Source of the DNA: Halosimplex halophilum
Lineage (GTDB): Archaea; Halobacteriota; Halobacteria; Halobacteriales; Haloarculaceae
Assembly (NCBI RefSeq): GCF_004698125.1
Contig: NZ_ML214298.1
Span: 372,001-436,000 of the forward strand
Length of the DNA: 64,000 bases
Direction: 5' to 3'
Shown: positions 1 through 64,000 of the stretch, piece after piece
Numbering within the stretch: the first letter of the stretch is position 1
How the letters are laid out: the number at the start of each line of letters is the position of its first letter
The notes under the pieces: generated by a model
Databases searched by the model: none
The model's input: the letters and a program-made list of their open reading frames with translations, nothing else
What the model was told of the DNA's origin: nothing
Position numbers and translations under genes: made by a program

Positions 1-2
1 CT

Positions 3-722
3 GCAGAGTCGTCTCACGACGAGAGCGATGTCTTCACGAGAGACGATATCCAGGCTCTCAGGGCACACGTCGATGGGCCTCGAAACCGTGCCTTGCTCGA
101 AATGCTGCTTCACACCGGACAGCGCATTAGCGCGATCCAGGGCCTGCGGATCAAGGATATCGACACGGACAACGGATGGTTCTCTCTCAATACTGACCGT
201 GGCGCACTGAAAGGTGCGGATGCACGGGGCCAACGGCGTCCACTTCTGGGAGCGCAGCAGTACCTCTCCGAGCGGTTGGACGTTCATCCGCTCGCTGATG
301 ATCCCGATGCATACGTCTTCGTCGGCGACCCATCTCATCACTACACGAATCTCGACGAACCGCTGTGCCAGGGAACGATCCGGCGGATGCTCGAAACGAC
401 CGCTGATCTCGCGGGCGTCGACAAACCGGTGAATCCCCACAGCTTCCGGCACTTCTGGACGACAACGATGAAACAGCACTATGGGCTGAATGATGAAGAA
501 CTGAAGATGCTCCTTGGTCACAAGCGAGAATGGAACGGTCTCAACCGGGTCTACAATCACGCGACAGACGAGACGGTCCGGGAGAATGCGCTCCGAAAGC
601 TCGGGGAGCAAGACGGCCGTATCGCGAAACCGCTTACACCCGACCAGTGCGATAACTGCGATGAAACACTCGAGTCCCATTGGACTCATTGCCCCGTCTG
701 TGGGGTGGCATACGGACCGTAG
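3..722 (+). CDS. tyrosine recombinase/integrase, C-terminal part
   Basis: Partial gene: the frame is open from the left edge and its start lies outside the window. It is the catalytic half of a phage-integrase-family tyrosine recombinase. All the expected catalytic pieces are visible: the first Arg in LLHTGQRISA, the HxxR box in NPHSFRHFW, the second His in MLLGHKREW, and the Tyr nucleophile in NRVYNHA. A C-terminal zinc ribbon follows, with two CxxC pairs (CDNCDE and CPVCG), a layout common in haloarchaeal integrases. It would cut and rejoin DNA at attachment sites. It ends 109 bases before taw1, whose 3' end is duplicated 19 kb away, so it may be linked to that integration. However, it lies outside the repeat-bounded segment and could belong to an older neighbouring element. 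Confidence 0.85.
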   Translation, partial: AESSHDESDVFTRDDIQALRAHVDGPRNRALLEMLLHTGQRISAIQGLRIKDIDTDNGWFSLNTDRGALKGADARGQRRPLLGAQQYLSERLDVHPLADDPDAYVFVGDPSHHYTNLDEPLCQGTIRRMLETTADLAGVDKPVNPHSFRHFWTTTMKQHYGLNDEELKMLLGHKREWNGLNRVYNHATDETVRENALRKLGEQDGRIAKPLTPDQCDNCDETLESHWTHCPVCGVAYGP

Positions 723-831
723 GCTCCCGGTCACGCAGCCCGATGTGGGCGATCAGATCACTCGGTAGCTGTACGGGGAGTCATCGGTCGGAGGAAAGGA
801 TGTATACGAGCGGCTACCATCCCTTCCTCTA

Positions 832-1815
832 ATGAGCGAATCGGACGGTCCAAAGCAGGTGTCGGACCCGGAGTACCACAGCGAGAATCACACAGCCGCC
901 CAGACTTGTGGCTGGACGGCAAATGCCTTGCGCGGGGAAGGCCGCTGTTATAAATATGCGTTCTATGGGATAGAGTCTCACCGCTGTATTCAGATGACGC
1001 CGGTCGTCAAGTGCAACGAGCGCTGCGTGTTCTGCTGGCGGGATCACGCTGGTCATGCGTACGAGCTCGGAGATGTCGAGTGGGACGACCCGTCCGCGGT
1101 CGCCGACGCCTCCCTCGAACTCCAGAAGAAGCTGCTCTCGGGCTTCGGCGGCAACGACGAGGTCCCCCGCGAGCGCTTCGAGGAGGCGATGGAGCCTCGC
1201 CACGTCGCCATCTCGCTGGACGGCGAGCCCTCCCTCTATCCCTATCTCCCGGAACTCATCGAGGAGTTCCGCGAGCGCGACATCACCACGTTCCTCGTCT
1301 CCAACGGGACGAAACCCGAGGTGCTCGCGGAGTGTGATCCGACGCAGCTGTACGTCAGCGTCGACGCGCCAGACCGCTGGACGTTCGACGAGACCGTCAA
1401 AGCGGTGGAGGACGACGCCTGGGAGCGGCTGATCGACACGCTGGACGTGCTCGCCGAGAAAGACGAGACCCGAACTGTCCTCCGCACCACGCTCGTCGAC
1501 GGCAACAACATGCACCACCCCGAGTGGTACGCGTCGATGTACCAGCGGGCCGACCCCGACTTCATCGAGCTGAAGGCGTACATGCACGTCGGCCACTCGC
1601 GGGGCCGCCTCGATCGGGATTCCATGCCCGACCACGAGGACGTGCGCGCGTTCACCGAGGACGTGAAAGAGCACATGCCCGAGCACGACTACATGAACGA
1701 GGTGCCCGTCTCCCACGTCACACTGCTGTCGAAGACCGAAGACACCTGGGTCCCCAAACTGCAGAAGGACAGCGAGTTCTGGGAACGGGACCCCTACGCC
1801 GACGCCGGCGACTGA
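832..1815 (+). CDS. taw1: S-adenosyl-L-methionine-dependent tRNA 4-demethylwyosine synthase (Taw1)
   Basis: A 327-residue radical-SAM enzyme that builds the tricyclic base of wyosine (imG-14) from N1-methylguanosine-37 of tRNA-Phe, using pyruvate. The radical-SAM cluster motif CNERCVFCW has Cys61, Cys65 and Cys68. Cys26, Cys39 and Cys52 sit where archaeal TYW1/Taw1 holds its second [4Fe-4S] cluster. The family motif SLDGEPSLYPYLPEL is present and the length is normal. A TATA-like GTATACG lies about 30 bases before the ATG, giving a leaderless arrangement. The last 57 bp, through the stop codon, recur at 21112-21168, where a degraded second copy of the 3' end lies. The intact copy is therefore one boundary of the island to its right. 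Confidence 0.96.
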   Translation: MSESDGPKQVSDPEYHSENHTAAQTCGWTANALRGEGRCYKYAFYGIESHRCIQMTPVVKCNERCVFCWRDHAGHAYELGDVEWDDPSAVADASLELQKKLLSGFGGNDEVPRERFEEAMEPRHVAISLDGEPSLYPYLPELIEEFRERDITTFLVSNGTKPEVLAECDPTQLYVSVDAPDRWTFDETVKAVEDDAWERLIDTLDVLAEKDETRTVLRTTLVDGNNMHHPEWYASMYQRADPDFIELKAYMHVGHSRGRLDRDSMPDHEDVRAFTEDVKEHMPEHDYMNEVPVSHVTLLSKTEDTWVPKLQKDSEFWERDPYADAGD

Positions 1816-1816
1816 C
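1760..1816. repeat. left copy of 57-bp direct repeat (att-like, taw1 3' end)
   Basis: Bases 1760-1816 match 21112-21168 at 56 of 57 positions; the only mismatch is 1785 against 21137. The match runs through the taw1 stop codon plus one base and then ends abruptly. This is the classic appearance of an attachment core at the 3' end of a conserved gene. The offset between copies is 19,352 bp. Confidence 0.8.
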
Positions 1817-1851
1817 CGGCGGCGACCGTTCCGCGGCCGTCTTCGCTCATG

Positions 1852-2250
1852 TCACCCTTCGACCGGCGGATGTTCGCCGACTCGTTCGAGCGCGGCGAGA
1901 CCGGTCACCTCGTCCGGTTCGTCGGGGACTGTCCACAGATCGAGGTCAAGGAGCGACCCGCCCAGCGCCGCGAGCATTTCCGTCTGGACGGCTCGTTTTC
2001 TTGTGCCCGGTCGTAGTCGCAGTCGTCGATCACCCTGTTGACGACCAGCGTCGCTACCGGCACGTCGAACTCCCGCAGTTTCGCGCCCAGACGCTCGCTC
2101 TCGTGGACGGCCATCGTCTCGGGGGTCGTCACGACCCGGAATTCGGTCCGGTCGGGGTCGCGCAACACGTTCTAGACCTGATCCATGCGCTCGTGTGTCT
2201 CGGCGAACTCGTCGGCGCCGTCCCAGTGGCGGGCGCCCGTCGGGCTGAAA
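1852..2250 (-). pseudogene. broken ArsA/Get3-like ATPase, C-terminal remnant
   Basis: On the minus strand the peptide LRDPDRTEFRVVTTPETMAV continues into SERLGAKLREFDVPVATLVV and NRVIDDCDYDR, the typical central-to-C-terminal block of archaeal ArsA/Get3 (tail-anchored-protein or arsenite ATPase) proteins. The gene is broken in two ways. An in-frame TAG at 2172-2174 separates ETHERMDQV from NVLRDPD. A frameshift near 2000 moves the last part (LWTVPDEPDEVTGLAALERV) into another frame. The N-terminal P-loop is absent. Between 2250 and 2542 no intact frame is seen; fragments such as VVVADGAPLDERW could be debris of another gene. It lies directly inside the left island boundary, which fits decay of an inserted segment. 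Confidence 0.7.
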
Positions 2251-2542
2251 GCATCGTGCACCGGTGTCGACCATTCCGGCGGGACCGGTCGCGCAGGTCG
2301 ACGGCATCGACTACTCCGCACCCGCTGTCGAGGCGCCGACTCTCCTGTTCATCGGCGCTCTCTATCGGAACGACGGTTCTAGCACGTTCCGGTCGCCCAT
2401 CGACGCGACCGTGAACTGATCGCCCGCGGACCACCGCTCGTCGAGCGGGGCCCCGTCCGCCACGACGACCCCTGCGAACCGCCGTGATGCGTTCCCCCGA
2501 GGTCTCTCCGAGCCCGCTGTCCGCGAGACGGGCGACCCCGTC

Positions 2543-3925
2543 TCAGGTCTCGAAGCTTCCCACGCCCCACAGTCGCTCGGAGAACTCGTCGTTCTCGCCC
2601 GAGCACTCGTTCGCGATGGCGGCGAACTCGTCGGTCCCGTCGCGGACCGTGTTGATGCCCTCGATGGCCTCGTTCTCGATGACGCGCGTATGCTCCCAGG
2701 AGCCGTCGCGACGGACGAAACGCGTGTAGTTCGCCCCGTCGCCCCGCTCGGTGTTCCGTTCGACGAGGTGTGCCTCCAGGTCCCCGGCGTCGCTGATCCG
2801 AATGTGGCCGTGACTGCTCGCAGTCTTCCCGCCCGGGATCGGTTCGAACTGCCAGCCGTCGTCGTAGGTGGCGATCACGTGCTGTGGATCGTCTATCGAA
2901 TTTCCGATGTTACTCTGTGACTGAAAGACTACGTATACTTCGCTATCCGCGAGTAGGTGCTTGTACACCCACCCGCTTTCAGTGACGTGTTCGTCGTTCG
3001 CGATGCGAACGGCACCGCGGTTGTGGTCTTCCCACGTGATCGGTGTCGTGTACCTGTTCCCCGCTAGATCGTACAGTTCGTCGCCGGATACGTCGTAGTA
3101 GACGTGGAACCCGCCTTTTCGTGGCCCGTCGTGTCCGCGAGGGGGTTGCGATCCGGCATCGCCGGTCGCGACCGTCCAGGTGATGTGGAGCTTCCCGTCT
3201 CGCTCGTCGAAGTCTTCGACGTACGCGTCTGTTTCCGGGCGATCGCGCGCCCCGCGCGTGTCGATGACCGGGCCGAGGTCCTCCCAGGTCTCTCCGCGGT
3301 CGGTGCTCCTGAGTATCGTCGCGAACTCGTGGGAGGGGTAGGTTGTTCGGTCCCCGTCCTGTTCCGGGTCCACTCCGTGGGCGTTTGGCTCGGTTCCTGT
3401 TCGGAATAGAAGATATATATTGTTCTGATAGGTAAGGGGAAACGTGTACGTGCCACCGGGGACGGAGAGGAGGGCCCGGTCCGTGTCCCACCCAGGCGAG
3501 GCGAGCACCTCGTCGGCCTCGCGGTCGACCGGGTCGCCGCGCACCTCCCACTCGGTCGTCTCGTAGGGGCAGGCGCTTCTCGCGTACGAGATGGGGTCGT
3601 TGTGGACGCCGTAGAAGACGTGGAGGTAGCCGTCGTCGTCGACGGTCAGGGCGGGAGCGCCGTGCGTGTCGTCGTCGGGGATCGGGTTCCGGCCGATCCG
3701 CGTCAGCGGCCCGAAATCGCCGGCCGCGTGGTCGTACTCGGTCGCGAACGGGTCGGCGTCGTCGCCGCGGAACACGACGTAGGTCGTGTCCCGTTCGGCT
3801 CTGTAGACGCCCTGTGGGTTCTGCTTGTCGTGAGCGGCCTTGCGGCCGGCTTCATCGGTGATCGTTTTGCACGTTATCCGCGCACTGCTGGCGCTGGTTC
3901 CAGGGGAGTCTGGCTCGGATCCCAT
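2543..3925 (-). CDS. BNR-repeat (BNR_4-like) propeller protein, candidate polysaccharide-active enzyme
   Basis: A 460-residue protein resembling the BNR_4 family, which includes several polysaccharide lyases and other glycan enzymes with a beta-propeller fold. Recognisable blocks are HGAPALTVDDDGYLHVFYG at about residues 90-110, an Asp-box-like STDRGETWEDLG at about 220, and repeated HxHI and W/G-rich strands. No signal peptide is visible at this start, so the protein may be cytoplasmic. Alternatively the true substrate is an imported oligosaccharide. A TATA element (GATTTATTT, about 3953-3961) lies about 30 bases before the ATG, supporting the start and a leaderless transcript. Neighbours on the same strand are an IMPase and an exported hydrolase. 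The exact activity (lyase, sialidase-like, or non-catalytic) cannot be read from sequence. Confidence 0.65.
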   Translation of the reverse strand: MGSEPDSPGTSASSARITCKTITDEAGRKAAHDKQNPQGVYRAERDTTYVVFRGDDADPFATEYDHAAGDFGPLTRIGRNPIPDDDTHGAPALTVDDDGYLHVFYGVHNDPISYARSACPYETTEWEVRGDPVDREADEVLASPGWDTDRALLSVPGGTYTFPLTYQNNIYLLFRTGTEPNAHGVDPEQDGDRTTYPSHEFATILRSTDRGETWEDLGPVIDTRGARDRPETDAYVEDFDERDGKLHITWTVATGDAGSQPPRGHDGPRKGGFHVYYDVSGDELYDLAGNRYTTPITWEDHNRGAVRIANDEHVTESGWVYKHLLADSEVYVVFQSQSNIGNSIDDPQHVIATYDDGWQFEPIPGGKTASSHGHIRISDAGDLEAHLVERNTERGDGANYTRFVRRDGSWEHTRVIENEAIEGINTVRDGTDEFAAIANECSGENDEFSERLWGVGSFET

Positions 3926-4085
3926 GTGTTCCCAGAAATCCGGTTCCCAAATAAATCTATCTCAGCCGCACCCGTTTCGGAGTCGGTCGCCGAGTCCGGT
4001 CGAGAGCGGTGGACACGAGTCCTCTCAGCGAATCCCACGGAGGTCTCCCACCTGGCTGCGTAGCTCGTTCCATCGGGATGGCGCC

Positions 4086-4865
4086 TCACTGCTTCGATTT
4101 CGCCTTCGAGGAGATGAGGACGATGAGGTCCCGGTGGAGCTCCTCGTTCGACGCGAGTATCATTTCGTTGTTGTCGTTGACGAGATCGACCCTCGTCACC
4201 TTCCCGCCGGCTTCCTCGACGATCATCGTCCCGGCGGCCGTGTCCCACATCGAGAGCATCCGTTCGAAAAAGGCGTCGAACTGCCCGGCCGCGACCATCG
4301 AGAGCTCGCTGGCCGCCGACCCGAACCGACGCACGCCGCCCGTCTCGGCCAGTAGGGACTGGAACTGCTGGAAGTCACTTGCACGCATAGTGGCCGGGTC
4401 GAACCCGGTCACGACCACCGCTTCGGACACGTCGGCGGTGTCAGACGTGGAAAGCGGCCGGCCGTTCGCGTAGGCGCCTTCGCCCTCGACCGCCGTGTAC
4501 ATCGTGTCGCTGGGGACGTGATAGACGATCCCGACATCCGGCTCCCGGGCGCCCTGAAACGCGATCGAGATGGCGAAGTGGGGGATCCCGTTCCTGAGGT
4601 TGATCGACCCGTCGAGCGGGTCGATGATCCACCGCGGCTGGACCGCGAACTCCGGGTTGCTCTCCTCGGACACGATGTTGTGGTCGGGAAACTCCCGGTT
4701 GATGACCGCGATGACTCGCTCTTCGATCCAGCGGTCGATATCCCGGTCGTCCGTCTCGACGGTCGACGGGTTCCCCCGGTCGAAGAACTCCTCGGACAGC
4801 AAGTCGCCAGCCAGACGCGCGGCCCGAACGCCCGTCCACAGAACCCCGTTTTTCGGCTCGACCAT
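4086..4865 (-). CDS. inositol monophosphatase-family phosphatase (1)
   Basis: A 259-residue member of the Mg2+- and Li+-sensitive IMPase/FBPase superfamily, which removes phosphate from inositol phosphates, fructose-1,6-bisphosphate or related compounds. Metal-binding residues are visible: Glu67/Glu68 (SEES), Asp82 and Asp85 in the signature IDPLDGSINL (Ser replaces the usual Thr), and Asp208 in MWDTAAGTMIVEEAGG. A TATA box (AATTTAATTACG, about 4892-4903) precedes the ATG by about 30 bases, so the transcript is probably leaderless. A second, clearly different IMPase lies at 6481-7263, and a Gfo/Idh dehydrogenase follows that one. The pairing suggests a phosphorylated cyclitol or sugar in the pathway, but the substrate cannot be told from the motifs. 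Confidence 0.88.
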   Translation of the reverse strand: MVEPKNGVLWTGVRAARLAGDLLSEEFFDRGNPSTVETDDRDIDRWIEERVIAVINREFPDHNIVSEESNPEFAVQPRWIIDPLDGSINLRNGIPHFAISIAFQGAREPDVGIVYHVPSDTMYTAVEGEGAYANGRPLSTSDTADVSEAVVVTGFDPATMRASDFQQFQSLLAETGGVRRFGSAASELSMVAAGQFDAFFERMLSMWDTAAGTMIVEEAGGKVTRVDLVNDNNEMILASNEELHRDLIVLISSKAKSKQ

Positions 4866-5037
4866 ACGCGGGATCGGTCGACTCTCGCGTAATTAAATTG
4901 CTATGTGCGGTATAGAGCTATCAGTAGACCCGCTGTAAAGCGCTCTTCCGCCCGACACCGCGGGGTGGCCCCGTCCGGCCACTCAGTACACCGGGCTCCG
5001 GGGTCTCGAAAGAAGGGGGAACGGAGGGGACCGGGAC

Positions 5038-6126
5038 TCAGTCGGCGGCGACGCTCAGCGAGAGGTCGAGACCGACGTGGTCCGTCAGGTAGTTCGGTTC
5101 GGTCTCGTCGTCGTCGACGTAGAACTGCTCCGGCGGGGCCAGCTCCCGCCAGAAGACGCGCCGTCGGATGTCGTCGATGGTCAGCGACATCGCGTGTGCG
5201 GACGTCGCCTCCTCGATGAAGACGTAGTCGATCCGATCGCCGGCGTCGTCGTTCGGGCAGTACGCCGGCGGCGCCTCGCTGGGCTGGAAGTCACAGCCGT
5301 TGAAGATGGCGCTGTCCTGGGTGCCGCCGTGTCCGGTCCCGTGGGTTTCCCAGGCGTCGTAGAGGCCGACCGTCGACTTGAGGTCCGCGACCGCGTCGAA
5401 CGCGTCCTCGGTCGGCTCGATGTTGAAGTCCCCGGCCACGACAGTCACGTTCTCGTCGCTGGCCTGCTCGGAGATGAAGTCGCCAAGCTCGTCGACCTGG
5501 TCCTCCCGCAGGGCCGGGATGTCCTCGTCACCGCTGTCGGCCCAGGGGAGCAGCGACCCGGTGACGAGGTGTGTCGAGAACAGGTCGATCTTCCCCGGTC
5601 CGAGGTCCACCTCGGCGTAGTTCACGCCCTTACCGACGTGGGCGTCGACGTACGTCAGGTTGTCCGACGGCTCCGCCGCGTACTCGAGGGTCGCCTGGTC
5701 GGTCACGCTCGCCCCGGAGACGAGGTCCAGGAGGCCGGCGCCCTTCTCACCGCCGTCCGCTTCCGGTCCCGGAACGGACTCCCCGGAGCCCGCGGCGGCG
5801 ATGTAGTTGTCCGCGACGGTGTCCTGCTCGTCGTTGAACACCTCGGCCAGGCCGACGATGTCGTACCCGTCCTCGCCGAGGCGCGTCCCGAGTTCTTCCG
5901 CCCGCTGTTGGTACGCCGGTTTCGCGGCCACGTCGGAGGGGAGCCCGAGGACGCCTTCGATCCCGTCGGTCAGCCACGAGTTCACCCACAGAAACTGACA
6001 CGACTCCGAGGCCGCCCGGACGGTCCCGTTCGATCCCGCGATCCCGATGGCGCCGCCGCCGAGGGCGCCGGCTCCCGCTTTCAGAGCTGTTCGCCTGGTA
6101 ACCGTCGTTTCAGTGCTGTCTGTCAT
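5038..6126 (-). CDS. Tat-exported endonuclease/exonuclease/phosphatase-family hydrolase
   Basis: A 362-residue DNase I-fold (EEP) protein with a twin-arginine signal at its N-terminus (TVTRRTALKAGAGALGGGAI), hence exported folded to the cell surface or medium. Catalytic EEP motifs are present: VNSW at the start of the fold, IVGLAEVF (metal Glu), STHLVTG, VVAGDFNIEP, RIDYVFIEE and the terminal LTDHVGLDL (SDH-like triad). The overall plan resembles neutral sphingomyelinase or secreted phosphodiesterases more than AP endonucleases. The start at 6126 is chosen because the Tat signal begins there and a strong TATA region (TTTATAAATATTATAAAATA, about 6164-6183) lies upstream, giving a short leader. 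The island setting, with IMPases and a dehydrogenase, makes a phosphodiester-cleaving nutritional role attractive but unproven. Confidence 0.83.
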   Translation of the reverse strand: MTDSTETTVTRRTALKAGAGALGGGAIGIAGSNGTVRAASESCQFLWVNSWLTDGIEGVLGLPSDVAAKPAYQQRAEELGTRLGEDGYDIVGLAEVFNDEQDTVADNYIAAAGSGESVPGPEADGGEKGAGLLDLVSGASVTDQATLEYAAEPSDNLTYVDAHVGKGVNYAEVDLGPGKIDLFSTHLVTGSLLPWADSGDEDIPALREDQVDELGDFISEQASDENVTVVAGDFNIEPTEDAFDAVADLKSTVGLYDAWETHGTGHGGTQDSAIFNGCDFQPSEAPPAYCPNDDAGDRIDYVFIEEATSAHAMSLTIDDIRRRVFWRELAPPEQFYVDDDETEPNYLTDHVGLDLSLSVAAD

Positions 6127-6480
6127 GCGTTGTCCGCATGTCAGGGTTTCCGGTTTTGGTGAAGTTATTTTATAATATTTATAAATTGTAGACACGATAC
6201 GTCGATACACTTCCTTCGGGTACTGAGAGAATATATCCGGGGTCACTTTCGCTTCCGACCAGCCCTGACCGCTCGACGGGCAGGGTCGACAGTCGCTCGC
6301 GATCCGGACAGGATCTGCGAGAGCGGGCCGCTCGACGCGAGACCCCAGCCACTCTGTGCCGTCGAATCTGGGTGAACCGACGGCTCCGGTGGGATCCTCG
6401 CTATCGGTTCCCCAACTCGAAGGACAACACAAAAGTACCAAGTCACAGGTTATTTAAACACCTCACGGTATCTACCCCTC

Positions 6481-7263
6481 ATGGAGTCGCTTCGGCAGAG
6501 TAGCGATCCGCTACGTGTTGGACTGGAAGCAGTGGAGCAGGCGGCTGTCCTCCATCGGGACCTAGAGTGGGACAGCGCCGACCTGAAATCCCCACAGCAG
6601 CTCGTGACCAAGGTCGACTTCGAGGTCGAGCAACGCATCAAGGAACACGTCTCGGAGCAGTTCTCGACGCACGCGTTCGTGGGCGAAGAGGAGGGGGTCG
6701 TCGGGAACTCCGACGCGGTCTGGTATATCGATCCCATCGACGGGACGACGGATTTCGTCTACGGGCTGCCCCACTCGTCGATCTCGCTCGCGCTTGTCGT
6801 CGACGGCACCCGGAAGGTCGGCATCGTCCACCACCTCCAGTCCGACACGACGTACGCGGCAGTGCGGGGGGAAGGCGCGTACCGTGACGGCGACCCGATC
6901 TCCGTTTCGACGGAGACGGCACTCGACCGGTCGCTGTTCGGCATCGGCTTCTCGCGGAAGGACACCGGTGACCGAACGCTCCGGTCCGCGTTCGAATACC
7001 TCCTCGACGAAACGCTGGGCGTGCGCCGGTACGGGTCGGCCGCGCTCCAGCTGTGTTACACGGCCGACGGGACCTTCGAGGGGTTCCTCCACCGAAATCT
7101 GAGCGCTTGGGATGTCGCAGCGGGGACGCTCATCGTCGAAGAGGCCGGCGGGACCGTCACCGACTTCGACGGGAACGCGACCGAACAGACGCTCCTGGAC
7201 GGTGACATCGTTGCCACGAACGGGAACCTCCGCGGCGGGACCGACTTTCTGAATTCGTCGTGA
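6481..7263 (+). CDS. inositol monophosphatase-family phosphatase (2)
   Basis: A 260-residue IMPase-family phosphatase, only distantly similar to the one at 4086-4865. Metal ligands are Glu69/Glu70 (VGEEEG), Asp84 and Asp87 in YIDPIDGTTDF, and Asp211 in SAWDVAAGTLIVEEAGG. A TATA box (GGTTATTTAAAC, 6448-6459) sits about 28 bases before the ATG, predicting a leaderless mRNA. The Gfo/Idh gene starts 94 bases downstream on the same strand, so the two are probably cotranscribed. Phosphatase followed by dehydrogenase would fit conversion of a phosphorylated cyclitol or sugar to a keto product. This is inference; IMPase motifs alone do not fix the substrate. Confidence 0.88.
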   Translation: MESLRQSSDPLRVGLEAVEQAAVLHRDLEWDSADLKSPQQLVTKVDFEVEQRIKEHVSEQFSTHAFVGEEEGVVGNSDAVWYIDPIDGTTDFVYGLPHSSISLALVVDGTRKVGIVHHLQSDTTYAAVRGEGAYRDGDPISVSTETALDRSLFGIGFSRKDTGDRTLRSAFEYLLDETLGVRRYGSAALQLCYTADGTFEGFLHRNLSAWDVAAGTLIVEEAGGTVTDFDGNATEQTLLDGDIVATNGNLRGGTDFLNSS

Positions 7264-7357
7264 GGTGCGAGCGGTGCCCCCGGCCGGAACTCGTTCGGGT
7301 CGCGCAGCCGGAATCTTGATACCGGTACCCGCGGATCGTCCCACTGGGACCCAACCA

Positions 7358-8578
7358 ATGGACCGAACCGGTTTTGCGGTCGTCGGCGCACAGAACTTCG
7401 CCGCGGAGTACATCTCGCGCGTTCGCTCGCTCCGAGACGAAGGCCTTCGGCTGACGGGTGTCGTCGTGGCCGACGGGAAAGGCGAAGCCGAGCGCGCCCG
7501 GGAGCTCAGGTCCGAGGGGTTCCGGATCTACGACTCCTACGAGGAGTTGCTCCGCACCGGACACGACCACGTGGACGTGATCGGGCTCCCCGTCTCGATA
7601 CCCGCGCACGCGGATCTCAGCATCGCCGGAATGACTCACGGATACGACATCCTGCTGGAGAAACCGCCGGCTCCCACCATCGACGAACTCGACGCGATCC
7701 GCCGGACCGCCGACCGGACCGGTAACTTCTGTTCGATCGGGTTCCAGCACCTCCACGCCCCGTCGATCCGACGACTGAAGCGGACGATCCTCGACGGGAG
7801 CCTGGGGGAACTGGAATCCATCGCCTGCAAGGGCTGCTGGCCGCGGGCCGACGCGTACTACGAGCGAAACCCCTGGGCCGGGCAACTCCTGCATGAGGGC
7901 GACGTGGTGCTGGACGGCCCCGTCAACAACGCCTTCGCGCACTTCCTGCAGAACATGCTGTTCCTCGCGGGCGACGGGGTCCACGAGACCGCTTCGCTGA
8001 CCGAGATCACCGCCGAGCGATACCGCGCGAACCCGGCGATCCGGGCTGCCGACATCGCGTGTGTCCACGCGACGACGGAGCGCGACGTCGAGATTGGCCT
8101 GTACGTCACCCACGCATCGGCCGAGCGACACGATCCCAGCATACAGATCACCGGTACCGACGGGACCGCGGAGTGGCACTACGATGGGACGGCGACGGTC
8201 CGGACGGCCGACGGTAACCGGTTCGAGTTCGACGACGAGGGGGTTGACCTCGGGAAGGAGGTCTTCCGGACGGCCGCCCGATACGAGCAGGGTCTGAGAG
8301 ACGAGCTGTACTGCACGCCGGACAACACCCGGGAGTTCGTCGTCGCCGTCGACGGCTCCTTCGAGTCGTCGGGGTCCGTCGTCTCCCTCCCGGACGACGC
8401 GGTCCACACGGAGACCACGGACGGCGGCGCCGTCAATCACGTCGCCGACGGGATCGTCGACCTCCTGAGCGACGCGTTCGCCGAGCGAGCGCTCCCCTCC
8501 GAGATCGGCGTACCGTGGGCAGAGTCGCGGTCACCCGTCGACCTGATCGAGTACTCCCGGTTCACCCCGTTCGCCTGA
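7358..8578 (+). CDS. Gfo/Idh/MocA-family NAD(P)-dependent oxidoreductase
   Basis: A 406-residue protein with an N-terminal Rossmann domain (GFAVVGAQNFAAEYI, a less canonical dinucleotide loop than GxGxxG) and the family EKP motif in DILLEKPPAPTIDELD; the Lys of EKP is the usual catalytic residue. The C-terminal two-thirds form the substrate/dimer sheet (GLYVTHASAERHDPSIQITG, then GTDGTAEWHYDG). Family members oxidise sugars or inositols or act on UDP-sugars. The ATG at 7358 is preferred over an in-frame upstream codon because the nucleotide-binding strand begins immediately after it. It lies 94 bases after the second IMPase and is probably in the same transcription unit. No promoter of its own is obvious. 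Confidence 0.85.
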   Translation: MDRTGFAVVGAQNFAAEYISRVRSLRDEGLRLTGVVVADGKGEAERARELRSEGFRIYDSYEELLRTGHDHVDVIGLPVSIPAHADLSIAGMTHGYDILLEKPPAPTIDELDAIRRTADRTGNFCSIGFQHLHAPSIRRLKRTILDGSLGELESIACKGCWPRADAYYERNPWAGQLLHEGDVVLDGPVNNAFAHFLQNMLFLAGDGVHETASLTEITAERYRANPAIRAADIACVHATTERDVEIGLYVTHASAERHDPSIQITGTDGTAEWHYDGTATVRTADGNRFEFDDEGVDLGKEVFRTAARYEQGLRDELYCTPDNTREFVVAVDGSFESSGSVVSLPDDAVHTETTDGGAVNHVADGIVDLLSDAFAERALPSEIGVPWAESRSPVDLIEYSRFTPFA

Positions 8579-9065
8579 CCGACGGCCGCTCCCGACGCGT
8601 CCGGCCATCACGGTACCGATCGCGCTGACCCGTTCTCGGTTCTCCGAACGTAGCGTAGCTGCGCTCTCGCTCGTCGGCCGCGGCTATCCGCCTGTCGCAA
8701 CCACGGTGTCATGTGAGTGGCGCCTTTATAACCGGGGACACCCCACCTACCCAGATCGCTATAGCGATACATAACACCCATAATATTGTAATCCGGGGTG
8801 TCGGAGACGGACAGTTCCGGGTCTTCGCAGGACCGCCATCGTTCGAGCGTCAGCTCCCTGTATCGACTGTTCGTGGCCCCTCCGGTTTCGAACCGCAGTC
8901 GTCGGTTTTGTATCGTCGAGCGGGATATTGGCCGGACGACGGTGATGGGCTAGCCCGGGTTTCGGGTGCGGTCGGGGGACCAGTCCCGCTCGATTTGTCC
9001 ACCGGGAACCTGCGTCGACGCCTGGAAGAACGGAACGATACGCCGCCGCGTGGTGGCGGAGCGAG
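8579..9065. other. intergenic region between convergent genes
   Basis: This 487-bp gap separates two convergent genes (Gfo/Idh ending at 8578, nagA ending at 9066). It contains motif copy A with nested palindromes (8724-8802). A weak open frame on the plus strand (8713-9078) has no recognisable protein features, so I do not call it. The rest shows nothing further. Confidence 0.5.
8724..8802 (+). repeat. island motif copy A (TACATAACA-N10-TGTAATC with nested palindromes)
   Basis: TACATAACA (8768-8776), ten bases, then TGTAATC (8787-8793). The same two half-motifs with exactly ten bases between them occur at 11525-11550 and 20448-20473. Copy A also has CTTTATA (8724-8730) 35 bases before CTATAGCG (8759), spacing identical to copy B. 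It contains a perfect 14-bp palindrome, ATCGCTATAGCGAT (8755-8768), inside an outer inverted pair, GACACCCC (8737-8744) and GGGGTGTC (8795-8802). The function is unknown: promoter/operator, small RNA or remnant element end. Confidence 0.6.
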
Positions 9066-10220
9066 TCACCGACGGTAGCGGACCGTCCCGGCGACGACCG
9101 TCGCCACCACACGGAGGTCCCGGTCGAGAACGGTGATGTCTCCGCGGTACCCTTCCGTTAGCCGGCCGCGATCGTCGAGCGATAGCTCCCGGGCCGGGTT
9201 CGTCGCCGCCATTCGCACTGCGTCGGCGAGATCGACGCCGAGCTCACCGACGAGCGTCCTGATCGCTTCGTCTAGTGTGACCGCGCTGCCGACAAGATCC
9301 CCACCGTCGACGGTCCGGCACGCGTCGTCGCTGACGAGAACGCGATGTCCGGCGCAGTCGTATTCGCCGTCCGGGCAGCCGCCACAGGGAGCGGAGTCTG
9401 AGACGAGGACGACCGATTCGACGCCCTTGGCGCGGATCGCGAGCTCCAGGGCGGCCGGATGGAGGTGGACCCCGTCCGCGATCAGCTCGACAGAGACGCC
9501 GTCGGTGACCAGTGCGGCGCCGACGGGACCGGGATCGCGATGGTGGAACTGAGCCATGCCGTTGTACAGATGCGTCACGGCGGCGACGCCGCTGTCGAAC
9601 GCCGCCCGGACGCGCTCGTAGTCCGCGTCCGTGTGCCCGACGGAGACGGCGATCCCTCGCCGTCTCGCTTCCCGGACGAACTTGAGAGCGCCGTCGACCT
9701 CCGGCGCCATCGTGATCCTGGCGACGCCACCGTCGGATCGCTCGACGAGTTTGTCGAGTTCGTCGGTATCTGGCGTGCGAAACGTGCTCGGATCCTGCGC
9801 CCCGCTCTGTCTGCTGTCGGCGAAGTAGGGGCCCTCGAGGTGGAGCCCGGTCAGGGCCGCCCCCTCGGATGTCGCCGCCTTCGCGTCGGCGAACGCCCCC
9901 GCGACCTCCAGGAGGCGCCCGCGGGTCGCCGACATCGTTGTGGGGGCCACGGCCGTCACGCCGTGTGCCGTCACGGATTCGGCCATTCCGAGGATATCGG
10001 CGGGGTCGCCCGATGTCACGCTGTGCCCGCCGTAGCCGTGTGTGTGCGCGTCGACCAGGCCAGGGATCGCGGTTCCGTCCGGGAACGACAGGTCGGGGGA
10101 GGCTCCCTCCGGCGGTCCGATATCGACGATCTCGCCGTCGACGACGCTGAGTACGGCGTCCCGATAGCGGTCCGCCGGCGAGAGGATGGTGCCGACGTGT
10201 ACGTCGACAGTCCCGTTCAC
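9066..10220 (-). CDS. nagA: N-acetylglucosamine-6-phosphate deacetylase
   Basis: A 384-residue amidohydrolase that removes acetate from GlcNAc-6-P to give glucosamine-6-P. Metal and catalytic residues are all in place: His59 and His61 (DAHTHG), Glu129 (HLEGPY), His196 (VGHT), His217 (THLYNGM), His252/His254 and the general-base Asp275 (LVSDSAPCGG). Length and order are normal for NagA. Its ATG at 10220 overlaps the 3' end of the upstream SIS-domain gene by four bases (ATGA type), so the two form an operon read leftwards from a promoter near 11280. Together they would convert GlcNAc-6-P to glucosamine-6-P and on towards fructose-6-P plus ammonia. No GlcNAc kinase is present in the window, so phosphorylation must come from elsewhere. 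Confidence 0.94.
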   Translation of the reverse strand: MNGTVDVHVGTILSPADRYRDAVLSVVDGEIVDIGPPEGASPDLSFPDGTAIPGLVDAHTHGYGGHSVTSGDPADILGMAESVTAHGVTAVAPTTMSATRGRLLEVAGAFADAKAATSEGAALTGLHLEGPYFADSRQSGAQDPSTFRTPDTDELDKLVERSDGGVARITMAPEVDGALKFVREARRRGIAVSVGHTDADYERVRAAFDSGVAAVTHLYNGMAQFHHRDPGPVGAALVTDGVSVELIADGVHLHPAALELAIRAKGVESVVLVSDSAPCGGCPDGEYDCAGHRVLVSDDACRTVDGGDLVGSAVTLDEAIRTLVGELGVDLADAVRMAATNPARELSLDDRGRLTEGYRGDITVLDRDLRVVATVVAGTVRYRR

Positions 10221-11236
10221 GGGAGCGTCCGCTCATCGATCGCGGGCACCTCGACGTGTTTCGACAGCGCCGGCGGGTCGTCGGGGTCGTATCCCAGTTC
10301 GACGGCGCCCTCGCGGGCGAGCCGCTGGACGAGTTTCAGCGCCGGCAACACGGTCTCGACCGGACGTGGGACCTCGACCGTCGCCGTCGCGTCGTACTCG
10401 GCACCTGCTGGACAGACCGCGACCGTCTCCGCGCCGGCATCGGTGAGCCGCGCCAGGACGTGTCGATAGATGGCAGCTTCGCCGTCGAGGGCGAACACCA
10501 CCGCGGCGTCGCCGTCGCAGTTCGCGAGCGGGCCGTGACCGATCTCCAGGGTGGACAGCGGTGTCGAGTGGTGGCGGGTCGCCTCGGTGAACTTCGTCGC
10601 TGCCTCCCCAGCGAGGCCGTGGAACGGCCCTGTCCCGAGCGTGTAGAGGCAGTCGGTCCCCGTCAGCACGGACAGCGCTCCGGAGAGGTCCGGGGCCAGG
10701 GCGTTGCGACACCGATCGCCGACCCCCGACAGCGCCGGCCCGTCGTCGCCGACGGCGTCCGCCAGAAGATACAGCGCCGCGACCGCCGCGTCGACCGACT
10801 TCGTCGCCATGACTGCCCGCTCCCGGCCCGCGGGGGTCACGTACGTCCGGTCCGCGAGTTCGGGTAGCGCCGATCCCGCCGTGTTCGTCAGCGCCGTGGT
10901 TTCCGCTCCTAGTCGCTCGGCCCGCTCCAGTGCCCGGACCGTTTCGGTCGTCTCCCCGGACTGCGAAAGGCCGACGACCAACGTCCCCTCGTCGACCTGG
11001 TGGTTCCCGAAGAGAAACTCCGACGCGTACTCCGCCCGCGCCGGGACGCCGGCATCGGCGAGGACGTGTTTCCCGACGACCCCGGTCCAGAACGACGACC
11101 CGCACCCGAGGAGAACTACCTCTTCGGCCGCGTCGACACCGTCGACGAGTGACGAGAGCTCCGGTGAACCCGTGACTAACTCGTGGACGACTGTACAGCC
11201 CTCTCTGATCTCTCCGTTCGACTGCTGTCCGATCAT
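10217..11236 (-). CDS. SIS-domain protein, probable glucosamine-6-phosphate deaminase/isomerase
   Basis: A 339-residue protein with two SIS (sugar isomerase) domains and no glutaminase domain, the plan of NagB-II/archaeal GlmD-type deaminases and of the isomerase half of GlmS. The first domain has LLGCGSSFWTG and GLSQSGETTETV (the phosphosugar-binding Ser-rich loops). The second has TLGTGPFHGLAGEAATKFTE and a GlmS-like C-terminal tail (DPDDPPALSKHVEV). It most likely acts on the glucosamine-6-P made by the overlapping downstream nagA. The ATG at 11236 is preceded by a TATA box (TATATAAA on the minus strand, about 11276-11283). An AgaS-like (galactosamine) preference cannot be excluded. Confidence 0.85.
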   Translation of the reverse strand: MIGQQSNGEIREGCTVVHELVTGSPELSSLVDGVDAAEEVVLLGCGSSFWTGVVGKHVLADAGVPARAEYASEFLFGNHQVDEGTLVVGLSQSGETTETVRALERAERLGAETTALTNTAGSALPELADRTYVTPAGRERAVMATKSVDAAVAALYLLADAVGDDGPALSGVGDRCRNALAPDLSGALSVLTGTDCLYTLGTGPFHGLAGEAATKFTEATRHHSTPLSTLEIGHGPLANCDGDAAVVFALDGEAAIYRHVLARLTDAGAETVAVCPAGAEYDATATVEVPRPVETVLPALKLVQRLAREGAVELGYDPDDPPALSKHVEVPAIDERTLP

Positions 11237-11847
11237 GAAGTCGTGGGTCCGAAAGCAATACTGAAAAGTGTGTCGGTTTATATATGGTATATGTCACGAT
11301 CTGGGGCGACGACGGTCAACGGCGCGCTTCGCCGTGTCGTCGAGGGATCGACGAGCGGCTACGACCGGCGTTCGAGCGGTGCACGCTACTCTCGTGGGCA
11401 GACGGTTCCCAACTGGGTCGCGACGGCGTCAGACCTGACCGACTTCGACCGGGCCTCGTGCGACGAACCGCCCCTCCGTCCTTTATATGTCCCGGACTTT
11501 CTCGTCACCACCTCCCTATAGCGCTACATAACAGTCGTAGGAGTGTAATCAGGGGGTGTCATTCGGTGCCGGCGTCGTGTGTGTCCGACTGACCCGCGGC
11601 GTTGCGACGGACGCTTCCCGGAGATCCCATGCGATCGTGTACCCTCGACAGCCGGCGGAGTCGATCGGAAACGCCCCTGTCACCCGGACTTGCAGCGCCC
11701 GTCGGTTAGGGGGCGATTCGCCAGCCCGCCGAGAGTCCATCCGATCGCCTTCTGCTGTCAGGTCCGGAAAGTGGATCGAACCCGGAGGACTGCGAGGGAT
11801 CGTCGGGGAAACTTATTTATATTTAGTATTCGACGCCCGATCGAGAG
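11237..11847. other. 611-bp intergenic region
   Basis: It holds the promoter of the SIS-nagA operon (TATA near 11276-11283, minus strand), motif copy B (11481-11560), and, at the right end, a TATA box (CTTATTTATATTT, about 11813-11825) for the small gene starting at 11848. No convincing coding region is seen in the 250 bases after copy B. Confidence 0.5.
11481..11560 (+). repeat. island motif copy B
   Basis: TACATAACA (11525-11533), ten bases, TGTAATC (11544-11550), then AGGGGGTGTC. CTATAGCG at 11516-11523 and CTTTATA at 11481-11487 sit at the same 35-base spacing as in copy A, while the bases between are not conserved. This makes shared function more likely than simple duplication. It lies about 290 bases upstream of both the leftward SIS gene and the rightward small membrane gene. 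Confidence 0.6.
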
Positions 11848-12081
11848 ATGGCAGTACCAGACGCGAACTCGTCGAACCGTGCCGTCGAAGCGACGACCGC
11901 AGTGGTGGGGGCCGTCCGGCGGTCGCTCTCGCTCAAACTCGCGATTGCCGGCCTCTGTTTCGTTCTGTCGGGGTTTCACCTTCAAACCGGCGTCTACGCG
12001 GCGCTTCTCCCGATCTGGGGAGTCGGTCTTCTGTTGGTCGGGACTGTCGGCTACGCGCTAATCTGGCGGACGAGACGGTAA
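11848..12081 (+). CDS. small two-helix membrane protein
   Basis: A 77-residue protein not recognised as a named family. Residues 1-27 are polar. Two hydrophobic segments follow (about 28-48 with LKLAIAGLCFVLSGF, and 53-71 with LPIWGVGLLLVGTVGYALI), then a positively charged end (RTRR). The start is supported by a TATA box, CTTATTTATATTT, about 25-35 bases upstream. It sits before the ABC importer operon, and a similar-sized two-helix protein (19294-19488) lies after it. No function can be assigned. Confidence 0.55.
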   Translation: MAVPDANSSNRAVEATTAVVGAVRRSLSLKLAIAGLCFVLSGFHLQTGVYAALLPIWGVGLLLVGTVGYALIWRTRR

Positions 12082-12238
12082 TCGTCGGGAGTGTCGCTGG
12101 GACCGGCGCCGCCGCACTCGCCGCCCTCCCGGCGCGAGTGCGGACGAACTGCTTGTCGGATCGTCACCGGTTCATTCCTGCTAGTTATGTATTTATTAGT
12201 TAGAAATTTTTATATACTAACGGGGGAAAGACCCGGCT

Positions 12239-14209
12239 GTGGCTCCCGAGTCCGACGATCCGAGAGTTGCAGAGATCAACGAGTATCTGACCCGGCGGCG
12301 GATGCTTCAGGGTACCGGGGCGGCTGCGGCGGGGCTCCTCGCGGGTTGTGGCAACGACAGTTCAGGTGCGGGCACGTCCGGCGACGGCGGCGACGGTGAC
12401 GCGGGGTCCGGTGGCGGTGGCGGCGGCTCCGGCGATAGCAGTAGCGATGGGTCTAACGAGGACGGTAGCAGCGGTGGCGGGAGTGCCGAGACGGACGAAT
12501 CGACGGCTATCGTGAGAGTCGGGACGAACCAGATGGACCAGTTCCACATGAACGGGGCGTTCGGCCCGGCGAACGCTATCACGAACAGCGCTCGGTTCGG
12601 GCGCATCCTGTTCGACCCGCTAGTGAAGTACTCGGTGAACACCGGCGAGATCCATCCGGTCCACGCGCATAACTTCGAGATCGACGGCCAGACGGCGTAC
12701 GTCGAGTTGCGCGAGCAGACCTGGCACAACGGGGACCCCTACACGGCCGAGTCGATCGCTCTGCGATACGACATCCAGAGCATGATCAACGAGCACAACG
12801 ACCAGGAGACGAACATGGACCGGTTTTTCACCGACTGGGAGGTCGAGAACGACTACACCATCCGGTTCGACCTGACCCAGCAGTGGAACCCCCGGTGGTT
12901 CGCGAAGGCCCTGCTCGACGAGTACCTCTACCCGTTCCACCCGTCGCACTGGAACGAGTGGCGCGACCGCCTCGACAGCGCCGGTCCCGGGACCGACGAG
13001 TTCGGCGAGGTCCTCTCCGAGCTGGGCGAACACACCGACGTGACCGTCGACGGCGAGCAGTTCGTCGGCTACGGTCCGTACAAGTTCGAGACCGTGGAAC
13101 CGACCTACCTCGAACTCTCGGTGTACGAGGACCACCGCTTCGCGGACGACATCGAGTACGACCGCATCGAGTGGAACACCCACGAGGACGAGCGGCTCGC
13201 GTGGCTCGAGGAACAGGTCGACATGGTCGACACCGGGCTCCCGTTCGGCCAGGACCTGCAGAACCAGATGCCCGCCGACGACGGGTACCAGAACTACAGT
13301 CGCGACAACAACCGACTGTTGCGGCTCGTCATGAACTCCGGCGCGAACCTCCCCGAGAGCCAGAACCGGCCGACCTTCGAGCGGGAGATCCGGCACGCCA
13401 TCTCGTTCACCATCAACCGCGCCAACGCCGCGGCGGCACAGGGGCAGGGCATCTGGGAGCCCTGGACGCACGTCGATTCGAACCTGCACTTCAACGACAT
13501 CGAGAGCGACTGGTTCCCGGCCGACCAGTTCACCGCCCACTCGGACGACAACGGCGAACCCAAGCTCAACCGCGCCGAGGAGATGGTCCGCGCCTCCGAG
13601 GGGTACTCCTACGAGGGAGGGACGGTTCTCAACGAGAACGGTGAGCAGGCCGAACTAGTGCTGCTGACCGCGGACTTCCCGTCGCGCGTGCCCGCGGCGC
13701 GGTCGATGGCCTCGGACCTCAACTCGTTCGGCTGGGACGTGACCCTCGACATCGTCGACGACCCGACCTTCGTCGACCGGCGCAGGAACGGCGAGTTCGA
13801 CACGTACATCGACCCGAGCAGCATCGACGACTCGCTCGAGAACTGGAAGTCCGGAGCCATGCTGGGGTACGACCAGCGACGGTTCCACTACCCGACGGAA
13901 GTGGAGGTTCCGAGCGTCGGCGAAGCGGTACTCGACCCCGAGAACGGCTCCCTGCAGACAGTCGACCTCTCGGAGGTGATCGGGACGATGGAGTCGACGA
14001 CGGACACGGCGACACAGCAGGAGGTGCTCACCCAGCTCGGGTGGGTCTGGAACCAGTATCAGATGGCCACCTGGGTCTGCTCGCGGCCCTGGATGGGTGC
14101 GCTGCACAACGACGGGTTCGAGATCACGACCGACGAGCCGGCGCCCCGCGACAGCCCGAGTGCCAACTGGTGGCTCCTCCGAGAGGGTCACATCGCGACG
14201 ACCCAATAG
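12239..14209 (+). CDS. ABC importer substrate-binding lipoprotein, family 5 (Dpp/Opp type)
   Basis: A 656-residue extracellular solute-binding protein of the SBP_bac_5 family. The N-terminus has a Tat motif (RRRMLQGTGAAAAGLLAGC), whose Cys is a lipobox, so the protein is exported and lipid-anchored. A long Gly/Ser/Asp-rich linker follows (residues about 40-85), typical of haloarchaeal binding proteins. The mature body shows the family features (HNFEIDGQTAYVELREQTWH and HAISFTINRANAA). It starts at a GTG about 25 bases after a TATA box (TTTTTATATA, about 12207-12216), so it is leaderless. It is first in the importer operon. Although this class is named for peptides, several archaeal members bind oligosaccharides, and the nearby nagA makes an amino-sugar ligand plausible. 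Confidence 0.92.
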   Translation: MAPESDDPRVAEINEYLTRRRMLQGTGAAAAGLLAGCGNDSSGAGTSGDGGDGDAGSGGGGGGSGDSSSDGSNEDGSSGGGSAETDESTAIVRVGTNQMDQFHMNGAFGPANAITNSARFGRILFDPLVKYSVNTGEIHPVHAHNFEIDGQTAYVELREQTWHNGDPYTAESIALRYDIQSMINEHNDQETNMDRFFTDWEVENDYTIRFDLTQQWNPRWFAKALLDEYLYPFHPSHWNEWRDRLDSAGPGTDEFGEVLSELGEHTDVTVDGEQFVGYGPYKFETVEPTYLELSVYEDHRFADDIEYDRIEWNTHEDERLAWLEEQVDMVDTGLPFGQDLQNQMPADDGYQNYSRDNNRLLRLVMNSGANLPESQNRPTFEREIRHAISFTINRANAAAAQGQGIWEPWTHVDSNLHFNDIESDWFPADQFTAHSDDNGEPKLNRAEEMVRASEGYSYEGGTVLNENGEQAELVLLTADFPSRVPAARSMASDLNSFGWDVTLDIVDDPTFVDRRRNGEFDTYIDPSSIDDSLENWKSGAMLGYDQRRFHYPTEVEVPSVGEAVLDPENGSLQTVDLSEVIGTMESTTDTATQQEVLTQLGWVWNQYQMATWVCSRPWMGALHNDGFEITTDEPAPRDSPSANWWLLREGHIATTQ

Positions 14210-14396
14210 GGGACCCGTGAGCCGAATTTCCGGTCCCGAGCCTCGGCTGTCGGCCACGGCGCGAACCCACAGCAGCCCGCATCTCGGGACGGTCGATCGC
14301 ACACAGCCGCCGCTCGACTGCTAACGAGGTGATCGATCGGCAGCACCCGGGCGTCTAGCGTAACCTTCAAATAGTATTGCTCTGGACTGTCGGTAC

Positions 14397-15392
14397 ATGA
14401 GATGGTTGCTCAAGCGGCTCGGACAGGTGGTGATAACCATCTACGTGGTGATCACCCTGTCGTTCGTTTTGATCCGGCTGATGCCCGGGAACGTCGTCGA
14501 TGCGCTCATCGCACAGCTGGAGACGGAGGGGGTGGAGGCGAGCCAGATTCAGGCGCAGGTGGCGAACCTCGCGGGGATCAACCCCGAGGACCCGATCCAC
14601 ATCGCCTACATCGACTACGTGACAGACGTGTTGCGGGGCGACCTCGGAACCTCGCTGTGGTCGGGGAAGGAAGTGAGCGTGATGATCGCGGACACGCTCC
14701 CCTGGACGGTCTTTCTGTTGAGCTGGGCGACGTTCCTGAGCTTCTTCGTCGGGATCGCGCTCGGGGCGCTCATGGCGTACTACGAGGGCGGACGGCTCGA
14801 CCTCGGGCTCACGTCGTACGCGATGGTCGCCGGGTCGATCCCCTACTACGTCTTCGCCGTCCTGCTGGTGTTGTTCCTCTCCTACCGGTACCAGATATTC
14901 CCCACCAGCGGACGCGCCCCGGACGGGATGACACCGGGGTTCACCTGGCCGTACATCTCCGGGGTGATCAACCACGCGGTACTCCCGGTATTCTCGCTGG
15001 TTCTCTCGGGCGGGATCGCGTCACTCTCGATGCGCGGGAACAGCATCCGCGTGTTGGGCGAGGACTACCTGCGGGTGGCTCGACTGCGGGGCCTCTCCGA
15101 CAGGACGATCGCCGTCCAGTACGTCGCTCGGAACGCGCTGCTCCCGATGTACACCGGCTTCATGATCTCCCTCGGGAGCATGTTCAGCGGTGCGGTGATA
15201 CTCGAGACGGTCTTCAGTTACTACGGGATGGGGTTCATCCTGGTCCAGAGCGTCGACCACCGCGACTATCCGGTCATGTTGGGCTGTTTCATGGTGATCA
15301 CGATCGCGGTCGTGGTGGCGCTTTTCGTCGCCGACCTCACCTACAGCAAGATCGACCCCCGCGTGGAGGGCACGAACAGTGACACGTACTGA
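14397..15392 (+). CDS. ABC importer permease, DppB type
   Basis: A 331-residue integral membrane protein of the binding-protein-dependent transport family. It begins with the typical WLLKRLGQVVITIYVVITLS first helix and has about six transmembrane segments. The cytoplasmic EAA-type coupling loop is visible as GEDYLRVARLRGLSDRTIAV followed by RNALLPM. An AT-rich promoter (CTTCAAATAGTATTG, about 14366-14380) lies close upstream, so it may be transcribed both with the binding protein and independently. Its last 14 bases overlap the next permease gene. Confidence 0.93.
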   Translation: MRWLLKRLGQVVITIYVVITLSFVLIRLMPGNVVDALIAQLETEGVEASQIQAQVANLAGINPEDPIHIAYIDYVTDVLRGDLGTSLWSGKEVSVMIADTLPWTVFLLSWATFLSFFVGIALGALMAYYEGGRLDLGLTSYAMVAGSIPYYVFAVLLVLFLSYRYQIFPTSGRAPDGMTPGFTWPYISGVINHAVLPVFSLVLSGGIASLSMRGNSIRVLGEDYLRVARLRGLSDRTIAVQYVARNALLPMYTGFMISLGSMFSGAVILETVFSYYGMGFILVQSVDHRDYPVMLGCFMVITIAVVVALFVADLTYSKIDPRVEGTNSDTY

Positions 15393-16476
15393 CGAAACGA
15401 CGGGCGAGTCGCACCGAGCGGAAACGACGAGCGCTGCGAGTCCCCGGAGCGACGGCGGACAACGGACGGCTTCGCCGCTCGATGCGCTCGGCGAGGCGTC
15501 GGACCACACCGTCGAGAACACGCGACGAGACCAACTGGAGACACTCTACCGGTACTACGTCTACGCGCCCGTCTCGGTGCTGTGGGACGACTGGCGCGCT
15601 CGTATCGGATGCACGCTGATCCTCTTCTATCTCGCCATGGGGGTCTTCGGCCCGCTAGTCGTCGAACCGACGACCGTCATGGACGGTGAGCCGCTGCTTG
15701 GGCCGTTCGAGAGCTGGGAGCACCCGCTCGGCACTGACAACACGGGGTCGGACCTCCTGTCGCTGACCGTCTACTCGACGGCGCCGATCCTGAAGATGAT
15801 GACGGCCGGCGGGCTGTTCACGGTGACGGTGGGCACGCTCTTCGGCACCGTCGCGGGGTACAAGGGCGGGCTGGTCGACACGTTGCTGAGCACGGTCACC
15901 GACGTATTCATCAACCTTCCGGGTCTCCCGCTGGTGATCGTGCTCGCGGCCATCTTCTCCCCGAAGAGCCCGTGGCTGATCGGACTGCTCCTCTCGGTCG
16001 CGTCCTGGGCCGGCCTCGCCCGCTCGATCCGGTCGCAGGTGCTCACGATCCGCGAGGAGTCCTACGCCGAAGCGTCGCGGGCGATGGGGATCCCGACGAG
16101 CGCCATCATCACGAAGGACATCCTGCCACACCTCATGACGTACATTTCGGTCAACCTCGTCCACGCGAGCCGGAACGTGATCTTCGGCGCGGTCGGCCTG
16201 TACTTCATTGGCGTCCTCCCGTTCTCGGACCCCAACTGGGGGGTCACGATGAACCTCGCCTACCAGTACGGCGCCCACTACCGGATGGAGGCCGTCCACT
16301 GGCTGATCGTGCCCATCGTGGCCGTCACCGGGCTCTCGATGGGGATGATCCTCCTCTCACAGTCGTTGGACCGCGTGTTCAACCCCCGTGTCAGGGCGAG
16401 CCACGCCGAGACGGCCGACGAGGGATCGACCGAGGATGTCGACCAGACGGACACGTCCGCGTCCTCGTGGTTCTGA
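15379..16476 (+). CDS. ABC importer permease, DppC type
   Basis: A 365-residue second permease. It starts at a GTG inside the end of the DppB gene (14-base overlap), indicating translational coupling. The N-terminal 75 residues are polar and cytoplasmic, longer than in most DppC proteins. The family block HPLGTDNTGSDLLSLTVYST and an EAA loop (EESYAEASRAMGIPTSAIIT, followed by LPHLM) are clear. About six transmembrane helices are present, with a charged, Ser/Thr-rich C-terminal tail. Confidence 0.92.
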   Translation: MTRTDETTGESHRAETTSAASPRSDGGQRTASPLDALGEASDHTVENTRRDQLETLYRYYVYAPVSVLWDDWRARIGCTLILFYLAMGVFGPLVVEPTTVMDGEPLLGPFESWEHPLGTDNTGSDLLSLTVYSTAPILKMMTAGGLFTVTVGTLFGTVAGYKGGLVDTLLSTVTDVFINLPGLPLVIVLAAIFSPKSPWLIGLLLSVASWAGLARSIRSQVLTIREESYAEASRAMGIPTSAIITKDILPHLMTYISVNLVHASRNVIFGAVGLYFIGVLPFSDPNWGVTMNLAYQYGAHYRMEAVHWLIVPIVAVTGLSMGMILLSQSLDRVFNPRVRASHAETADEGSTEDVDQTDTSASSWF

Positions 16477-16764
16477 CTGCGGCTCCCCGGTAGCGGTCCG
16501 CCGGTCGCGGCGGAGCGACGACCGTGGGGTCCCGAAACCGTTAAACCGTGTCCAAGTTACCACTCGCACGTTACGAATGAACGAGCGCCGACAGCGTACT
16601 ACGGCCAAGTGTCATCTGCGCCCAGTGCGGTCGAGCCGCGGCCGGTTCCCGGGGCGGCGTCTCGGGACGGGAAGCGGACGCCCGTGCCGGACGCGCGCGG
16701 TCGTTCCGTCGCGTCGGTGGATCGATCCGCGGACCGCCCGTGGCGACGCCCAGCGGGGGTCGCT

Positions 16765-19251
16765 ATGACGGTCTCCCAGACGGACCCCGACGAGTCGCCG
16801 TCGGTGTCCGACCCGATCCTGACGGTCAGCGACCTGACGGTCCGGTTCAATATGGACCGGGGCGTGTCGCGCGTCCTCGACGATGTGAACCTCGAGATCG
16901 GGCGAAACGAGATCCTCGGTGTCGTCGGTGAGTCCGGGAGCGGGAAGTCGATGTTCGCCGATTCGCTGCTCGATGCGGTCGTCGACCCGGGCGTGGTGAC
17001 CGGCGACGTCACGTACTATCCCGACTCCGGCGAACCGGTCGACGTGCTCGAGTTCGACAAACAGGAGCGCAATCGATACCGCTGGGAGGAGGTCTCGATG
17101 GTGTTCCAGGGGGCGATGAGTTCCTTCAACCCCGTCCGGGAGATCAGGACCCACTTCGTCGAGACGCTGAGCGCTCACGACGAGCCCGTCTCGGAGGGGA
17201 TGGAGCGGGCGCGCCAGCTGCTCTCGGATCTCTATCTCGACCCCGACCGGGTGCTCGACGCCTACCCGCACGAGCTGTCGGGCGGGATGAAACAGCGCGC
17301 GCTCATCGCGCTGTCGCTCGTACTCGAACCCGAAGTGCTCGTGATGGACGAGCCGACCGCCGCGCTGGATCTGTTGATGCAGCGCTCTATCATCTCCATG
17401 ATCGAGGAGCTGAAGGACAAGTACGACCTCGCGATCGTGTTCATCACGCACGACCTCCCGCTGGTCGCGGGGCTCGTCGACCGGCTGGCGGTCATGTACG
17501 GCTTCGAGTTCGTCGAGACCGCGCCGCTCGAGACGCTCTTGCGGGACGCGTCCCATCCGTACACCCGGTCGCTGTTGAAGTCGACGCCCAACCCGTCGAT
17601 GCCGCTCGACGCGATGGAACCGATCGTGGGGTCGAGCCCGGACCCGGTCGACCCGCCGACGGGGTGTTCGTATCACCCGCGGTGTCCGCTCGCCGACGAG
17701 CGGTGTGAACGGGAGGACCCCGGTGGGAACCGGGTGTCCGAGGATCACGTGGTCGCCTGTCATCACTGGGAGGACGCGGCGGATGCAGTCTCCATGCCGA
17801 CCGATGACGGCGATGCCAGCGATCACGCGAACGAGCGCACGCCTATCGAACGCGACGACGGGGGACCCGGACGCGAACCGTCGGCGGACCCAGTCGTTTC
17901 GATGCGGGACGTCGAGGTCCACTTCGAGGACGACGGCCCGCTGGGGTCGATCCTCTCGGACCCGGAGGTCGTCCGGGCGGTCGACGGCGTCGACATCGAC
18001 ATCTTCGAGAACGACGTGCTGGTGCTGGTCGGCGAGAGCGGCTGTGGGAAGACGACGCTCGGGAAAGTCGGCGTCGCGCTGCAGGAGCCGACCGGCGGAC
18101 GCGTGGAGTACAGGGGACAAGACATCTGGCGGGCGAAAAAGCGCCTCGGCGAGATCGAGACGCCGTACCGACAGATCCGCCGGTCGCTCCAGATCGTCCA
18201 CCAGGACCCGGGCAGTTCGCTCAACTCCATGCGACGGGTGAGTTCGATGTTGGAAGCGCCGCTGAAACGCTGGCAGCGTGACAAGTCCGAACAGGAGCGG
18301 CGGGAACTCATCCTCTCGATGCTCGAATACGTCGGCATGGCGCCTCCCGAAGACTACGTTGATCGGTACCCCCACCAGCTTTCCGGCGGCGAGAAACAGC
18401 GGGTCGCGCTGGTCCGTGCGCTCCTGATGAACCCGGAGGTCATCCTCGCCGACGAGCCGGTCAGCGCCCTCGACGTGAGCCTGCGGGTGGAGATCATGGA
18501 CCTGATGATAGAGCTGCAGGAGCGGTTCGACACGTCGTATCTCTTCGTCTCGCACGACCTCTCGAACGCACGGTACATCGCCGGCAAGACCGACGGGCGG
18601 ATCGCGGTCATGTACCTCGGCGAGATCGTCGAGGTCGGGACCGTCGACCAGATCATGAACGACCCGAGACATCCCTACACGCGGGCGCTGCGGTGGGCAA
18701 CGCCGGAATTGGATCTCGGGTCACGGGAGTCGGTCGAGGCTGGCGACGGACCGATGCGCCGTATCGACGTTCCCGATCCTACCGACCCACCCCGCGGGTG
18801 TCGGTATCACACCAGATGTTCGGAGGTGATCCCCCCGGCGGAGTACGACTTCGAGCAATCGGCGTGGAACGCGGTGATGGACCTCAAAGTCGCTGTCGAG
18901 CGGGAGGGGTTCGACCGCGCGGAGGCCGAAACACGGATTCTCGAGGACGCGAACGGCGAACTGACTGCCGACGGGTCGGCCGACCCCCTTCCAGCAGCGA
19001 TGCGGGATCACTTCGGTATCCCCGACCAACTGAGCGACCCCGACGCCGAACGGGTGCTGTCGACGGCGCTCGAACACATCACCGAGGGCCGGACCGATGC
19101 CGCGGACGAGCTGTTCAGAACCGAGTTCGAGACGGTGTGTCAGACCCGGCGCCCGGAGACGGTGTCAGTCACCGAGAACGGTTCCGCACGCGGCGTCGCC
19201 TGTTTCCTCGAATCGGATCGAGATAGTTCGACGGGGACTTCGGCGCGATAG
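16765..19251 (+). CDS. fused double ATPase of the oligopeptide-type ABC importer (DppD-DppF fusion)
   Basis: One 828-residue chain contains both nucleotide-binding domains. The first half has Walker A GVVGESGSGKS, signature ELSGGMKQRAL and Walker B VLVMDEPTAALD. The second has GESGCGKTTLG, LSGGEKQRVALVRA and VILADEPVSALDVS. Each domain ends in the oligopeptide-family C-terminal zinc/Cys block (GCSYHPRCPLADERC and GCRYHTRCSEV). A C-terminal extension of about 140 residues after the second block has no motif I recognise. The ATG at 16765 is preferred; an in-frame GTG at 16609 would add 52 low-complexity residues. A TATA-like GTTAAACC lies near 16539. Related fused ATPases (YejF type) exist in bacteria. 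It closes the importer operon. Confidence 0.9.
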   Translation: MTVSQTDPDESPSVSDPILTVSDLTVRFNMDRGVSRVLDDVNLEIGRNEILGVVGESGSGKSMFADSLLDAVVDPGVVTGDVTYYPDSGEPVDVLEFDKQERNRYRWEEVSMVFQGAMSSFNPVREIRTHFVETLSAHDEPVSEGMERARQLLSDLYLDPDRVLDAYPHELSGGMKQRALIALSLVLEPEVLVMDEPTAALDLLMQRSIISMIEELKDKYDLAIVFITHDLPLVAGLVDRLAVMYGFEFVETAPLETLLRDASHPYTRSLLKSTPNPSMPLDAMEPIVGSSPDPVDPPTGCSYHPRCPLADERCEREDPGGNRVSEDHVVACHHWEDAADAVSMPTDDGDASDHANERTPIERDDGGPGREPSADPVVSMRDVEVHFEDDGPLGSILSDPEVVRAVDGVDIDIFENDVLVLVGESGCGKTTLGKVGVALQEPTGGRVEYRGQDIWRAKKRLGEIETPYRQIRRSLQIVHQDPGSSLNSMRRVSSMLEAPLKRWQRDKSEQERRELILSMLEYVGMAPPEDYVDRYPHQLSGGEKQRVALVRALLMNPEVILADEPVSALDVSLRVEIMDLMIELQERFDTSYLFVSHDLSNARYIAGKTDGRIAVMYLGEIVEVGTVDQIMNDPRHPYTRALRWATPELDLGSRESVEAGDGPMRRIDVPDPTDPPRGCRYHTRCSEVIPPAEYDFEQSAWNAVMDLKVAVEREGFDRAEAETRILEDANGELTADGSADPLPAAMRDHFGIPDQLSDPDAERVLSTALEHITEGRTDAADELFRTEFETVCQTRRPETVSVTENGSARGVACFLESDRDSSTGTSAR

Positions 19252-19293
19252 ATCGCACTGCCCCCAGAAGGCGTTTCTCGGCTTTCTTTCCGG

Positions 19294-19488
19294 TCAAAAC
19301 GGGTCCCAGTCGACCGCGACGACGACCGCCGCGGCAACGAACGAGAGCACGATCGGGATCGCTGCGAGCGTCGTCACGACACGCGTTTCGGCGTCGAACG
19401 TACCGAACGCGTACGAGAACCCAAGCAGCAGGACGAACAGAACGTCCAGCGTGAGGACGATCCGCGACACCTGTCGGACGAGGCCCAT
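19294..19488 (-). CDS. small two-helix membrane protein
   Basis: A 64-residue protein made of two hydrophobic helices (about residues 9-29, LTLDVLFVLLLGFSYAFG, and 38-59, LAAIPIVLSFVAAAVVVAV) joined by a short acidic loop and ending in DWDPF. The family is not recognised. It stands alone on the minus strand between the importer operon and a Yip1-like gene. Small size and low complexity keep confidence moderate. Confidence 0.5.
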   Translation of the reverse strand: MGLVRQVSRIVLTLDVLFVLLLGFSYAFGTFDAETRVVTTLAAIPIVLSFVAAAVVVAVDWDPF

Positions 19489-19637
19489 GCCGGGAATACG
19501 AATAACACTCGGTTAACGGTTGTCATCGGTGAACAACCGGCCGGCGGCCGAACTCGCCCGCTGCTTCCGTCGGGCGTGGGGCGGAAACGTCGTTCGGAAC
19601 ACGCGGTCGTCGAGACACGGACCGCTCGTCCTGTCCG

Positions 19638-20270
19638 TCAGACGGCGCTGTTGAGAAACCGCCAACCGAAGAAGACGAGCAGCGGTATCGCCGACACGAC
19701 CGCCGCCCGTGCCTTACTGAGTTCTCCCGCTTTCGTGAGGCCGAGCGTCCAGAGGTACCCGCTCACGACCAGAAAGAGACCCCCGACGACCATCGCAGCG
19801 ATGAACGCCGGTTCTCCCGCTGCGTGACTCATGAACTCCGCCAGCCCGTTCGTCTCGTGTTCGATCCGGCTGTTGATAGCCAGTTCCGGGGGCGTGGCAT
19901 CCCGCAACGCGTAGTAGCGTCCAGCCGTCCAGACTAACCCCGTCCCGACGAGCGGCGCCATTCCCCAGCCGACGATCCGAGTGATGTGCCCGAAGAGGGG
20001 ATGGCCGCCCGCTACCAGCGCCAGGACGTACAGCGCAAACGAGAAGGCCAGCCAGAGGAGAAAGCCCTCGAGGAAGTAGTACCCGCCTAGCAGAATGACG
20101 GCGTTGATGACTTCCGACACGGCGGGACCAAGCGTGAGGAACACCGCTGCCGCTTGCAGACTCATCGCGACCGACACCGTGGTCACGATGAGCGTCGGTA
20201 TCACGAGTCGTCCCGTCGCTGCTTTGCGTTGGATAAACGGCTCTGGATCCCCGAATACGCGTGTCGCCAT
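19638..20270 (-). CDS. Yip1-like multi-pass membrane protein
   Basis: A roughly 210-residue protein with about five hydrophobic segments. The pattern resembles the archaeal Yip1 domain family: a charged N-terminus with FGDPEPFIQRKAATG, a first helix LVIPTLIVTTVSVAMSL, a middle helix pair around YYFLEGFLLWLAFSFALYVL, and the short family-like stretch ITRIVGWGMAPLVGTGLVW. Function is unknown. The ATG at 20270 is chosen over an upstream GTG, because a TATA box (ACAATATATTTATG on the minus strand, about 20295-20308) precedes it by about 30 bases. Confidence 0.72.
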   Translation of the reverse strand: MATRVFGDPEPFIQRKAATGRLVIPTLIVTTVSVAMSLQAAAVFLTLGPAVSEVINAVILLGGYYFLEGFLLWLAFSFALYVLALVAGGHPLFGHITRIVGWGMAPLVGTGLVWTAGRYYALRDATPPELAINSRIEHETNGLAEFMSHAAGEPAFIAAMVVGGLFLVVSGYLWTLGLTKAGELSKARAAVVSAIPLLVFFGWRFLNSAV

Positions 20271-20411
20271 GGACACCGGTTGTCTGACCTAGCATAAATA
20301 TATTGTGTATCCGAAGAAGAAATAGCGAGCTCAGGCCCGCTCGGGACAAATCCGGTAGCCGACGCTGTGAGTTCGAATCCCGATGACGACAGTCCACTAT
20401 CTCGCCGGATC

Positions 20412-20431
20412 GTTCTACTATGTAGTAGAAC
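20412..20431. promoter_or_regulatory. perfect inverted repeat, possible operator
   Basis: GTTCTACTA, two bases, TAGTAGAAC. A 9-bp perfect dyad of this size suits binding of a dimeric regulator. It lies about 140 bases upstream of the Yip1-like gene and 17 bases before motif copy C. Confidence 0.4.
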
Positions 20432-20447
20432 ATAGAGATAAAACAGG

Positions 20448-20473
20448 TATATAACACGTGTATGATTGTAATC
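20448..20473 (+). repeat. island motif copy C
   Basis: TATATAACA (20448-20456), ten bases, TGTAATC (20467-20473): one change from copies A and B in the first half-motif, none in the second, and identical spacing. It lacks the CTATAGCG and CTTTATA parts found in A and B. Its spacer contains the palindrome ACACGTGT together with the flanking bases. Confidence 0.55.
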
Positions 20474-20942
20474 CCCCCGCTCCACTGCTTAGGGAGTTCT
20501 CTAGCGGTTAATTATAATCTAAATGTTGGAAACCCACAACAGTATGGATTATTATAGTTACTGTCTTATGATAGTTTATACCGTGCGGAACCTTTTCCTT
20601 TTAGAATATATTGGCTTTATCGGTAAATACTGGATTTTTCTGCCCATATATCAAGAATACATTTTTTATTTTCTACAGATAATGAATATACTTGCAATTC
20701 TCGTCTAGATCGTGCGGCGTAGACGTGAATTTCGCGGTTCGGTTCGGTCTCACGCTTTTGGCCGGTAGGATGGAGAAAACGACCGCTGAGATCGAATCTG
20801 CAGCGGATCGCGACTGCAGATGACGATCCGTGGATGTTCTATTTATATTACCTATATGTTTCTACTAATACTATGAAAATTTACTATTCTGGCCCTGATC
20901 GAGATATACAGTCCCCAACTAGGGTTCTTGCTCCGAGGCATC

Positions 20943-21167
20943 GTCGGCCCGCACAGCCGGCTGGGCCGCGAGGCTATGCCCGACCATGTGGATGTACGGG
21001 CGTTCACCGAGGACGTGAAAGAACACATGCCCGAGCACGACTCCATTAACGACGTGCCGGTCTCGCACGTTACCCTCCCCTCGAAAGACGAGGACACCTA
21101 AGTCCCCAAATTGCAGAAGGACAGCGAGTTCTGGGAGCGGGACCCCTACGCCGACGCCGGCGACTGA
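20943..21167 (+). pseudogene. degraded 3' fragment of taw1
   Basis: This codes for VGPHSRLGREAMPDHVDV, then RAFTEDVKEHMPEHD and, to the end, KLQKDSEFWERDPYADAGD. It is co-linear with the last 74 codons of the intact taw1 at 832-1815. A TAA at 21099-21101 replaces a conserved Trp codon. Over the last 195 bases I count about 26 differences from the intact gene (about 87% identity), but the final 57 bp differ at only one position. The upstream part of the gene is missing. It is either the displaced original 3' end left behind by an integration event, or a fragment brought in from a relative. Confidence 0.9.
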
Positions 21168-21168
21168 C
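21112..21168. repeat. right copy of 57-bp direct repeat (att-like)
   Basis: Partner of 1760-1816 with 56 of 57 identical bases. It covers the end of the taw1 fragment through its stop codon. Homology stops at 21169. It marks the right boundary of the proposed 19.35-kb integrated segment. The 247 bases after it, up to ribK, contain no gene. Confidence 0.8.
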
Positions 21169-21414
21169 GCGCGCTGGCTCCCCTCCGATATTCCCTCTTT
21201 CAAACCCTCTTGGGCCATCCCTCGCGCTTCCTCGCCCGTTCGCGCCCGGATATCACGCCGTGGGAGACTCCGGTGCCGTTATTGCGACCCACCCCAAATT
21301 TCCGGTGTTCCGGCGGCGACTCGTGACGGCTCGAGACTCGCCTTATTCCGTTCCACTTCTGAGATGCGTTCCGTATTCGGTATACTTATCGGGGAGTGAC
21401 CGCTAGTGGGAGAT

Positions 21415-22152
21415 ATGTCAGGAATCACGGCGTCGTCGGCCGGCCACGCGGAGCTGGCGACGCTGAAGGCGCTGGCGCTGTCGGGGGGGCTCGACGGCGA
21501 CCAGAAGGTGTCCTGCTCGGCGCTGGCCGAGCGCCTCGACGCCTCGACGCAGACGGCCTCCCGGCGGCTCCAGCGGCTGGAGGAGGCCGACCTGGTCGAA
21601 CGCGAGATCGTCAGCGACGGCCAGTGGGTGACCGTGACGGCGGCCGGCGAGCGCGCCCTCCAGCGCGAGTACGCCGACTACCGCCGCATCTTCGAGCGCG
21701 ACGCCAGCGTCGAACTGCGCGGGACGATCACCAGCGGGATGGGCGAGGGTCGTCACTACATCTCGCTGCCGGGCTACATGCGCCAGTTCGAGGACAAGCT
21801 CGGCTACGAGCCGTTCCTCGGGACGCTCAACGTCGAACTCGACGAGGAGAGCGTCCGCGAGCGCGGCCGGCTCTCGTCGTTCGAGCCAGTCACCATCGAG
21901 GGCTGGGAGGACGACGAGCGCACCTACGGGCCCGCCTACTGCTACCCCGCCGCCGTCGAGGCCGACGGGGGCGAGACGGCCGCCTCGGACGACGGCGACG
22001 CCGGTCGTTTCGAGGACGCCCACGTCATCACGCCCGAGCGCACCCACCACGGCGACGACCAGCTGGAAGTGATCGCGCCGGTGAAACTCCGCGACGAACT
22101 GGGCCTCGACGACGGCTCCTCGCTCACCATCTATGTCACCGAACAGCGATAG
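21415..22152 (+). CDS. ribK: CTP-dependent riboflavin kinase with N-terminal winged helix (RbkR type)
   Basis: A 245-residue archaeal riboflavin kinase that makes FMN using CTP. Residues about 10-80 form a winged HTH ([20 protein letters not shown], with wing [11 protein letters not shown]). This is the architecture of RbkR, an enzyme that also represses riboflavin genes. The kinase domain follows with [27 protein letters not shown] and a C-terminal [16 protein letters not shown] Ser/Asp-rich insertion sits at about residues 183-200. The ATG at 21415 lies about 30 bases after a TATA-like GGTATACTTATC, so it is leaderless; a GTG nine bases upstream is less likely. The ribB start overlaps its end. 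The palindromic GTATAC in the promoter is a possible self-binding site. Confidence 0.94.
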
Positions 22153-22822
22153 CGTGACCGGCGACGCATCGACCGCCGCGGCGACCGTCGACCGGGCGGT
22201 CGACGCCGTCCGCCGCGGCGACCCGATCCTCGTCCACGACGCGGCCGACCGCGAGGGCGAAGTGGACCTCGTCTACCCCGCGGGGGCGGTCACGCCCGAC
22301 GCGGTCGCCCGCATGCGCAACGACGCCGGCGGGCTGGTCTGCGTCGCGCTCGGCGACGAAGTGGCCGACGCCTTCGAACTCCCCTACCTGCAGGAGACGC
22401 TCGACCACCCCGCCGCGGCCGACCACGACCTGGGCTACGACGAGCGGTCCTCGTTCTCGCTGACGGTCAACCACCGCGACACCTACACCGGGATCACCGA
22501 CGAGGACCGCGCGCTGACGATCACCGAACTCGCGGCGGCCGCGGCCGATCCCGAGAACGTCGACTTCGCCGCCGAGTTCCGCGCGCCCGGCCACGTCCAC
22601 GTCCTCCGGGCGGCGCCGGGCCTCCTCGCGGACCGAGAGGGTCACACCGAGCTGGCCGTCGCGCTGGCCGGCGCCGCCGACCTGCCGCCGGCGATGGTCG
22701 TCTGCGAGATGCTCGACGACGAGGGCGGCGGCGCCCGCTCGCCGGCCGCTGCCCGCGCCTACGCCGACCGCGAGGGGCTCGTCTACGTCGAGGGGGCGGC
22801 CGTCGTCGAGCGGCTCGGCTGA
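22133..22822 (+). CDS. ribB: 3,4-dihydroxy-2-butanone-4-phosphate synthase
   Basis: A 229-residue enzyme converting ribulose-5-phosphate to formate and the four-carbon precursor of riboflavin. The acidic active-site loop [12 protein letters not shown], the conserved [20 protein letters not shown] and the GHTELAV motif are all present. Its ATG lies 20 bases inside the end of ribK, so the two are translationally coupled and both steps of flavin synthesis are made together. The length is normal for a monofunctional archaeal RibB. Confidence 0.95.
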
Positions 22823-22907
22823 GCGGGACCGGGAGCGGGACCGAGCCGGATCTGGTCCGGGTCCCGGGACCGGGTCACTGAAGGCCCGTCCGGTCCCAGC
22901 CCCGACG

Positions 22908-23336
22908 ATGCCACGCTGTTCGCGCCGCTCGCTCCTTCGCGCGACGGGTCTCGCGGCCGCCGGCGCCGTCGCCGGTTGCACGAACGACGACACCGACGGG
23001 CCGACCGGGACGCCCAACTCGGGCGACATCGTCGCCGGACCGGACGGCGCCTACGTCTTCGAGCCCGAGTCCTACACCGCCTCGGTCGGCGAGACGGTCA
23101 CCTGGTACTTCGACAGCCCGACCCACAACGTCGGCTGTCGCCCCGGCGACAGCCCGCAGGTCGCCCTGCCGGACGGCGCCGAGCCGTTCGCCAGCTACGA
23201 GGACGGGAACGTGGGAGGGACGGTCCCCCAGGGCGAGACCTACGAACACACCTTCGAGACGGCCGGCGAGTACACCTACGTCTGCATCCCCCACGCCGGC
23301 CAGGGGATGGTCGGGACGGTCGTCGTCGAGGAGTGA
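22908..23336 (+). CDS. halocyanin-like blue copper lipoprotein
   Basis: A 142-residue plastocyanin-family electron carrier on the outer face of the membrane. The N-terminus is a Tat lipoprotein signal (SRRSLLRATGLAAAGAVAGC, lipid on Cys24). The type-1 copper ligands can be named: His73 (SPTHNVGC), Cys126, His129 and Met134 in YVCIPHAGQGMVG. The flanking strands (GETVTWYFDS, GTVPQGETYEHTFETAGEYT) are standard. It probably shuttles electrons between respiratory complexes. No cupredoxin partner or oxidase is adjacent, although a redox cluster lies at 33-36 kb. Confidence 0.93.
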   Translation: MPRCSRRSLLRATGLAAAGAVAGCTNDDTDGPTGTPNSGDIVAGPDGAYVFEPESYTASVGETVTWYFDSPTHNVGCRPGDSPQVALPDGAEPFASYEDGNVGGTVPQGETYEHTFETAGEYTYVCIPHAGQGMVGTVVVEE

Positions 23337-23363
23337 CCGCCAGGGCTCGTCGACGCTCGACCG

Positions 23364-25766
23364 TCAGGGCTCGTCGACGCCGACGACCTCGAACCGGGCG
23401 CCCGGACGCTCCCCGTCGGCGCCGTCACCAGTGCTGTCGGTGGACTGGTTGGCGTCGGAGCCGTCACCGGCGTCGCCGTCGCGGTCGGCGTCGGTCACGC
23501 GAACGTCCCAGCCGTGGGCGTCGGCCGTCTGCGCGACGATCGAGAGGCCGAGTCCGGTGCCACCCGAGGCCGTCGAGAAGCCGCTCTCGAAGACCCGGTC
23601 CCGTCGGTCCGGCGGGATACCGGGGCCGTCGTCCGCGACGAAGAAGCCGGGTTCGTCGTCGAGGACGCCGACGCGGACGGTCGCGTCGTCGCCGGCGTGT
23701 TCGACCGCGTTGCGGAAGAGGTTCTCGAACAGCTGGCGGAGCCGCGACTCGTCGGCCGCGATCACTCTCGCGCCGGCGACGCGCAGCGTCGCGTCGCCGG
23801 TGGCGACGGTCGCCCAGCTGGTCCGCGCGACCCGTTCGAGGTCGACGGGGTCGGTCGACTCGACGCGCTCGCCCTCGCGGGTCAGCGTCAGGATGTCCTC
23901 GACGAGCTGTTCCATCCGCTCGACCGCCCGCTCGCACAGGTCGAGGTGGTCGTCGTCGTCGGCGTCGACCATCTCCAGCGACCCCGCGAGGACGTTCAGC
24001 GGGTTCCGGAGGTCGTGGGAGACGATGCTCGCGAACTCCTCCAGCCGGTCGTTCTGGCGGGACAGCTCGCGCCGCCGCCGGCGCAGCTCCTCCTCGCGGT
24101 CGGCCCGCGCCAGGGCGGCCTCGGTGGTGTTGGCGAGGATGCGGGCCAGCGACACGTCCACCTCGTCGAAGGCCTGCTCGGAGGTCGCCCCGAGGTTCAT
24201 CACCCCGTACTCCCCCAGCGGGAGGATCAGCTCGCTGCGGATCGGCGTGTCGGGGTTCAACAGCCCCTCGGCCGCCGAGAGGTCGTCGTGGACCTGTATC
24301 TCGCCCGAGCGGAAGGCCTCCCAGGAGAGGCCCTCGCCGCTGTCGTAGGTCGGCGCCTCGCCGAGCAGGGCCGCGGCCTCGTCGGTGATCGCCGCGGGTT
24401 CGAGGGCGTCGGCGTCCGACTCGTAGAACCACAGGCCGTTGACGGGCATGTCCAGCACGTCTCGCGCCGTCTCGACGGCCCGCTCGGCAACCGACTCGCG
24501 GTCGGGCGCCTCCATGAACGCCCGCGTCGCCTCGTGGAGCGCGCTCAGCCGCTGCTCGCGGCGCTTGCGCCCGGTCACGTCCCGCGAGGTGACGACGTAC
24601 CCCTCGAAGGCCGTCCCCGTCCGGTTGGTCGCCTTCGACTCGACCCAGCGCCAGTCGCCGTCGGCGGTCCGCATCCGGAACTCGATGCCCTCCGTCGCCC
24701 CCGGTCGCTCGACCAGCTCCGCGAACCGATCGACGACCCGCTCGCGGTCCTCGGGGTGGACGTGCTCGAACGCCGTCTCGCCGACCAGCTCGTCGGGCTC
24801 GTAGCCCAGCACGTGCTCGACAGCGGGGCTCTGATACTCGATCACCCCCGTCTCGTCGAGGACCGTGACGATGTCGGTGACCTCCTCGACCAGCGTCTCG
24901 TAGCGGGCCAGCTCGCGCTCGCGCTCGCGGCGCTCTGTCACGTCGCGGGTCGTCAGCAGCGCGAACCGCTCGGACCCGCCGGGGTCGACCGGGACCGCCC
25001 TGAGGTCGACCGCCGTCGTCGGCGACTCGACGGGCGACTCGAACTCGACGTGCCGTTCGGCGGCCTCGCCCCCGACCACGGCGTCGACGGCCTCGGTCAC
25101 GCGCCGCACGTCGGCCGGGTCGAGGACGCCCGTCTCGGCCAGTACCGGGAGTCGCCGCCCCGCCAGGCCGTCGGCGATCGGCGCCGGCGGCTCGGCCATC
25201 CGGTGGTCGGCGAACCGGAACCGGTAGTCGCCGTCGACGACGTAGACCCCCTCGCTCATGTGCTCGACCACCACCCGCGGCCAGTCGGGCTCGCCGCCGC
25301 CGGCGTCGCCCGTCCCGTCGCCGTCGGCGTCCGCGCCGCCACCGTCGCACCCGGTAGCGTCCCCGGTCGGGCCGTCGCCGGCGTCCCCGGCCCGCTCGAC
25401 TACGGCGGTGACCCGGCCGGTCAGGAGGGCGTACTGCCCCGGCTCGTCCTTCCGGAGGAACTCGGCCGCGCCGGCGTCGAGCGCCCGCTCGGCGACGGAC
25501 TCGTCGGCCGGCGCCGCGAGGATCACCGGGAGGCCCGGGTCGCGCTCGCGGACGGCGTCGAGGAGCCACAGCCCGTCCCGCTCGGGCAGCCGGTAGCCGC
25601 TGACGACGCAGTCGACCCGCCGTCCGTCGAGTGCGTCGAGCGCCTCGTCGGCCCGCCCGACCGCGGTCACGTCGAACGACTCGGCCGCGGCTGCGAGTCG
25701 CTCGGCGGCCGTCTCCGTGAACGCCCGGTCGTCGTCGACGAGGAGCACACGGATCGACTGCTCCAT
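23364..25766 (-). CDS. receiver-PAS-PAS-GAF sensor histidine kinase with degenerate receiver
   Basis: An 800-residue cytoplasmic sensor kinase. Domains in order: receiver (about 4-118, starting IRVLLVDDDRAF), PAS (about 155-265), a second PAS plus PAC (about 285-395), GAF (about 410-555), HisKA with the phospho-His in FASIVSHDLRNPLNVLAG, and HATPase with NLFRNAVEHA, DDGPGIP and GGTGLGLSIV. In the receiver the phospho-acceptor Asp expected in VDCVVSDYRLP is Gly (VDCVVSGYRLPERDG), so it cannot be phosphorylated there and is probably a protein- or ligand-binding pseudo-receiver. The ATG at 25766 is preferred to an in-frame TTG 15 bases upstream. No response regulator gene is adjacent. The signal is unknown. 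Confidence 0.92.
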   Translation of the reverse strand: MEQSIRVLLVDDDRAFTETAAERLAAAAESFDVTAVGRADEALDALDGRRVDCVVSGYRLPERDGLWLLDAVRERDPGLPVILAAPADESVAERALDAGAAEFLRKDEPGQYALLTGRVTAVVERAGDAGDGPTGDATGCDGGGADADGDGTGDAGGGEPDWPRVVVEHMSEGVYVVDGDYRFRFADHRMAEPPAPIADGLAGRRLPVLAETGVLDPADVRRVTEAVDAVVGGEAAERHVEFESPVESPTTAVDLRAVPVDPGGSERFALLTTRDVTERRERERELARYETLVEEVTDIVTVLDETGVIEYQSPAVEHVLGYEPDELVGETAFEHVHPEDRERVVDRFAELVERPGATEGIEFRMRTADGDWRWVESKATNRTGTAFEGYVVTSRDVTGRKRREQRLSALHEATRAFMEAPDRESVAERAVETARDVLDMPVNGLWFYESDADALEPAAITDEAAALLGEAPTYDSGEGLSWEAFRSGEIQVHDDLSAAEGLLNPDTPIRSELILPLGEYGVMNLGATSEQAFDEVDVSLARILANTTEAALARADREEELRRRRRELSRQNDRLEEFASIVSHDLRNPLNVLAGSLEMVDADDDDHLDLCERAVERMEQLVEDILTLTREGERVESTDPVDLERVARTSWATVATGDATLRVAGARVIAADESRLRQLFENLFRNAVEHAGDDATVRVGVLDDEPGFFVADDGPGIPPDRRDRVFESGFSTASGGTGLGLSIVAQTADAHGWDVRVTDADRDGDAGDGSDANQSTDSTGDGADGERPGARFEVVGVDEP

Positions 25767-25898
25767 ACGCGCCCCTGGCAACGGATCCTGAAATAGCTAC
25801 GGGCACCAGTATCAGAACGGAAAGTCCAAGGGGGAACGTGCCCGGCGGCGCCCCGTCGCGGTGCCGGTCGGACGGCCCGGTGTCCCCGGTGGTCCACC

Positions 25899-26810
25899 CT
25901 AGCCCAGCCAGCGGCCGAGGGCGGTCGTCGCTCGCTCGTAGCCGGCCTGGACGGCATCGATCACGGGGGCGGGGAGCCAGGTCGTCCACCGGACGAACCG
26001 GGCAAAGGCCCCGACCGGGTAGCGGGCGCGCGGGTCGTCGGCCTCGGCGGCCCTGACCACCGCGGCGGCGACGCGCTCCGGCGTGGCCGCCAGCGGGTTG
26101 CCGTCGAGGACCCAGCCGTCGTCGAGCGCGGCGTAGGTGCGCGCGTAGGCGGGCGTCCGCTCGCGGCCGGCCAGCCGCTCGCGGGCCGCGTCGGCGAAGT
26201 CGGTGTCGACCCACGCCGGCTCGACCAGGCTCACGTCGACGCCCGTCCCGCGCAGCTCGACCCGGAGCGCGTCGTGCAGCGACTCGACGGCGGCCTTCCC
26301 CGCGGCGTAGGCGCCCAGTCCCGGCGAGGAGGCCAACCCCATGACGCTGGAGACGGTGACGATCCGGCCCCGGCCGCGCTCGCGCATGTGCGGGAGCGCC
26401 GCGCGGACGAGCCGGTGGGGGCCGTGGACGAGCACGTCGAACTCGGCGCGGGCCGCGTCGACGGGCACGTCCTCGACCGGCCCGGCCTCGGCGTAGCCGG
26501 CGTTGTTCACCAGGCAGTCCAGCCGCCCGGTCTCCGCGACCACCGCGTCGACGACGGCCTCGCACTGCTCGTCGTCGGTCACGTCCAGCGCGCGGGTCTC
26601 GCAGTCGGCGCGGACCCGCTCGGGCAGCGGCGCCGCCACGTCGGTCGCGTACACCCGCCAGCCGCGGTCGGCGAACGCCAGCGCGATGGCTGCACCGATC
26701 CCGCTGCCCGCGCCCGTGACGAGCGCGACCGGCTGCCCGCCACCCGCGTCGCCGCCATCCTCGCCGCGTCCCCCGCGGCTCTCCGGGCTCCGTCCGGCGT
26801 TCCGTGACAC
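25899..26810 (-). CDS. short-chain dehydrogenase/reductase
   Basis: A roughly 300-residue classical SDR. The cofactor loop is VTGAGSGIGAAIALAF, the strand-4 motif CLVNNAGYAE, the catalytic Ser lies in VSSVMG and the catalytic pair in YAAGK. A C-terminal extension of about 70 residues after the Rossmann core is typical of the group often annotated as oxidoreductases acting on long-chain or retinoid-like substrates. The start is uncertain: I chose the GTG at 26810, 40 residues before the cofactor loop, because the TATA box lies at about 26879-26890. The frame remains open up to 26909. It is divergent from a FAD monooxygenase and shares its promoter region. Confidence 0.85.
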   Translation of the reverse strand: MSRNAGRSPESRGGRGEDGGDAGGGQPVALVTGAGSGIGAAIALAFADRGWRVYATDVAAPLPERVRADCETRALDVTDDEQCEAVVDAVVAETGRLDCLVNNAGYAEAGPVEDVPVDAARAEFDVLVHGPHRLVRAALPHMRERGRGRIVTVSSVMGLASSPGLGAYAAGKAAVESLHDALRVELRGTGVDVSLVEPAWVDTDFADAARERLAGRERTPAYARTYAALDDGWVLDGNPLAATPERVAAAVVRAAEADDPRARYPVGAFARFVRWTTWLPAPVIDAVQAGYERATTALGRWLG

Positions 26811-26878
26811 GAGCGACCGGCCGCGTTCCCAGGACAAAAGGGTTCCGACGCGCCCGGGCCAGTCCGCACGCCCCACAC

Positions 26879-26890
26879 AATATAAATTCA
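26879..26890. promoter_or_regulatory. bidirectional TATA element
   Basis: AATATAAATTC reads as a TATA box rightwards (ATATAAAT) and leftwards (AATTTATAT), between the divergent SDR and FAD-monooxygenase genes. It is the only AT-rich stretch in this very GC-rich neighbourhood, so one element may serve both genes. Confidence 0.55.
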
Positions 26891-26898
26891 GGTCACAG

Positions 26899-28524
26899 AT
26901 GAGGGGCATCGCCTATCCTGATGCCGGTCCGAGTCGATCACCTGAGCGAACTGTCCCCTCCAGCGACGACGAACAGGGTTCGGTCGGCGACGCGACCCCC
27001 GACCCGGGGGTGGTCCCCGTGACGCTGTCGAGCCTCGACCGCTACCGGCCGGGCCGGCTCGACCGGCTGGGCGAGCGCGCGGTCGTCCTCGGTGGAAGTA
27101 TCGCCGGCCTCTGTGCGGCGCGGGTGCTCGCAGACGGCTTCGACGAGGTGGTCGTCGTCGAGCGCGACCCCCTGCCCGACGGGCCGGTCGAACGCGAGGG
27201 CGCGCCCCAGACTAGCCACCCCCACGCGCTGCTGGGCGCCGGACAGGCGACCCTGGAGGACCTCTTCCCGGGGTTCGGCGAGGACCTGGCGGCCGGCGGG
27301 GGACTGATCGTCGACGTGACGCGCCAGCTGGTCGAGTACCAGAAGGGCGGCTACCTCGCGAGCGGCGACGAGCGGACCCCCTCCTACTGTGCGAGCCGGC
27401 CGCTGTTCGAACACGTCGTCCGCGAACGGCTCCGCGCCCGCGAGAATGTCCGGATCCGCGACGACTGCCGGTTCGTCGACTACCGCACCGACGAGGCCGA
27501 ACAGGCCGTGACCGGCGTCACGGTCCGCGAGGACGGGGCGGTCGACGCGATCGACGCGGACCTCGTCGTCGACGCGACGGGGCGGGCCAGCCGGACGCCG
27601 GAGTGGCTGGCCGACCACGGCTTTTCCGCGCCGCCGGAGGACCGGGTCGGGATCGACCTGCAGTACGCCTCGCTGCGGATCGAGCGCCCGCCGGGCGACA
27701 GGCGGCTGATCAGCGCCCCCGCCGACCCGCCCGAGACCCGCGGCGCCGTGCTGATACCGATCGAGGACGGCCAGTGGGACGTGCTCCTCGCGGAGGTCCA
27801 CGCCGACGACGCGCCCGCCGATCGCGAGGCGGTGCTGGCGTTCGCCGACGACCTCCCGGTCGACCTGGTGGGCGACCTGCTGCGGCGCCAGCGGTGGGTC
27901 TCCGACGAAGTCGCCCGCTACCCGTTCCCGGCGAGCCTGCGGCGCCGCTACGAGCGGCTGGACCGGTTCCCCGACGGCCTGGTCGTCACCGGCGACGCCG
28001 TCTCCAGTTTCAACCCCGCGTACGGCCAGGGGATGTCCGTCGCCGCCCTCGACGCCGTGGTCCTCCACCACGCGCTGGCCGAGGGCGGCCTCGACGGCCT
28101 GCCCACCCGATTTTTCGACCGGCAGGCCCCGGTGGTCGACACGGCCTGGCGGATGGCGACCGGCGTCGACTACCAGTACCCCCAGACCGACGGGGAGCCC
28201 TCGCTCCCCGAGCGGCTGTTCAACCGGTACTTCGACCGCCTGTTGCGGGCGGCCAACGACGACGGCGCCCTCGCGGCGGCCTACGGCGAGGTGCTCGACC
28301 TCGAACGGTCGCCCGCCTCGCTGCTCCGGCCCGGAATCCTCGCCCGCGTGTTCCTCCCCGTCGGCGGCGACGCGACGGAGACGGACCCCCAGCGGGCAGC
28401 CGTCCCGTCGGACGCCGAGTCGGTCAGTTCGCGCGGGGAGTCGGTCCCCTCAGGGGTCGACTCGTCGCCCGCCGCCGATCGTGAACCGACCGTCGAACGC
28501 GAGCGCCCCCAGCGAACGACCTAG
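26899..28524 (+). CDS. FAD-dependent monooxygenase-like oxidoreductase
   Basis: A 541-residue flavoprotein. The FAD ADP-binding loop is VVLGGSIAGLCAARVLADGF ending in an acidic strand (VVVVERD), and the second FAD motif is VVTGDAVSSFNPAYGQGMSV. It resembles aromatic-ring hydroxylase or halogenase-type flavoproteins; the substrate is unknown. The first ATG at 26899 is only about 15 bases after the TATA element. GTG codons at 27010 and 27019 (just before the Rossmann strand) are realistic alternative starts. The C-terminal 40 residues are Ser/Glu/Arg-rich and overlap, tail to tail, 75 bases of the convergent acetoacetate-decarboxylase-like gene. Confidence 0.85.
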   Translation: MRGIAYPDAGPSRSPERTVPSSDDEQGSVGDATPDPGVVPVTLSSLDRYRPGRLDRLGERAVVLGGSIAGLCAARVLADGFDEVVVVERDPLPDGPVEREGAPQTSHPHALLGAGQATLEDLFPGFGEDLAAGGGLIVDVTRQLVEYQKGGYLASGDERTPSYCASRPLFEHVVRERLRARENVRIRDDCRFVDYRTDEAEQAVTGVTVREDGAVDAIDADLVVDATGRASRTPEWLADHGFSAPPEDRVGIDLQYASLRIERPPGDRRLISAPADPPETRGAVLIPIEDGQWDVLLAEVHADDAPADREAVLAFADDLPVDLVGDLLRRQRWVSDEVARYPFPASLRRRYERLDRFPDGLVVTGDAVSSFNPAYGQGMSVAALDAVVLHHALAEGGLDGLPTRFFDRQAPVVDTAWRMATGVDYQYPQTDGEPSLPERLFNRYFDRLLRAANDDGALAAAYGEVLDLERSPASLLRPGILARVFLPVGGDATETDPQRAAVPSDAESVSSRGESVPSGVDSSPAADREPTVERERPQRTT

Positions 28525-29220
28525 CCCCAGGTCGCGCAGGCGCTCGGCCAGCGGATGGCGGCCCAGCGTGTAGGTCCCGCCGAACGGCCGGCCGCCGAAC
28601 CGCCCCGACAGCTCCAGCGGCTGGCGACGGGCCGGGACGCCGCCGTCGGCCCCGCCCCCGCGCCCGTCCCCGTCGGTGTAGCTCGTCGTTCGCACCGTCG
28701 CTTCGAACCGCGGATTCCAGGGAGCGTCGAGCGTGAGGAGGTGACCCCGCTCGTCGCGGACGGCCGTCCGCCGGCGGTCGCCCCGGTCGGTGATCCGAAC
28801 GCTTGCGACGGACTTGGGGTACCCCCAGATCTCGGCGCCGAGCGCCCGGGCCGGCTCGGTGGTGACCGGCAGCGCCGCGACGTAGCCGCCGAGCGCGCCC
28901 GTCGACCCCGCGAGCCCCCGCCGGAGGGCGGCGAATTCTTGGCGCGGCCCGTCGGCGGGGGTGGCGGCCAGGAGGACGCCGACCTCCTCGTAGGGCGCCA
29001 TCGCGTCGTCGCCGATCCGGCGGTAGTCCACCGAGAGGAAGGTGACCGCGGTTCGCCCGAGGGCGACCCTGACGGGCGCGAGCTCCTCGGGCAGCCACTC
29101 GTCGGCCGCCTTCGCGTCGGCCGTGACGACCACCGCCGTCGCCTCGGCCTCCGTTTCGAGTGGAACGGCGACCTCGTGACCGGTGGAGAGGGTTCGTGGT
29201 TCCGGCGGCTGGTCGGGCAC
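28450..29220 (-). CDS. acetoacetate decarboxylase-like protein
   Basis: A 256-residue protein of the ADC superfamily. The hallmark EIWGYPKSVASV contains the Lys that forms the Schiff base in true acetoacetate decarboxylase; here KS replaces the usual KK. Other family stretches are YEEVGVLLAATP and LPVTTEPARALGAE. ADC relatives include lyases and dehydratases on other keto acids, so the substrate is open. A GTG at 29220 is the most sensible start; no ATG is available near the fold's beginning. It lies 100 bases after the aldo/keto reductase on the same strand. Confidence 0.8.
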   Translation of the reverse strand: MPDQPPEPRTLSTGHEVAVPLETEAEATAVVVTADAKAADEWLPEELAPVRVALGRTAVTFLSVDYRRIGDDAMAPYEEVGVLLAATPADGPRQEFAALRRGLAGSTGALGGYVAALPVTTEPARALGAEIWGYPKSVASVRITDRGDRRRTAVRDERGHLLTLDAPWNPRFEATVRTTSYTDGDGRGGGADGGVPARRQPLELSGRFGGRPFGGTYTLGRHPLAERLRDLGLGRSLGALAFDGRFTIGGGRRVDP

Positions 29221-29321
29221 GTCCGTCGATCCGGGCGAGGCCGCCGAAAGGATGGCGGTACCCGCGGCGTTGCGGTGGTCGAACTTGCGGTGGTCGCGCC
29301 GGGAAACCCCTCGCGACCCGG

Positions 29322-30293
29322 CTACTCGTGGCCGTAGACGGGGACGGGGTGGTACGGCGCTTCGAGATACTCCACGTCGGAGTCGGACAGCGATATCTCC
29401 AGGGCTTCGACGGCCTCTTCGAGGTGCTCGATGCTCGACGTACCCACGATGGGCGCGTCGACGTTGTCGTTCTGGAAGTGCCACGCGAGGGCGATCTGGG
29501 CCATCGTGACGCCCTCTTCCTCGGCCAGCTCCTGGACGCGCTCGTTGATCTCCTCGCTGCCGGGGCCCTCGTGGTAGGGCGTCCCGTAGTCGATCTCGTG
29601 TTCGCCCCGGTCGGTCGCGGTGAACTCCTCGTGGGGGCGGGTCAGGTAGCCGGCGGCTAGGGGGCTCCAGGGGATGACGCCGACGTTCTCCCGGTCGCAG
29701 ACGGGGTACATCTCCCGCTCCTCCTCGCGGTAGGTCAGGTGATAGAGGTTCTGCATCGTCTCGAAGCGGGCGAGCCCCTGCTCGTCGCTGACCCGCAGCG
29801 CCTCCTGGAACTGGTGGGCCCACATCGACGAGGCGCCGATGTGGCGGACCTGCCCCCGGGAGACGGCGTCGTCGAGCGCCCGCAGCGTCGTCTCGATGGG
29901 CGTGTCGTAGTCCCAGCGGTGGATCTGGTACAGGTCGACGGTGTCCATGCCCAGCCGGTCCAGCGAGTGGTCGAGTTCCTGTTCGATCGTCTTCCGGGAG
30001 AGGCCCTCGGCGTTGCGGTGGTCTCTGGCGCCCGAGAAGCGGACCTTGGTGGCGACGACCTGCTCGTCGCGGTCGTAGTCGGCGAGGGTGTCGCCGAGGA
30101 TCCGCTCCGATTCGCCCGCCGAGTAGGTGTTGGCGGTGTCGAAGAAGTTGACGCCCAGGTCGATGGCCCGCTCGACGAGTTCCCGCCCTTCCGCTTCGTC
30201 CAGCATCCAGTCGTCGCCGCTGCCGAAGCTCATGCAGCCGAGACAGACCTGCGAGACCTCCATCCCGGTCGAGCCGAGCGTGGTGTACTCCAT
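29322..30293 (-). CDS. aldo/keto reductase
   Basis: A 323-residue NADPH-dependent TIM-barrel reductase. The catalytic tetrad is complete: Asp52 and Tyr57 (FDTANTYSAGESE), Lys83 (VVATKVRFSG) and His125 (LYQIHRWDYD). Cofactor-binding residues lie near IPWSPLAAGYLTRP and PIVGTSSIEHLEEA. The ATG at 30293 begins the standard MEYTTLGSTGMEVSQVCLG N-terminus. It belongs to the large group (AKR11/12-like) reducing varied aldehydes and sugars. The adjacent ADC-like gene may be cotranscribed. Confidence 0.93.
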   Translation of the reverse strand: MEYTTLGSTGMEVSQVCLGCMSFGSGDDWMLDEAEGRELVERAIDLGVNFFDTANTYSAGESERILGDTLADYDRDEQVVATKVRFSGARDHRNAEGLSRKTIEQELDHSLDRLGMDTVDLYQIHRWDYDTPIETTLRALDDAVSRGQVRHIGASSMWAHQFQEALRVSDEQGLARFETMQNLYHLTYREEEREMYPVCDRENVGVIPWSPLAAGYLTRPHEEFTATDRGEHEIDYGTPYHEGPGSEEINERVQELAEEEGVTMAQIALAWHFQNDNVDAPIVGTSSIEHLEEAVEALEISLSDSDVEYLEAPYHPVPVYGHE

Positions 30294-30450
30294 GACCGAC
30301 GCACGGAACGAGCGGACGTAAAACGCCCGCTCGCGGAACCCGCCGACGCTCCCTGCGCGGTCGCGGATGGCCGGCGGTGCCCCGTAGCGGTTTCGCGACC
30401 CCCCGAACGGCCGCTGGTTTGACAATGGGGGGCGCGAAATGGTTGGGTGT

Positions 30451-30816
30451 ATGGCAATCGATGACAGGGGTGCCCTGGTCGCGGCCCTCCGGGAGCAGGC
30501 CGGCGACGCCCTGCGCGTCGTCGCCACCTACGACCGGGACGGGTACGACCCGGTGTACGTCCGGGACGACGTCGAGGGCCACCTCGCCGACCAGGCCGAA
30601 CGGGTCCACGACGAGCTCGTCCTCCAGGGCCTGGGACGGGGCCACCTCGAGGACCTGTTCGCCGCCGGCGACCTCCAGTGTTCGATCCACCGCTTCGACG
30701 ACCTGACGGCCTTCCACTTCGCCGTGGGGGAGTTCTCCGGTCTGTTCGTCAGCGTCGACTCCGAGGCGGACCTGCCGCTGGCGACGTTCGCCGAGACCTG
30801 CAAGAAGCACCTCTGA
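30451..30816 (+). CDS. DUF7522-type conserved haloarchaeal protein
   Basis: A 121-residue protein of unknown function. It shows the same plan as the protein at 55544-55936: an N-terminal GD-LR-V block (AGDALRVVATYDRDGYDPVY), then VRDDVEGHL (compare LREDLERDA), and a C-terminal sheet ending in a short helix (LPLATFAETCKKHL). No catalytic motif or membrane segment is seen. The ATG at 30451 is chosen because conservation with the paralogue begins just after it. The DUF name is recalled and unchecked. Confidence 0.75.
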   Translation: MAIDDRGALVAALREQAGDALRVVATYDRDGYDPVYVRDDVEGHLADQAERVHDELVLQGLGRGHLEDLFAAGDLQCSIHRFDDLTAFHFAVGEFSGLFVSVDSEADLPLATFAETCKKHL

Positions 30817-30973
30817 ACGGCCCCGCCGGCCGGCGCCCCCCGAGTCTCCGTCCGACTGCCCCCGCCGTCGCGGCGCGGACAGCTGGCACCGCCTCGCGTC
30901 GAGCGAGCGACGAGTCCCCGACGCCGGCGGGGTCGGGCCCCGCGCCGGGTTTATATTCGCAGATTGCATACGC

Positions 30974-32959
30974 GTGCGTGTGAGCACCCGTACGAGTGCG
31001 CTGGACGCCGTCGTCTTCGGGGTGGACGTCCAGAGCGGCGACGTGCGCGGGGACGTGTCCTACGCGCTGGTCGCGTTCGACGGCGAGCACGTCGACCGGG
31101 ACGTGGTCTCCCGGCGGAAGCTCCGCCGGCTGATCCGCGACGAGCGGCCCGCCATCGTCGCCACCGACAACATGTACGAACTCGCCGAGAACAAGGACGC
31201 GCTGGTCCACTTCCTCGGCGAACTCCCCGACGAGACGACGCTGGTCCAGGTCACCGGCGCCGAGCGCCCGGAGCCGCTCTCCCGCGTCGCCAACCGCCAC
31301 GACGTGCCCTACGGCAAGGATCCCATGAAGGAAGCGGAGGCGGCCGCCCGCCTCGCCGCCAACAACGTCGGCCAGGTCGTCTCCGCCTTCACCGACGAGA
31401 CCGAGGTGAAGGTCTCGCGGGGCCGCTCGACCGGCGGTGGCGGCGGCTGGTCGGAGGACCGCTACACACGCCGCATCCACGGCTCGGTCAAGAAACGCAC
31501 CCGCGAGGTCGAGTCCGAACTCCAGGAGGCGGGGCTGGACTTCGAGCGCGAGGTGACCGAGAAGTACGGCGGCTTCTCCAACGCCGTCTTCACCGTCGAG
31601 GGGCGCCCGCGGGACATCCCCGTCTCCAACGAGCGGGCGGGCGACGTGCGCGTCGAGGTCGAACGCGTCCGCCGCGACGGCATCGAGTTCCGCCCGCTCG
31701 CGAAACGGCGGGACCACGTCGTCGTCGGCGTCGACCCCGGCACCACCACCGCGGTCGCCATCGTCGGCCTCGACGGCGAGGTGCTGGACGTGCTGAGCAC
31801 CCGCACCGCCGACAGCGCCGAGGTGACCGAGTGGATCGTCGAGCGGGGTCGGCCCGTCATCGTCGCGGCCGACGTGACGCCGATGCCCTCGACGGTCGAG
31901 AAGCTGCGGCGGTCGTTCGACGCCGCCGGCTGGACGCCCGACCGCGACCTGCCGGTCGACGTGAAACAGCACCGCACCCGCGAGGAGGGCTACGACAACG
32001 ACCACGAACGCGACGCCATGGCCGCCGCGTTCGGCGCCTTCGACGCCCACAAGGACCAGTTCGAGCGCATCGCCGCGAAGGTCCCGCCCGGCCAGGACGT
32101 GGGACCGGTCGTCGCCCGCGTCGTCGCCGGCGGGGAGAGCGTCGAGACGGTCCTCGACGACCTCCGCGACGACGGCGGCGACGAGAGCGCCGAGCCCGAC
32201 CGGCCGGACAACGAGCAGTCGCCCGAACAGAAGCGGATCTCCCAGCTCGAATCGCAGGTCGCCCAGCTGCAGTCGCACGTCGAGAGCCTGGAGGACACGA
32301 TCGACGAGAAAGACGCCGCGATCGACGACCTGGAGGGCAAGCTCTCGGAGGCCCGCAGCGAGACCCGCGTCGAGGCCCGCAAGGACCGGGAGGTCACCCG
32401 GCTGGAGCGGGAGAACCGCCGGCTGCAGGGCGAGATCGACGAGAAGGACGACCGCATCGAGGAACTGGAGGGCAAGCTGGAGCGGCTGAAGGCCCTCTGG
32501 AAGCTCGACCACTCGAACTTCGCGGACGTGTCGGAGGCCAAGGAGGGGCTGACGCCCGTGAAGGTCGTCGAGCAGTTCACCAGCGACGCCATCGACGACG
32601 CCGACGAGCGGTTCGGACTCGCCGAGAACGACGTGATCATGTTCCGGGACGCCTCCGGCGCGGGCGCCTCGACGGCCGACAAGATCGTCGACGTGGACCC
32701 GAAGCTCGTCCTCCGCAACGGCGGGCTCTCGGACGTGGCCGACGAGATCCTCTTCAAACACGACGTGCCGGTCGCGCCGGCCGAGCTGGTGACCGTCCAG
32801 GAGGTCGACGAACTCGCGGTCGCCCGCGAGCGGGAGGTCGAGGCGGCCATCGAGGACTGGGAGGACCGCGCCGAGGAGCGCGAGCGCGAGCAGAACGCCC
32901 AGATGGTCGACCGCCTCATCAGCGAACACCGCGCCGGCGACCGCGGCGAGAGCGACTGA
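30974..32959 (+). CDS. DUF460 (COG2433) protein with RNase H-like fold and coiled coil
   Basis: A 661-residue cytoplasmic protein. The first third includes ATDNMYELAENKDALV and a conserved DVPYGKDPMKEAEAAARLAA segment. A predicted RNase H-like nuclease domain follows (VVVGVDPGTTTAVAIVGLDG, then DADVTP-like and HERDAMAAAFGAF acidic motifs). Residues about 415-510 form a long coiled coil (LESQVAQLQSHVESLEDTID). The C-terminus carries a folded domain (TPVKVVEQFTSDAIDDAD). A TATA box (TTTATATT, 30949-30956) supports the GTG at 30974 or the one at 30980. The family is widespread in archaea, the nuclease activity is predicted only, and the acidic triad is present by eye. Confidence 0.85.
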   Translation: MRVSTRTSALDAVVFGVDVQSGDVRGDVSYALVAFDGEHVDRDVVSRRKLRRLIRDERPAIVATDNMYELAENKDALVHFLGELPDETTLVQVTGAERPEPLSRVANRHDVPYGKDPMKEAEAAARLAANNVGQVVSAFTDETEVKVSRGRSTGGGGGWSEDRYTRRIHGSVKKRTREVESELQEAGLDFEREVTEKYGGFSNAVFTVEGRPRDIPVSNERAGDVRVEVERVRRDGIEFRPLAKRRDHVVVGVDPGTTTAVAIVGLDGEVLDVLSTRTADSAEVTEWIVERGRPVIVAADVTPMPSTVEKLRRSFDAAGWTPDRDLPVDVKQHRTREEGYDNDHERDAMAAAFGAFDAHKDQFERIAAKVPPGQDVGPVVARVVAGGESVETVLDDLRDDGGDESAEPDRPDNEQSPEQKRISQLESQVAQLQSHVESLEDTIDEKDAAIDDLEGKLSEARSETRVEARKDREVTRLERENRRLQGEIDEKDDRIEELEGKLERLKALWKLDHSNFADVSEAKEGLTPVKVVEQFTSDAIDDADERFGLAENDVIMFRDASGAGASTADKIVDVDPKLVLRNGGLSDVADEILFKHDVPVAPAELVTVQEVDELAVAREREVEAAIEDWEDRAEEREREQNAQMVDRLISEHRAGDRGESD

Positions 32960-33150
32960 GCGGCACCGTCCCGAGCCGCCCGTCCCACCGGATCTCGTCG
33001 GGCCCGCGAGCGCCGAACAGCCGCGACGCGCGGCGCTGGCCGTGTTCGTCCCCGACAGCGCGGGTCGCCGCCCGAATCACCCGACCGGCCGTCCGGACCC
33101 GAAGGGATTCGCCGACGGGGTATTACGGCTGGTCCGAAAACGTTCAGGGG

Positions 33151-34287
33151 ATGGGACCAGCACTCGACCTGCGCGAGTATCCGGACGAGGAGTCCCGACA
33201 GGTGCTGTTCGACGAACTGGCGGCGGTAGACGTCGGCGAGTCCGTCGCGGTGGTGGCCGACCGGGACGTCGACGCCGGCCTGGTGCGGTACCAGATCGAA
33301 CGCGACCGGCGGCTGGCGTGGACCTACGCCGACCCGGACGCCGAACCGAGGGAGCTCGAGGTGACCAAGGGGGAGCCGCTGGACGGCGACCGCGGGGCGA
33401 TCGACGTTCGCGACCTGAAGCCCCAGCGGCGCCACGAGGCGCTGCTGTCGATCTTCGACGAGCTCGGGGCCGGCGAGGGGTTCGTCCTCGTCAACGACCA
33501 CGACCCCAAGCCGCTGTATCACGAGCTCCGGTCGGCCCACGGCGACATCGTCGACTGGGAGTACCGGAGCCGCGGGGACGACGGGTGGCGCGTCGAGATC
33601 GTCAAGACGGACGAGTCGACGGCCGACACCGGAGACGTCGTCACCCGATACGACGTGCGGGAGATCCCCAAGGCGGAGCGACACCCGACGATCCACCACC
33701 GCTACGGGATGATCCCCGAGGGCGGGACGATGGAGCTGGTCGCCCCGCACGAACCGCGGCCGCTCCACCGGGAGTTCCGCGAGCGCTACGGCGACTCGTT
33801 CGACTGGGAGGTCGTCGAGTCGGAGCCGGGAAAGTGTCGCGTCCACATCACGAAGGGCGACGACGCCGGAGGGGACGCCGAGCCGGGCGGCGGGGACGCG
33901 GCGGCGACCGGCGCGGAACCCGACGACGCGGTCAAGGTCGTCGAGGAGCTGGACGTGCGGGACCGGCCGCCGGCGCAGCGACACGAGGCCATCTTCGAGG
34001 CGTACGCCGACCTGGAGGCCGGCGAGGGGTTCGTCCTGGTCAACGACCACGACCCGAAACCGCTGTACCACCAGTTCGAGGCCGAGGCGGGGCCACAGTT
34101 CCGGTGGGAGTACCGGCAGAAAGAGCCCGGCGAGTTCAGGGTGCTGGTCGGCAAGGCCGACGCCGCCGAGCGGGACCACAGCCACGGCCACGACCACGGA
34201 CACGGCCACGATCATAGCCACGGCCACGACCACGGCGGCGCCGCCGACCACGGCGCGGCCGACGAGACGCCCGACGCGCCGTTCTGA
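33151..34287 (+). CDS. four-repeat DUF2249 protein with His-rich tail
   Basis: A 378-residue protein built of four DUF2249 modules, at about residues 4-73, 83-153, 164-236 and 264-345. Repeats 2 and 4 share the identical EGFVLVNDHDPKPLYH. Repeat 3 keeps PHEPRPLHREF. Repeat 1 (ADRDVDAGLVRYQIE) has lost the conserved His. A tail at 352-372 is a run of His-Gly-Asp units (HSHGHDHGHGHDHSHGHDHG), a likely metal-binding sequence. DUF2249 proteins are linked to denitrification and nitric-oxide metabolism. The RIC/ScdA-type gene follows 26 bases later on the same strand, so they are probably one operon. Confidence 0.88.
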   Translation: MGPALDLREYPDEESRQVLFDELAAVDVGESVAVVADRDVDAGLVRYQIERDRRLAWTYADPDAEPRELEVTKGEPLDGDRGAIDVRDLKPQRRHEALLSIFDELGAGEGFVLVNDHDPKPLYHELRSAHGDIVDWEYRSRGDDGWRVEIVKTDESTADTGDVVTRYDVREIPKAERHPTIHHRYGMIPEGGTMELVAPHEPRPLHREFRERYGDSFDWEVVESEPGKCRVHITKGDDAGGDAEPGGGDAAATGAEPDDAVKVVEELDVRDRPPAQRHEAIFEAYADLEAGEGFVLVNDHDPKPLYHQFEAEAGPQFRWEYRQKEPGEFRVLVGKADAAERDHSHGHDHGHGHDHSHGHDHGGAADHGAADETPDAPF

Positions 34288-34313
34288 CCGACCGCCTGCG
34301 GACGACCCATACC

Positions 34314-35030
34314 ATGACCGACATCGACCCCGACCGCACGCTCGCATCGCTCGTCGAGGAGACGCCCGCCTACGCCCGGGCGTTCGAGTCGCTGGGGCTC
34401 GACTACTGCTGTGAGGGCGACCGGACGCTGGCGACGGCCTGCGACCAGGCGGACCTGGCCGTCGACGACGTTCGCGCGCGGCTGCGGGAGACCCGCGACC
34501 GCGAGGACGCCGACGCGGACGACTGGGAGGGGCTCGCCGACCTGGCTGACCACGTCGTCGAAACCCACCACGACTACCTCCGCGAGGAACTGCCCGCGCT
34601 CCAGGACCTGGTCGCGAAGGTCGCCCGGGTCCACGGCGAGAACCACCCCGAACTCCGCGAACTCGAGGCGGAGTTCTCCGAGCTCGCCGAGGAGATGCGC
34701 GAGCACATCGAGGAGGAGGAGACCGAACTGTTTCCCGTCGTCGGCAAGCTCGACCGCGGGGAGTCGCCGTCCACCGACGAGGCCGCCCGGCTCCGCGAGG
34801 CGATCCGGACGTTCGAGGACGACCACGCCGCGACGGCCGACCGCCTCGACCGGATCGCCGAGCTGACCGACGGCTACGCGGTCCCCGGGGACGCCTGCGC
34901 GAGCTACCGGAGCATGCTCGACCGGCTCGACCGCCTCGAACGCGACACCCACATGCACGTCCACAGGGAGAACAACGTGCTGTTCCCGCGCGCGGAGGAA
35001 CGGCTTCCGACCGGACCGGCCGAGGCCTGA
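34314..35030 (+). CDS. RIC/ScdA-type hemerythrin-like di-iron protein
   Basis: A 238-residue protein with the ScdA N-terminal domain (FESLGLDYCCEGDRTLATAC; Cys32, Cys33 and Cys43) followed by a hemerythrin-like four-helix bundle. The bundle's iron ligands are visible in VVETHHDYLREELPAL, VHGENH, MREHIEEEETELFP, DDHAATADR and THMHVHRENNVLFP. Bacterial members (RIC, YtfE) repair iron-sulfur centres damaged by nitric oxide or oxidants, probably by delivering iron. Pairing with the DUF2249 protein upstream strengthens a role in nitrosative or redox stress. No nitrite or nitric-oxide reductase is present in the window. Confidence 0.92.
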   Translation: MTDIDPDRTLASLVEETPAYARAFESLGLDYCCEGDRTLATACDQADLAVDDVRARLRETRDREDADADDWEGLADLADHVVETHHDYLREELPALQDLVAKVARVHGENHPELRELEAEFSELAEEMREHIEEEETELFPVVGKLDRGESPSTDEAARLREAIRTFEDDHAATADRLDRIAELTDGYAVPGDACASYRSMLDRLDRLERDTHMHVHRENNVLFPRAEERLPTGPAEA

Positions 35031-35059
35031 CCCCGGCGTTCCCGCCGGGTGGCCGGCCG

Positions 35060-35932
35060 TCAGCCGCGGCGGACACTCGCGACCACGAGGCCGGTCAGGA
35101 CGGTCAGCACGGCGACCTTGAACGCGACGAGGTGGCCGATTCGCGACCCGAGCAGGGCGGGGACGGAGAGCCCGAGCAGCCGGTCGGTCTGGTAGGCGCC
35201 GGTCGCCAGGACGACCGGGACGACGGCCGGCAGGTGGCGGCGAAACCGGCGCGCCTGCGCCTTCAGCACGGGACCGAGACCGGGACTGGCGCGGACCGTC
35301 GGGAGGACGACGAAGTTGTGCCAGACCGCCCCGCCCAGCCACAGCGAGACGGCCCCGAGGTGGCCGAGTCTGACCGCCCACGCGATAGCCGTCGTCCCCG
35401 TCTCGATCCACGCGAGCGCGCCGAGCGCGACCGCGACTGCGAGGAGCGCGAGCGACCGGAGCGCTCGCGCTCGACGGCGCGAGCGCTCGGCTGTGGCCCT
35501 GCGGCGTGCGAACCACAGCACCGGGACGCTGACGCACCCGACGCCGAGCGCGACGGCCGCGAACCCGGCCGCGCCCCCGCGCTGGTCGAGGACGAGATAG
35601 CCGGCCCCGGAGAGGGCGAACGCCCAGACGGCGACGGCCTCGACGCGGGCCCAGCGGCGCTCGACCGCACGGCGGTCGGTCGACTCGTCGAACGCCTCGG
35701 GGTCGAAGAGCGCGACGCGCCAGTAGAGACCACCGGCGAGAGCGCCGACGGCCACCACCGTCGCCCACGTCACCGCTCGCGCCGGGACGGAAGCCCCGAG
35801 GTTCGAGAGCCAGACGCCGGCGAGCGACGCGCCCAGCAACAGCGCGAGGACGACTCTCGGCCGGACCCGCCTGACCTGGACGTCCCGCCCGAGCAGCGAT
35901 ATCTCGGGACCGCCCTCCGCTTCGATTCCCAT
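35060..35932 (-). CDS. CopD-like multi-pass membrane protein
   Basis: A 290-residue protein with about eight transmembrane helices. The second half resembles the CopD (copper export/import) domain: IAWAVRLGHLGAVSLWLGGA followed by VWHNFVVLPTV, with conserved His in helices, and the final GSRIGHLVAFKVAVLTVLTG. CopD proteins transport or handle copper, and relatives occur in cytochrome and denitrification gene clusters. Its ATG at 35932 is 12 bases from a dyad operator (35944-35959) that it shares with a divergent DtxR-like regulator. Confidence 0.75.
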   Translation of the reverse strand: MGIEAEGGPEISLLGRDVQVRRVRPRVVLALLLGASLAGVWLSNLGASVPARAVTWATVVAVGALAGGLYWRVALFDPEAFDESTDRRAVERRWARVEAVAVWAFALSGAGYLVLDQRGGAAGFAAVALGVGCVSVPVLWFARRRATAERSRRRARALRSLALLAVAVALGALAWIETGTTAIAWAVRLGHLGAVSLWLGGAVWHNFVVLPTVRASPGLGPVLKAQARRFRRHLPAVVPVVLATGAYQTDRLLGLSVPALLGSRIGHLVAFKVAVLTVLTGLVVASVRRG

Positions 35933-35943
35933 CGTGCCTCTGT

Positions 35944-35959
35944 TTTAGGTGGCCCTAAA
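35944..35959. promoter_or_regulatory. DtxR/IdeR-like dyad operator
   Basis: TTTAGG, four bases, CCTAAA: a perfect 6-bp dyad similar in form to the TTAGG-N-CCTAA operators of iron-dependent DtxR/IdeR/SirR repressors. It lies between the CopD-like gene (start 35932) and the DtxR-like gene (start 36051), overlapping the likely core promoter of the former. Confidence 0.6.
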
Positions 35960-36050
35960 CTAAACGGTGTGGACGGAGATGTTCGGCCGGATCGGCCGAG
36001 CGAAGGGGTTCGGGACTGTCCTTTCGGAGACGGCGGATCGATCGTGAAAC

Positions 36051-36515
36051 ATGTCATCGGAACCCCGGTCGGGGCCGTCCCCGTCAGTCGGGTCGTCGCT
36101 GTCGGCGGTCGAGCGGCGCGAGGCGCGCTACCTGTTCGCCGTCTCGCTGTACGCGGAGGCCGACGAGCGGGTCACGACCGGCGACCTCGGGGACCACCTG
36201 GACGTGGCCGCGGCCAGCGTCACGGAGATGGTGTCGAAACTCGACGAGCGCGGCCTCGTCGACTACGAGAAGTACCGGGGCGTCCGGCTGACCGACCGCG
36301 GCGAGACCGTCGCGGCGCGGGCGGGCTGGCGCTACTGCGTCGTCTCGACCTTTTTCGACTCGGTGCTGGAGACGACGCTGGACGAGGGGACCGCGTTCGA
36401 CATCGGGTTCGCCCTCCCTGACGACGGCGTCCACCGCCTCCGGGCGCTCGTCGACTCGGCGTGTCTGGGGCTCTGCCCGGACGCCGGCGGCGACGGCGAA
36501 CCCTGTGGGGCCTGA
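36051..36515 (+). CDS. DtxR-family-like regulator with altered metal site and four Cys
   Basis: A 154-residue protein with a DtxR-type winged helix (residues about 22-82: TTGDLGDHLDVAAASVTEMV, then LVDYEKYRGVRLTDRGE) and the start of the dimerisation helix. Where DtxR/MntR proteins have RRHRLLE-like metal ligands, this one reads WRYCVVSTFF, so the usual His is Tyr95 and the usual Glu is Ser99. Cysteines appear at 96, 138, 142 and 152, the last three in a short tail (ACLGLCPDAGGDGEPCG). It may bind an iron-sulfur cluster or another thiophilic metal instead of Fe2+/Mn2+. The divergent operator at 35944-35959 suggests control of the CopD-like gene and itself. Confidence 0.8.
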   Translation: MSSEPRSGPSPSVGSSLSAVERREARYLFAVSLYAEADERVTTGDLGDHLDVAAASVTEMVSKLDERGLVDYEKYRGVRLTDRGETVAARAGWRYCVVSTFFDSVLETTLDEGTAFDIGFALPDDGVHRLRALVDSACLGLCPDAGGDGEPCGA

Positions 36516-36548
36516 CGCGGGACCTCGCAGAGACCGTTCGACGGCCTG

Positions 36549-36800
36549 CTACGGCGATTCGACCGTGACGAAGTACGGGCCGTCCCAGTCGTTCACCCAG
36601 TCCGGCGCGTCCGGATGGGCCTGAAGCAGGTTCGCCTCGTAGGACTCGTCTTCGAACACCTTCCCCGAAGAGTCGGTGGCCTCGTCCCGCGGAACCGTGA
36701 ACGTGACCGGGTCGCGCCCCTCGGTGGGGATCAGCTGTTTGCGCCCCCACTCGTGGGCTTCCCCCGCCGAATCGACCCACTCCTGGGGGTGAAATGTCAC
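36549..36800 (-). CDS. small conserved hypothetical protein
   Basis: An 83-residue acidic protein starting at GTG (36800), beginning TFHPQEWVDSAGEAHEWGRK and ending WVNDWDGPYFVTVESP. It is Trp-rich for its size, soluble and without motifs I recognise. Codon usage matches its neighbours and the acidic composition is typical of haloarchaeal cytoplasmic proteins, so I accept it as a gene. Confidence 0.6.
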   Translation of the reverse strand: MTFHPQEWVDSAGEAHEWGRKQLIPTEGRDPVTFTVPRDEATDSSGKVFEDESYEANLLQAHPDAPDWVNDWDGPYFVTVESP

Positions 36801-36918
36801 CTCGACGCCGGACGCGCGCTGGGGATCGGACGCAGACTCCTTTCGGACGCGTCATGCTTTGCTCTCCCCGCGAAGGTCTTCGGGCGGTCGGGCGGACGTG
36901 TCCGTCGCTGGGCCCCGC

Positions 36919-37695
36919 TCACTCGACGACCTCGACCGCGTCGCCGACCCGGACCGTCCGCCCGCGGTCGGCCTCCGGGACGCTGGTGATGACCATCAGC
37001 GAGTAGTAGTGGTCGAAGGCGGCCTCGTCGGCCCACTCGGGGAACGTCTCCCGGCGCCGCTCGACGAACCGCTCGCGGAACTCGGGGACCGGTTCGCCGG
37101 TGTCGGGGTCCCGCTGGGGGACGACACAGCGCCCGCAGGGCGTGACGCCCTCGAAGCGGACGCCGTCGACTTCGAACGCCGGGGCGTCGGCCCCGACGAA
37201 GCGGTCCTCCCAGAACGCGGGCACTCCGGAGACCTCGACGTTGGCCCTGAGCCGTCGGCGCGCGCCCTCGACGGTCACGTCGTCGAACCAGGAGGCGACC
37301 GCCTCCAGCGTCGCCGTGCTGACGACCGACGGGCCCATCTCCCGGCGGTCGACGTATCCCAGTGTCGTATCGCGCTCCAGCGCGAGGTCCATCCCGAAGA
37401 AGTCGCCGAACCACTCGGCGGCCCGCTCCCGTTCGGGCTCCCGTTCGAGTTCGAACGCCCGGGTCGTCCCGTCGGGCGCCTCGACGCGGAGCGTCCCCGT
37501 CCCGGGGTCGAAGTCGGTCGCCAGGTCGTGGACCCGGTCGGTCCGCTTGCCGTTGACCACCTCGCCGTCGGCGTCGAAGAGGGCGTACTCGCGGTCGTGG
37601 CGCAGCGTCCCGCCGTCGAGGACCGTCGCGTTCTCGACGTCGATGCCGTCCAGCCCCTTGACCGGAAAGACTCTGAGCCGTTCCAGGCGTGCCAT
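36919..37695 (-). CDS. MOSC-domain protein (YcbX-like)
   Basis: A 258-residue protein with an N-terminal MOSC_N beta-barrel (LERLRVFPVKGLDGIDV, RHDREYALFDADG) and a C-terminal MOSC domain containing TPCGRCVVPQRDPDTGE; Cys190 in this motif is the expected ligand for molybdenum cofactor sulfur transfer. Relatives such as YcbX and mARC are molybdenum enzymes reducing N-hydroxylated compounds. The ATG at 37695 starts the conserved core; upstream in-frame codons add a Cys-rich tail of doubtful value. It stands alone on the minus strand. Confidence 0.9.
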   Translation of the reverse strand: MARLERLRVFPVKGLDGIDVENATVLDGGTLRHDREYALFDADGEVVNGKRTDRVHDLATDFDPGTGTLRVEAPDGTTRAFELEREPERERAAEWFGDFFGMDLALERDTTLGYVDRREMGPSVVSTATLEAVASWFDDVTVEGARRRLRANVEVSGVPAFWEDRFVGADAPAFEVDGVRFEGVTPCGRCVVPQRDPDTGEPVPEFRERFVERRRETFPEWADEAAFDHYYSLMVITSVPEADRGRTVRVGDAVEVVE

Positions 37696-37862
37696 CGTGC
37701 GGACGTGTTCCGCACAGCACAATAGCTATTCGTTCGAACACGATCGACACGCGGTCCCGACCGAACGGGCACGACACCACGGCCGGCACGCCTCCCGCTC
37801 GTCCAGACACGACCGCCGTCGCGGGGTCGGGTTTTATTAGGGCAGCGCGAGCGAGGGGCGGT

Positions 37863-38288
37863 ATGGCAGAGGTTCGACACGATCGGGTAGGGGTCGAATC
37901 GGTGGCGACGGCGGCCGGGATCGCGGTGCTCGGCGTCATCTTCGGGGGGTTCGTCGTCGGCGTGCTCAACTCGCTGTTGCACGGCGACCTCACGGGAGCG
38001 TTCGCGCCGTCGGGGATCCAGTACGAGGCGGTCAGCCATCTCTCGACGGTGGCGGTGATCGCGTCGGTACTGTTGGTGTTCGCCCGCGGCACCGGCGGGG
38101 ACCTCCTGCTCCGCACGACGGCGGCGATTTACGGGGTTTCGTTCCTCGAATCGGTCGTCCGCGAGCTGCTGCAGTCGTCGTTCGAGGTCGGGTTCGGCCT
38201 GTTCGTCGGGCCGCTGTACCCGGTCGTGACGTTCTTCGGCTACGTCGTCGCGTTCCACATCGTGTTCGAGCGCGACGACATCGTGTAG
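37863..38288 (+). CDS. four-helix membrane protein, unknown function
   Basis: A 141-residue protein with four hydrophobic segments (VATAAGIAVLGVIFGGFVVG, VSHLSTVAVIASVLLVFA, LLRTTAAIYGVSFLESVV, LYPVVTFFGYVVAFHIVF) and a short acidic C-terminus. A TATA-like TTTTATTAG lies about 30 bases before the ATG. It is probably a haloarchaea-specific family; no function is suggested by its neighbours. Confidence 0.7.
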   Translation: MAEVRHDRVGVESVATAAGIAVLGVIFGGFVVGVLNSLLHGDLTGAFAPSGIQYEAVSHLSTVAVIASVLLVFARGTGGDLLLRTTAAIYGVSFLESVVRELLQSSFEVGFGLFVGPLYPVVTFFGYVVAFHIVFERDDIV

Positions 38289-38384
38289 TGCGACGGCCCC
38301 GCGTAGCGGGGCCACGGCGGGGCCGGCGACCGCACGGCGCCGTCGGCCGGTCGATTTTTGCCGTCCGGGGACGGGGTGTCTCGC

Positions 38385-38831
38385 ATGCGGCCGCCCGGTC
38401 GGATCTGGGCGAGCAGGGCCAGCGAGGAGCGCGCCCACCGGCGGGTCGTGCTGGCGCTCGGCGCCGGCGTCTTCCTCACCCACTGGCTCGTCCTCCCGCC
38501 GGGGTGGCTGTGGGGACCGGCCCCCTTCTACGTCGCCGGCGCGCTCGCGCTGGTCGCGGCCGCGGCCGGCTACCGGGGGTTTCACGTCCCCGAGGGCGTC
38601 GTCGCCACGAGTGCGCCCGGCGTCGCGCTCGCGCTCCGCAGCGAGTACTGGCCGTTCCACTACGGCTGTTTCCCCGAGGCCGACGGCTCCGACCGGTGTC
38701 TGCTCGCGCCGCCCGACGCCGCGTCGTTCGCGGTCCAGCAGCTGCTCACGTCGGTCGCGTTCGTCCTCGTCTGCTGTGGCGTCGGTTACGCCGTCGGTCG
38801 CGGGCTGAGACGGCTGGCTGGAGGAGCGTAG
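38385..38831 (+). CDS. membrane protein with Cys-containing loop
   Basis: A 148-residue protein with helices at about 21-41 (VVLALGAGVFLTHWLVL), 47-65 (APFYVAGALALVAAAAGY) and 115-135 (LLTSVAFVLVCCGVGYAVG). The extracytoplasmic loop between them has a Cys pair (YGCFPEADGSDRCLL) that could be disulfide-bonded. The family is unknown. The ATG at 38385 is the first good start; an upstream TTG would only add nine polar residues. Confidence 0.6.
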   Translation: MRPPGRIWASRASEERAHRRVVLALGAGVFLTHWLVLPPGWLWGPAPFYVAGALALVAAAAGYRGFHVPEGVVATSAPGVALALRSEYWPFHYGCFPEADGSDRCLLAPPDAASFAVQQLLTSVAFVLVCCGVGYAVGRGLRRLAGGA

Positions 38832-38839
38832 CTCGGGTG

Positions 38840-39028
38840 TCAGACCATCCCGCCCATGCCGAACGAGGCGAGGACGTTCGTGACGACGCCGTAGAGGATC
38901 AGGCCGACGCCGGCGACGACGAGGCCGATCCCGGCGGCGATCAGCGGTTCGACCGACGCGATCAGTCCGATACCGCCCAGGATCACGAGGATCCCCACGA
39001 CCCCGGCGGCGCCGAGTTTGTCTAGCAC
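38840..39028 (-). CDS. small two-helix membrane protein (DUF7470-like)
   Basis: A 62-residue protein beginning VLDKLGAAGVVGILVILGGI at a GTG, with a second helix LIAAGIGLVVAGVGLILYGV and a Gly/Met end (FGMGGMV). Such proteins are common in haloarchaea; the family name is from memory. A TATA-like GATTAAGG on the minus strand (about 39053-39060) fits a leaderless transcript starting near the GTG. Confidence 0.65.
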   Translation of the reverse strand: MLDKLGAAGVVGILVILGGIGLIASVEPLIAAGIGLVVAGVGLILYGVVTNVLASFGMGGMV

Positions 39029-39124
39029 GTCTCCCCGTCCTCCGGGACGGCCCTTAATCGTTTCAGTCCCAGCGACGGAACTGTCCAGTACGGACAACTC
39101 GCGGAGCGCTCAGTACAGGCCATC

Positions 39125-39186
39125 TTTTTGCCGGCGGGGTTTCCTCGGTCGCTCCGCTCCCTGCGGGGAACCCCGCCGGCAAAAAC
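39125..39186. repeat. 17-bp perfect inverted repeat, large hairpin
   Basis: TTTTTGCCGGCGGGGTT (39125-39141) and its exact reverse complement (39169-39185) enclose a 27-base loop. It lies nearly midway between the divergent starts at 39028 and 39284, so it is not a terminator. The T and A runs are part of the stem, not a tail after it. Part of the loop, read in reverse (GCAGGGAG, CGGAGCGA), reappears at the end of the next gene near 39580-39600. A dispersed intergenic repeat or a regulatory cruciform are both possible. Confidence 0.75.
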
Positions 39187-39283
39187 ATGGGTGAAATAGG
39201 GTACGAGGCGTCCCGTCCGAACCGGTCCGGGCGAGAGACGGGGCCGTCGCCACGCATTTCTCCCGAGGGTCCCAACGCCGGGT

Positions 39284-39589
39284 ATGGCCGACCCGCCCGG
39301 CAACCCCGCGGCGCGGGAGAAGGGGTACTGCCCCTGCTGCGGCTACCGGACGCTCCCGCCGGGGCCGCCCGGGTCCTACGAGCGCTGTCCGGTCTGCGAC
39401 TGGCTCGACGACCCGATCCAGTTCGCCGACCCCGAGTTCGTCAGCGACACCAACCACGTCGCGCTCAGCGAGGCCCGCGAGAACGTCCGGGCGTTCGGCG
39501 CCTGCGTCGAGGGCGCCGCGCCCAACACGCGCGAGCCGACGGACGACGAGCCGCGCGACCCCAACTGGCCGTACGACCGCAGGGAGTGA
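39284..39589 (+). CDS. CPCC-family cysteine-rich protein
   Basis: A 101-residue soluble protein. The N-terminal GYCPCCGYRTLPPGPPGSYE plus RCPVCDWLDDP gives the two Cys pairs of the CPCC family, a probable zinc-binding knuckle. The conserved core continues with DPIQFADPEFVSDTNHVALS. Function is unknown across the family, whose members occur in bacteria and haloarchaea. The ATG at 39284 lies just before the Cys motif. Confidence 0.88.
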   Translation: MADPPGNPAAREKGYCPCCGYRTLPPGPPGSYERCPVCDWLDDPIQFADPEFVSDTNHVALSEARENVRAFGACVEGAAPNTREPTDDEPRDPNWPYDRRE

Positions 39590-39699
39590 GCGGAGCGAAC
39601 CGCGGTCGGACCGCGGCGGGGCCGCGGCCGAGCCGCGCCACGGGTTCCCGTCACGGACCCGAAGGCTTATTCGCGAACGCGGCGGAGGAACGTCCCACG

Positions 39700-41208
39700 A
39701 TGGACGTATCGCGCGGCAGCGCCCTGGCCCTGCTCGGCGTCGGCCTCTTCCTCGCGACGATGGTCGTCGGCGCCGCGACCGCCCCCTCCGCGTCCGGCGG
39801 CGTCGACGACTCGACGACCCCGACGGCCTTCCCGGCCGGAACCGACGCGCCCTCCGACTCCGGCGGGACGGCCGCCCCGTCCGGCACGCCCGCCGCCGAC
39901 GCGCCACGGACGCTCGTCGGCAACCAGGGCGGGTGGGTGACCCACGGCAGCGTCATCGCCTTCGACGGCCGGGAGGTGGCCTGGCGCAACACCGAGGCCG
40001 ACGGCTACTTCGAGGTGAGTCGGCTGGACAACGGGAGCGTCCTCGCCGCCTTCGCCAACGAGAGCTCCGAGGACTGCGGCGAGCTCTCGGCGCCCTGCGC
40101 CCGCACGGGCTACCGGATCCTCGAACCCGGCAGCGGCGAGATCGTCTCCGAGTACAGCTTCCCCGTCGGCTCGATCACGAACAGCGAGGTCCACGCCGCA
40201 GACGCCACCGGCGACGGCGGCATCGTCTACGCCGACATGGACGCCGAGCGGGTCGTCGTCGTCGAGAACGGGACCGAGGTCTGGGAGTGGCGCGCCAGCG
40301 AGCTCTACGAGGCGCCCGAGGACCCGACCAGCCGCGACTGGCTGCACATCAACGACGTGGACGCCATCGGCGACGGCCGGTTCATCGTCTCCGTGCGCAA
40401 CGCCAACCAGATCCTCATCCTCGAGCGCGGCGAGGGCGTCGTCGAGGTCATCAACGAGGACGATGGGTCGAGCGACGCCAACTGCCTCAAGGACGGCCGG
40501 CTCTACGACGCCGACGGCGACGGCGACGTGCGCTGTGGCGACCCCGCCGTCATCAAAGAGCAGCACAACCCGCAGTGGCTCGGCGACGGCGCGGTGCTGG
40601 TCGCCGACAGCGAGAACGACCGCGTGGTCGAGCTCCACCGGACCGACGACGGCGACTGGGAGCCCGTCTGGGCGGTCGACCGCGCGGGGGGGATCGAACT
40701 CACGTGGCCCCGCGACGCGGACCGCCTGCCCAACGGCAACACCCTGATCGCCGACTCGCGCAACCGGCGCGTGGTCGAGGTCGACCCGCAGGGCGAGGCG
40801 GTCTGGAACGTCTCCGTCGGCGCCGTCGCCCGGACGGGGCCCGGCATCGTCTACGAGGCCGACCGCCTGCCGTACGGCGAGTACGCCGGCAGCTACGACG
40901 GCGGCGCGACGCCGACCGACGCCGGCGGCGAGAACGGGACCGCGACGCCCGCGGACGCGACGCAGACGAAGACGCCCCTGCCGCGGATGACCGCCGCCAA
41001 CGGCTCCGGCGCGCTGACCGCGCCCGACGACGAGATCCCGCTGCTCTCCGAGGCGGTCGCCGGCCTCCAGGGCACCTTCGCCTGGGTGCCCATCTGGTTC
41101 GGCGAACTCCACCTCGCCGCGACGGCGCTCGGCGCCCTGTTCGTCCTCGTCGGCGGCGTCGACCACCTGCTCGCGGCGCGCGGCGTCTCGCTGCCCGGGC
41201 GGGAGTAG
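39700..41208 (+). CDS. arylsulfotransferase-like beta-propeller, membrane-anchored
   Basis: A 502-residue exported protein. An N-terminal signal or anchor helix (ALALLGVGLFLATMVVGAAT) precedes a Thr/Ser/Pro-rich linker (about 30-65). Propeller blades of the ASST type follow (WLHINDVDAIGDGRFIVSVR, EQHNPQWLGDGAVLVADSEN, WPRDADRLPNGNTLIADSRN). A second low-complexity stretch then leads to a C-terminal transmembrane helix (LAATALGALFVLVGGVDHLL). ASST enzymes transfer sulfate between phenols. Here the candidate His residues lie in HINDVD and EQHNPQW, but activity is unproven. The start is supported by a TATA-like GCTTATTCG about 35 bases upstream. Confidence 0.82.
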   Translation: MDVSRGSALALLGVGLFLATMVVGAATAPSASGGVDDSTTPTAFPAGTDAPSDSGGTAAPSGTPAADAPRTLVGNQGGWVTHGSVIAFDGREVAWRNTEADGYFEVSRLDNGSVLAAFANESSEDCGELSAPCARTGYRILEPGSGEIVSEYSFPVGSITNSEVHAADATGDGGIVYADMDAERVVVVENGTEVWEWRASELYEAPEDPTSRDWLHINDVDAIGDGRFIVSVRNANQILILERGEGVVEVINEDDGSSDANCLKDGRLYDADGDGDVRCGDPAVIKEQHNPQWLGDGAVLVADSENDRVVELHRTDDGDWEPVWAVDRAGGIELTWPRDADRLPNGNTLIADSRNRRVVEVDPQGEAVWNVSVGAVARTGPGIVYEADRLPYGEYAGSYDGGATPTDAGGENGTATPADATQTKTPLPRMTAANGSGALTAPDDEIPLLSEAVAGLQGTFAWVPIWFGELHLAATALGALFVLVGGVDHLLAARGVSLPGRE

Positions 41209-41254
41209 GCGACCCGCCCACGACCGAACGCCGACCGGTCGCCGCTTCTCGGAC

Positions 41255-42358
41255 CTACTCCCCGACGGTCATCGACAGTTCGTCGAAGGACATGAACGCG
41301 GTCTCGTAGCCCTCGTGGCGGGCGATCTGCGGGACCCCGTCGACCGCGATCGTCAGGTCGTCGCCCGACTGCACGTCGGCGACGGCGCCGTAGTGGTACC
41401 CCAGGTCGGGGTGGACGGTCGGAGTGAGCGAGCCGTCGAACGCCGTCGTCCCGTCGCGGGTGACCGTCGCCGACAGCGACGCCTGCGGGATCGGGTAGCC
41501 GTTGTACGGCGTCCGCATCGAGACGGCGAGATACGGGCGGTCGTCGTCCGGGCCGTCGGCGGGGGTCGCCGTCGAGTCCCCCGCGGAGACCCCGTCGGGG
41601 GGCGACGCCAGCCGCGAGACGACGAACCGCGCGTCGCCGCTGGACCCCTCGCCGACGACGGTCCCCGGGAGGTCGCCGGGCGCGGGCGTCGCGGAGACGG
41701 GCATCATGTCCATCGACATCGGGTCGAGGGCGTCGCGCTCGCCCTGCCGGTCGGGGAGGCGCTCGTAGGAGATCTCCTCCAGCGCCGACTGGGAGAACTC
41801 CAGGGTGAACGAGGCGGTCCCCAGCTCGCCGAAGCGACCGCCGAGGGCGCCGGCCCGGCGCGTCGGGAGCGGCGGGACGCTCACCTCGACCTCGTAGGTC
41901 CCGTCGCCGTCGAGTTCGAGGTTGTCGCCGGCGTGGACGCCCATGTTCTGGGAGAGCATCGGCCACAGCGGCTTGCCGCTGGTGAGTCGCTCGCCGTCGC
42001 GGGTGATCGTCGTCGTGAGCGACCCGTGGGGGAGGACGGTGTCCGTCTCGGGGTCCCAGACGGTCGTCATGAGGTGCAGCGAGTCAGACCCCTCGATCTC
42101 TACCTTCTCGGTGCTGTCGCCGCTGACGAGCCAGAAGCGGTGGGGATAGCTGTAGGTCAGCGCGACCCGGAAGTCGCCGGCGGCGGCCGTGCCGACCATC
42201 GCCATCCCCTCGACGTGGCTGGGGACGTAGACGGCGTCGGGGCGGTCGGAGACCAGCGGCGGCGACCGCGCCGACCGCGTCTGGAAGAGCGACCGACACC
42301 CGGCCAGCCCGACCGACGCCGCGGCCGCGCCCGCGGCGAGAAAGCGTCGTCTGTGCAT
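41255..42358 (-). CDS. Tat lipoprotein, iron-transport-associated (DUF7350-like)
   Basis: A 367-residue exported lipoprotein with Tat/lipobox signal HRRRFLAAGAAAASVGLAGC. The mature part consists of two similar beta-sandwich halves (VALTYSYPHRFWLVSG and YLAVSMRTPYNGYPIPQASL), each with conserved His and Met that could bind a metal (SQNMGVHAG, DPMSMDMMP). Such proteins are commonly found beside DyP-like lipoproteins in haloarchaea and are named iron transporter-like (P19/Tp34 relatives); I cannot verify that. The downstream partner of the DyP-like gene (42461-43771) is this gene on the same strand, 102 bases apart. Confidence 0.75.
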   Translation of the reverse strand: MHRRRFLAAGAAAASVGLAGCRSLFQTRSARSPPLVSDRPDAVYVPSHVEGMAMVGTAAAGDFRVALTYSYPHRFWLVSGDSTEKVEIEGSDSLHLMTTVWDPETDTVLPHGSLTTTITRDGERLTSGKPLWPMLSQNMGVHAGDNLELDGDGTYEVEVSVPPLPTRRAGALGGRFGELGTASFTLEFSQSALEEISYERLPDRQGERDALDPMSMDMMPVSATPAPGDLPGTVVGEGSSGDARFVVSRLASPPDGVSAGDSTATPADGPDDDRPYLAVSMRTPYNGYPIPQASLSATVTRDGTTAFDGSLTPTVHPDLGYHYGAVADVQSGDDLTIAVDGVPQIARHEGYETAFMSFDELSMTVGE

Positions 42359-42460
42359 AGCCGCCCCTAGTGGCCGTACCCAAAAGCGGCTTCTGGTCGA
42401 GTTCTCGAAAGCGTCGGCGTGTCGGCCGGATGGGCCGTCACCGCGCCCGCGACTCGGCGG

Positions 42461-43771
42461 TCACTCGCCGGGGTTCGGCGCCGGGAGCGCCCGCGACGCC
42501 CGCGGCGGGAGGAGATAGTTGCCGCGCCGGCGGACGTTGATGTACTGGAGGATGCCGTTGTTGGCGCGCTGGCCGACCGCGCCCTCGGCGGCGGCGTCGG
42601 TGCCGTTCATCGCCTCGCGGGTGGCCACGAAGTCCGATATCGACTCCTGCAGGGCGAGGAAGTGCAGGCCGGCGCGGTCGCCGTCGGTCGAGTCGAAGTC
42701 CCGCCGGAGGATGACCGGACGGCCGTCCTCCCGGGCGCGGGCGTTCTTCTGGGCGTGGCCGACGACGCCGTCGCGGGCGTCTTCTTCGACCGTCTCTGCG
42801 CAGCCGCCGACGCCGCTGGAGTTCCCGAGGTTCTCGCCGGTGCCCTCGATCACGTCGTTGTCGGCGTGGGCCGGGCAGAACATCGACGCCTCGCGGTGCT
42901 CGCGGCTGTCCTGCTCGTACCACTGGGTGAGGTTGAGGTCCATCGAGGAGACGTGCTGGGTGGTGCCGCCGGCGAACGGTCCCTCGCCGATGGTCACGTG
43001 GTCCTCGGTGGCCTGTGTCTTCTCGAAGCCGGACTCGAAGCCCATGTACAGCGGCGCGTCGTCGGGCACGGGCTCGGAGTCGGGGATCCCCGCCACGTCC
43101 TGGTTCTCGGCGGGGAGGCCCTCGCCGATGAACCCCGTCCGGCGGGCGCGGCCGCCCTCGGCGAGGCTGGCGCGCTCGAAGACGCCGTCGAAGGTGGCGT
43201 CCAGCTCGCGGCCGTTGACGGTGTCGCGCTCGCCGAGCAGCCCCTCCTCGGCGGCCAGCAGGACCGAGCCGTAGTCGCTGGCGAGGTGGACGACCGCGTC
43301 GGGTTCGTCGGGGACAGGGTCCTCGAACGGCGCGAGCGGTTCGGGCGCCGGCAGGTCGACGCTCTCCGGGAGGGCCCCCCCGAAGCGGTCGAAGTAGGCG
43401 GGGGCGTAGCCGACGGTGAACAGGAGGCCGATCTCGCCCTCGTCGGTGCTGCGGGGGTAGGCGCGTTCCAGCGACCGGAGTGCGGTCTCGACCGTCCCGC
43501 GGTCGCCGTCCGTGGGCGTCCCGTCGCCGGCGTAGTCGAGGTAGAGCAGGAGGTGGTGTTTCGGCGGGACGTGGTTGCCGTGGTCGTCGGTGCGGAGGGC
43601 ACCGTTCCAGGCGTGCTGGCGGTCGGGGAGCGTCGAGAGGTCGTCGGGGCCCGACGGGAGGTCGGGGTCCTCGCGACCCAGGCAGGCCGACAGCGCCGCG
43701 GACCCGCCGATGGCGACGGCGGCCTTGACGAACTCCCGGCGCGAGACCCCGCGCTGGCGACTCGGTGGCAT
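42461..43771 (-). CDS. DyP-type peroxidase-like Tat lipoprotein
   Basis: A 436-residue exported protein with Tat signal SRREFVKAAVAIGGSAALSA and a lipobox Cys. The body resembles DyP/EfeB-like peroxidases, with a ferredoxin-like barrel and stretches such as HHLLLYLDYAGDGTP, YMGFESGFEKTQATEDHVTI and EHREASMFCPAHAD, and a late VILRRDFDSTDGDRAGLHFL matching the R-R-F substrate/haem pocket block. The proximal haem His and the distal Asp/Arg cannot be assigned with certainty by eye. With the neighbouring metal-handling lipoprotein it could form an iron- or haem-iron-acquisition pair like EfeO-EfeB. Confidence 0.75.
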   Translation of the reverse strand: MPPSRQRGVSRREFVKAAVAIGGSAALSACLGREDPDLPSGPDDLSTLPDRQHAWNGALRTDDHGNHVPPKHHLLLYLDYAGDGTPTDGDRGTVETALRSLERAYPRSTDEGEIGLLFTVGYAPAYFDRFGGALPESVDLPAPEPLAPFEDPVPDEPDAVVHLASDYGSVLLAAEEGLLGERDTVNGRELDATFDGVFERASLAEGGRARRTGFIGEGLPAENQDVAGIPDSEPVPDDAPLYMGFESGFEKTQATEDHVTIGEGPFAGGTTQHVSSMDLNLTQWYEQDSREHREASMFCPAHADNDVIEGTGENLGNSSGVGGCAETVEEDARDGVVGHAQKNARAREDGRPVILRRDFDSTDGDRAGLHFLALQESISDFVATREAMNGTDAAAEGAVGQRANNGILQYINVRRRGNYLLPPRASRALPAPNPGE

Positions 43772-43892
43772 CGCCGACTCCTAGCGACCGGTCGAACAAG
43801 GGGGTTCTGGTCGGTCAGTCGAAAGCGGTCGGCGGGCGCGTCCGCGCCGTTCGAGCGCCGGCCGCCCTCCGGTCGCTCGACGGCCGTCCGGC

Positions 43893-44405
43893 CTACTCGG
43901 CGAGCAGGCGGTCGACCAGGCGGGTGAACCGGTCGACGAGCTTCTCGGGGAGCGACGGCTCGACGGTCCGGAGCAGTTCGGCGGTCTCCTCGGGCGCTTC
44001 GAGCACGAGCGTCACGCGGCCGCGCTCGTCGCGGCGCTTGGCGACGAGGTCGAGGTCGGTCAATCGATCCAGGTGCCACTCCAGCGTGCTCCGGGCGACG
44101 CCGACGCCCTCGGCCGTCTCGGCGGCCGGCGTCGGCCCGTTCCGGAGGAGGAAGACCACGATGTCGGCGGCGGTCTCGCGCCGGAGGACCGCCAGCGCGC
44201 GCCGCTCGAAGGCGTCGCAGTCGGGCGGGTAGTAGTGGGTGCGCCCGTAGAGGTCCGCGGCGACGACGCGGTCGTCGAGCCTCCGCAGGTGGTACTGGGC
44301 CTGGCCGGGGGCGAGGTCGAGCTGGCGGACGAGTTCGCTGAAGTACACGCCGGGGTTGTCGGCGACGTGGGCGGCCACGCGGGCGCGGGTGTCGGTGTCG
44401 GTCAC
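43893..44405 (-). CDS. transcriptional regulator with two winged helices
   Basis: A 170-residue protein with two tandem winged HTH units: residues about 5-55 (HVADNPGVYFSELVRQLDLA, GQAQYHLRRLDDR) and about 68-130 (FLLRNGPTPAAETAEGVGVA, RSTLEWHLDRLTDLDLV). This is a common haloarchaeal regulator layout. It starts at a GTG that overlaps the stop of the upstream membrane-protein gene by four bases, so the two are coexpressed. The target is unknown; autoregulation of the pair is likely. Confidence 0.85.
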   Translation of the reverse strand: MTDTDTRARVAAHVADNPGVYFSELVRQLDLAPGQAQYHLRRLDDRVVAADLYGRTHYYPPDCDAFERRALAVLRRETAADIVVFLLRNGPTPAAETAEGVGVARSTLEWHLDRLTDLDLVAKRRDERGRVTLVLEAPEETAELLRTVEPSLPEKLVDRFTRLVDRLLAE

Positions 44406-44740
44406 GACGGCTCCTCCGGCGCGTCCGGGGCGGTCGAGCGCGCGTAGTAGATGGCGCCGAGCAGGAACGTGGCGACCGTCGCGTCGAGGGCGTGCTCGGC
44501 GAAGTGGTGCAGTCCGGCGTCCAGCGGGCCGAACATCGCGAGCGCGGAGACGAGCGTGCGGGCGAGCAGGGCGGCGAGCGCGAGCACGACCAGCAGGTAC
44601 GACCGCGAGCCCCGCTGGCCGAGCGCCCCGACCGCCAGCGCGAGCAGGAGCCCGGAGCCGACGCCTGCGAGCAGGTGGACCCCGAGCAGGACAGGATCCG
44701 GCGACGGCGCGGCGTGGGCGACCGGGCGCAGCGGTGTCAC
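44402..44740 (-). CDS. four-helix membrane protein (DUF7471-like)
   Basis: A 112-residue protein starting at GTG with about three to four hydrophobic helices (LLGVHLLAGVGSGLLLALAV, SYLLVVLALAALLARTLVSA, DATVATFLLGAIYY) and His residues in HHFAEHALDA. It overlaps the following regulator by four bases. Such membrane-protein/HTH pairs recur in haloarchaea and suggest a membrane sensor tied to its regulator. The family name is recalled only. Confidence 0.72.
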   Translation of the reverse strand: MTPLRPVAHAAPSPDPVLLGVHLLAGVGSGLLLALAVGALGQRGSRSYLLVVLALAALLARTLVSALAMFGPLDAGLHHFAEHALDATVATFLLGAIYYARSTAPDAPEEPS

Positions 44741-44827
44741 ACTCGCGGTAGTCGCCGCGCGTATCTAAGTCGGTCGCTTCGATGCCGCCGGAGCGGCCGA
44801 GCCCGGAGCGCCGGGTCCCGCCTGCAG

Positions 44828-45679
44828 CTACCCGAGCGACACGTCCAGGTACAGCATGACGACGACGCCGACCATCGTTCCGAGCGTCGCGACCCGTTCG
44901 TTGCCCCGGAGGTGGGTCTCGGGGACGATCTCGTCGCTGATGACGAACAGCATCGCGCCGGCGGCGAACCCCATGGCGTAGGGCAGGACCGGCGCGGCCA
45001 GCGTGACCGCCAGCGCGCCGGCGAGCACGAGCGGGATCTCGACGAGCCCCGACCGGACCCCGGTGAGCACCGCGTAGAAGCGGCGGTCGAGCCCGGCGTT
45101 GACGGCGGCGACCGACACCGCCAGCCCCTCCGGGACGTTCTGGATCCCGATCGCGAGCATGAGCGCGACGGCGCTCCCGACCGACGCGTCGCCGGCCGCC
45201 GCGGAACCGAACCCGACGCCGACGGCGAGGCCTTCGGGCATGTTGTGCAGGGTGATCGCGAGGATGAACAGGACGACGGGGGCGAAGCGCTCCTCGTCGA
45301 CGGGGACGCTCTCGCCCGGGTCGGCCGCGTCGTCGCGCCGTTTCCCCGTCAGCAGGTAGTGGGCGTGGGGGACGAGCACGTCCGCCCGGTCGAGCGCGAG
45401 CGCGCCCAGGAGGACGCCGCCCAGCACCGGCAGGGGGTTCCCGCCGGGCGTCGCCTCGATCCCCGGGAGGATCAGACTGGTGAAACTCGCGGCGAGCATG
45501 ACGCCGGCGGCGAACCCCAGCGCGCCGTCCAGCGCCCGCTCGGAGGGGTCGCGCCAGACGAAGACGAGCGACGCGCCCAGGAGGTTGAGCCCGGCGATGA
45601 CCAGCCCGCCGACCAGCGCCTGCACCAGCAGCCGCTGGGCCGCCAGCGCCTCGACGAGCGTCTCGACCGGTCCGGGCAC
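44828..45679 (-). CDS. ZIP-family metal transporter
   Basis: A 283-residue transporter with eight hydrophobic segments. The metal-binding helices carry the ZIP signatures LHNMPEGLAVGVGFG (helix 4) and IGIQNVPEGLAVSVAAVNAG (helix 5). A His-containing loop (DVLVPHAHYLLTGK) lies between helices 3 and 4. It resembles ZupT/GufA-type importers of Zn2+, Mn2+ or Fe2+. It starts at a GTG. The nearby metal-handling genes may not be linked, as the intervening genes face other ways. Confidence 0.92.
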   Translation of the reverse strand: MPGPVETLVEALAAQRLLVQALVGGLVIAGLNLLGASLVFVWRDPSERALDGALGFAAGVMLAASFTSLILPGIEATPGGNPLPVLGGVLLGALALDRADVLVPHAHYLLTGKRRDDAADPGESVPVDEERFAPVVLFILAITLHNMPEGLAVGVGFGSAAAGDASVGSAVALMLAIGIQNVPEGLAVSVAAVNAGLDRRFYAVLTGVRSGLVEIPLVLAGALAVTLAAPVLPYAMGFAAGAMLFVISDEIVPETHLRGNERVATLGTMVGVVVMLYLDVSLG

Positions 45680-45790
45680 GTTTGTCGGCGAAACACGCGG
45701 CGCCCACTTAAAGTTCGACGGCGTCGCGGCCGGACCGCCGACGGGGCGCCGGCCGTAGATATACCCGTCCGCCGCCCCAACGGACGGGAT

Positions 45791-46447
45791 ATGAACGGCC
45801 AGGCACTCGTCGACGCGGTCCGCGAGTCGAAGGCGACGGAACTCGACCGGCTGGGCTCGGACAAGTACCTGATCGCCGCGACCGGCGCCGACCTGGAGCG
45901 GGCGCCGGTCCTCCGGTCGGTCGCCGAGTCGGCCGCCAGCGGGCGGGACACCTTCTCGCGGTGGGCCGACGGGGCGACGGGCGACCCGGCGTCGGCCTTC
46001 GAGACGGCCGCCGAGGCCGAGCGCGAGCGGTTCGACCGCGTCGTCGACTCGCTGGCGGCCCTGCCGGACGACGACGCCGACGCCGCGGCGACCATCGACG
46101 GGAGCGACGCCCCGCTACACGACGCGCTCGCCGAGGTCGACGGGACCGTCGAGCGGCTGGCCGCCGCGTTCGTCGGCCGCCCGCTGGTCGCCGACCGGAC
46201 GCTGTTGCAGGTGGTCAGCTTCTTCGTCAACGAGGCCGACGAACAGCGGGCGGACCTGGCCCGGGACCTGCGAAGCGAGACACAGGCCCGCCTCGACGAG
46301 GGTGTCGATCTGCTGGACGCCGTCTGCGAGACGGACGCCGACTGGGAGCGTGCCCAGCGGGCCGCCGAGGACGTGGTCGCCGCGGCCTACGAGGCGTACG
46401 CGACCGCGCTCGAAGCGATGGGCGTCGACCCGAAGCCGGTGTGCTAG
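45791..46447 (+). CDS. conserved haloarchaeal helical protein (often named transcription antitermination protein)
   Basis: A 218-residue, almost entirely helical acidic protein. Landmarks are DAVRESKATELDRLGSDKYL at the N-terminus, LLQVVSFFVNEADEQRADLA in the middle and the conserved end ALEAMGVDPKPVC. The family is widespread in haloarchaea; the transcription label sometimes attached has no visible basis here. The size and repeated helices suggest a ferritin-like or four-helix bundle, but metal ligands are not convincing. Confidence 0.75.
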   Translation: MNGQALVDAVRESKATELDRLGSDKYLIAATGADLERAPVLRSVAESAASGRDTFSRWADGATGDPASAFETAAEAERERFDRVVDSLAALPDDDADAAATIDGSDAPLHDALAEVDGTVERLAAAFVGRPLVADRTLLQVVSFFVNEADEQRADLARDLRSETQARLDEGVDLLDAVCETDADWERAQRAAEDVVAAAYEAYATALEAMGVDPKPVC

Positions 46448-46952
46448 CCGGTAGCTGTCGCGCTCACGGTGCGGTCGGCGCGCGCTGTCGCGAGTCTCGT
46501 CTCGCGACAGTAGCCGCGCGAGGTCTTCGTGAACTGTGTGAACGAAGGCTCGTCGGAGCGTGCTCCGACGGTGGATGAGCGACGCCAGGAGCGAATCGGC
46601 TGGGGAGGCTCGTGGCCGTCTGCGGTGCTGTGCGGTGTCGGCGCGGCCGCTGTGCGGTTGCGGTGTCGTGCGGTCGCGGTGCAGTCCTGGCGGACTGAAC
46701 GGGCGAGGCGCGCTCGCGCTCGTACAGTCGTCTGAGCGGGCCACTATCCGAAGCGGCCCCTGGCCGCAAGGATATCCCCCTCAGCGACCGCGAGCGCGGC
46801 GAGAGCGTTCAGCACTCATCGTCGGTGCGTTCGCCGTCGTGCTCATCGCTTTCACACTAAAACGACCAGAAACACCCGCTCAACTCGCACGAGCACCGTC
46901 CGCTCCTGCCGACCGCGGTACCCTCAAGACCCCCGGCGCCCGAGAGGCGGGT
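46448..46952. other. 505-bp intergenic region with hairpins
   Basis: After the stop at 46447 come three successive inverted repeats: CTGTCGCGAG/CTCGCGACAG (46485-46494 and 46501-46510), CTTCGT/ACGAAG (about 46525-46547) and CGTCGGAGC/GCTCCGACG (46551-46559 and 46562-46570). A GTGCGGT-rich simple-sequence stretch follows (about 46618-46690). A hydrophobic stretch (ALIVGAFAVVLIAFTL) can be read in frame with the next gene at about 46800-46855, but no start codon for it is convincing. Confidence 0.5.
46485..46570. repeat. cluster of three hairpins
   Basis: Three perfect stems of 10, 6 and 9 bp in 86 bases, directly after a plus-strand gene. The last (9 bp with a 2-base loop) is very stable. They may end transcription of the upstream gene, form a small RNA, or be part of a dispersed repeat. 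Confidence 0.55.
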
Positions 46953-47774
46953 ATGCACGGCGACGCGGTCCGGATGCTCACGTACAACGTCCGCCGCGAC
47001 GTGGCGGACGACGGGCAGTTCGACTGGGCGGGCCGGCGCGACGCCGTCGCGGGGACGATCCGCTTCCACCGCCCCGACGCCGTCGGGCTCCAGGAACCGC
47101 TCGCGCGCCAGTATTCGGACCTCCGGGAGGCGCTGTCCGGCTTCGAGTGGGTCGGCGACTCCCGGGAGGCCGGCGAGGGCGAGGGGGAGTTCTGCCCCGT
47201 CGGCTACCGCCCCGAGCGCTTCGAACGGGTCGACGCGGGCACGTTCTGGCTCTCGCCGACGCCCGACGACCCCGGCAGCGTCGGCTGGGACGCCGCCTAC
47301 CCGCGGATCGCGACGTGGGCCCGCCTGCGCGACCGCGACCGCGGCGGCACGCTGCTGTACTGCAACACCCACCTCGACCACGAGGGCGAGCGCGCCCGCG
47401 CGGAGGGCGCGCGGGTGCTCCGCGAGCGCGTCGGCGAGTTGCGCGAGGGCGACGAACCGGTCGTCGTCGGGGGCGACTTCAACTGCGTGGCCGGCGACGA
47501 CCCGTACCGGGCGCTCGTCGGCGGCGAGAGCCGCGAGGACGGGAAGAGCGAGCCGGCGCTGGTCGACGCCCGCGAGGCGAGCCCGCACCCGCCCCACGGG
47601 CCCGACACCACCCGAACCGACTTCGAGACGCTGCTGCCCGACCGGGCGATCGACCACGTCTTCGTCGCCGGCGCGGCGGTCGACGGGTACGGCGTCGCCG
47701 CCGACGTGGTCGGTGACGGCTGGTTCCCCTCGGACCACCTGCCCGTCGTCGTCGATCTGTCTCCCTGGGTCTGA
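46953..47774 (+). CDS. endonuclease/exonuclease/phosphatase-family hydrolase
   Basis: A 273-residue EEP-fold protein, cytoplasmic at this start. Motifs in order: MLTYNVRRD, DAVGLQEPLARQ (metal Glu), LLYCNTHLDHEG, VVVGGDFNCVAGDDP, AIDHVFVAG and FPSDHLPVVVDL. It is shorter than and clearly different from the exported EEP protein at 5038-6126, and resembles the endonuclease/phosphatase group with broad phosphodiesterase or phosphatase activity. A longer form with an N-terminal membrane helix is conceivable (see the intergenic region) but lacks a good start. Confidence 0.9.
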   Translation: MHGDAVRMLTYNVRRDVADDGQFDWAGRRDAVAGTIRFHRPDAVGLQEPLARQYSDLREALSGFEWVGDSREAGEGEGEFCPVGYRPERFERVDAGTFWLSPTPDDPGSVGWDAAYPRIATWARLRDRDRGGTLLYCNTHLDHEGERARAEGARVLRERVGELREGDEPVVVGGDFNCVAGDDPYRALVGGESREDGKSEPALVDAREASPHPPHGPDTTRTDFETLLPDRAIDHVFVAGAAVDGYGVAADVVGDGWFPSDHLPVVVDLSPWV

Positions 47775-47803
47775 GCGGGTCGGCGGGACCGGTTGCCGGT
47801 CGG

Positions 47804-48463
47804 TCAGGCGTCCGGGGCCGCCGTCTCGGCCTCGAACCGGTCGAAGAAGTCCTGCATGAACGCCCAGCGGGACTCGCCGCGGCGGCGGCCGGGTGGCGTG
47901 TACAGCGCGTCCAGTCGCTCGCGCGCCCACTCCCGGAGGAGCGTCAGGTCCGGCACGCCCGCGTCCGCGCCGTCGACCGACCCGGTGTCGATCGCGGCGT
48001 ACTTCTCGCCCGCTCGCCCCGAGCGCTCGCCGACGATGCAGGCGAGGCGGACGAGTCCGACCGCCCCGGCGGCGTCCAGCTTGTCCGCGTCGAACAACAG
48101 CTTCGCCGCCGGGGTCTCCGGGTCCGGAGAACTCGGTCGGATGCTGTGACTCCGGAGGCAGTGGACCACCGCGTCGATCCGCTCGGCGGTCACCCCCTCG
48201 GAGGCCAGGAGGGGCGCGGCCTCGGCGGCCGCCCACTCGCCGTGGTCGTCGATCTCCCCCACCCGCTCCAGCGGTCGGCCGATGTCGTGCAGCCAGGCCG
48301 CCGCGGCGAGGACGCCGCGGTCGGGCGACCGGTCCCACTCGCCGGCGAGTCGCAGCGACAGGTCGCGGACGCGTCTGGCGTGGCAGCCGTCGTGGGCCGG
48401 GAGGGCGTCGTCGTAGTACGGCACCGCCAGCCCGCGGGCGAGGGCGTCGAGTTCCGGGGACAT
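47804..48463 (-). CDS. HD-domain phosphohydrolase
   Basis: A 219-residue YedJ-like HD hydrolase. Metal-binding residues follow the H...HD...D pattern: His in HDGCHARRVRD, HisAsp in AAAWLHDIGRPLE, His in DDHGEWAA and the last Asp in KLLFDADKLDA. It likely acts on nucleotides or other phosphate esters. It is convergent with the EEP gene, 29 bases apart. Confidence 0.92.
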   Translation of the reverse strand: MSPELDALARGLAVPYYDDALPAHDGCHARRVRDLSLRLAGEWDRSPDRGVLAAAAWLHDIGRPLERVGEIDDHGEWAAAEAAPLLASEGVTAERIDAVVHCLRSHSIRPSSPDPETPAAKLLFDADKLDAAGAVGLVRLACIVGERSGRAGEKYAAIDTGSVDGADAGVPDLTLLREWARERLDALYTPPGRRRGESRWAFMQDFFDRFEAETAAPDA

Positions 48464-48569
48464 TACCGAGCGGTCGACGGGCCGACAGAATAGTCATTCC
48501 GGAAGCGAGCGGGGCCACCGTCGGAGCGCCCGGCGCGCTTTTGCCGCTCGGCTCCCTACTATCGGGGAT

Positions 48570-48920
48570 ATGCTACTGGTACGCGGCCACGCGGGCGGGA
48601 CGGCGCTGACGGGGACGCTCTACGAGCGCGGCGAGCGGCCGCCGACCTTCGAGGGCGCGCCCGACGAGGGCGCCCCCTACGTCTGGATCTGCGACGAGTT
48701 CTACGAGGTGGAGTCCGGCGGGCAGGTCCAGCGGATCGACGGCAAAGAGCGCCGCGTCGCCTTCGAGGCGCCGACGACCCGCGGGTTCGAGACGCGCGAC
48801 GCCGCGCTGGCGGCGGCGAAAGAGCACGTCCGCACGCAGTTCGCCCGGCTCGGGCTCCGCGGCGAGGACGTGGAGATCGAGGTCGTCGAGAACCCCGACA
48901 GGGAGCAACCGGACCCGTAG
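48570..48920 (+). CDS. conserved haloarchaeal protein (DUF7113-like)
   Basis: A 116-residue soluble protein. It begins LLVRGHAGGTALTGTLYERG, has a middle strand YVWICDEFYEVESGGQVQRI and a C-terminal helix and strand (AALAAAKEHVRTQFARLGL, EIEVVENPDRE). The pattern suggests a small alpha/beta fold. Function is unknown; the family name is recalled only. Confidence 0.7.
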   Translation: MLLVRGHAGGTALTGTLYERGERPPTFEGAPDEGAPYVWICDEFYEVESGGQVQRIDGKERRVAFEAPTTRGFETRDAALAAAKEHVRTQFARLGLRGEDVEIEVVENPDREQPDP

Positions 48921-48950
48921 CGGTCGGCAACCCGGAGGGCGTCCGTCGCG

Positions 48951-49898
48951 CTACTGGACGTCCGAGGAGGACGCGCGGTTGAGCAGGTAGACGGCGATCC
49001 CGCCCAGGACGATGTCGAGCGCGAGCAGGACGACCACCGCGGGGACGAGCGTGTCCCAGATCCCGCCGAAGCGGGTGACCTCGATGACGGTCATCACGTC
49101 CCGGTCGAGCATCAGCGCGCGGGCGGCGTCGACGCCGTAGGTGATCGGGTTGAAGGTGGCGACGGTCTGGATCCAGCCGGGCATCGCCGACAGCGGCAGG
49201 AACGCCGTCGAGACGAACAGGAGGGGGAACTGCAGGAGGTTCGCGCCGATGATCGTCGACTCCTGGTCTTTCGTGACGACGGCGAAGATGTTCGACAGCG
49301 CGATGAACCACAGCGAGAAGAGGATCCCGATCAGGACGATCCCGACGGCGCCGACGAACCCGGTGGCGACGCTGGCGCCGAGGACGGTCCCGAGCGCGAG
49401 GATGATGGCGATCTGGACGACGATGCGGAGGATCTCGGCGGCGGTCTTGCCGAGGAACATCGCCGAGCGGCTCATCGGCATCACGAGCGTCTTCTCGAAG
49501 AGTCCCTCCTCCATGTCGTTGACGAGGCCGATGCCCGACCCGGCGGCGGCCGCCAGCGACACCTGCATCGCGATGGCCGGCAGCAGGAACGTCTCGTAGG
49601 TGATCCCGCCGGCCGAGCCGCCGCTGAGCGCGCCCGTGGCGACCTGGCCGAACACCTGGGTAAACAGGACGAGGAAGATGATCGGCTGGACGAGCGACCC
49701 GACGACGACGAACGGGTTGCGGACCGCCTTCAGGTTCCAGCGGACGAAGTTCACCCAGAAGTCGCCCAGGAAGGAGTTGCCCGACAGGCGTTCGCCCGCC
49801 GGACGGGCGGTCCCGCCGTCGGTGCGAACCTCGGCCGCGTCGTCGGCGCGGCCGCCGTCGGCTCGCACGCTGTCGTTCCCGGCCGTGTCGTCGCTCAT
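48951..49898 (-). CDS. ABC-2 type export permease
   Basis: A 315-residue permease of the drug/multidrug (DrrB-like) ABC-2 family. A polar N-terminal 40 residues precede six helices. The family landmarks are VRNPFVVVGSLVQPIIFLVL, EEGLFEKTLVMPMSRSAMFL and PLLFVSTAFLPLSAMPGWIQ. It starts at an ATG overlapping the stop of the ATPase gene by four bases, so the two subunits are coupled. The substrate could be a lipid, drug or polysaccharide precursor. Confidence 0.93.
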   Translation of the reverse strand: MSDDTAGNDSVRADGGRADDAAEVRTDGGTARPAGERLSGNSFLGDFWVNFVRWNLKAVRNPFVVVGSLVQPIIFLVLFTQVFGQVATGALSGGSAGGITYETFLLPAIAMQVSLAAAAGSGIGLVNDMEEGLFEKTLVMPMSRSAMFLGKTAAEILRIVVQIAIILALGTVLGASVATGFVGAVGIVLIGILFSLWFIALSNIFAVVTKDQESTIIGANLLQFPLLFVSTAFLPLSAMPGWIQTVATFNPITYGVDAARALMLDRDVMTVIEVTRFGGIWDTLVPAVVVLLALDIVLGGIAVYLLNRASSSDVQ

Positions 49899-50986
49899 TC
49901 GGCGGTCACCTCCGGGCCGGTCACGTCCGCCGAGTCGGCCGACCGGTCCTCCGAGTCGAGCTCCTCGCCGGTGATCGCGAGGAACACGTCGTCCAGCGTC
50001 GGCGCGCGGATGTTGAAGCCGGTCACCGTGATCCCGGCGTCCCGGAGCGCGACCAGCAGGTCGGTCCCGTGTTCGCGGGCCCGCTCCGCGGTGACGCTGA
50101 TGCCGTCGTCGGTCACCGCCACGTCCGCGTCGGCGTCGAACACGTCGCCGGTGCGGGCGATCTCGGCGGCGCGCTCGCGGGCGTCGGCGGCGCTCCCGTC
50201 CCCGGTCGCGTCGACCGCCTCGCCCTCGACCTCCACGTCGAGGATCTCCCCGCCGACGCGCCGTTTCAGTTCCATGGGCGACCCGGTGGCGACGATCTCC
50301 CCGTCGAGGATGACCGAGAGGCGGTCGCAGAGGTGGTCGGCCTCCTCCAGGTACTGCGTGGTCAGGAAGAGGGTCGTCCCGCGCTCGTTGATGCGCTCGA
50401 AGTACTCCCAGAGGCGGTTCCGGGCTTTCGGGTCCAGCCCCGTCGTCGGCTCGTCGAGGAACACCAGCGGCGGGCTGTGGACCAGCGCCGTCGCGGCGTC
50501 CAGTCGCTTCTTCATCCCGCCGGAGAACTCGCCGGCCCGCTTGTCGCCCACGTCGGCCAGGTCGACCAGGTCGAGCAGTTCGTCGATGCGGTCGGCCCGC
50601 TCGCTCTTGGGCACGCCGTAGGCCCGCGCGGCGAAACGGATGTTCTCGCGGGCCGTGAGCTCCTCGTCGACGCTGGTCTCCTGGGCCATGTAGCCGATGG
50701 TCTCGCGGACCCGGCGGGCCTCGCTCCGCACGTCGTAGCCGTTGACGGTGATAGAGCCGCCGGTCGGCGAGAGGAGGGTCGCGAAGGTCTTGATCGTCGT
50801 CGTCTTCCCGGCGCCGTTGGGGCCGAGGAAGCCGAAGAACTCGCCTTTCGGGACCGTCAGATCGATCCCCTTGACCGCCTCGGTCCCGTCGGCGTAGGTC
50901 ACCTCCACGCCGCTCGCTTCGATGGCGTTCCCACCGCCGCCGTTCCCGGCGGTCCCACCGTCCGGTCGTGGCTTCCGTTCTCTCAC
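49895..50986 (-). CDS. ABC-2 type export ATPase (DrrA-like)
   Basis: A 363-residue nucleotide-binding subunit. Walker A GFLGPNGAGKTTTIK, Q-loop YMAQETSVDEELTARENI, signature EFSGGMKKRLDAA and Walker B PLVFLDEPTTGLDPKARN are all intact, followed by a DrrA-type C-terminal domain (IRAPTLDDVFLAITGEEL). It starts at a GTG (50986); the first 20 residues are Gly/Pro-rich. It forms an operon with the downstream permease by a four-base overlap. Confidence 0.94.
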   Translation of the reverse strand: MRERKPRPDGGTAGNGGGGNAIEASGVEVTYADGTEAVKGIDLTVPKGEFFGFLGPNGAGKTTTIKTFATLLSPTGGSITVNGYDVRSEARRVRETIGYMAQETSVDEELTARENIRFAARAYGVPKSERADRIDELLDLVDLADVGDKRAGEFSGGMKKRLDAATALVHSPPLVFLDEPTTGLDPKARNRLWEYFERINERGTTLFLTTQYLEEADHLCDRLSVILDGEIVATGSPMELKRRVGGEILDVEVEGEAVDATGDGSAADARERAAEIARTGDVFDADADVAVTDDGISVTAERAREHGTDLLVALRDAGITVTGFNIRAPTLDDVFLAITGEELDSEDRSADSADVTGPEVTAE

Positions 50987-51023
50987 GGGCGTCCGTAACG
51001 GCCACGCCCCCGTAGCCCTGGCC

Positions 51024-51734
51024 CTAATCCATTCGGGGTTTTATATTGGTGTCGGCGCGACGGAACTGCGCGACGAGGTGGCCCTGGGCGCGGCGCAGCC
51101 GCTCGGAGCAGGAGGCGGGGGCGACGCCGAGTTCGTCGGCCACGTCGGCGGTCGAGGCCGTCCGCGGCACGTCGAAGTACCCCATCTCGTGGGCGGTCAC
51201 CAGCGCCTCGCGCTGGGGTTCGGTCATCCCCGGCGGCCGCGCCGAATCGCCGTCGACCGCGCCGAAGGGGCCCGGTTCCTCGGCCTCCTCGCCGTCGACC
51301 GCGACGAGGCGGTCGAGGCGGAAGGTGTGGTCGTTGGCGCGGCAGAACTCGCGGAAGGCGTCGAACTCCTCGCGGTCGGCGAACCACCGGCGCTCCGTCC
51401 AGCCGTCGGGTTCGACCGTCACGCGGTCGGGGATCGACTTGTTGTTCGCGAGCGTCTCCAGGCCCTCCGGGGGCCCGCCGGTGGGGCGACACTGGTAGCG
51501 CCGGGTATCGCCGTCGGCGACGACCAGCGAGTGGTCCGTGACGGAGTCGGCCTCGGCGAAGGCGGCCTCGACGGCCTCGCGGTCGGCGCCGACCGTCCGC
51601 ACCAGGAACTCCGGCGGCCCCGACGGCTGGCCCTGCACCGCCTCGAACTCGACGGTCGCCGCCGGCACGCCCGCCGCCACGTCCACCAGCGGGAGCGCGT
51701 CGCCGGTCAGTCGAAACTCAGCGATCAGTCCCAT
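51024..51734 (-). CDS. Bat-type helix-turn-helix transcriptional regulator
   Basis: A 236-residue protein with an N-terminal haloarchaeal bacterio-opsin-activator (BAT/GAF-like) domain beginning GLIAEFRLTGDALPLVDVAA. The C-terminal HTH_10 domain has TEPQREALVTAHEMGYFDVP, STADVADELGVAPASCSERL and RRAQGHLVAQF. Regulators of this class respond to small molecules or redox and often control nearby genes. The ABC-2 exporter downstream on the same strand, 38 bases away, is the obvious candidate target or operon partner. Confidence 0.92.
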   Translation of the reverse strand: MGLIAEFRLTGDALPLVDVAAGVPAATVEFEAVQGQPSGPPEFLVRTVGADREAVEAAFAEADSVTDHSLVVADGDTRRYQCRPTGGPPEGLETLANNKSIPDRVTVEPDGWTERRWFADREEFDAFREFCRANDHTFRLDRLVAVDGEEAEEPGPFGAVDGDSARPPGMTEPQREALVTAHEMGYFDVPRTASTADVADELGVAPASCSERLRRAQGHLVAQFRRADTNIKPRMD

Positions 51735-51938
51735 GGAACCCGCGAGGGCGCCGAGCGTGTTAACCGCTCGGTCGTCGGGGCGGCCGATCCGTTCGGCCAC
51801 CGGAGTGCCGGTCGATCCGTCCGACGCCTGGACCGCCGGTCCGGACGGGGTCCGGCGGTCCCGCCGCCGGACGGAACGAGTAAAATCGCCGTTTAACCCT
51901 CCAGCGGACCTTTGATACGTCGGTCCGAAGCGGGAGGT

Positions 51939-52310
51939 ATGCGAGCGAACCTGCCCTCCCACGGCGACTCGCCGTTCGCCGACCGCAGTCCCGCCCGCCC
52001 CGCGATCCGCGAAACTCCCCGCAGCGAGGACATCCACCTGCGAAACTACGACAGCGAGTGGGGGTACGACCTCGACGTGACCGTCCGCGGGAGCGGCGAC
52101 GAGCCGGCCTTCGAGTCGCGGTACTACTGCCAGCCCGGCGAGGCGATCGCCGTCGAGAACGTCCTCGCCCCCGGCGAGTACGATGTCGTCGTCGAACTCG
52201 ACAACCGCCGCGCGGTGGCCGCCGAGTGCCGCGTCAGCTCCGCCCCCGACCACACGATCCGCGTCGAGGTCGGCAACGGCACCGTCAGCCTGACCGAAGG
52301 GCTGTACTGA
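51939..52310 (+). CDS. conserved haloarchaeal beta-sandwich-like protein
   Basis: A 123-residue soluble protein. After a disordered start it reads as a series of strands (HLRNYDSEWGYDLDVTVRGS, FESRYYCQPGEAIAVENVLA, EYDVVVELDNRRAVAAECRV, HTIRVEVGNGTVSLTEGLY), as in carboxypeptidase-regulatory or fibronectin-like folds. Two Cys residues lie in opposing strands. It is divergent from the Bat-type regulator. Function is unknown. Confidence 0.7.
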   Translation: MRANLPSHGDSPFADRSPARPAIRETPRSEDIHLRNYDSEWGYDLDVTVRGSGDEPAFESRYYCQPGEAIAVENVLAPGEYDVVVELDNRRAVAAECRVSSAPDHTIRVEVGNGTVSLTEGLY

Positions 52311-52365
52311 CGCCCCCGGTCGCCGCGGTCGGCGCGCCGGACCACACGCCCGCCCGACGCCGCCG

Positions 52366-53145
52366 TCACTCCGCGGGCTCGGTCTCGGCGACGAACAGCC
52401 CCATCGACTTCCCGATCTCCATCGGCCCGTCCGCGAGCCGCTCGGCGGCCGCCTCGGCGAACGCCTCGACCCCCTCGGGCCCCACGCTCTCCAGCGACGC
52501 CGTGTGCGCCACGAGCGGTTCCGGGTCGGGCACGCGGAGATACGTCTCGCGCTCGTGGCGGCGCATCTCGTTGAAGTGGTCGGCGAGCTGTTCGGCCCCG
52601 TTCTCCAGGGTGAACTGGCCGATGTCGGACGGTTCCCACGCCGTCGTCGCCGCGCGCAGTTCGCGTAGCGCCGCCGCGTTCGACTCGCCGTTGGCGGTCG
52701 CGTACAGCCGCCCGCCGGGTCGCAGGACGCGCCGGATCTCCGGCAGCGCGGCGTCGCGGTCGACGTGATACAGCATGTGGTTGGCGACCACGGCGTCGAC
52801 GCTGTCGTCGGGCAACGGGACCGATTCGGCGGCCGCGGTCCCGAACTCGGCGGCCACCCCGGCCCCGGCGAGCGTCTCGCGGGCGTCGGCGACCATCCCG
52901 GGCGAGAAGTCGGTGAGCAGCAGGTCCCAGCCGGCGGGGACCCGGTCGGCGTTCTCCCGCCAGAGGTCGCCCGTGCCGCAGCCGACCTCCAGCACGTCGG
53001 CGTCGGCCGGGAGGTCGTAGCGGTCGAACACCCAGGGCCACCAGTCGCGGTCGGCCACCTCGTAGTTCTCGTGGAGGGCGATGCGCGCTTCGAGGTTCGC
53101 GCCGTCGGCGTACTGCTCGGCCAGCGCGGCGCGGTCGTCGGTCAT
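52366..53145 (-). CDS. class I SAM-dependent methyltransferase
   Basis: A 259-residue protein with SAM-binding motif I VLEVGCGTGDLWRENADRV, post-I acidic LLLTDFSPGMV, motif II-like SVDAVVANHMLYHV and the RRVLRPGGRLYATANGESN strand typical of small-molecule methyltransferases (UbiE/COQ5-like). The substrate is unknown. The ATG at 53145 begins the conserved part. It is convergent with the previous gene. Confidence 0.9.
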   Translation of the reverse strand: MTDDRAALAEQYADGANLEARIALHENYEVADRDWWPWVFDRYDLPADADVLEVGCGTGDLWRENADRVPAGWDLLLTDFSPGMVADARETLAGAGVAAEFGTAAAESVPLPDDSVDAVVANHMLYHVDRDAALPEIRRVLRPGGRLYATANGESNAAALRELRAATTAWEPSDIGQFTLENGAEQLADHFNEMRRHERETYLRVPDPEPLVAHTASLESVGPEGVEAFAEAAAERLADGPMEIGKSMGLFVAETEPAE

Positions 53146-53217
53146 GGCCGACGAGTGACACGCCACGATCAAAGCGATTTGGGTGCGTCGGGGAGCCAGC
53201 CTTCGCGTGCAGGCCGG

Positions 53218-54219
53218 TTACCCCCGCCCCGCGAACCCGGGGACGGCGATAGGCTCGGGCGCCCCGGGGACGAGCCGTTCGGGCACGAGCCGCGTGAGCG
53301 CGACCATCCCGGCGAGTTCGACCAGCGTCTGCGTGACGACGACCGCCGGCACGAGGGCGTACCGCGGCGGCAGCGCGAGCGCCAGCGGGAGCACGACCAG
53401 CGAGTTCCGCGTCACCGAGGCGAACACGAGCGCGCGGGCCGCGCCGGCGTCCATCCGGACGAGCCCGGCCGCGAGCCGCGCCAGGAGCGGCATCACGACG
53501 AGGAAGGCGACGTAGACCGGGACGACCGCGGCGATCTCCCCGATGGAGTCCCCGACTCGCGGGATCTGGGAGGCGATGACCACCAGGAGCGTCGCGCCCA
53601 TCGCCGGCACGGGGAGCAGCCCCATCGCGTCCCCCCACTGTCGGCCCGCGTCCGAGCGGTCCGCCCACAGCTGGGTCAGCCACGCCAGCGCCAGCGGGGC
53701 CGCGATGAGCGCCAGGAACGCGTCGACGAACGGCCCCCCGCTGATGGCGCCGGCCGCCCGGCCGCCCGTGAACAGCCACAGGTACGCCGGCAACAGCAGG
53801 AACTGGACGACAAGCAGCGCCGGCGTCGTCGCGGTGACCTGCTCGGCGTCGCCCCCCGCCAGGTCGGTGAAGGCGATGACGTAGTCGACACAGGGAGTCA
53901 GCAGCACCATGAACACGCCGACGCGGACGACCGGGTCCTGCGGGAGCAGCCGGGTGAGCCCGTAGACGACGACCGGGACGACGAGGAAGTTCATCGCGAG
54001 CGCGGTCCCCACGAACCGGGCGTCGGTGAACGCCGCTCGGAACCTGGTGAAGGGGATTTCGAGGAAGGTGACGTACAGCAGCACCGCCAGCACGGGGGTG
54101 ATCGCCCGCTCGAACAGCGGCGCGGCCGACGGGAGCCCGACGCCGAACCCGACCGCGAGGGCGACGCCGGCGGCGTAGACGGCGACCTGGTGGCTCTGGA
54201 GCCAGTCGCTCGCGTCCAT
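53218..54219 (-). CDS. ACR3/BASS-family transporter, possible arsenite exporter
   Basis: A 333-residue transporter with ten hydrophobic helices of the bile acid:sodium symporter/arsenical resistance-3 superfamily. The ACR3-like motif LLTPCVDYVIAFTDLAGGD contains the Cys required in arsenite exporters, and helix 9 has VFASVTRNSLVVLPLALALP. No arsR or arsenate reductase is adjacent, so other anions remain possible. An in-frame GTG directly upstream of the ATG at 54219 is an alternative start. Confidence 0.85.
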   Translation of the reverse strand: MDASDWLQSHQVAVYAAGVALAVGFGVGLPSAAPLFERAITPVLAVLLYVTFLEIPFTRFRAAFTDARFVGTALAMNFLVVPVVVYGLTRLLPQDPVVRVGVFMVLLTPCVDYVIAFTDLAGGDAEQVTATTPALLVVQFLLLPAYLWLFTGGRAAGAISGGPFVDAFLALIAAPLALAWLTQLWADRSDAGRQWGDAMGLLPVPAMGATLLVVIASQIPRVGDSIGEIAAVVPVYVAFLVVMPLLARLAAGLVRMDAGAARALVFASVTRNSLVVLPLALALPPRYALVPAVVVTQTLVELAGMVALTRLVPERLVPGAPEPIAVPGFAGRG

Positions 54220-54290
54220 CACGGCGAGGTTCGGGCGGCCGGGCTATACGGCTGGTGGTCCGATCGGAGATCGATGTCAGTCCGGACGCG

Positions 54291-55547
54291 CTACACCAGC
54301 TCCTCGACGTCGACGCCCCAGCGCTTGTCGTCGTACTCGCGGTGGCGGTCGCTGCCGAGTTCGCGCTCGATACGTCGGCGCAGCTGCTCGTTGGCCTGGC
54401 GGTCGATGTGGGCGAGTTCGTCGGCCTTCGCGACCGCCAGCGGCGGCCCCTGCTCGCCGGCCACGTCGTGGAGCACCTGCATCCGAAGCGCCCGGCGGGT
54501 CTCCGCGTCCTCGGTGAACGCGTAGGGCGCCTCGACGCGGTAACAGAGGTCGTCGCGCGGGTCGTACAGCACGAAGAAGGTGACCTCGTAGGCCTCGGGA
54601 TCGAGTTCGCGGTCGATGCCGAGCGCGTCGCCGGCGGCGGCCATCACGCGGTCGGTGCCGACCCGCGAGCGGAACCAGCCCGTCGCCGTGAGGGCGTCGG
54701 TCTTCAGCTCCCCCCGGTCGTCGCGGCGGGCGAGCACCCGCCCGAAGAAGGCGTTGTCGTTGGCCCAGGGGGCGTTGGTCCTCTCGCGGACCACGCGGGT
54801 GATGGCCTTGGCGGTGCTGTTCTTGATGAACCCTATCAGGGGAACTTCGCGCTCGACGAACCGCTCGACGAGGCGGACGTAGTTCTCGACCACGTCGCGG
54901 GGTCGCTCGTCCTCGACGAGCAGATCCGCGAGTTCGGTGTCGCGTTCGGCCCACTTCAGCAGGCCCGTGGGGTACAGCGGGCCGTCGAGCACGAGGAGGT
55001 CGTCGACGATCTCGGCCTGCTGGCGGGCGTGTTCGCTCTCGGCGAGATAGAGGGCGAGCGCGTGGACGACGTTCTGCTCGTAGCGGTCGACGCGGGGGGC
55101 GTGCAGCGCCCGCTCGCGGACGTAGCCCTCGTCGTGCATCGTCCAGTCCTCCTGGCCGATGCGGTAGGTGTCGTCGTTGGAGTGGGCGGTCATCACGATG
55201 GTCCGCGCGCGGTGCAGTTCCAGGTCCGAGGGCACGGCGGCCATCGCGGCCTGGGACACGTCGAGGACGAGCCCGTTCTTGAACGTGGTGGGGTTGATCG
55301 TCCCCGAGTCCAGCCCGTGCTGGGTGGGGAACGGCGACTCACGGAGCGCGATATCGTCGACCGGGACTTTCTCGCGGCGCTGCTCGCCGATCGGTTCGAC
55401 GACGGCCTCGCCGTCGCGGTAGAGGGGGTCGAGGAACTCGGCCCACACCGTCTCGGCGGCGTCCTGGTGGTCGTCCTCGTCGACGCCCTCGCTGACGCGG
55501 CCGGCGAGGCGGGCGATCCCGTCGACGTGGACCGGGTCCAGCGTCAT
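54291..55547 (-). CDS. nurA: DNA double-strand break repair nuclease NurA
   Basis: A 418-residue haloarchaeal NurA. The RNase H-like nuclease core begins with the metal Asp in NGLVLDVSQAAMAAVPSDLE and continues with RARTIVMTAHSNDD, DDLLVLDGPLYPTGLL (second Asp), IGFIKNSTAKAITR and the C-terminal VEAPYAFTED. NurA works with the HerA translocase to resect broken DNA ends. HerA is not in this window. The ATG at 55547 overlaps the stop of the upstream DUF7522-type gene by four bases, so the two are made together. Confidence 0.9.
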   Translation of the reverse strand: MTLDPVHVDGIARLAGRVSEGVDEDDHQDAAETVWAEFLDPLYRDGEAVVEPIGEQRREKVPVDDIALRESPFPTQHGLDSGTINPTTFKNGLVLDVSQAAMAAVPSDLELHRARTIVMTAHSNDDTYRIGQEDWTMHDEGYVRERALHAPRVDRYEQNVVHALALYLAESEHARQQAEIVDDLLVLDGPLYPTGLLKWAERDTELADLLVEDERPRDVVENYVRLVERFVEREVPLIGFIKNSTAKAITRVVRERTNAPWANDNAFFGRVLARRDDRGELKTDALTATGWFRSRVGTDRVMAAAGDALGIDRELDPEAYEVTFFVLYDPRDDLCYRVEAPYAFTEDAETRRALRMQVLHDVAGEQGPPLAVAKADELAHIDRQANEQLRRRIERELGSDRHREYDDKRWGVDVEELV

Positions 55548-55936
55548 TCCGCGGTTGGGTCCTCGGCGAGCATCTTCTCGATGGCGTCGGCGATCTCCTC
55601 GTAGGACTGCATCTGGAGGCCGTCGGTGGTGATGAGCACGCCGCGGCGCTCGCCGGTCACCCGGAGGAGGTAGCCGTTCTCGAACGCCCGGATCGTGTAG
55701 CGGTACTCGCCCAGTTCCGAGGACTGGTAGGCGTTGCGCGTGTCGCGGAAGCCGCGCCACTCGTGGCCGACGAAGGTGTCCAGGTCGGCGTCCCGCTCCA
55801 GGTCCTCCCGCAGGTACAGCTGTTCGAAGTCCGACCGCGTGAAGAAGGTCACCGACCGGAGGCTGTCGCCGGTGGCGGTCCGGGCCGTCGTCACGATCTG
55901 GTCGGCGAGGTCGTCCGACAGCAGTTGCGCGTCCAT
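55544..55936 (-). CDS. DUF7522-type conserved protein, cotranslated with nurA
   Basis: A 130-residue soluble protein with the same plan as the protein at 30451-30816: TATGDSLRSVTFFTRSDFEQ, LYLREDLERDADLDTFVGHE, YTIRAFENGYLLRVTGERRG and a C-terminal helix EEIADAIEKML. No catalytic motif. Its end overlaps the nurA start by four bases. This is the firmest functional link: it may assist or regulate NurA, or simply share its promoter. Confidence 0.8.
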   Translation of the reverse strand: MDAQLLSDDLADQIVTTARTATGDSLRSVTFFTRSDFEQLYLREDLERDADLDTFVGHEWRGFRDTRNAYQSSELGEYRYTIRAFENGYLLRVTGERRGVLITTDGLQMQSYEEIADAIEKMLAEDPTAE

Positions 55937-56033
55937 GCCCTAGCGATGGGCGGGCCACTCACAATAAGTTTCCGCGGGACCGGGCGGTCGCTCGCGCCCG
56001 AGGTCGCTCCGCCGGCCACGGCCGGGCGAGCGC

Positions 56034-56606
56034 CTACACCAGCTGTTCGCCCGCTAGCGCCCGGCGGGCCAGCCGCAGCCGTTCGCGCAGTTCGTCGGCC
56101 GTCATGCTCGGCTCGTCGCTGGCCGCGAGCTGTTCGGGCGTCCAGAACCGCGCCCGACCGGCGTCGTCACCGGCCTCGATCGTGCCGCTGGTCGAGGCGG
56201 CGTCGACGGCGAACTCCATCCCGACGCAGTGGCGCTGGTCGAAGACGACGTACGTGCTGAGGTCGTACAGCCACAGGTCCTCGGGGTCGACCGTCAGGTT
56301 CGTCTCCTCTTTCAGTTCGACCGCGGCGTGTTCGTCCGGGTCGGCCCCGACCTCGACTTTCCCACCCGGCAGTATCCACCGGCCGTCCGGCCGGGTCACC
56401 AGCAACATCGCGTCGCCGTCCCGCGGCTCCGCCGCACTGCCCTGGCGACTCCCTCCCCCGCTGTCAAGCACCGCGATCCGCGCGCTGGGCGTCGGGTTGT
56501 AGAAGACGTACTCGCCGCAGTCGGTACACCGCTGGCTCGTCGGTTCGTCGACCCCGACCAGCTGCCCCCCGCAGCGGGGACAGTAGTCGGGCGGCTCGTT
56601 GACCAT
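56034..56606 (-). CDS. zinc-ribbon Nudix hydrolase with altered Nudix box
   Basis: A 190-residue protein. An N-terminal zinc ribbon (YCPRCGGQLVG and RCTDCGEYVFYNP), like NADH pyrophosphatases, is followed by a Nudix domain. The Nudix box reads GGKVEVGADPDEHAAVELKE followed by ETNL. The catalytic ELKEE core is kept, but the first Glu is Ala, the conserved Arg is Val and the usual Gly near the end is Asn. Catalysis could be weak or the substrate unusual. The ATG at 56606 starts just before the zinc ribbon. Confidence 0.87.
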   Translation of the reverse strand: MVNEPPDYCPRCGGQLVGVDEPTSQRCTDCGEYVFYNPTPSARIAVLDSGGGSRQGSAAEPRDGDAMLLVTRPDGRWILPGGKVEVGADPDEHAAVELKEETNLTVDPEDLWLYDLSTYVVFDQRHCVGMEFAVDAASTSGTIEAGDDAGRARFWTPEQLAASDEPSMTADELRERLRLARRALAGEQLV

Positions 56607-56731
56607 GTTCTCCGAGCACACGCAACAAACATAGCTGTTTTTACAGTAAACGACCGTGACGGACCGGGGCACCTCCGGGACGAGTCACGCGGACCGACAC
56701 CGACTTGGGTCGGCCGGGCGGACCGGGAGGT

Positions 56732-58288
56732 ATGAAAGCCGCGCTCGTCATCCTGGACGGCTGGGCGCTGAACCCCGACGAGGGAGTCCGCGACGCCGTC
56801 GCCGCCGCCGAGACGCCGAACTTCGACCGCTTCTGGAGCGCGGGCGGCCACGGCACGCTCGTCACCTCGGGCCGCCGCGTCGGCCTGCCGGAGGGCCAGA
56901 TGGGCAACTCCGAGGTCGGCCACCTCAACATCGGCGCCGGCCGCGTCGTCAAGCAGGAATCGGCCCGCGTCACCGACGCCATCGCCCGCTGGCGCGGCGA
57001 GGACCGCCCCGACCCGGAGGGCGACGGCGCCATCGACGACAACGAGGCCATCCTCTCGGCGTTCGACTACGCCCGCGACCACGACGGCCGCGTCCACTTC
57101 ATGGGCCTCGTCTCGGACGGCGGCGTCCACTCCTATCAGTCCCATCTCCACGCGCTGATCGAACTGGCCGCCGAGAAGGACGTCGAGGCGGTCACCCACG
57201 CGTTCACCGACGGCCGCGACACCTCCCCCACGGGCGGCGAGGAGTACCTCGCCGACCTGCAGGCCCACGCCGACGAGCAGGGGACCGGCCACGTCGCCAC
57301 CGTCTCGGGCCGCTACTACGCGATGGACCGCGACGAGAACTGGGACCGCACGGAGCTGGCCTACGACGCCATCGTCGAGCGCCACGCCGGCCACGAGGCC
57401 GAGTCGGCGGTCGACGCCGTACAGGAGTCCTACGACCGCGGCGACACCGACGAGTTCGTCGAGCCGACGCTAGTCAAGGGTCAACCCGCACTGGAAGACG
57501 GGGATTCGGTCGTCTTCTTCAACTTCCGCTCGGACCGCGCGCGCCAGCTCACCCGGATGCTCGCCGACATCCGCTCGGACGCCTGGGGCGGCCACACGGA
57601 CCCGCCCGAGACCCGCGTCGTGACGATGACCCAGTACGACGAGACGTTCGATCTGCCGACCGCGTTCCCGCCGATCCGCCCCGCGGACACGCTCGGCGAG
57701 GTCGTCTCGGAGACGGGGCACACCCAGCTCAGACTCGCCGAGACCGAGAAGTACGCCCACGTCACCTACTTCCTCAACGGCGGCCGCGAGGTGGAGTTCG
57801 ACGGCGAGATCCGGGAGATCGTCCCCAGCCCCGACGTGCCGACCTACGACCAAAAGCCGGAGATGAGCGCCGCCGAGGTGACCGACACCGCGATCGCCGA
57901 GATCGACGAGCGCGACCCCGACCTGCTGGTGCTCAACTACGCGAACCCGGACATGGTGGGCCACACTGGCGACTTCGACGCCGCCGTCGAAGCGGTCGAG
58001 GCGGTCGACGAGCAGCTCGGGCGGCTGGTCGAGGCGATCCAGGGAGCCGGCGGACACGTGCTGGTCACCGCCGACCACGGCAACGCCGACGACATGGGCA
58101 CCGAGGAAGAGCCCTACACTGCCCACACGACGAACCCGGTCCCCCTGATCTACCTCGCGCCCGACGGGACCGACGGCGGCCGCCGGGTGCGCGAGGGCGG
58201 CGCGCTGGAGGACCTGGCGCCGACGCTGCTGGAACTGATGGGCGTCGAGAAGCCGGCGGCGATGACCGGCGAGAGCCTGCTGGAGTAG
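56732..58288 (+). CDS. gpmI: 2,3-bisphosphoglycerate-independent phosphoglycerate mutase
   Basis: A 518-residue glycolytic/gluconeogenic enzyme interconverting 3- and 2-phosphoglycerate through a phospho-Ser. Metal Asp9 (VILDGWALN), the nucleophile Ser60 in QMGNSEVGHLNIGAG, HAFTDGRDTSPTGG, NFRSDRARQLTR, YANPDMVGHTGDFDA and TADHGNADDMG are all present and in order. It is the full-length bacterial/archaeal iPGM type. It starts at an ATG directly after GGGAGGT, a possible Shine-Dalgarno sequence although very close. Confidence 0.96.
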   Translation: MKAALVILDGWALNPDEGVRDAVAAAETPNFDRFWSAGGHGTLVTSGRRVGLPEGQMGNSEVGHLNIGAGRVVKQESARVTDAIARWRGEDRPDPEGDGAIDDNEAILSAFDYARDHDGRVHFMGLVSDGGVHSYQSHLHALIELAAEKDVEAVTHAFTDGRDTSPTGGEEYLADLQAHADEQGTGHVATVSGRYYAMDRDENWDRTELAYDAIVERHAGHEAESAVDAVQESYDRGDTDEFVEPTLVKGQPALEDGDSVVFFNFRSDRARQLTRMLADIRSDAWGGHTDPPETRVVTMTQYDETFDLPTAFPPIRPADTLGEVVSETGHTQLRLAETEKYAHVTYFLNGGREVEFDGEIREIVPSPDVPTYDQKPEMSAAEVTDTAIAEIDERDPDLLVLNYANPDMVGHTGDFDAAVEAVEAVDEQLGRLVEAIQGAGGHVLVTADHGNADDMGTEEEPYTAHTTNPVPLIYLAPDGTDGGRRVREGGALEDLAPTLLELMGVEKPAAMTGESLLE

Positions 58289-58308
58289 CCGACCGCTCGC
58301 CGCTCGTT

Positions 58309-59268
58309 CTACAGCTCGACCGGCTCGCCGTCCTCGATGGATTCGTTGACCGCCAGCGTCAGCTCGAACGTCCGGCGGGCGTCCGCGTACGGCGAGCGCA
58401 GCCCTCCGCCGTCGCCCGACGCGACGGCGTCGACGAACGACTCGACCTCGGCGGCGTAGGGGTTGCGGTCGAACTCCTCGTCGATCGCCTCGCCGTCGAC
58501 GACGCCGGAGACGGACTGTTCGGTCACTTCGAGTGTCGCGCCGTCGGCCACCACTTCGAGGCCGTGTTTGTCGTCCTCGGCCGCGCAGGAAGTCGAGACG
58601 TGCGATATCGCGCCCGACTCGTGGGTCATCGTCGCAGAGGTGGCGTCGGAGAAGTCGACGGCCTCCTCGATGCGGTGACTCCCGGCCGCCGCGACGCGCT
58701 CCACGTCGCCGGCGAGGTACCGGACGGTGTCGTAGACGTGGGTGGCCTGCTCGACGACCTGGCCGCCGGACTTGTCGGCGTGGCGCCACCAGTGGTCCTC
58801 GCCGCCGGCGACGCCGCCCCACCAGTAGCCGTCGACGTAACCCACGTCGCGCCCTGCCAGGATCTCCCGGGCGCGTTCGACCCCCGCGGAGTAGCGCCAG
58901 TCGTAGCCGACCTGCGCGAGCACGTCGTTGGCCTCGACCGCGGCCTCGATCTCGCGGGCCTTCTCCGCGGAGAGGGCGAGCGGCTTCTCGACGAACAGGT
59001 CGTAGCCGTGCTCGGCGGCGGCGGTCTCCTGGTCGTCGTGGGCAAAGGGCGGGAGACAGACGAAGACGGCGTCGGGGTCGGTCTCCGCGTAGCAGTCGTG
59101 GTGGTCGGAGAAGGCGGGGACTTCGAACCGCTCCGCGGCGGATTCGGCCGTCTCGGCGTCCACGTCGCAGACCCCGACGATCCGGGCGTCGTCGATGGCC
59201 TCGAGGTTGTCGAAGTGCTGCCACTGGGCGATGCCGCCGGCGCCGACGAAGGCGATGTCGACCGTCAT
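58309..59268 (-). CDS. Gfo/Idh/MocA-family oxidoreductase
   Basis: A 319-residue dehydrogenase. The cofactor loop is IAFVGAGGIAQWQHF, and the EKP motif appears in YDLFVEKPLALSAEKAREIE. The helix with the candidate proton-relay residues reads GGQVVEQATHVYDTVRYLAG (Gln/His in the usual DxxxH position). It is a different subfamily from the island enzyme at 7358-8578. The substrate is unknown, probably a sugar or sugar nucleotide. It is convergent with gpmI. Confidence 0.92.
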   Translation of the reverse strand: MTVDIAFVGAGGIAQWQHFDNLEAIDDARIVGVCDVDAETAESAAERFEVPAFSDHHDCYAETDPDAVFVCLPPFAHDDQETAAAEHGYDLFVEKPLALSAEKAREIEAAVEANDVLAQVGYDWRYSAGVERAREILAGRDVGYVDGYWWGGVAGGEDHWWRHADKSGGQVVEQATHVYDTVRYLAGDVERVAAAGSHRIEEAVDFSDATSATMTHESGAISHVSTSCAAEDDKHGLEVVADGATLEVTEQSVSGVVDGEAIDEEFDRNPYAAEVESFVDAVASGDGGGLRSPYADARRTFELTLAVNESIEDGEPVEL

Positions 59269-59396
59269 TGCCGGAGTCGCGCGCCGGCCGGGCAAAAAGG
59301 CGGCGTCGGCGGAGAACACGGCCGGATCGTGGCCGCGGTGGGCGACGGCGCCGACCCCCGGGTCCCGCCCGGGAACGCGGCGACGGGACCGGGCCG

Positions 59397-59633
59397 CTAC
59401 TCCGGTTTCCAGTCGAGTTTGACGGTGAACGCCTCGCGGCTGCCCCGCAGCAGCGACGACATCTCGCGGACGCCGATCTCCATGCCGATCTCGTCCGGCG
59501 GCGCGAGGTGGACGGTGCGGTTGTTCACGTTCACGTCGAAGGAGCCGTCGCCGCGCAGGTCCGCGGCGATCGACTCCAGCTTGTCGGCGGCCTCGTCGCG
59601 GGTCATGTCCAGTTCTTCCAGCTCTTTCGCCAT
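59397..59633 (-). CDS. amphi-Trp domain protein
   Basis: A 78-residue protein of the amphi-Trp family: helix MTRDEAADKLESIAADLRGD, strand FDVNVNNRTVHLAPPDEI, and the family-defining end REAFTVKLDWKPE with the Trp. Such small proteins are widespread in haloarchaea and often occur as pairs; function is unknown. The ATG at 59633 gives the standard length. Confidence 0.88.
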   Translation of the reverse strand: MAKELEELDMTRDEAADKLESIAADLRGDGSFDVNVNNRTVHLAPPDEIGMEIGVREMSSLLRGSREAFTVKLDWKPE

Positions 59634-59766
59634 ACCGGACCTCGGGAACCGCCGGGGAAAAGTAACGGGCGGGAACCCGCGGTAACGGCGCCTTACGGCC
59701 GCAGGTCGCTGCTGGACCGATCCCCGTCGCCGGTCGCCGCTCGTCCGGTGGCGGTCGCCGGCCGCG

Positions 59767-60849
59767 CTACTGGGCGACCCGCTCGGGTTCGGGCTCGGTC
59801 AGGATCTCCCGCTCGACGCCCTCGAAGGCCTCGGCGAACTCGGGGCCGAACGCCGAGGCGGGCGTCTGGAAGCCGTCGCCGGCTTCGCCGTCGAGGACGC
59901 GCCGCGCGGCCTCGACCGCCGTGGCCGTGGTCAGGTCGTAGGTGTTCGGCGTCCGCATCCGCGCGCGGGCGGCGGTGCCGTCCGCCTCGACCACCTCGCC
60001 CCAGATGTGCGTCTCGCTCCCCGCCCGTTCCTCGGCGGTCGGCCCCGAGACGACCCGGCCGGCGACGGCCTCCGCCGCCCGGCGGACCGGCCCCGCGGCG
60101 AGGAGTGGGACGAGCCGCCGCGTCCGTTCCATCACGTCGGCGGCGCGGTCGGGGACGCCCGCGTACACCTCGATGTTCGGGATGCCCGTCGAGTAGTACG
60201 CCGAGGACACGTCGCCCCAGGGGACGGTGACGGCGGTCCGCTCTCCGGTCGGGAACTCGAAGGTGCGGCGCTTGTAGGCGACCGGGACCGTCTCGACGCG
60301 GCCGTCCCGGCGGACGGCGCCCGGCCGATCGAGCCCGCGGAGCATCGACTTCACCGTCCCCGGAGAGAAGGTCCCCAGCCCGTCGATGGCGAGGGTGAGT
60401 TCCTCGGCGTCGGGGAGCAGGCCGTGGAGGATGGCGGCCAGGCAGTCGGTCGGGACCACGTCGAACCCGACGCCGGGGACGACGGCGACGCCCGCCTCGG
60501 TCGCCTCGGCGTCGCGGGCGGCGGTCGCTTCGAGCACGTCCACGTTCCCGGCCAGGTCGAGGTAGTCCGTGCCGGCGCGGAGACACGCGTCGATCAGCGG
60601 CTCGGCGGTGTCCTCGAACGGGCCGGCGCAGTTGAGCACGGCGTCGACGTCTGCGACCATCCGTTCGACGACCGTCGGGTGTTCGAGGCTGAACACCCGG
60701 TGGTCGCAGCCGCGCTCGGTCGCCGCCGCCTCGACCCGTTCGGCCGACCGCCCCGCCAGTATCGGGTCGAGACCGTCCGCGACGGCGCGTTCGGTTATCA
60801 GCGATCCGGTGTAGCCGTACGCTCCGTAGACGAGCAGGTCCCCTTCCAT
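59767..60849 (-). CDS. saccharopine dehydrogenase-like NAD(P)-binding protein
   Basis: A 360-residue protein with the Rossmann motif LLVYGAYGYTGSLITERAV, a second conserved stretch DAVLNCAGPFEDTAEPLIDA followed by YLDLAGNVDVLEA, and GVGFDVVPTDCLAAIL. This matches the trans-acting enoyl-reductase/saccharopine dehydrogenase-like family, found in lipid and polyketide pathways. The reaction here is unknown. Residues 215-280 carry a loop unlike lysine-pathway enzymes. Confidence 0.87.
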   Translation of the reverse strand: MEGDLLVYGAYGYTGSLITERAVADGLDPILAGRSAERVEAAATERGCDHRVFSLEHPTVVERMVADVDAVLNCAGPFEDTAEPLIDACLRAGTDYLDLAGNVDVLEATAARDAEATEAGVAVVPGVGFDVVPTDCLAAILHGLLPDAEELTLAIDGLGTFSPGTVKSMLRGLDRPGAVRRDGRVETVPVAYKRRTFEFPTGERTAVTVPWGDVSSAYYSTGIPNIEVYAGVPDRAADVMERTRRLVPLLAAGPVRRAAEAVAGRVVSGPTAEERAGSETHIWGEVVEADGTAARARMRTPNTYDLTTATAVEAARRVLDGEAGDGFQTPASAFGPEFAEAFEGVEREILTEPEPERVAQ

Positions 60850-61087
60850 GCCGCCCCGTTCGCGCCCGACGTGAAAAACGAACGCGTCCGTTCACTCCGC
60901 GGGCCGGGATCCGTCCCCGTCAGCGCCACGCTCCACGGGTTCCCCGCCGCGGTCCCGGTGTCACGTCCCGGTTCGGGCCGCGTTCAGGCGAGCTTTCGAG
61001 CCGGTAACCGACGGATACGGCGGCGCCGTCAGCGGGTCCGTCGGTAGCGAGCGGATTACTATCGGCGGGGCGGCCGGAGGGGCCGAC

Positions 61088-61098
61088 GGAGGATCACC
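61088..61098 (+). promoter_or_regulatory. Shine-Dalgarno sequence for the DUF892 gene
   Basis: GGAGGATCACC directly precedes the ATG at 61099. A clear GGAGG like this is unusual in this window, where most starts look leaderless, and it fixes the start. Confidence 0.6.
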
Positions 61099-61593
61099 AT
61101 GGCAGTCACATCTGCGAAAGAGCTGTTCACGCACGAACTCGAAGACATCTACTACGCCGAGAACGAACTGCTCGACGTGCTCGACCAGCTGGCCGAGCAG
61201 ACCGAGCACGAGGAGATCGCCCGGGCCTTCCGGGAGCACCGCGAGGAGACGGAGGGCCACATCGACCGCCTCGAAGAAGTGTTCGAGATGCTCGGTCAGG
61301 AGCCCGAGGAGGAGGAGTGCGAGGGCATCCAGGGGTTGATCGAGGAACACCAGGAGCTGGTCGAGATGGACCCGGACCCGGAGGTGCTCGACGTGGCCAA
61401 CCTGACGGCCGCTCAGAAGACCGAACACTACGAGATCGCCGCCTACGGCAACCTCGCACTGCTGGCCGACCGCCTCGGCATGGACGAGGCCGGCGACATC
61501 CTCCACGAGAACCTGGAAGAGGAGGAGGCCGCCCTGGAGAAGCTGAAAGACCTCACCAGCGAGTACGACTACGAGCCGATCGTCGCGGCGTGA
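61099..61593 (+). CDS. ferritin-like DUF892 (YciF-type) protein
   Basis: A 164-residue four-helix-bundle protein. The iron-ligand helices are visible: FTHELEDIYYAENELLDVLD, FREHREETEGHIDRLEEVFE, KTEHYEIAAYGNLALLADRL and LHENLEEEEAALEKLKD. DUF892/YciF proteins are stress-induced ferritin-like proteins. The upstream 249 bases hold no gene and the start is fixed by a strong Shine-Dalgarno sequence, suggesting a leadered, separately controlled transcript. Confidence 0.93.
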   Translation: MAVTSAKELFTHELEDIYYAENELLDVLDQLAEQTEHEEIARAFREHREETEGHIDRLEEVFEMLGQEPEEEECEGIQGLIEEHQELVEMDPDPEVLDVANLTAAQKTEHYEIAAYGNLALLADRLGMDEAGDILHENLEEEEAALEKLKDLTSEYDYEPIVAA

Positions 61594-61599
61594 CCGGGC

Positions 61600-61720
61600 G
61601 CGGACCGTCCGGCGACCGAGCCGCCCGTCGACCGTCCCGCGGTCGGCCCACCCGTCGGCCACCCGGCGGTCGGCCCGCCCGTCGGCCCATCCGTCGACCG
61701 TCCGGCAGTCGTGTCCGCCG
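61600..61720. repeat. degenerate short tandem repeat
   Basis: About eight imperfect units of 12-15 bases around CCGTCGGCC/CCGTCGACC follow the DUF892 stop codon. The stretch is non-coding and probably arose by slippage in GC-rich sequence. Confidence 0.5.
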
Positions 61721-61804
61721 ACCCCCCGGCACTCGCGTCCGCCGACAGTCCGGCCGCCGCCGCGCGCCCGGTTCGGCCGCCGACTCGCGAGACTCCCTCT
61801 CTTC

Positions 61805-63262
61805 ATGCGTTTCGTCCACGTGACGATCCCCGAGGGGGAACGGCGGGCGGTCGAACGGGTCCTCGCGGACCACGGCATCGACTACGCGGTCACCGACGAG
61901 GTCGGCGGGGTCGATCGGCGGCCGGACGGCCGCGAGTACGAGGCGGTCGCGACCTTCCCGCTGCCGGTCGAGGCCGTCGAGCCGGTGGTGGCCTCGTTGC
62001 GGGAGATCGGGCTCGACGAGGAGTCCCACGTCGTCGTCCAGACCGTCCAGACGGTCGTCTCCGACCGCTTCGGCGAGCTCCAGCGCGAGTACGACGAACG
62101 CACGTCCGACGAACACATCGCCCACGAGGAGATCCGGATGGTCGCGAAGGGGCTCGTCCCGGACAGGCTCACCTACGTCCTGCTGTCGGTCGCGAGCGCC
62201 GTCGTCGCGACCGCCGGGCTGTTGCTCGACAGCGCGTCGATCGTCGTCGGGTCGATGGTGATCGCGCCGCTGATCGGGCCGGCCCTCTCGGCCAGCGTGG
62301 GGACGGTCCTGGCCGACCGGGAGCTCACCAGGGAGGGGGTGACCTTCCAGGTCCTCGGGTTCGGGCTGGCCGTCGCGAGCGCGACCGCCTTCGCGCTGGT
62401 CGTCCGGACGTTCTTCCTCGTCCCGCCGAACGTCGACGTGACCGCGATCGAGCAGATATCCGGGCGGCTCTCGCCGGACCTCCTCTCGCTGGTCGTCGCG
62501 CTCGGGTCGGGCGCGGCCGGCGCCAGGAGCCTGACCGGGGACATCTCGACGCCGCTGGTCGGGGTCATGGTGGCGGCGGCGCTGATCCCGCCGACCGCCG
62601 CCATCGGCATCGGCATCGCCTGGGGGCTGCCGGCGATCGTCCTCCGCGCCGGGCTGTTGGTGCTGGTCAACACGCTCTCGATCAACCTGATGGCGCTGGC
62701 GACGCTGTGGCTCTCGGGCTACCGGGCCCACGGCGAGCGCGAGCGCCGGGGGGCGCGCCGCCGGGTACACAACTGGACCGTCGTCATCGCGGTCGCCGTG
62801 CTCGTCCTCGCGGCGATCCTGGGCGCGTTCACCTACTCGGCGTACCGGGCCGGGGCGTCGACCGAGAGCGTCCGCGCCACCGCCCAGGAGGTCGTCGACA
62901 GCGACCGGTACGCCGACCTGACGCTGACCGAGGTCACCGTCGAGTACGGCGACGAGCCGTTCAGCCGGACGCCGACCCGCGTCGTCGTGACGGTGACGGC
63001 GCCCGGCGGCGAGATCGACCCCGACCTCGACGACGACATCGAGACGGAACTGCGCCGGACGGCCGGCGTCACCGTCCCGGTCACCGTCCGGTTCATCCCG
63101 GTGTCGACGGCCGGCGGGAACGCGACGGCGACGCCCGCCGGGACCGGGACGGCGTCGACACCGCGGGCCGGGACGGGGGCGAGCGGTGTGCCGAACCCGC
63201 CGGGGGCGCGGCGTCTGACGCCTGACCGACTGGGGTTTATGGGTGAGGGACCCCTCCCGTAG
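61805..63262 (+). CDS. DUF389 membrane protein
   Basis: A 485-residue protein. Residues 1-110 are a soluble ACT-like domain (RFVHVTIPEGERRAVERVLA, ATFPLPVEAVEPVVASLREI). Residues about 115-345 hold six hydrophobic helices with the DUF389 core (SASIVVGSMVIAPLIGPALS, DISTPLVGVMVAAALIPPTA). A C-terminal extracytoplasmic or cytoplasmic beta domain ends in a Thr/Gly/Ala-rich tail. Function is unproven; the family is a conserved membrane protein in bacteria and archaea. Confidence 0.9.
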   Translation: MRFVHVTIPEGERRAVERVLADHGIDYAVTDEVGGVDRRPDGREYEAVATFPLPVEAVEPVVASLREIGLDEESHVVVQTVQTVVSDRFGELQREYDERTSDEHIAHEEIRMVAKGLVPDRLTYVLLSVASAVVATAGLLLDSASIVVGSMVIAPLIGPALSASVGTVLADRELTREGVTFQVLGFGLAVASATAFALVVRTFFLVPPNVDVTAIEQISGRLSPDLLSLVVALGSGAAGARSLTGDISTPLVGVMVAAALIPPTAAIGIGIAWGLPAIVLRAGLLVLVNTLSINLMALATLWLSGYRAHGERERRGARRRVHNWTVVIAVAVLVLAAILGAFTYSAYRAGASTESVRATAQEVVDSDRYADLTLTEVTVEYGDEPFSRTPTRVVVTVTAPGGEIDPDLDDDIETELRRTAGVTVPVTVRFIPVSTAGGNATATPAGTGTASTPRAGTGASGVPNPPGARRLTPDRLGFMGEGPLP

Positions 63263-63275
63263 AACCGAGACGAGG

Positions 63276-63620
63276 ATGATCCCGACCACGGAACGCGGCG
63301 ACGAGAGCGGCGTCGGCGAGGCGAGCGGGGAGCGGTCGATCCCCATCGAGATCAGCGTCGCGACCGACGGCGACGAGCGGCCGCCGGTCGACGACGAGAC
63401 CCGCGTCGACGTGGAGGTCGACGGGCAGATGTACCCGACCGCGCGGCTGGCCGACGGCCGCTACGTCGCCTGGTGGTTCGAGACCGACGCGCCGGAGCTG
63501 TCGGACCCCGTGACCACCGAGTGGGTCGCCGCGCCCACCCGGTTCCTCGCCGCGGGCACCCTCCACGAGCTGTGGCAGGACCCCGCCGCCTTCGACCAGT
63601 TGCCCGACGGCGAGCTGTAG
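63276..63620 (+). CDS. conserved haloarchaeal hypothetical protein
   Basis: A 114-residue acidic soluble protein beginning after a DUF389 gene, 13 bases downstream, hence probably cotranscribed. Recognisable strands are DDETRVDVEVDGQMYPTARL and GRYVAWWFETDAPELSDPVT; the end is FDQLPDGEL. Function is unknown. Confidence 0.65.
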   Translation: MIPTTERGDESGVGEASGERSIPIEISVATDGDERPPVDDETRVDVEVDGQMYPTARLADGRYVAWWFETDAPELSDPVTTEWVAAPTRFLAAGTLHELWQDPAAFDQLPDGEL

Positions 63621-63743
63621 CGCGGCCGAACGGACGGCTCGAACGGCACTGACTTCCTCCCGACCGCCGCGACCTCTCCACAGCGGCGAGCCTTCCGCGG
63701 CCACCAGGCTGAATGGCGTCCCGTCCGTTGTGCGAGTGGACAG

Positions 63744-64000
63744 ATGCCCACCTACATCACGGAGGTCGACGTGAACGAGGCTGAGTACCAGAACCCGCAG
63801 GAACTCGTCTCGATCTGGGGGGCGATCCGCGAGGACATCAGGGACCTCGGCGGCGAGGTCGTCGACTCCCACGCCGTGCTCGGCGACTACGACTTCCTGG
63901 TCGTCTACGCCGTCGACGACCGGGAGCGGGCGTTCCAGGTGACGCAGGTCATCGAGCGCCACGGGCTCGACACGAAGACCATGCAGGGGCTCCCGATCGA
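63744..64000 (+). CDS. GYD-domain protein, N-terminal part
   Basis: Runs off the right edge after 85 codons with no stop. It begins PTYITEVDVNEAEYQNPQEL and continues IWGAIREDIRDLGGEVVDSH and AVLGDYDFLVVYAVDDRERA. The GxYDxL(V/I)xx motif (GDYDFLVVYA) defines the GYD family, small ferredoxin-like alpha/beta proteins of about 95 residues of unknown function. Only about ten residues are probably missing. Confidence 0.85.
   Translation, partial: MPTYITEVDVNEAEYQNPQELVSIWGAIREDIRDLGGEVVDSHAVLGDYDFLVVYAVDDRERAFQVTQVIERHGLDTKTMQGLPI

Follow-up and report, generated by a model that had tools for sequence, protein, structure and literature searches.

The question raised by this locus is what a DtxR-like regulator may sense once its metal ligands have gone, and which DNA it reads. 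In the window, by which we mean the whole stretch of 64,000 nucleotides of Halosimplex halophilum DNA that was analysed, the regulator gene is divergent from a gene for a CopD-like membrane protein, and the initial annotation had proposed that its product may sense an Fe-S cluster, NO or copper through cysteine. Upstream of the regulator gene lie a four-domain DUF2249 gene, a RIC-type gene and then the divergent CopD-like gene. The features of the locus are as follows.

33100 to 33111, plus strand: CGAAGGGATTCG box at -51 from the DUF2249 gene (motif match).
33151 to 34287, plus strand: protein with four DUF2249 domains (PF10006, E 8.3e-85, 4 stretches).
34314 to 35030, plus strand: RIC/ScdA/YtfE-type di-iron Fe-S cluster repair protein (TIGR03652, 226.8 bits, cut-off 204.7).
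35060 to 35932, minus strand: CopD-like membrane protein of 290 aa, divergent from the regulator (Pfam CopD 24.7 bits, below the cut-off of 32.1).
35944 to 35959, no strand assigned: TTTAGGTGGCCCTAAA, iron-type DtxR dyad at -27 to -12 from the CopD-like ATG (motif search).
35974 to 35985, minus strand: CGAACATCTCCG, one base off CGAA-N4-TTCG, at -53 from the CopD-like ATG (motif match).
36001 to 36012, plus strand: CGAAGGGGTTCG, denitrification-type box at -50 from the regulator ATG (motif match).
36051 to 36515, plus strand: Cys-type DtxR-like regulator of 154 aa (ORF, profile, homologue alignment, predicted structure), with the codons of C96 at 36336-36338, C138 at 36462-36464, C142 at 36474-36476 and C152 at 36504-36506.

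The regulator belongs to the DtxR/MntR superfamily by descent. Its N-terminal winged helix matched Fe_dep_repress in Pfam (PF01325, 7.7e-13, 48.9 bits against a cut-off of 26), and a profile search of the PDB returned MntR/DtxR. No Pfam match to the metal-binding and dimerisation C-terminal domain Fe_dep_repr_C or to the Rrf2 domain (PF02082) was obtained down to E 0.01, and no FeoA domain was detectable in Pfam. The model predicted from a three-sequence input reached a pLDDT of 81 (only 41 with two sequences) and was aligned with MntR over 124 residues (Z 16.1, rmsd 3.9, TM up to 0.67 on the query). The predicted fold matches the two-domain fold of MntR/DtxR; the tail of the model has a pLDDT below 50 from residue 144 onward.

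Tyr95, Cys96, Ser99, Cys138, Cys142 and Cys152 were all confirmed in the reading frame as first described. The alignment places Tyr95 and Ser99 in the columns of DtxR His79 and Glu83, where the iron-type paralogue reads HRLLE, and at the second Glu-His site the regulator reads FDIG as compared to LEHH in the iron-type paralogue of its own genome. The His/Glu metal ligands of DtxR repressors are absent from both sites of the regulator in this alignment.

Homologues were sought in 293 genomes of the order and ranked by whole-protein similarity, not by cysteines. Among 38 intact homologues from many haloarchaeal genera, selected with a pattern that requires Cys96, both Cys96 and Cys142 were present in all 38, an equivalent of Cys152 in 35 and Cys138 in 28 (missing in three and ten relatives, respectively). 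All intact top-ranked loci have Cys96, including two, L048 and L055, that the selection pattern had missed; roughly 40 in number, these loci also all have Cys142. Conservation in orthologues, on which the initial annotation had staked its reading of the cysteines, was therefore borne out. The cysteines, three to four in number, are arranged as C-x3-C-x(8-11)-C plus a distant Cys, and the three or more conserved cysteines are what would be expected of Fe-S regulators as a functional class. In these genomes the iron-type paralogues have retained HRLLE and LEHH and do not have the Cys set. The loss of metal ligands described at first was refined, in that the residues Tyr95 and Ser99 are not themselves conserved. 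Tyr95 was found only in the window regulator among the 38 homologues, the His column being filled by R, Q, F, L, V, H or Y, and Ser99 is the feature of a subclade, with Glu frequent in its column. On alignment, the conserved change is the loss of the His together with the Cys set.

Several homologues that do not have Cys138 bear extra N-terminal Cys (L056, L057, L065, L066, L077 and L079, e.g. RCGCERPRDC), possibly a ligand swap. An in-frame TAG occupies codon 40 of one orthologue (L014, L043, L009; Haloarcula amylolytica), indicating either a pseudogene or a sequencing error. No relative was found in the viral contigs searched.

A phylogenetic tree, with 99/96 support, set the Cys clade apart from the iron-type paralogue, the suf-linked paralogue and a third one. 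The denitrification-linked group is nested within the Cys clade, with weak support of its own (71/0). Judged by its sequence relatives, the window regulator is one of a separate, patchily distributed clade linked to denitrification. Other clades of the Cys family adjoin housekeeping genes and do not have the denitrification box, so NO is not the family-wide signal. Genes of these other Cys-type clades (L062, L064, L069, L072 and L063, L067, L068, L070, L073, L074, L081) either adjoin genes for riboflavin synthesis or belong to a conserved cluster that includes an acetyltransferase-like gene. No common dyad emerged from their upstream regions.

A second cysteine-bearing paralogue in the same genome (L173:5638-6069, G000:C1) and its counterparts have a Cys in the Cys96 column, a CPDC motif and a last Cys in the alignment. 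In the three genomes read, each from a different genus, it is the last gene after sufC-sufB-sufD and a ferritin-like gene; in its own genome SufB and SufD were assigned by Pfam, and SufC and the ferritin-like gene by eye. Similar paralogues, with C, CxxC and C aligned, are widespread in haloarchaea (L135, L137, L138 and L149-L152). This paralogue shares with the window regulator the Cys aligned with Cys96, the CxxC, the last Cys and the same N-terminal domain. It differs in having Glu at the Ser99 position, in passing Fe_dep_repr_C, in its place in a suf cluster and in the lack of a denitrification box, and in the tree it falls outside the window regulator's clade. Because the Cys positions align, the two proteins are likely to have inherited the Cys set in common, though this is not proven. 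IscR and SufR are encoded beside the assembly genes that they control, and the suf-linked paralogue is itself a candidate for a regulator that senses Fe-S. Its position in the suf cluster is the strongest hint that the Cys set serves Fe-S chemistry, and an Fe-S cluster is favoured for the window regulator because a paralogue with matching cysteines ends the suf cluster in the three genomes read.

Genes for DUF2249, RIC, CopD-like, HTH_10 activator, COX1-like and peroxiredoxin proteins recur near the homologues. The divergent CopD-like gene was found at six regulator loci, and many homologues have no CopD-like neighbour. On the other side of the regulator, at 36549-36800 on the minus strand, the window encodes a small uncharacterised protein (MTFHPQEWVDSAGEAHEWGRKQL...) whose relatives recur near the regulator in L046, L060 and L076. 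Truncated HTH_10 genes (L115, L116, L161) were observed in two genomes, G103 and G172; in G172 a truncated CopD-like gene lies beside the truncated HTH_10 gene and the Cys regulator was not detected. These truncations look like module decay.

The nirK gene was present in 26 of 28 carriers of the denitrification-type regulator as compared to 120 of 265 other genomes (Fisher p = 5e-7; within-genus permutation p = 1.5e-5), a comparison that is approximate, since some lower-ranking carriers are unclassified, e.g. L142 in G237, which is nirK-positive. Most nirK-positive genomes do not have this regulator gene, which indicates that it is not essential for denitrification.

The motif CGAA-N4-TTCG has been tied to haloarchaeal denitrification promoters (PMC5746218, PMC10062603), and the regulator promoter carries this box of the denitrification regulon. 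With gene calls in the relatives made by a composition heuristic, and start codons and leaderless transcription assumed, 20 of the 38 homologues had an exact box between -20 and -80 of the regulator gene, against 0.16 expected from first-order shuffles, and its position was nearly always -50 to -55. The box is also upstream of 14 of 21 DUF2249 genes, and the nirK gene of the same genome has CGAACATGTTCG upstream. As a private operator of the regulator the box was weakened as a candidate, in the same way as the dyad described below, by its occurrence where no Cys regulator was detected.

These results suggest, with moderate confidence, that the protein is of the Fe-S type, probably responds to NO and regulates denitrification and Fe-S repair. 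The Fe-S or NO role proposed initially is backed independently by the RIC and DUF2249 neighbours, the promoter box, the nirK association and the suf-linked paralogue. The fold, the conserved cysteines, the places of the boxes, the neighbouring genes and the link to nirK are shown here, whereas the cofactor, NO as the signal, the genes controlled and the direction of regulation are inferred. The protein descends from DtxR/MntR repressors and has kept their winged-helix and dimerisation fold, but would have exchanged the metal-ion site for a thiolate site, formed by Cys96 in the dimerisation helix and by Cys138, Cys142 and Cys152 where the last helix ends and along the C-terminal tail. Most likely an Fe-S cluster would sit in this site, probably a [4Fe-4S] cluster ligated by three or four of the cysteines, and nitrosylation or loss of the cluster would alter DNA binding. 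Because the regulator, DUF2249-RIC and CopD-like promoters have the box in common at about -50 (one base off in the CopD-like case), their products would be expected to be made together under denitrifying conditions. The regulator could then report NO or Fe-S damage and adjust the genes for denitrification accessory functions, NO defence and cluster repair.

The operator of the regulator is less clear. The TTTAGG-N4-CCTAAA dyad at 35944-35959 is the sole exact copy in the window; it overlaps the expected TATA/start region of the CopD-like gene and lies about 92 nt from the regulator start. Its genome has 14 exact copies, and 27 with at most one mismatch as compared to 2 for a reversed-pattern control. 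Genes flanking the dyads, assigned by eye, include two Dps genes, Fe-type transporters, a NifU-like gene, sufC and another DtxR paralogue, and the dyad is on these grounds the general iron-regulon operator of the genome. Seven orthologous CopD-like promoters have the one-off box element 27-28 nt ahead of the TTAGG dyad at fixed spacing, and the dyad is exact in six of the seven, against 0.00045 expected, a figure that, the sequences being related, shows no more than that composition by itself is not the cause. The dyad was also found upstream of HTH_10 genes and of a related CopD class in genomes where the Cys regulator was not detected. The HTH_10 activators fall into two groups: the promoters of one (L103-L117) have the dyad, and those of the other (L118-L132) are without it and mostly have boxes of the CGAACATGTTCG type.

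The iron-repressor-type dyad noted initially between the two genes is therefore real, conserved and beyond chance, but it need not be the regulator's site. Its spread over the iron regulon and over genomes with no detected Cys regulator weakened it as a private operator. Since it lies on the CopD-like promoter and is present where no Cys regulator was detected, the dyad is probably read by another DtxR protein of the genome, most simply one of the Idr/SirR/TroR type. The window regulator is a candidate reader, less likely than these other DtxR proteins. The window's CopD class was found intact only in the company of this regulator (8 of 8 intact cases), which makes cross-reading of the dyad conceivable.

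Such cross-reading leads to the alternative that survives best, although we consider it unlikely. The protein could be a further copy of the suf-linked Cys paralogue that responds in general to Fe-S or iron status and not to NO; by reading the iron dyad it would adjust the CopD-like and HTH_10 genes to the Fe-S or iron supply during denitrification. The paralogue does sit in a suf operon, the dyad precedes CopD-like genes that accompany this regulator in all eight intact cases, and it is also borne by the majority of the HTH_10 genes in the subfamily found together with the regulator. This reading is opposed by the dyads before HTH_10 and other CopD-like genes where the regulator was undetected, and by a recognition helix (ASVTEM) that differs from that of the iron-type paralogue (PTATSM).

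Less probable still is a thiol redox switch or structural Zn site that would sense oxidants or reactive nitrogen and sulfur species without an Fe-S cluster. Three to four cysteines in the C-x3-C-x(8-11)-C plus distant Cys arrangement would suit Zn or disulfide chemistry too, and peroxiredoxin genes recur in related loci, but the RIC, suf and DUF2249 associations indicate Fe-S and NO chemistry. A Cu(I) sensor that serves the copper enzymes of denitrification and controls the CopD-like gene is the least probable of all, for while nirK encodes a copper enzyme, the CopD-like gene is divergent at six loci and the regulator co-occurs with that CopD class, the CopD match is under the Pfam cut-off, many homologues have no CopD-like neighbour and the CopD-like promoter carries an operator of the iron-regulon type. 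The copper role proposed at first thus found nothing specific beyond a marginal CopD-like neighbour.

If the Fe-S and NO reading of the regulator holds, a DtxR-fold Fe-S sensor would show a metal-ion sensor rebuilt as a cluster sensor; no description of such a sensor was found in the open-licence literature searched. An unidentified NO/nitrite sensor has been inferred in haloarchaeal denitrification (PMC7188791), and it is an acknowledged gap (PMC7188791, PMC10062603). That a DtxR-fold clade turned its metal-ion site into an Fe-S site, and that this regulator is the missing haloarchaeal sensor or one of them, beside a suf-linked Fe-S-type DtxR, is a tentative proposal that we put below the Fe-S reading itself. 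Since the regulator is conserved, its promoter box fixed and its neighbours clear, it makes the sensor question open to experiment.

The regulator resembles MntR (2hyg), DR2539 (8pw0), DtxR and IdeR in its winged helix, its dimerisation helices and the DtxR-type dyad nearby. It differs from MntR, DtxR and IdeR in having a conserved Cys set and neither the first-site His/Glu nor the second-site Glu-His. The haloarchaeal iron regulators Idr, SirR and TroR are of the same superfamily and occur in the same organisms, and the separate, patchy distribution and denitrification link of its clade distinguish the window regulator from them. NsrR and IscR, of the Rrf2 family, and SufR are small regulators with a winged helix and an Fe-S cluster, and their genes accompany those for Fe-S or NO functions; they offer a working model, yet they belong to different protein families. 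The NarO system is similar in that the box, or its one-off form, stands before the regulator, DUF2249-RIC and CopD-like genes alike, but NarO is a bacterio-opsin activator-type protein and the window regulator is DtxR-like. ArnR of corynebacteria is a winged-helix, NO-sensing [4Fe-4S] protein that controls nar and hmp (PMC12343034). Like the window regulator, it has three conserved cysteines on the C-terminal side and a tie to nitrate respiration and NO, but it is bacterial and its HTH is described as reminiscent of the MarR type (PMC12343034). ArnR is a working precedent, apparently from another family.
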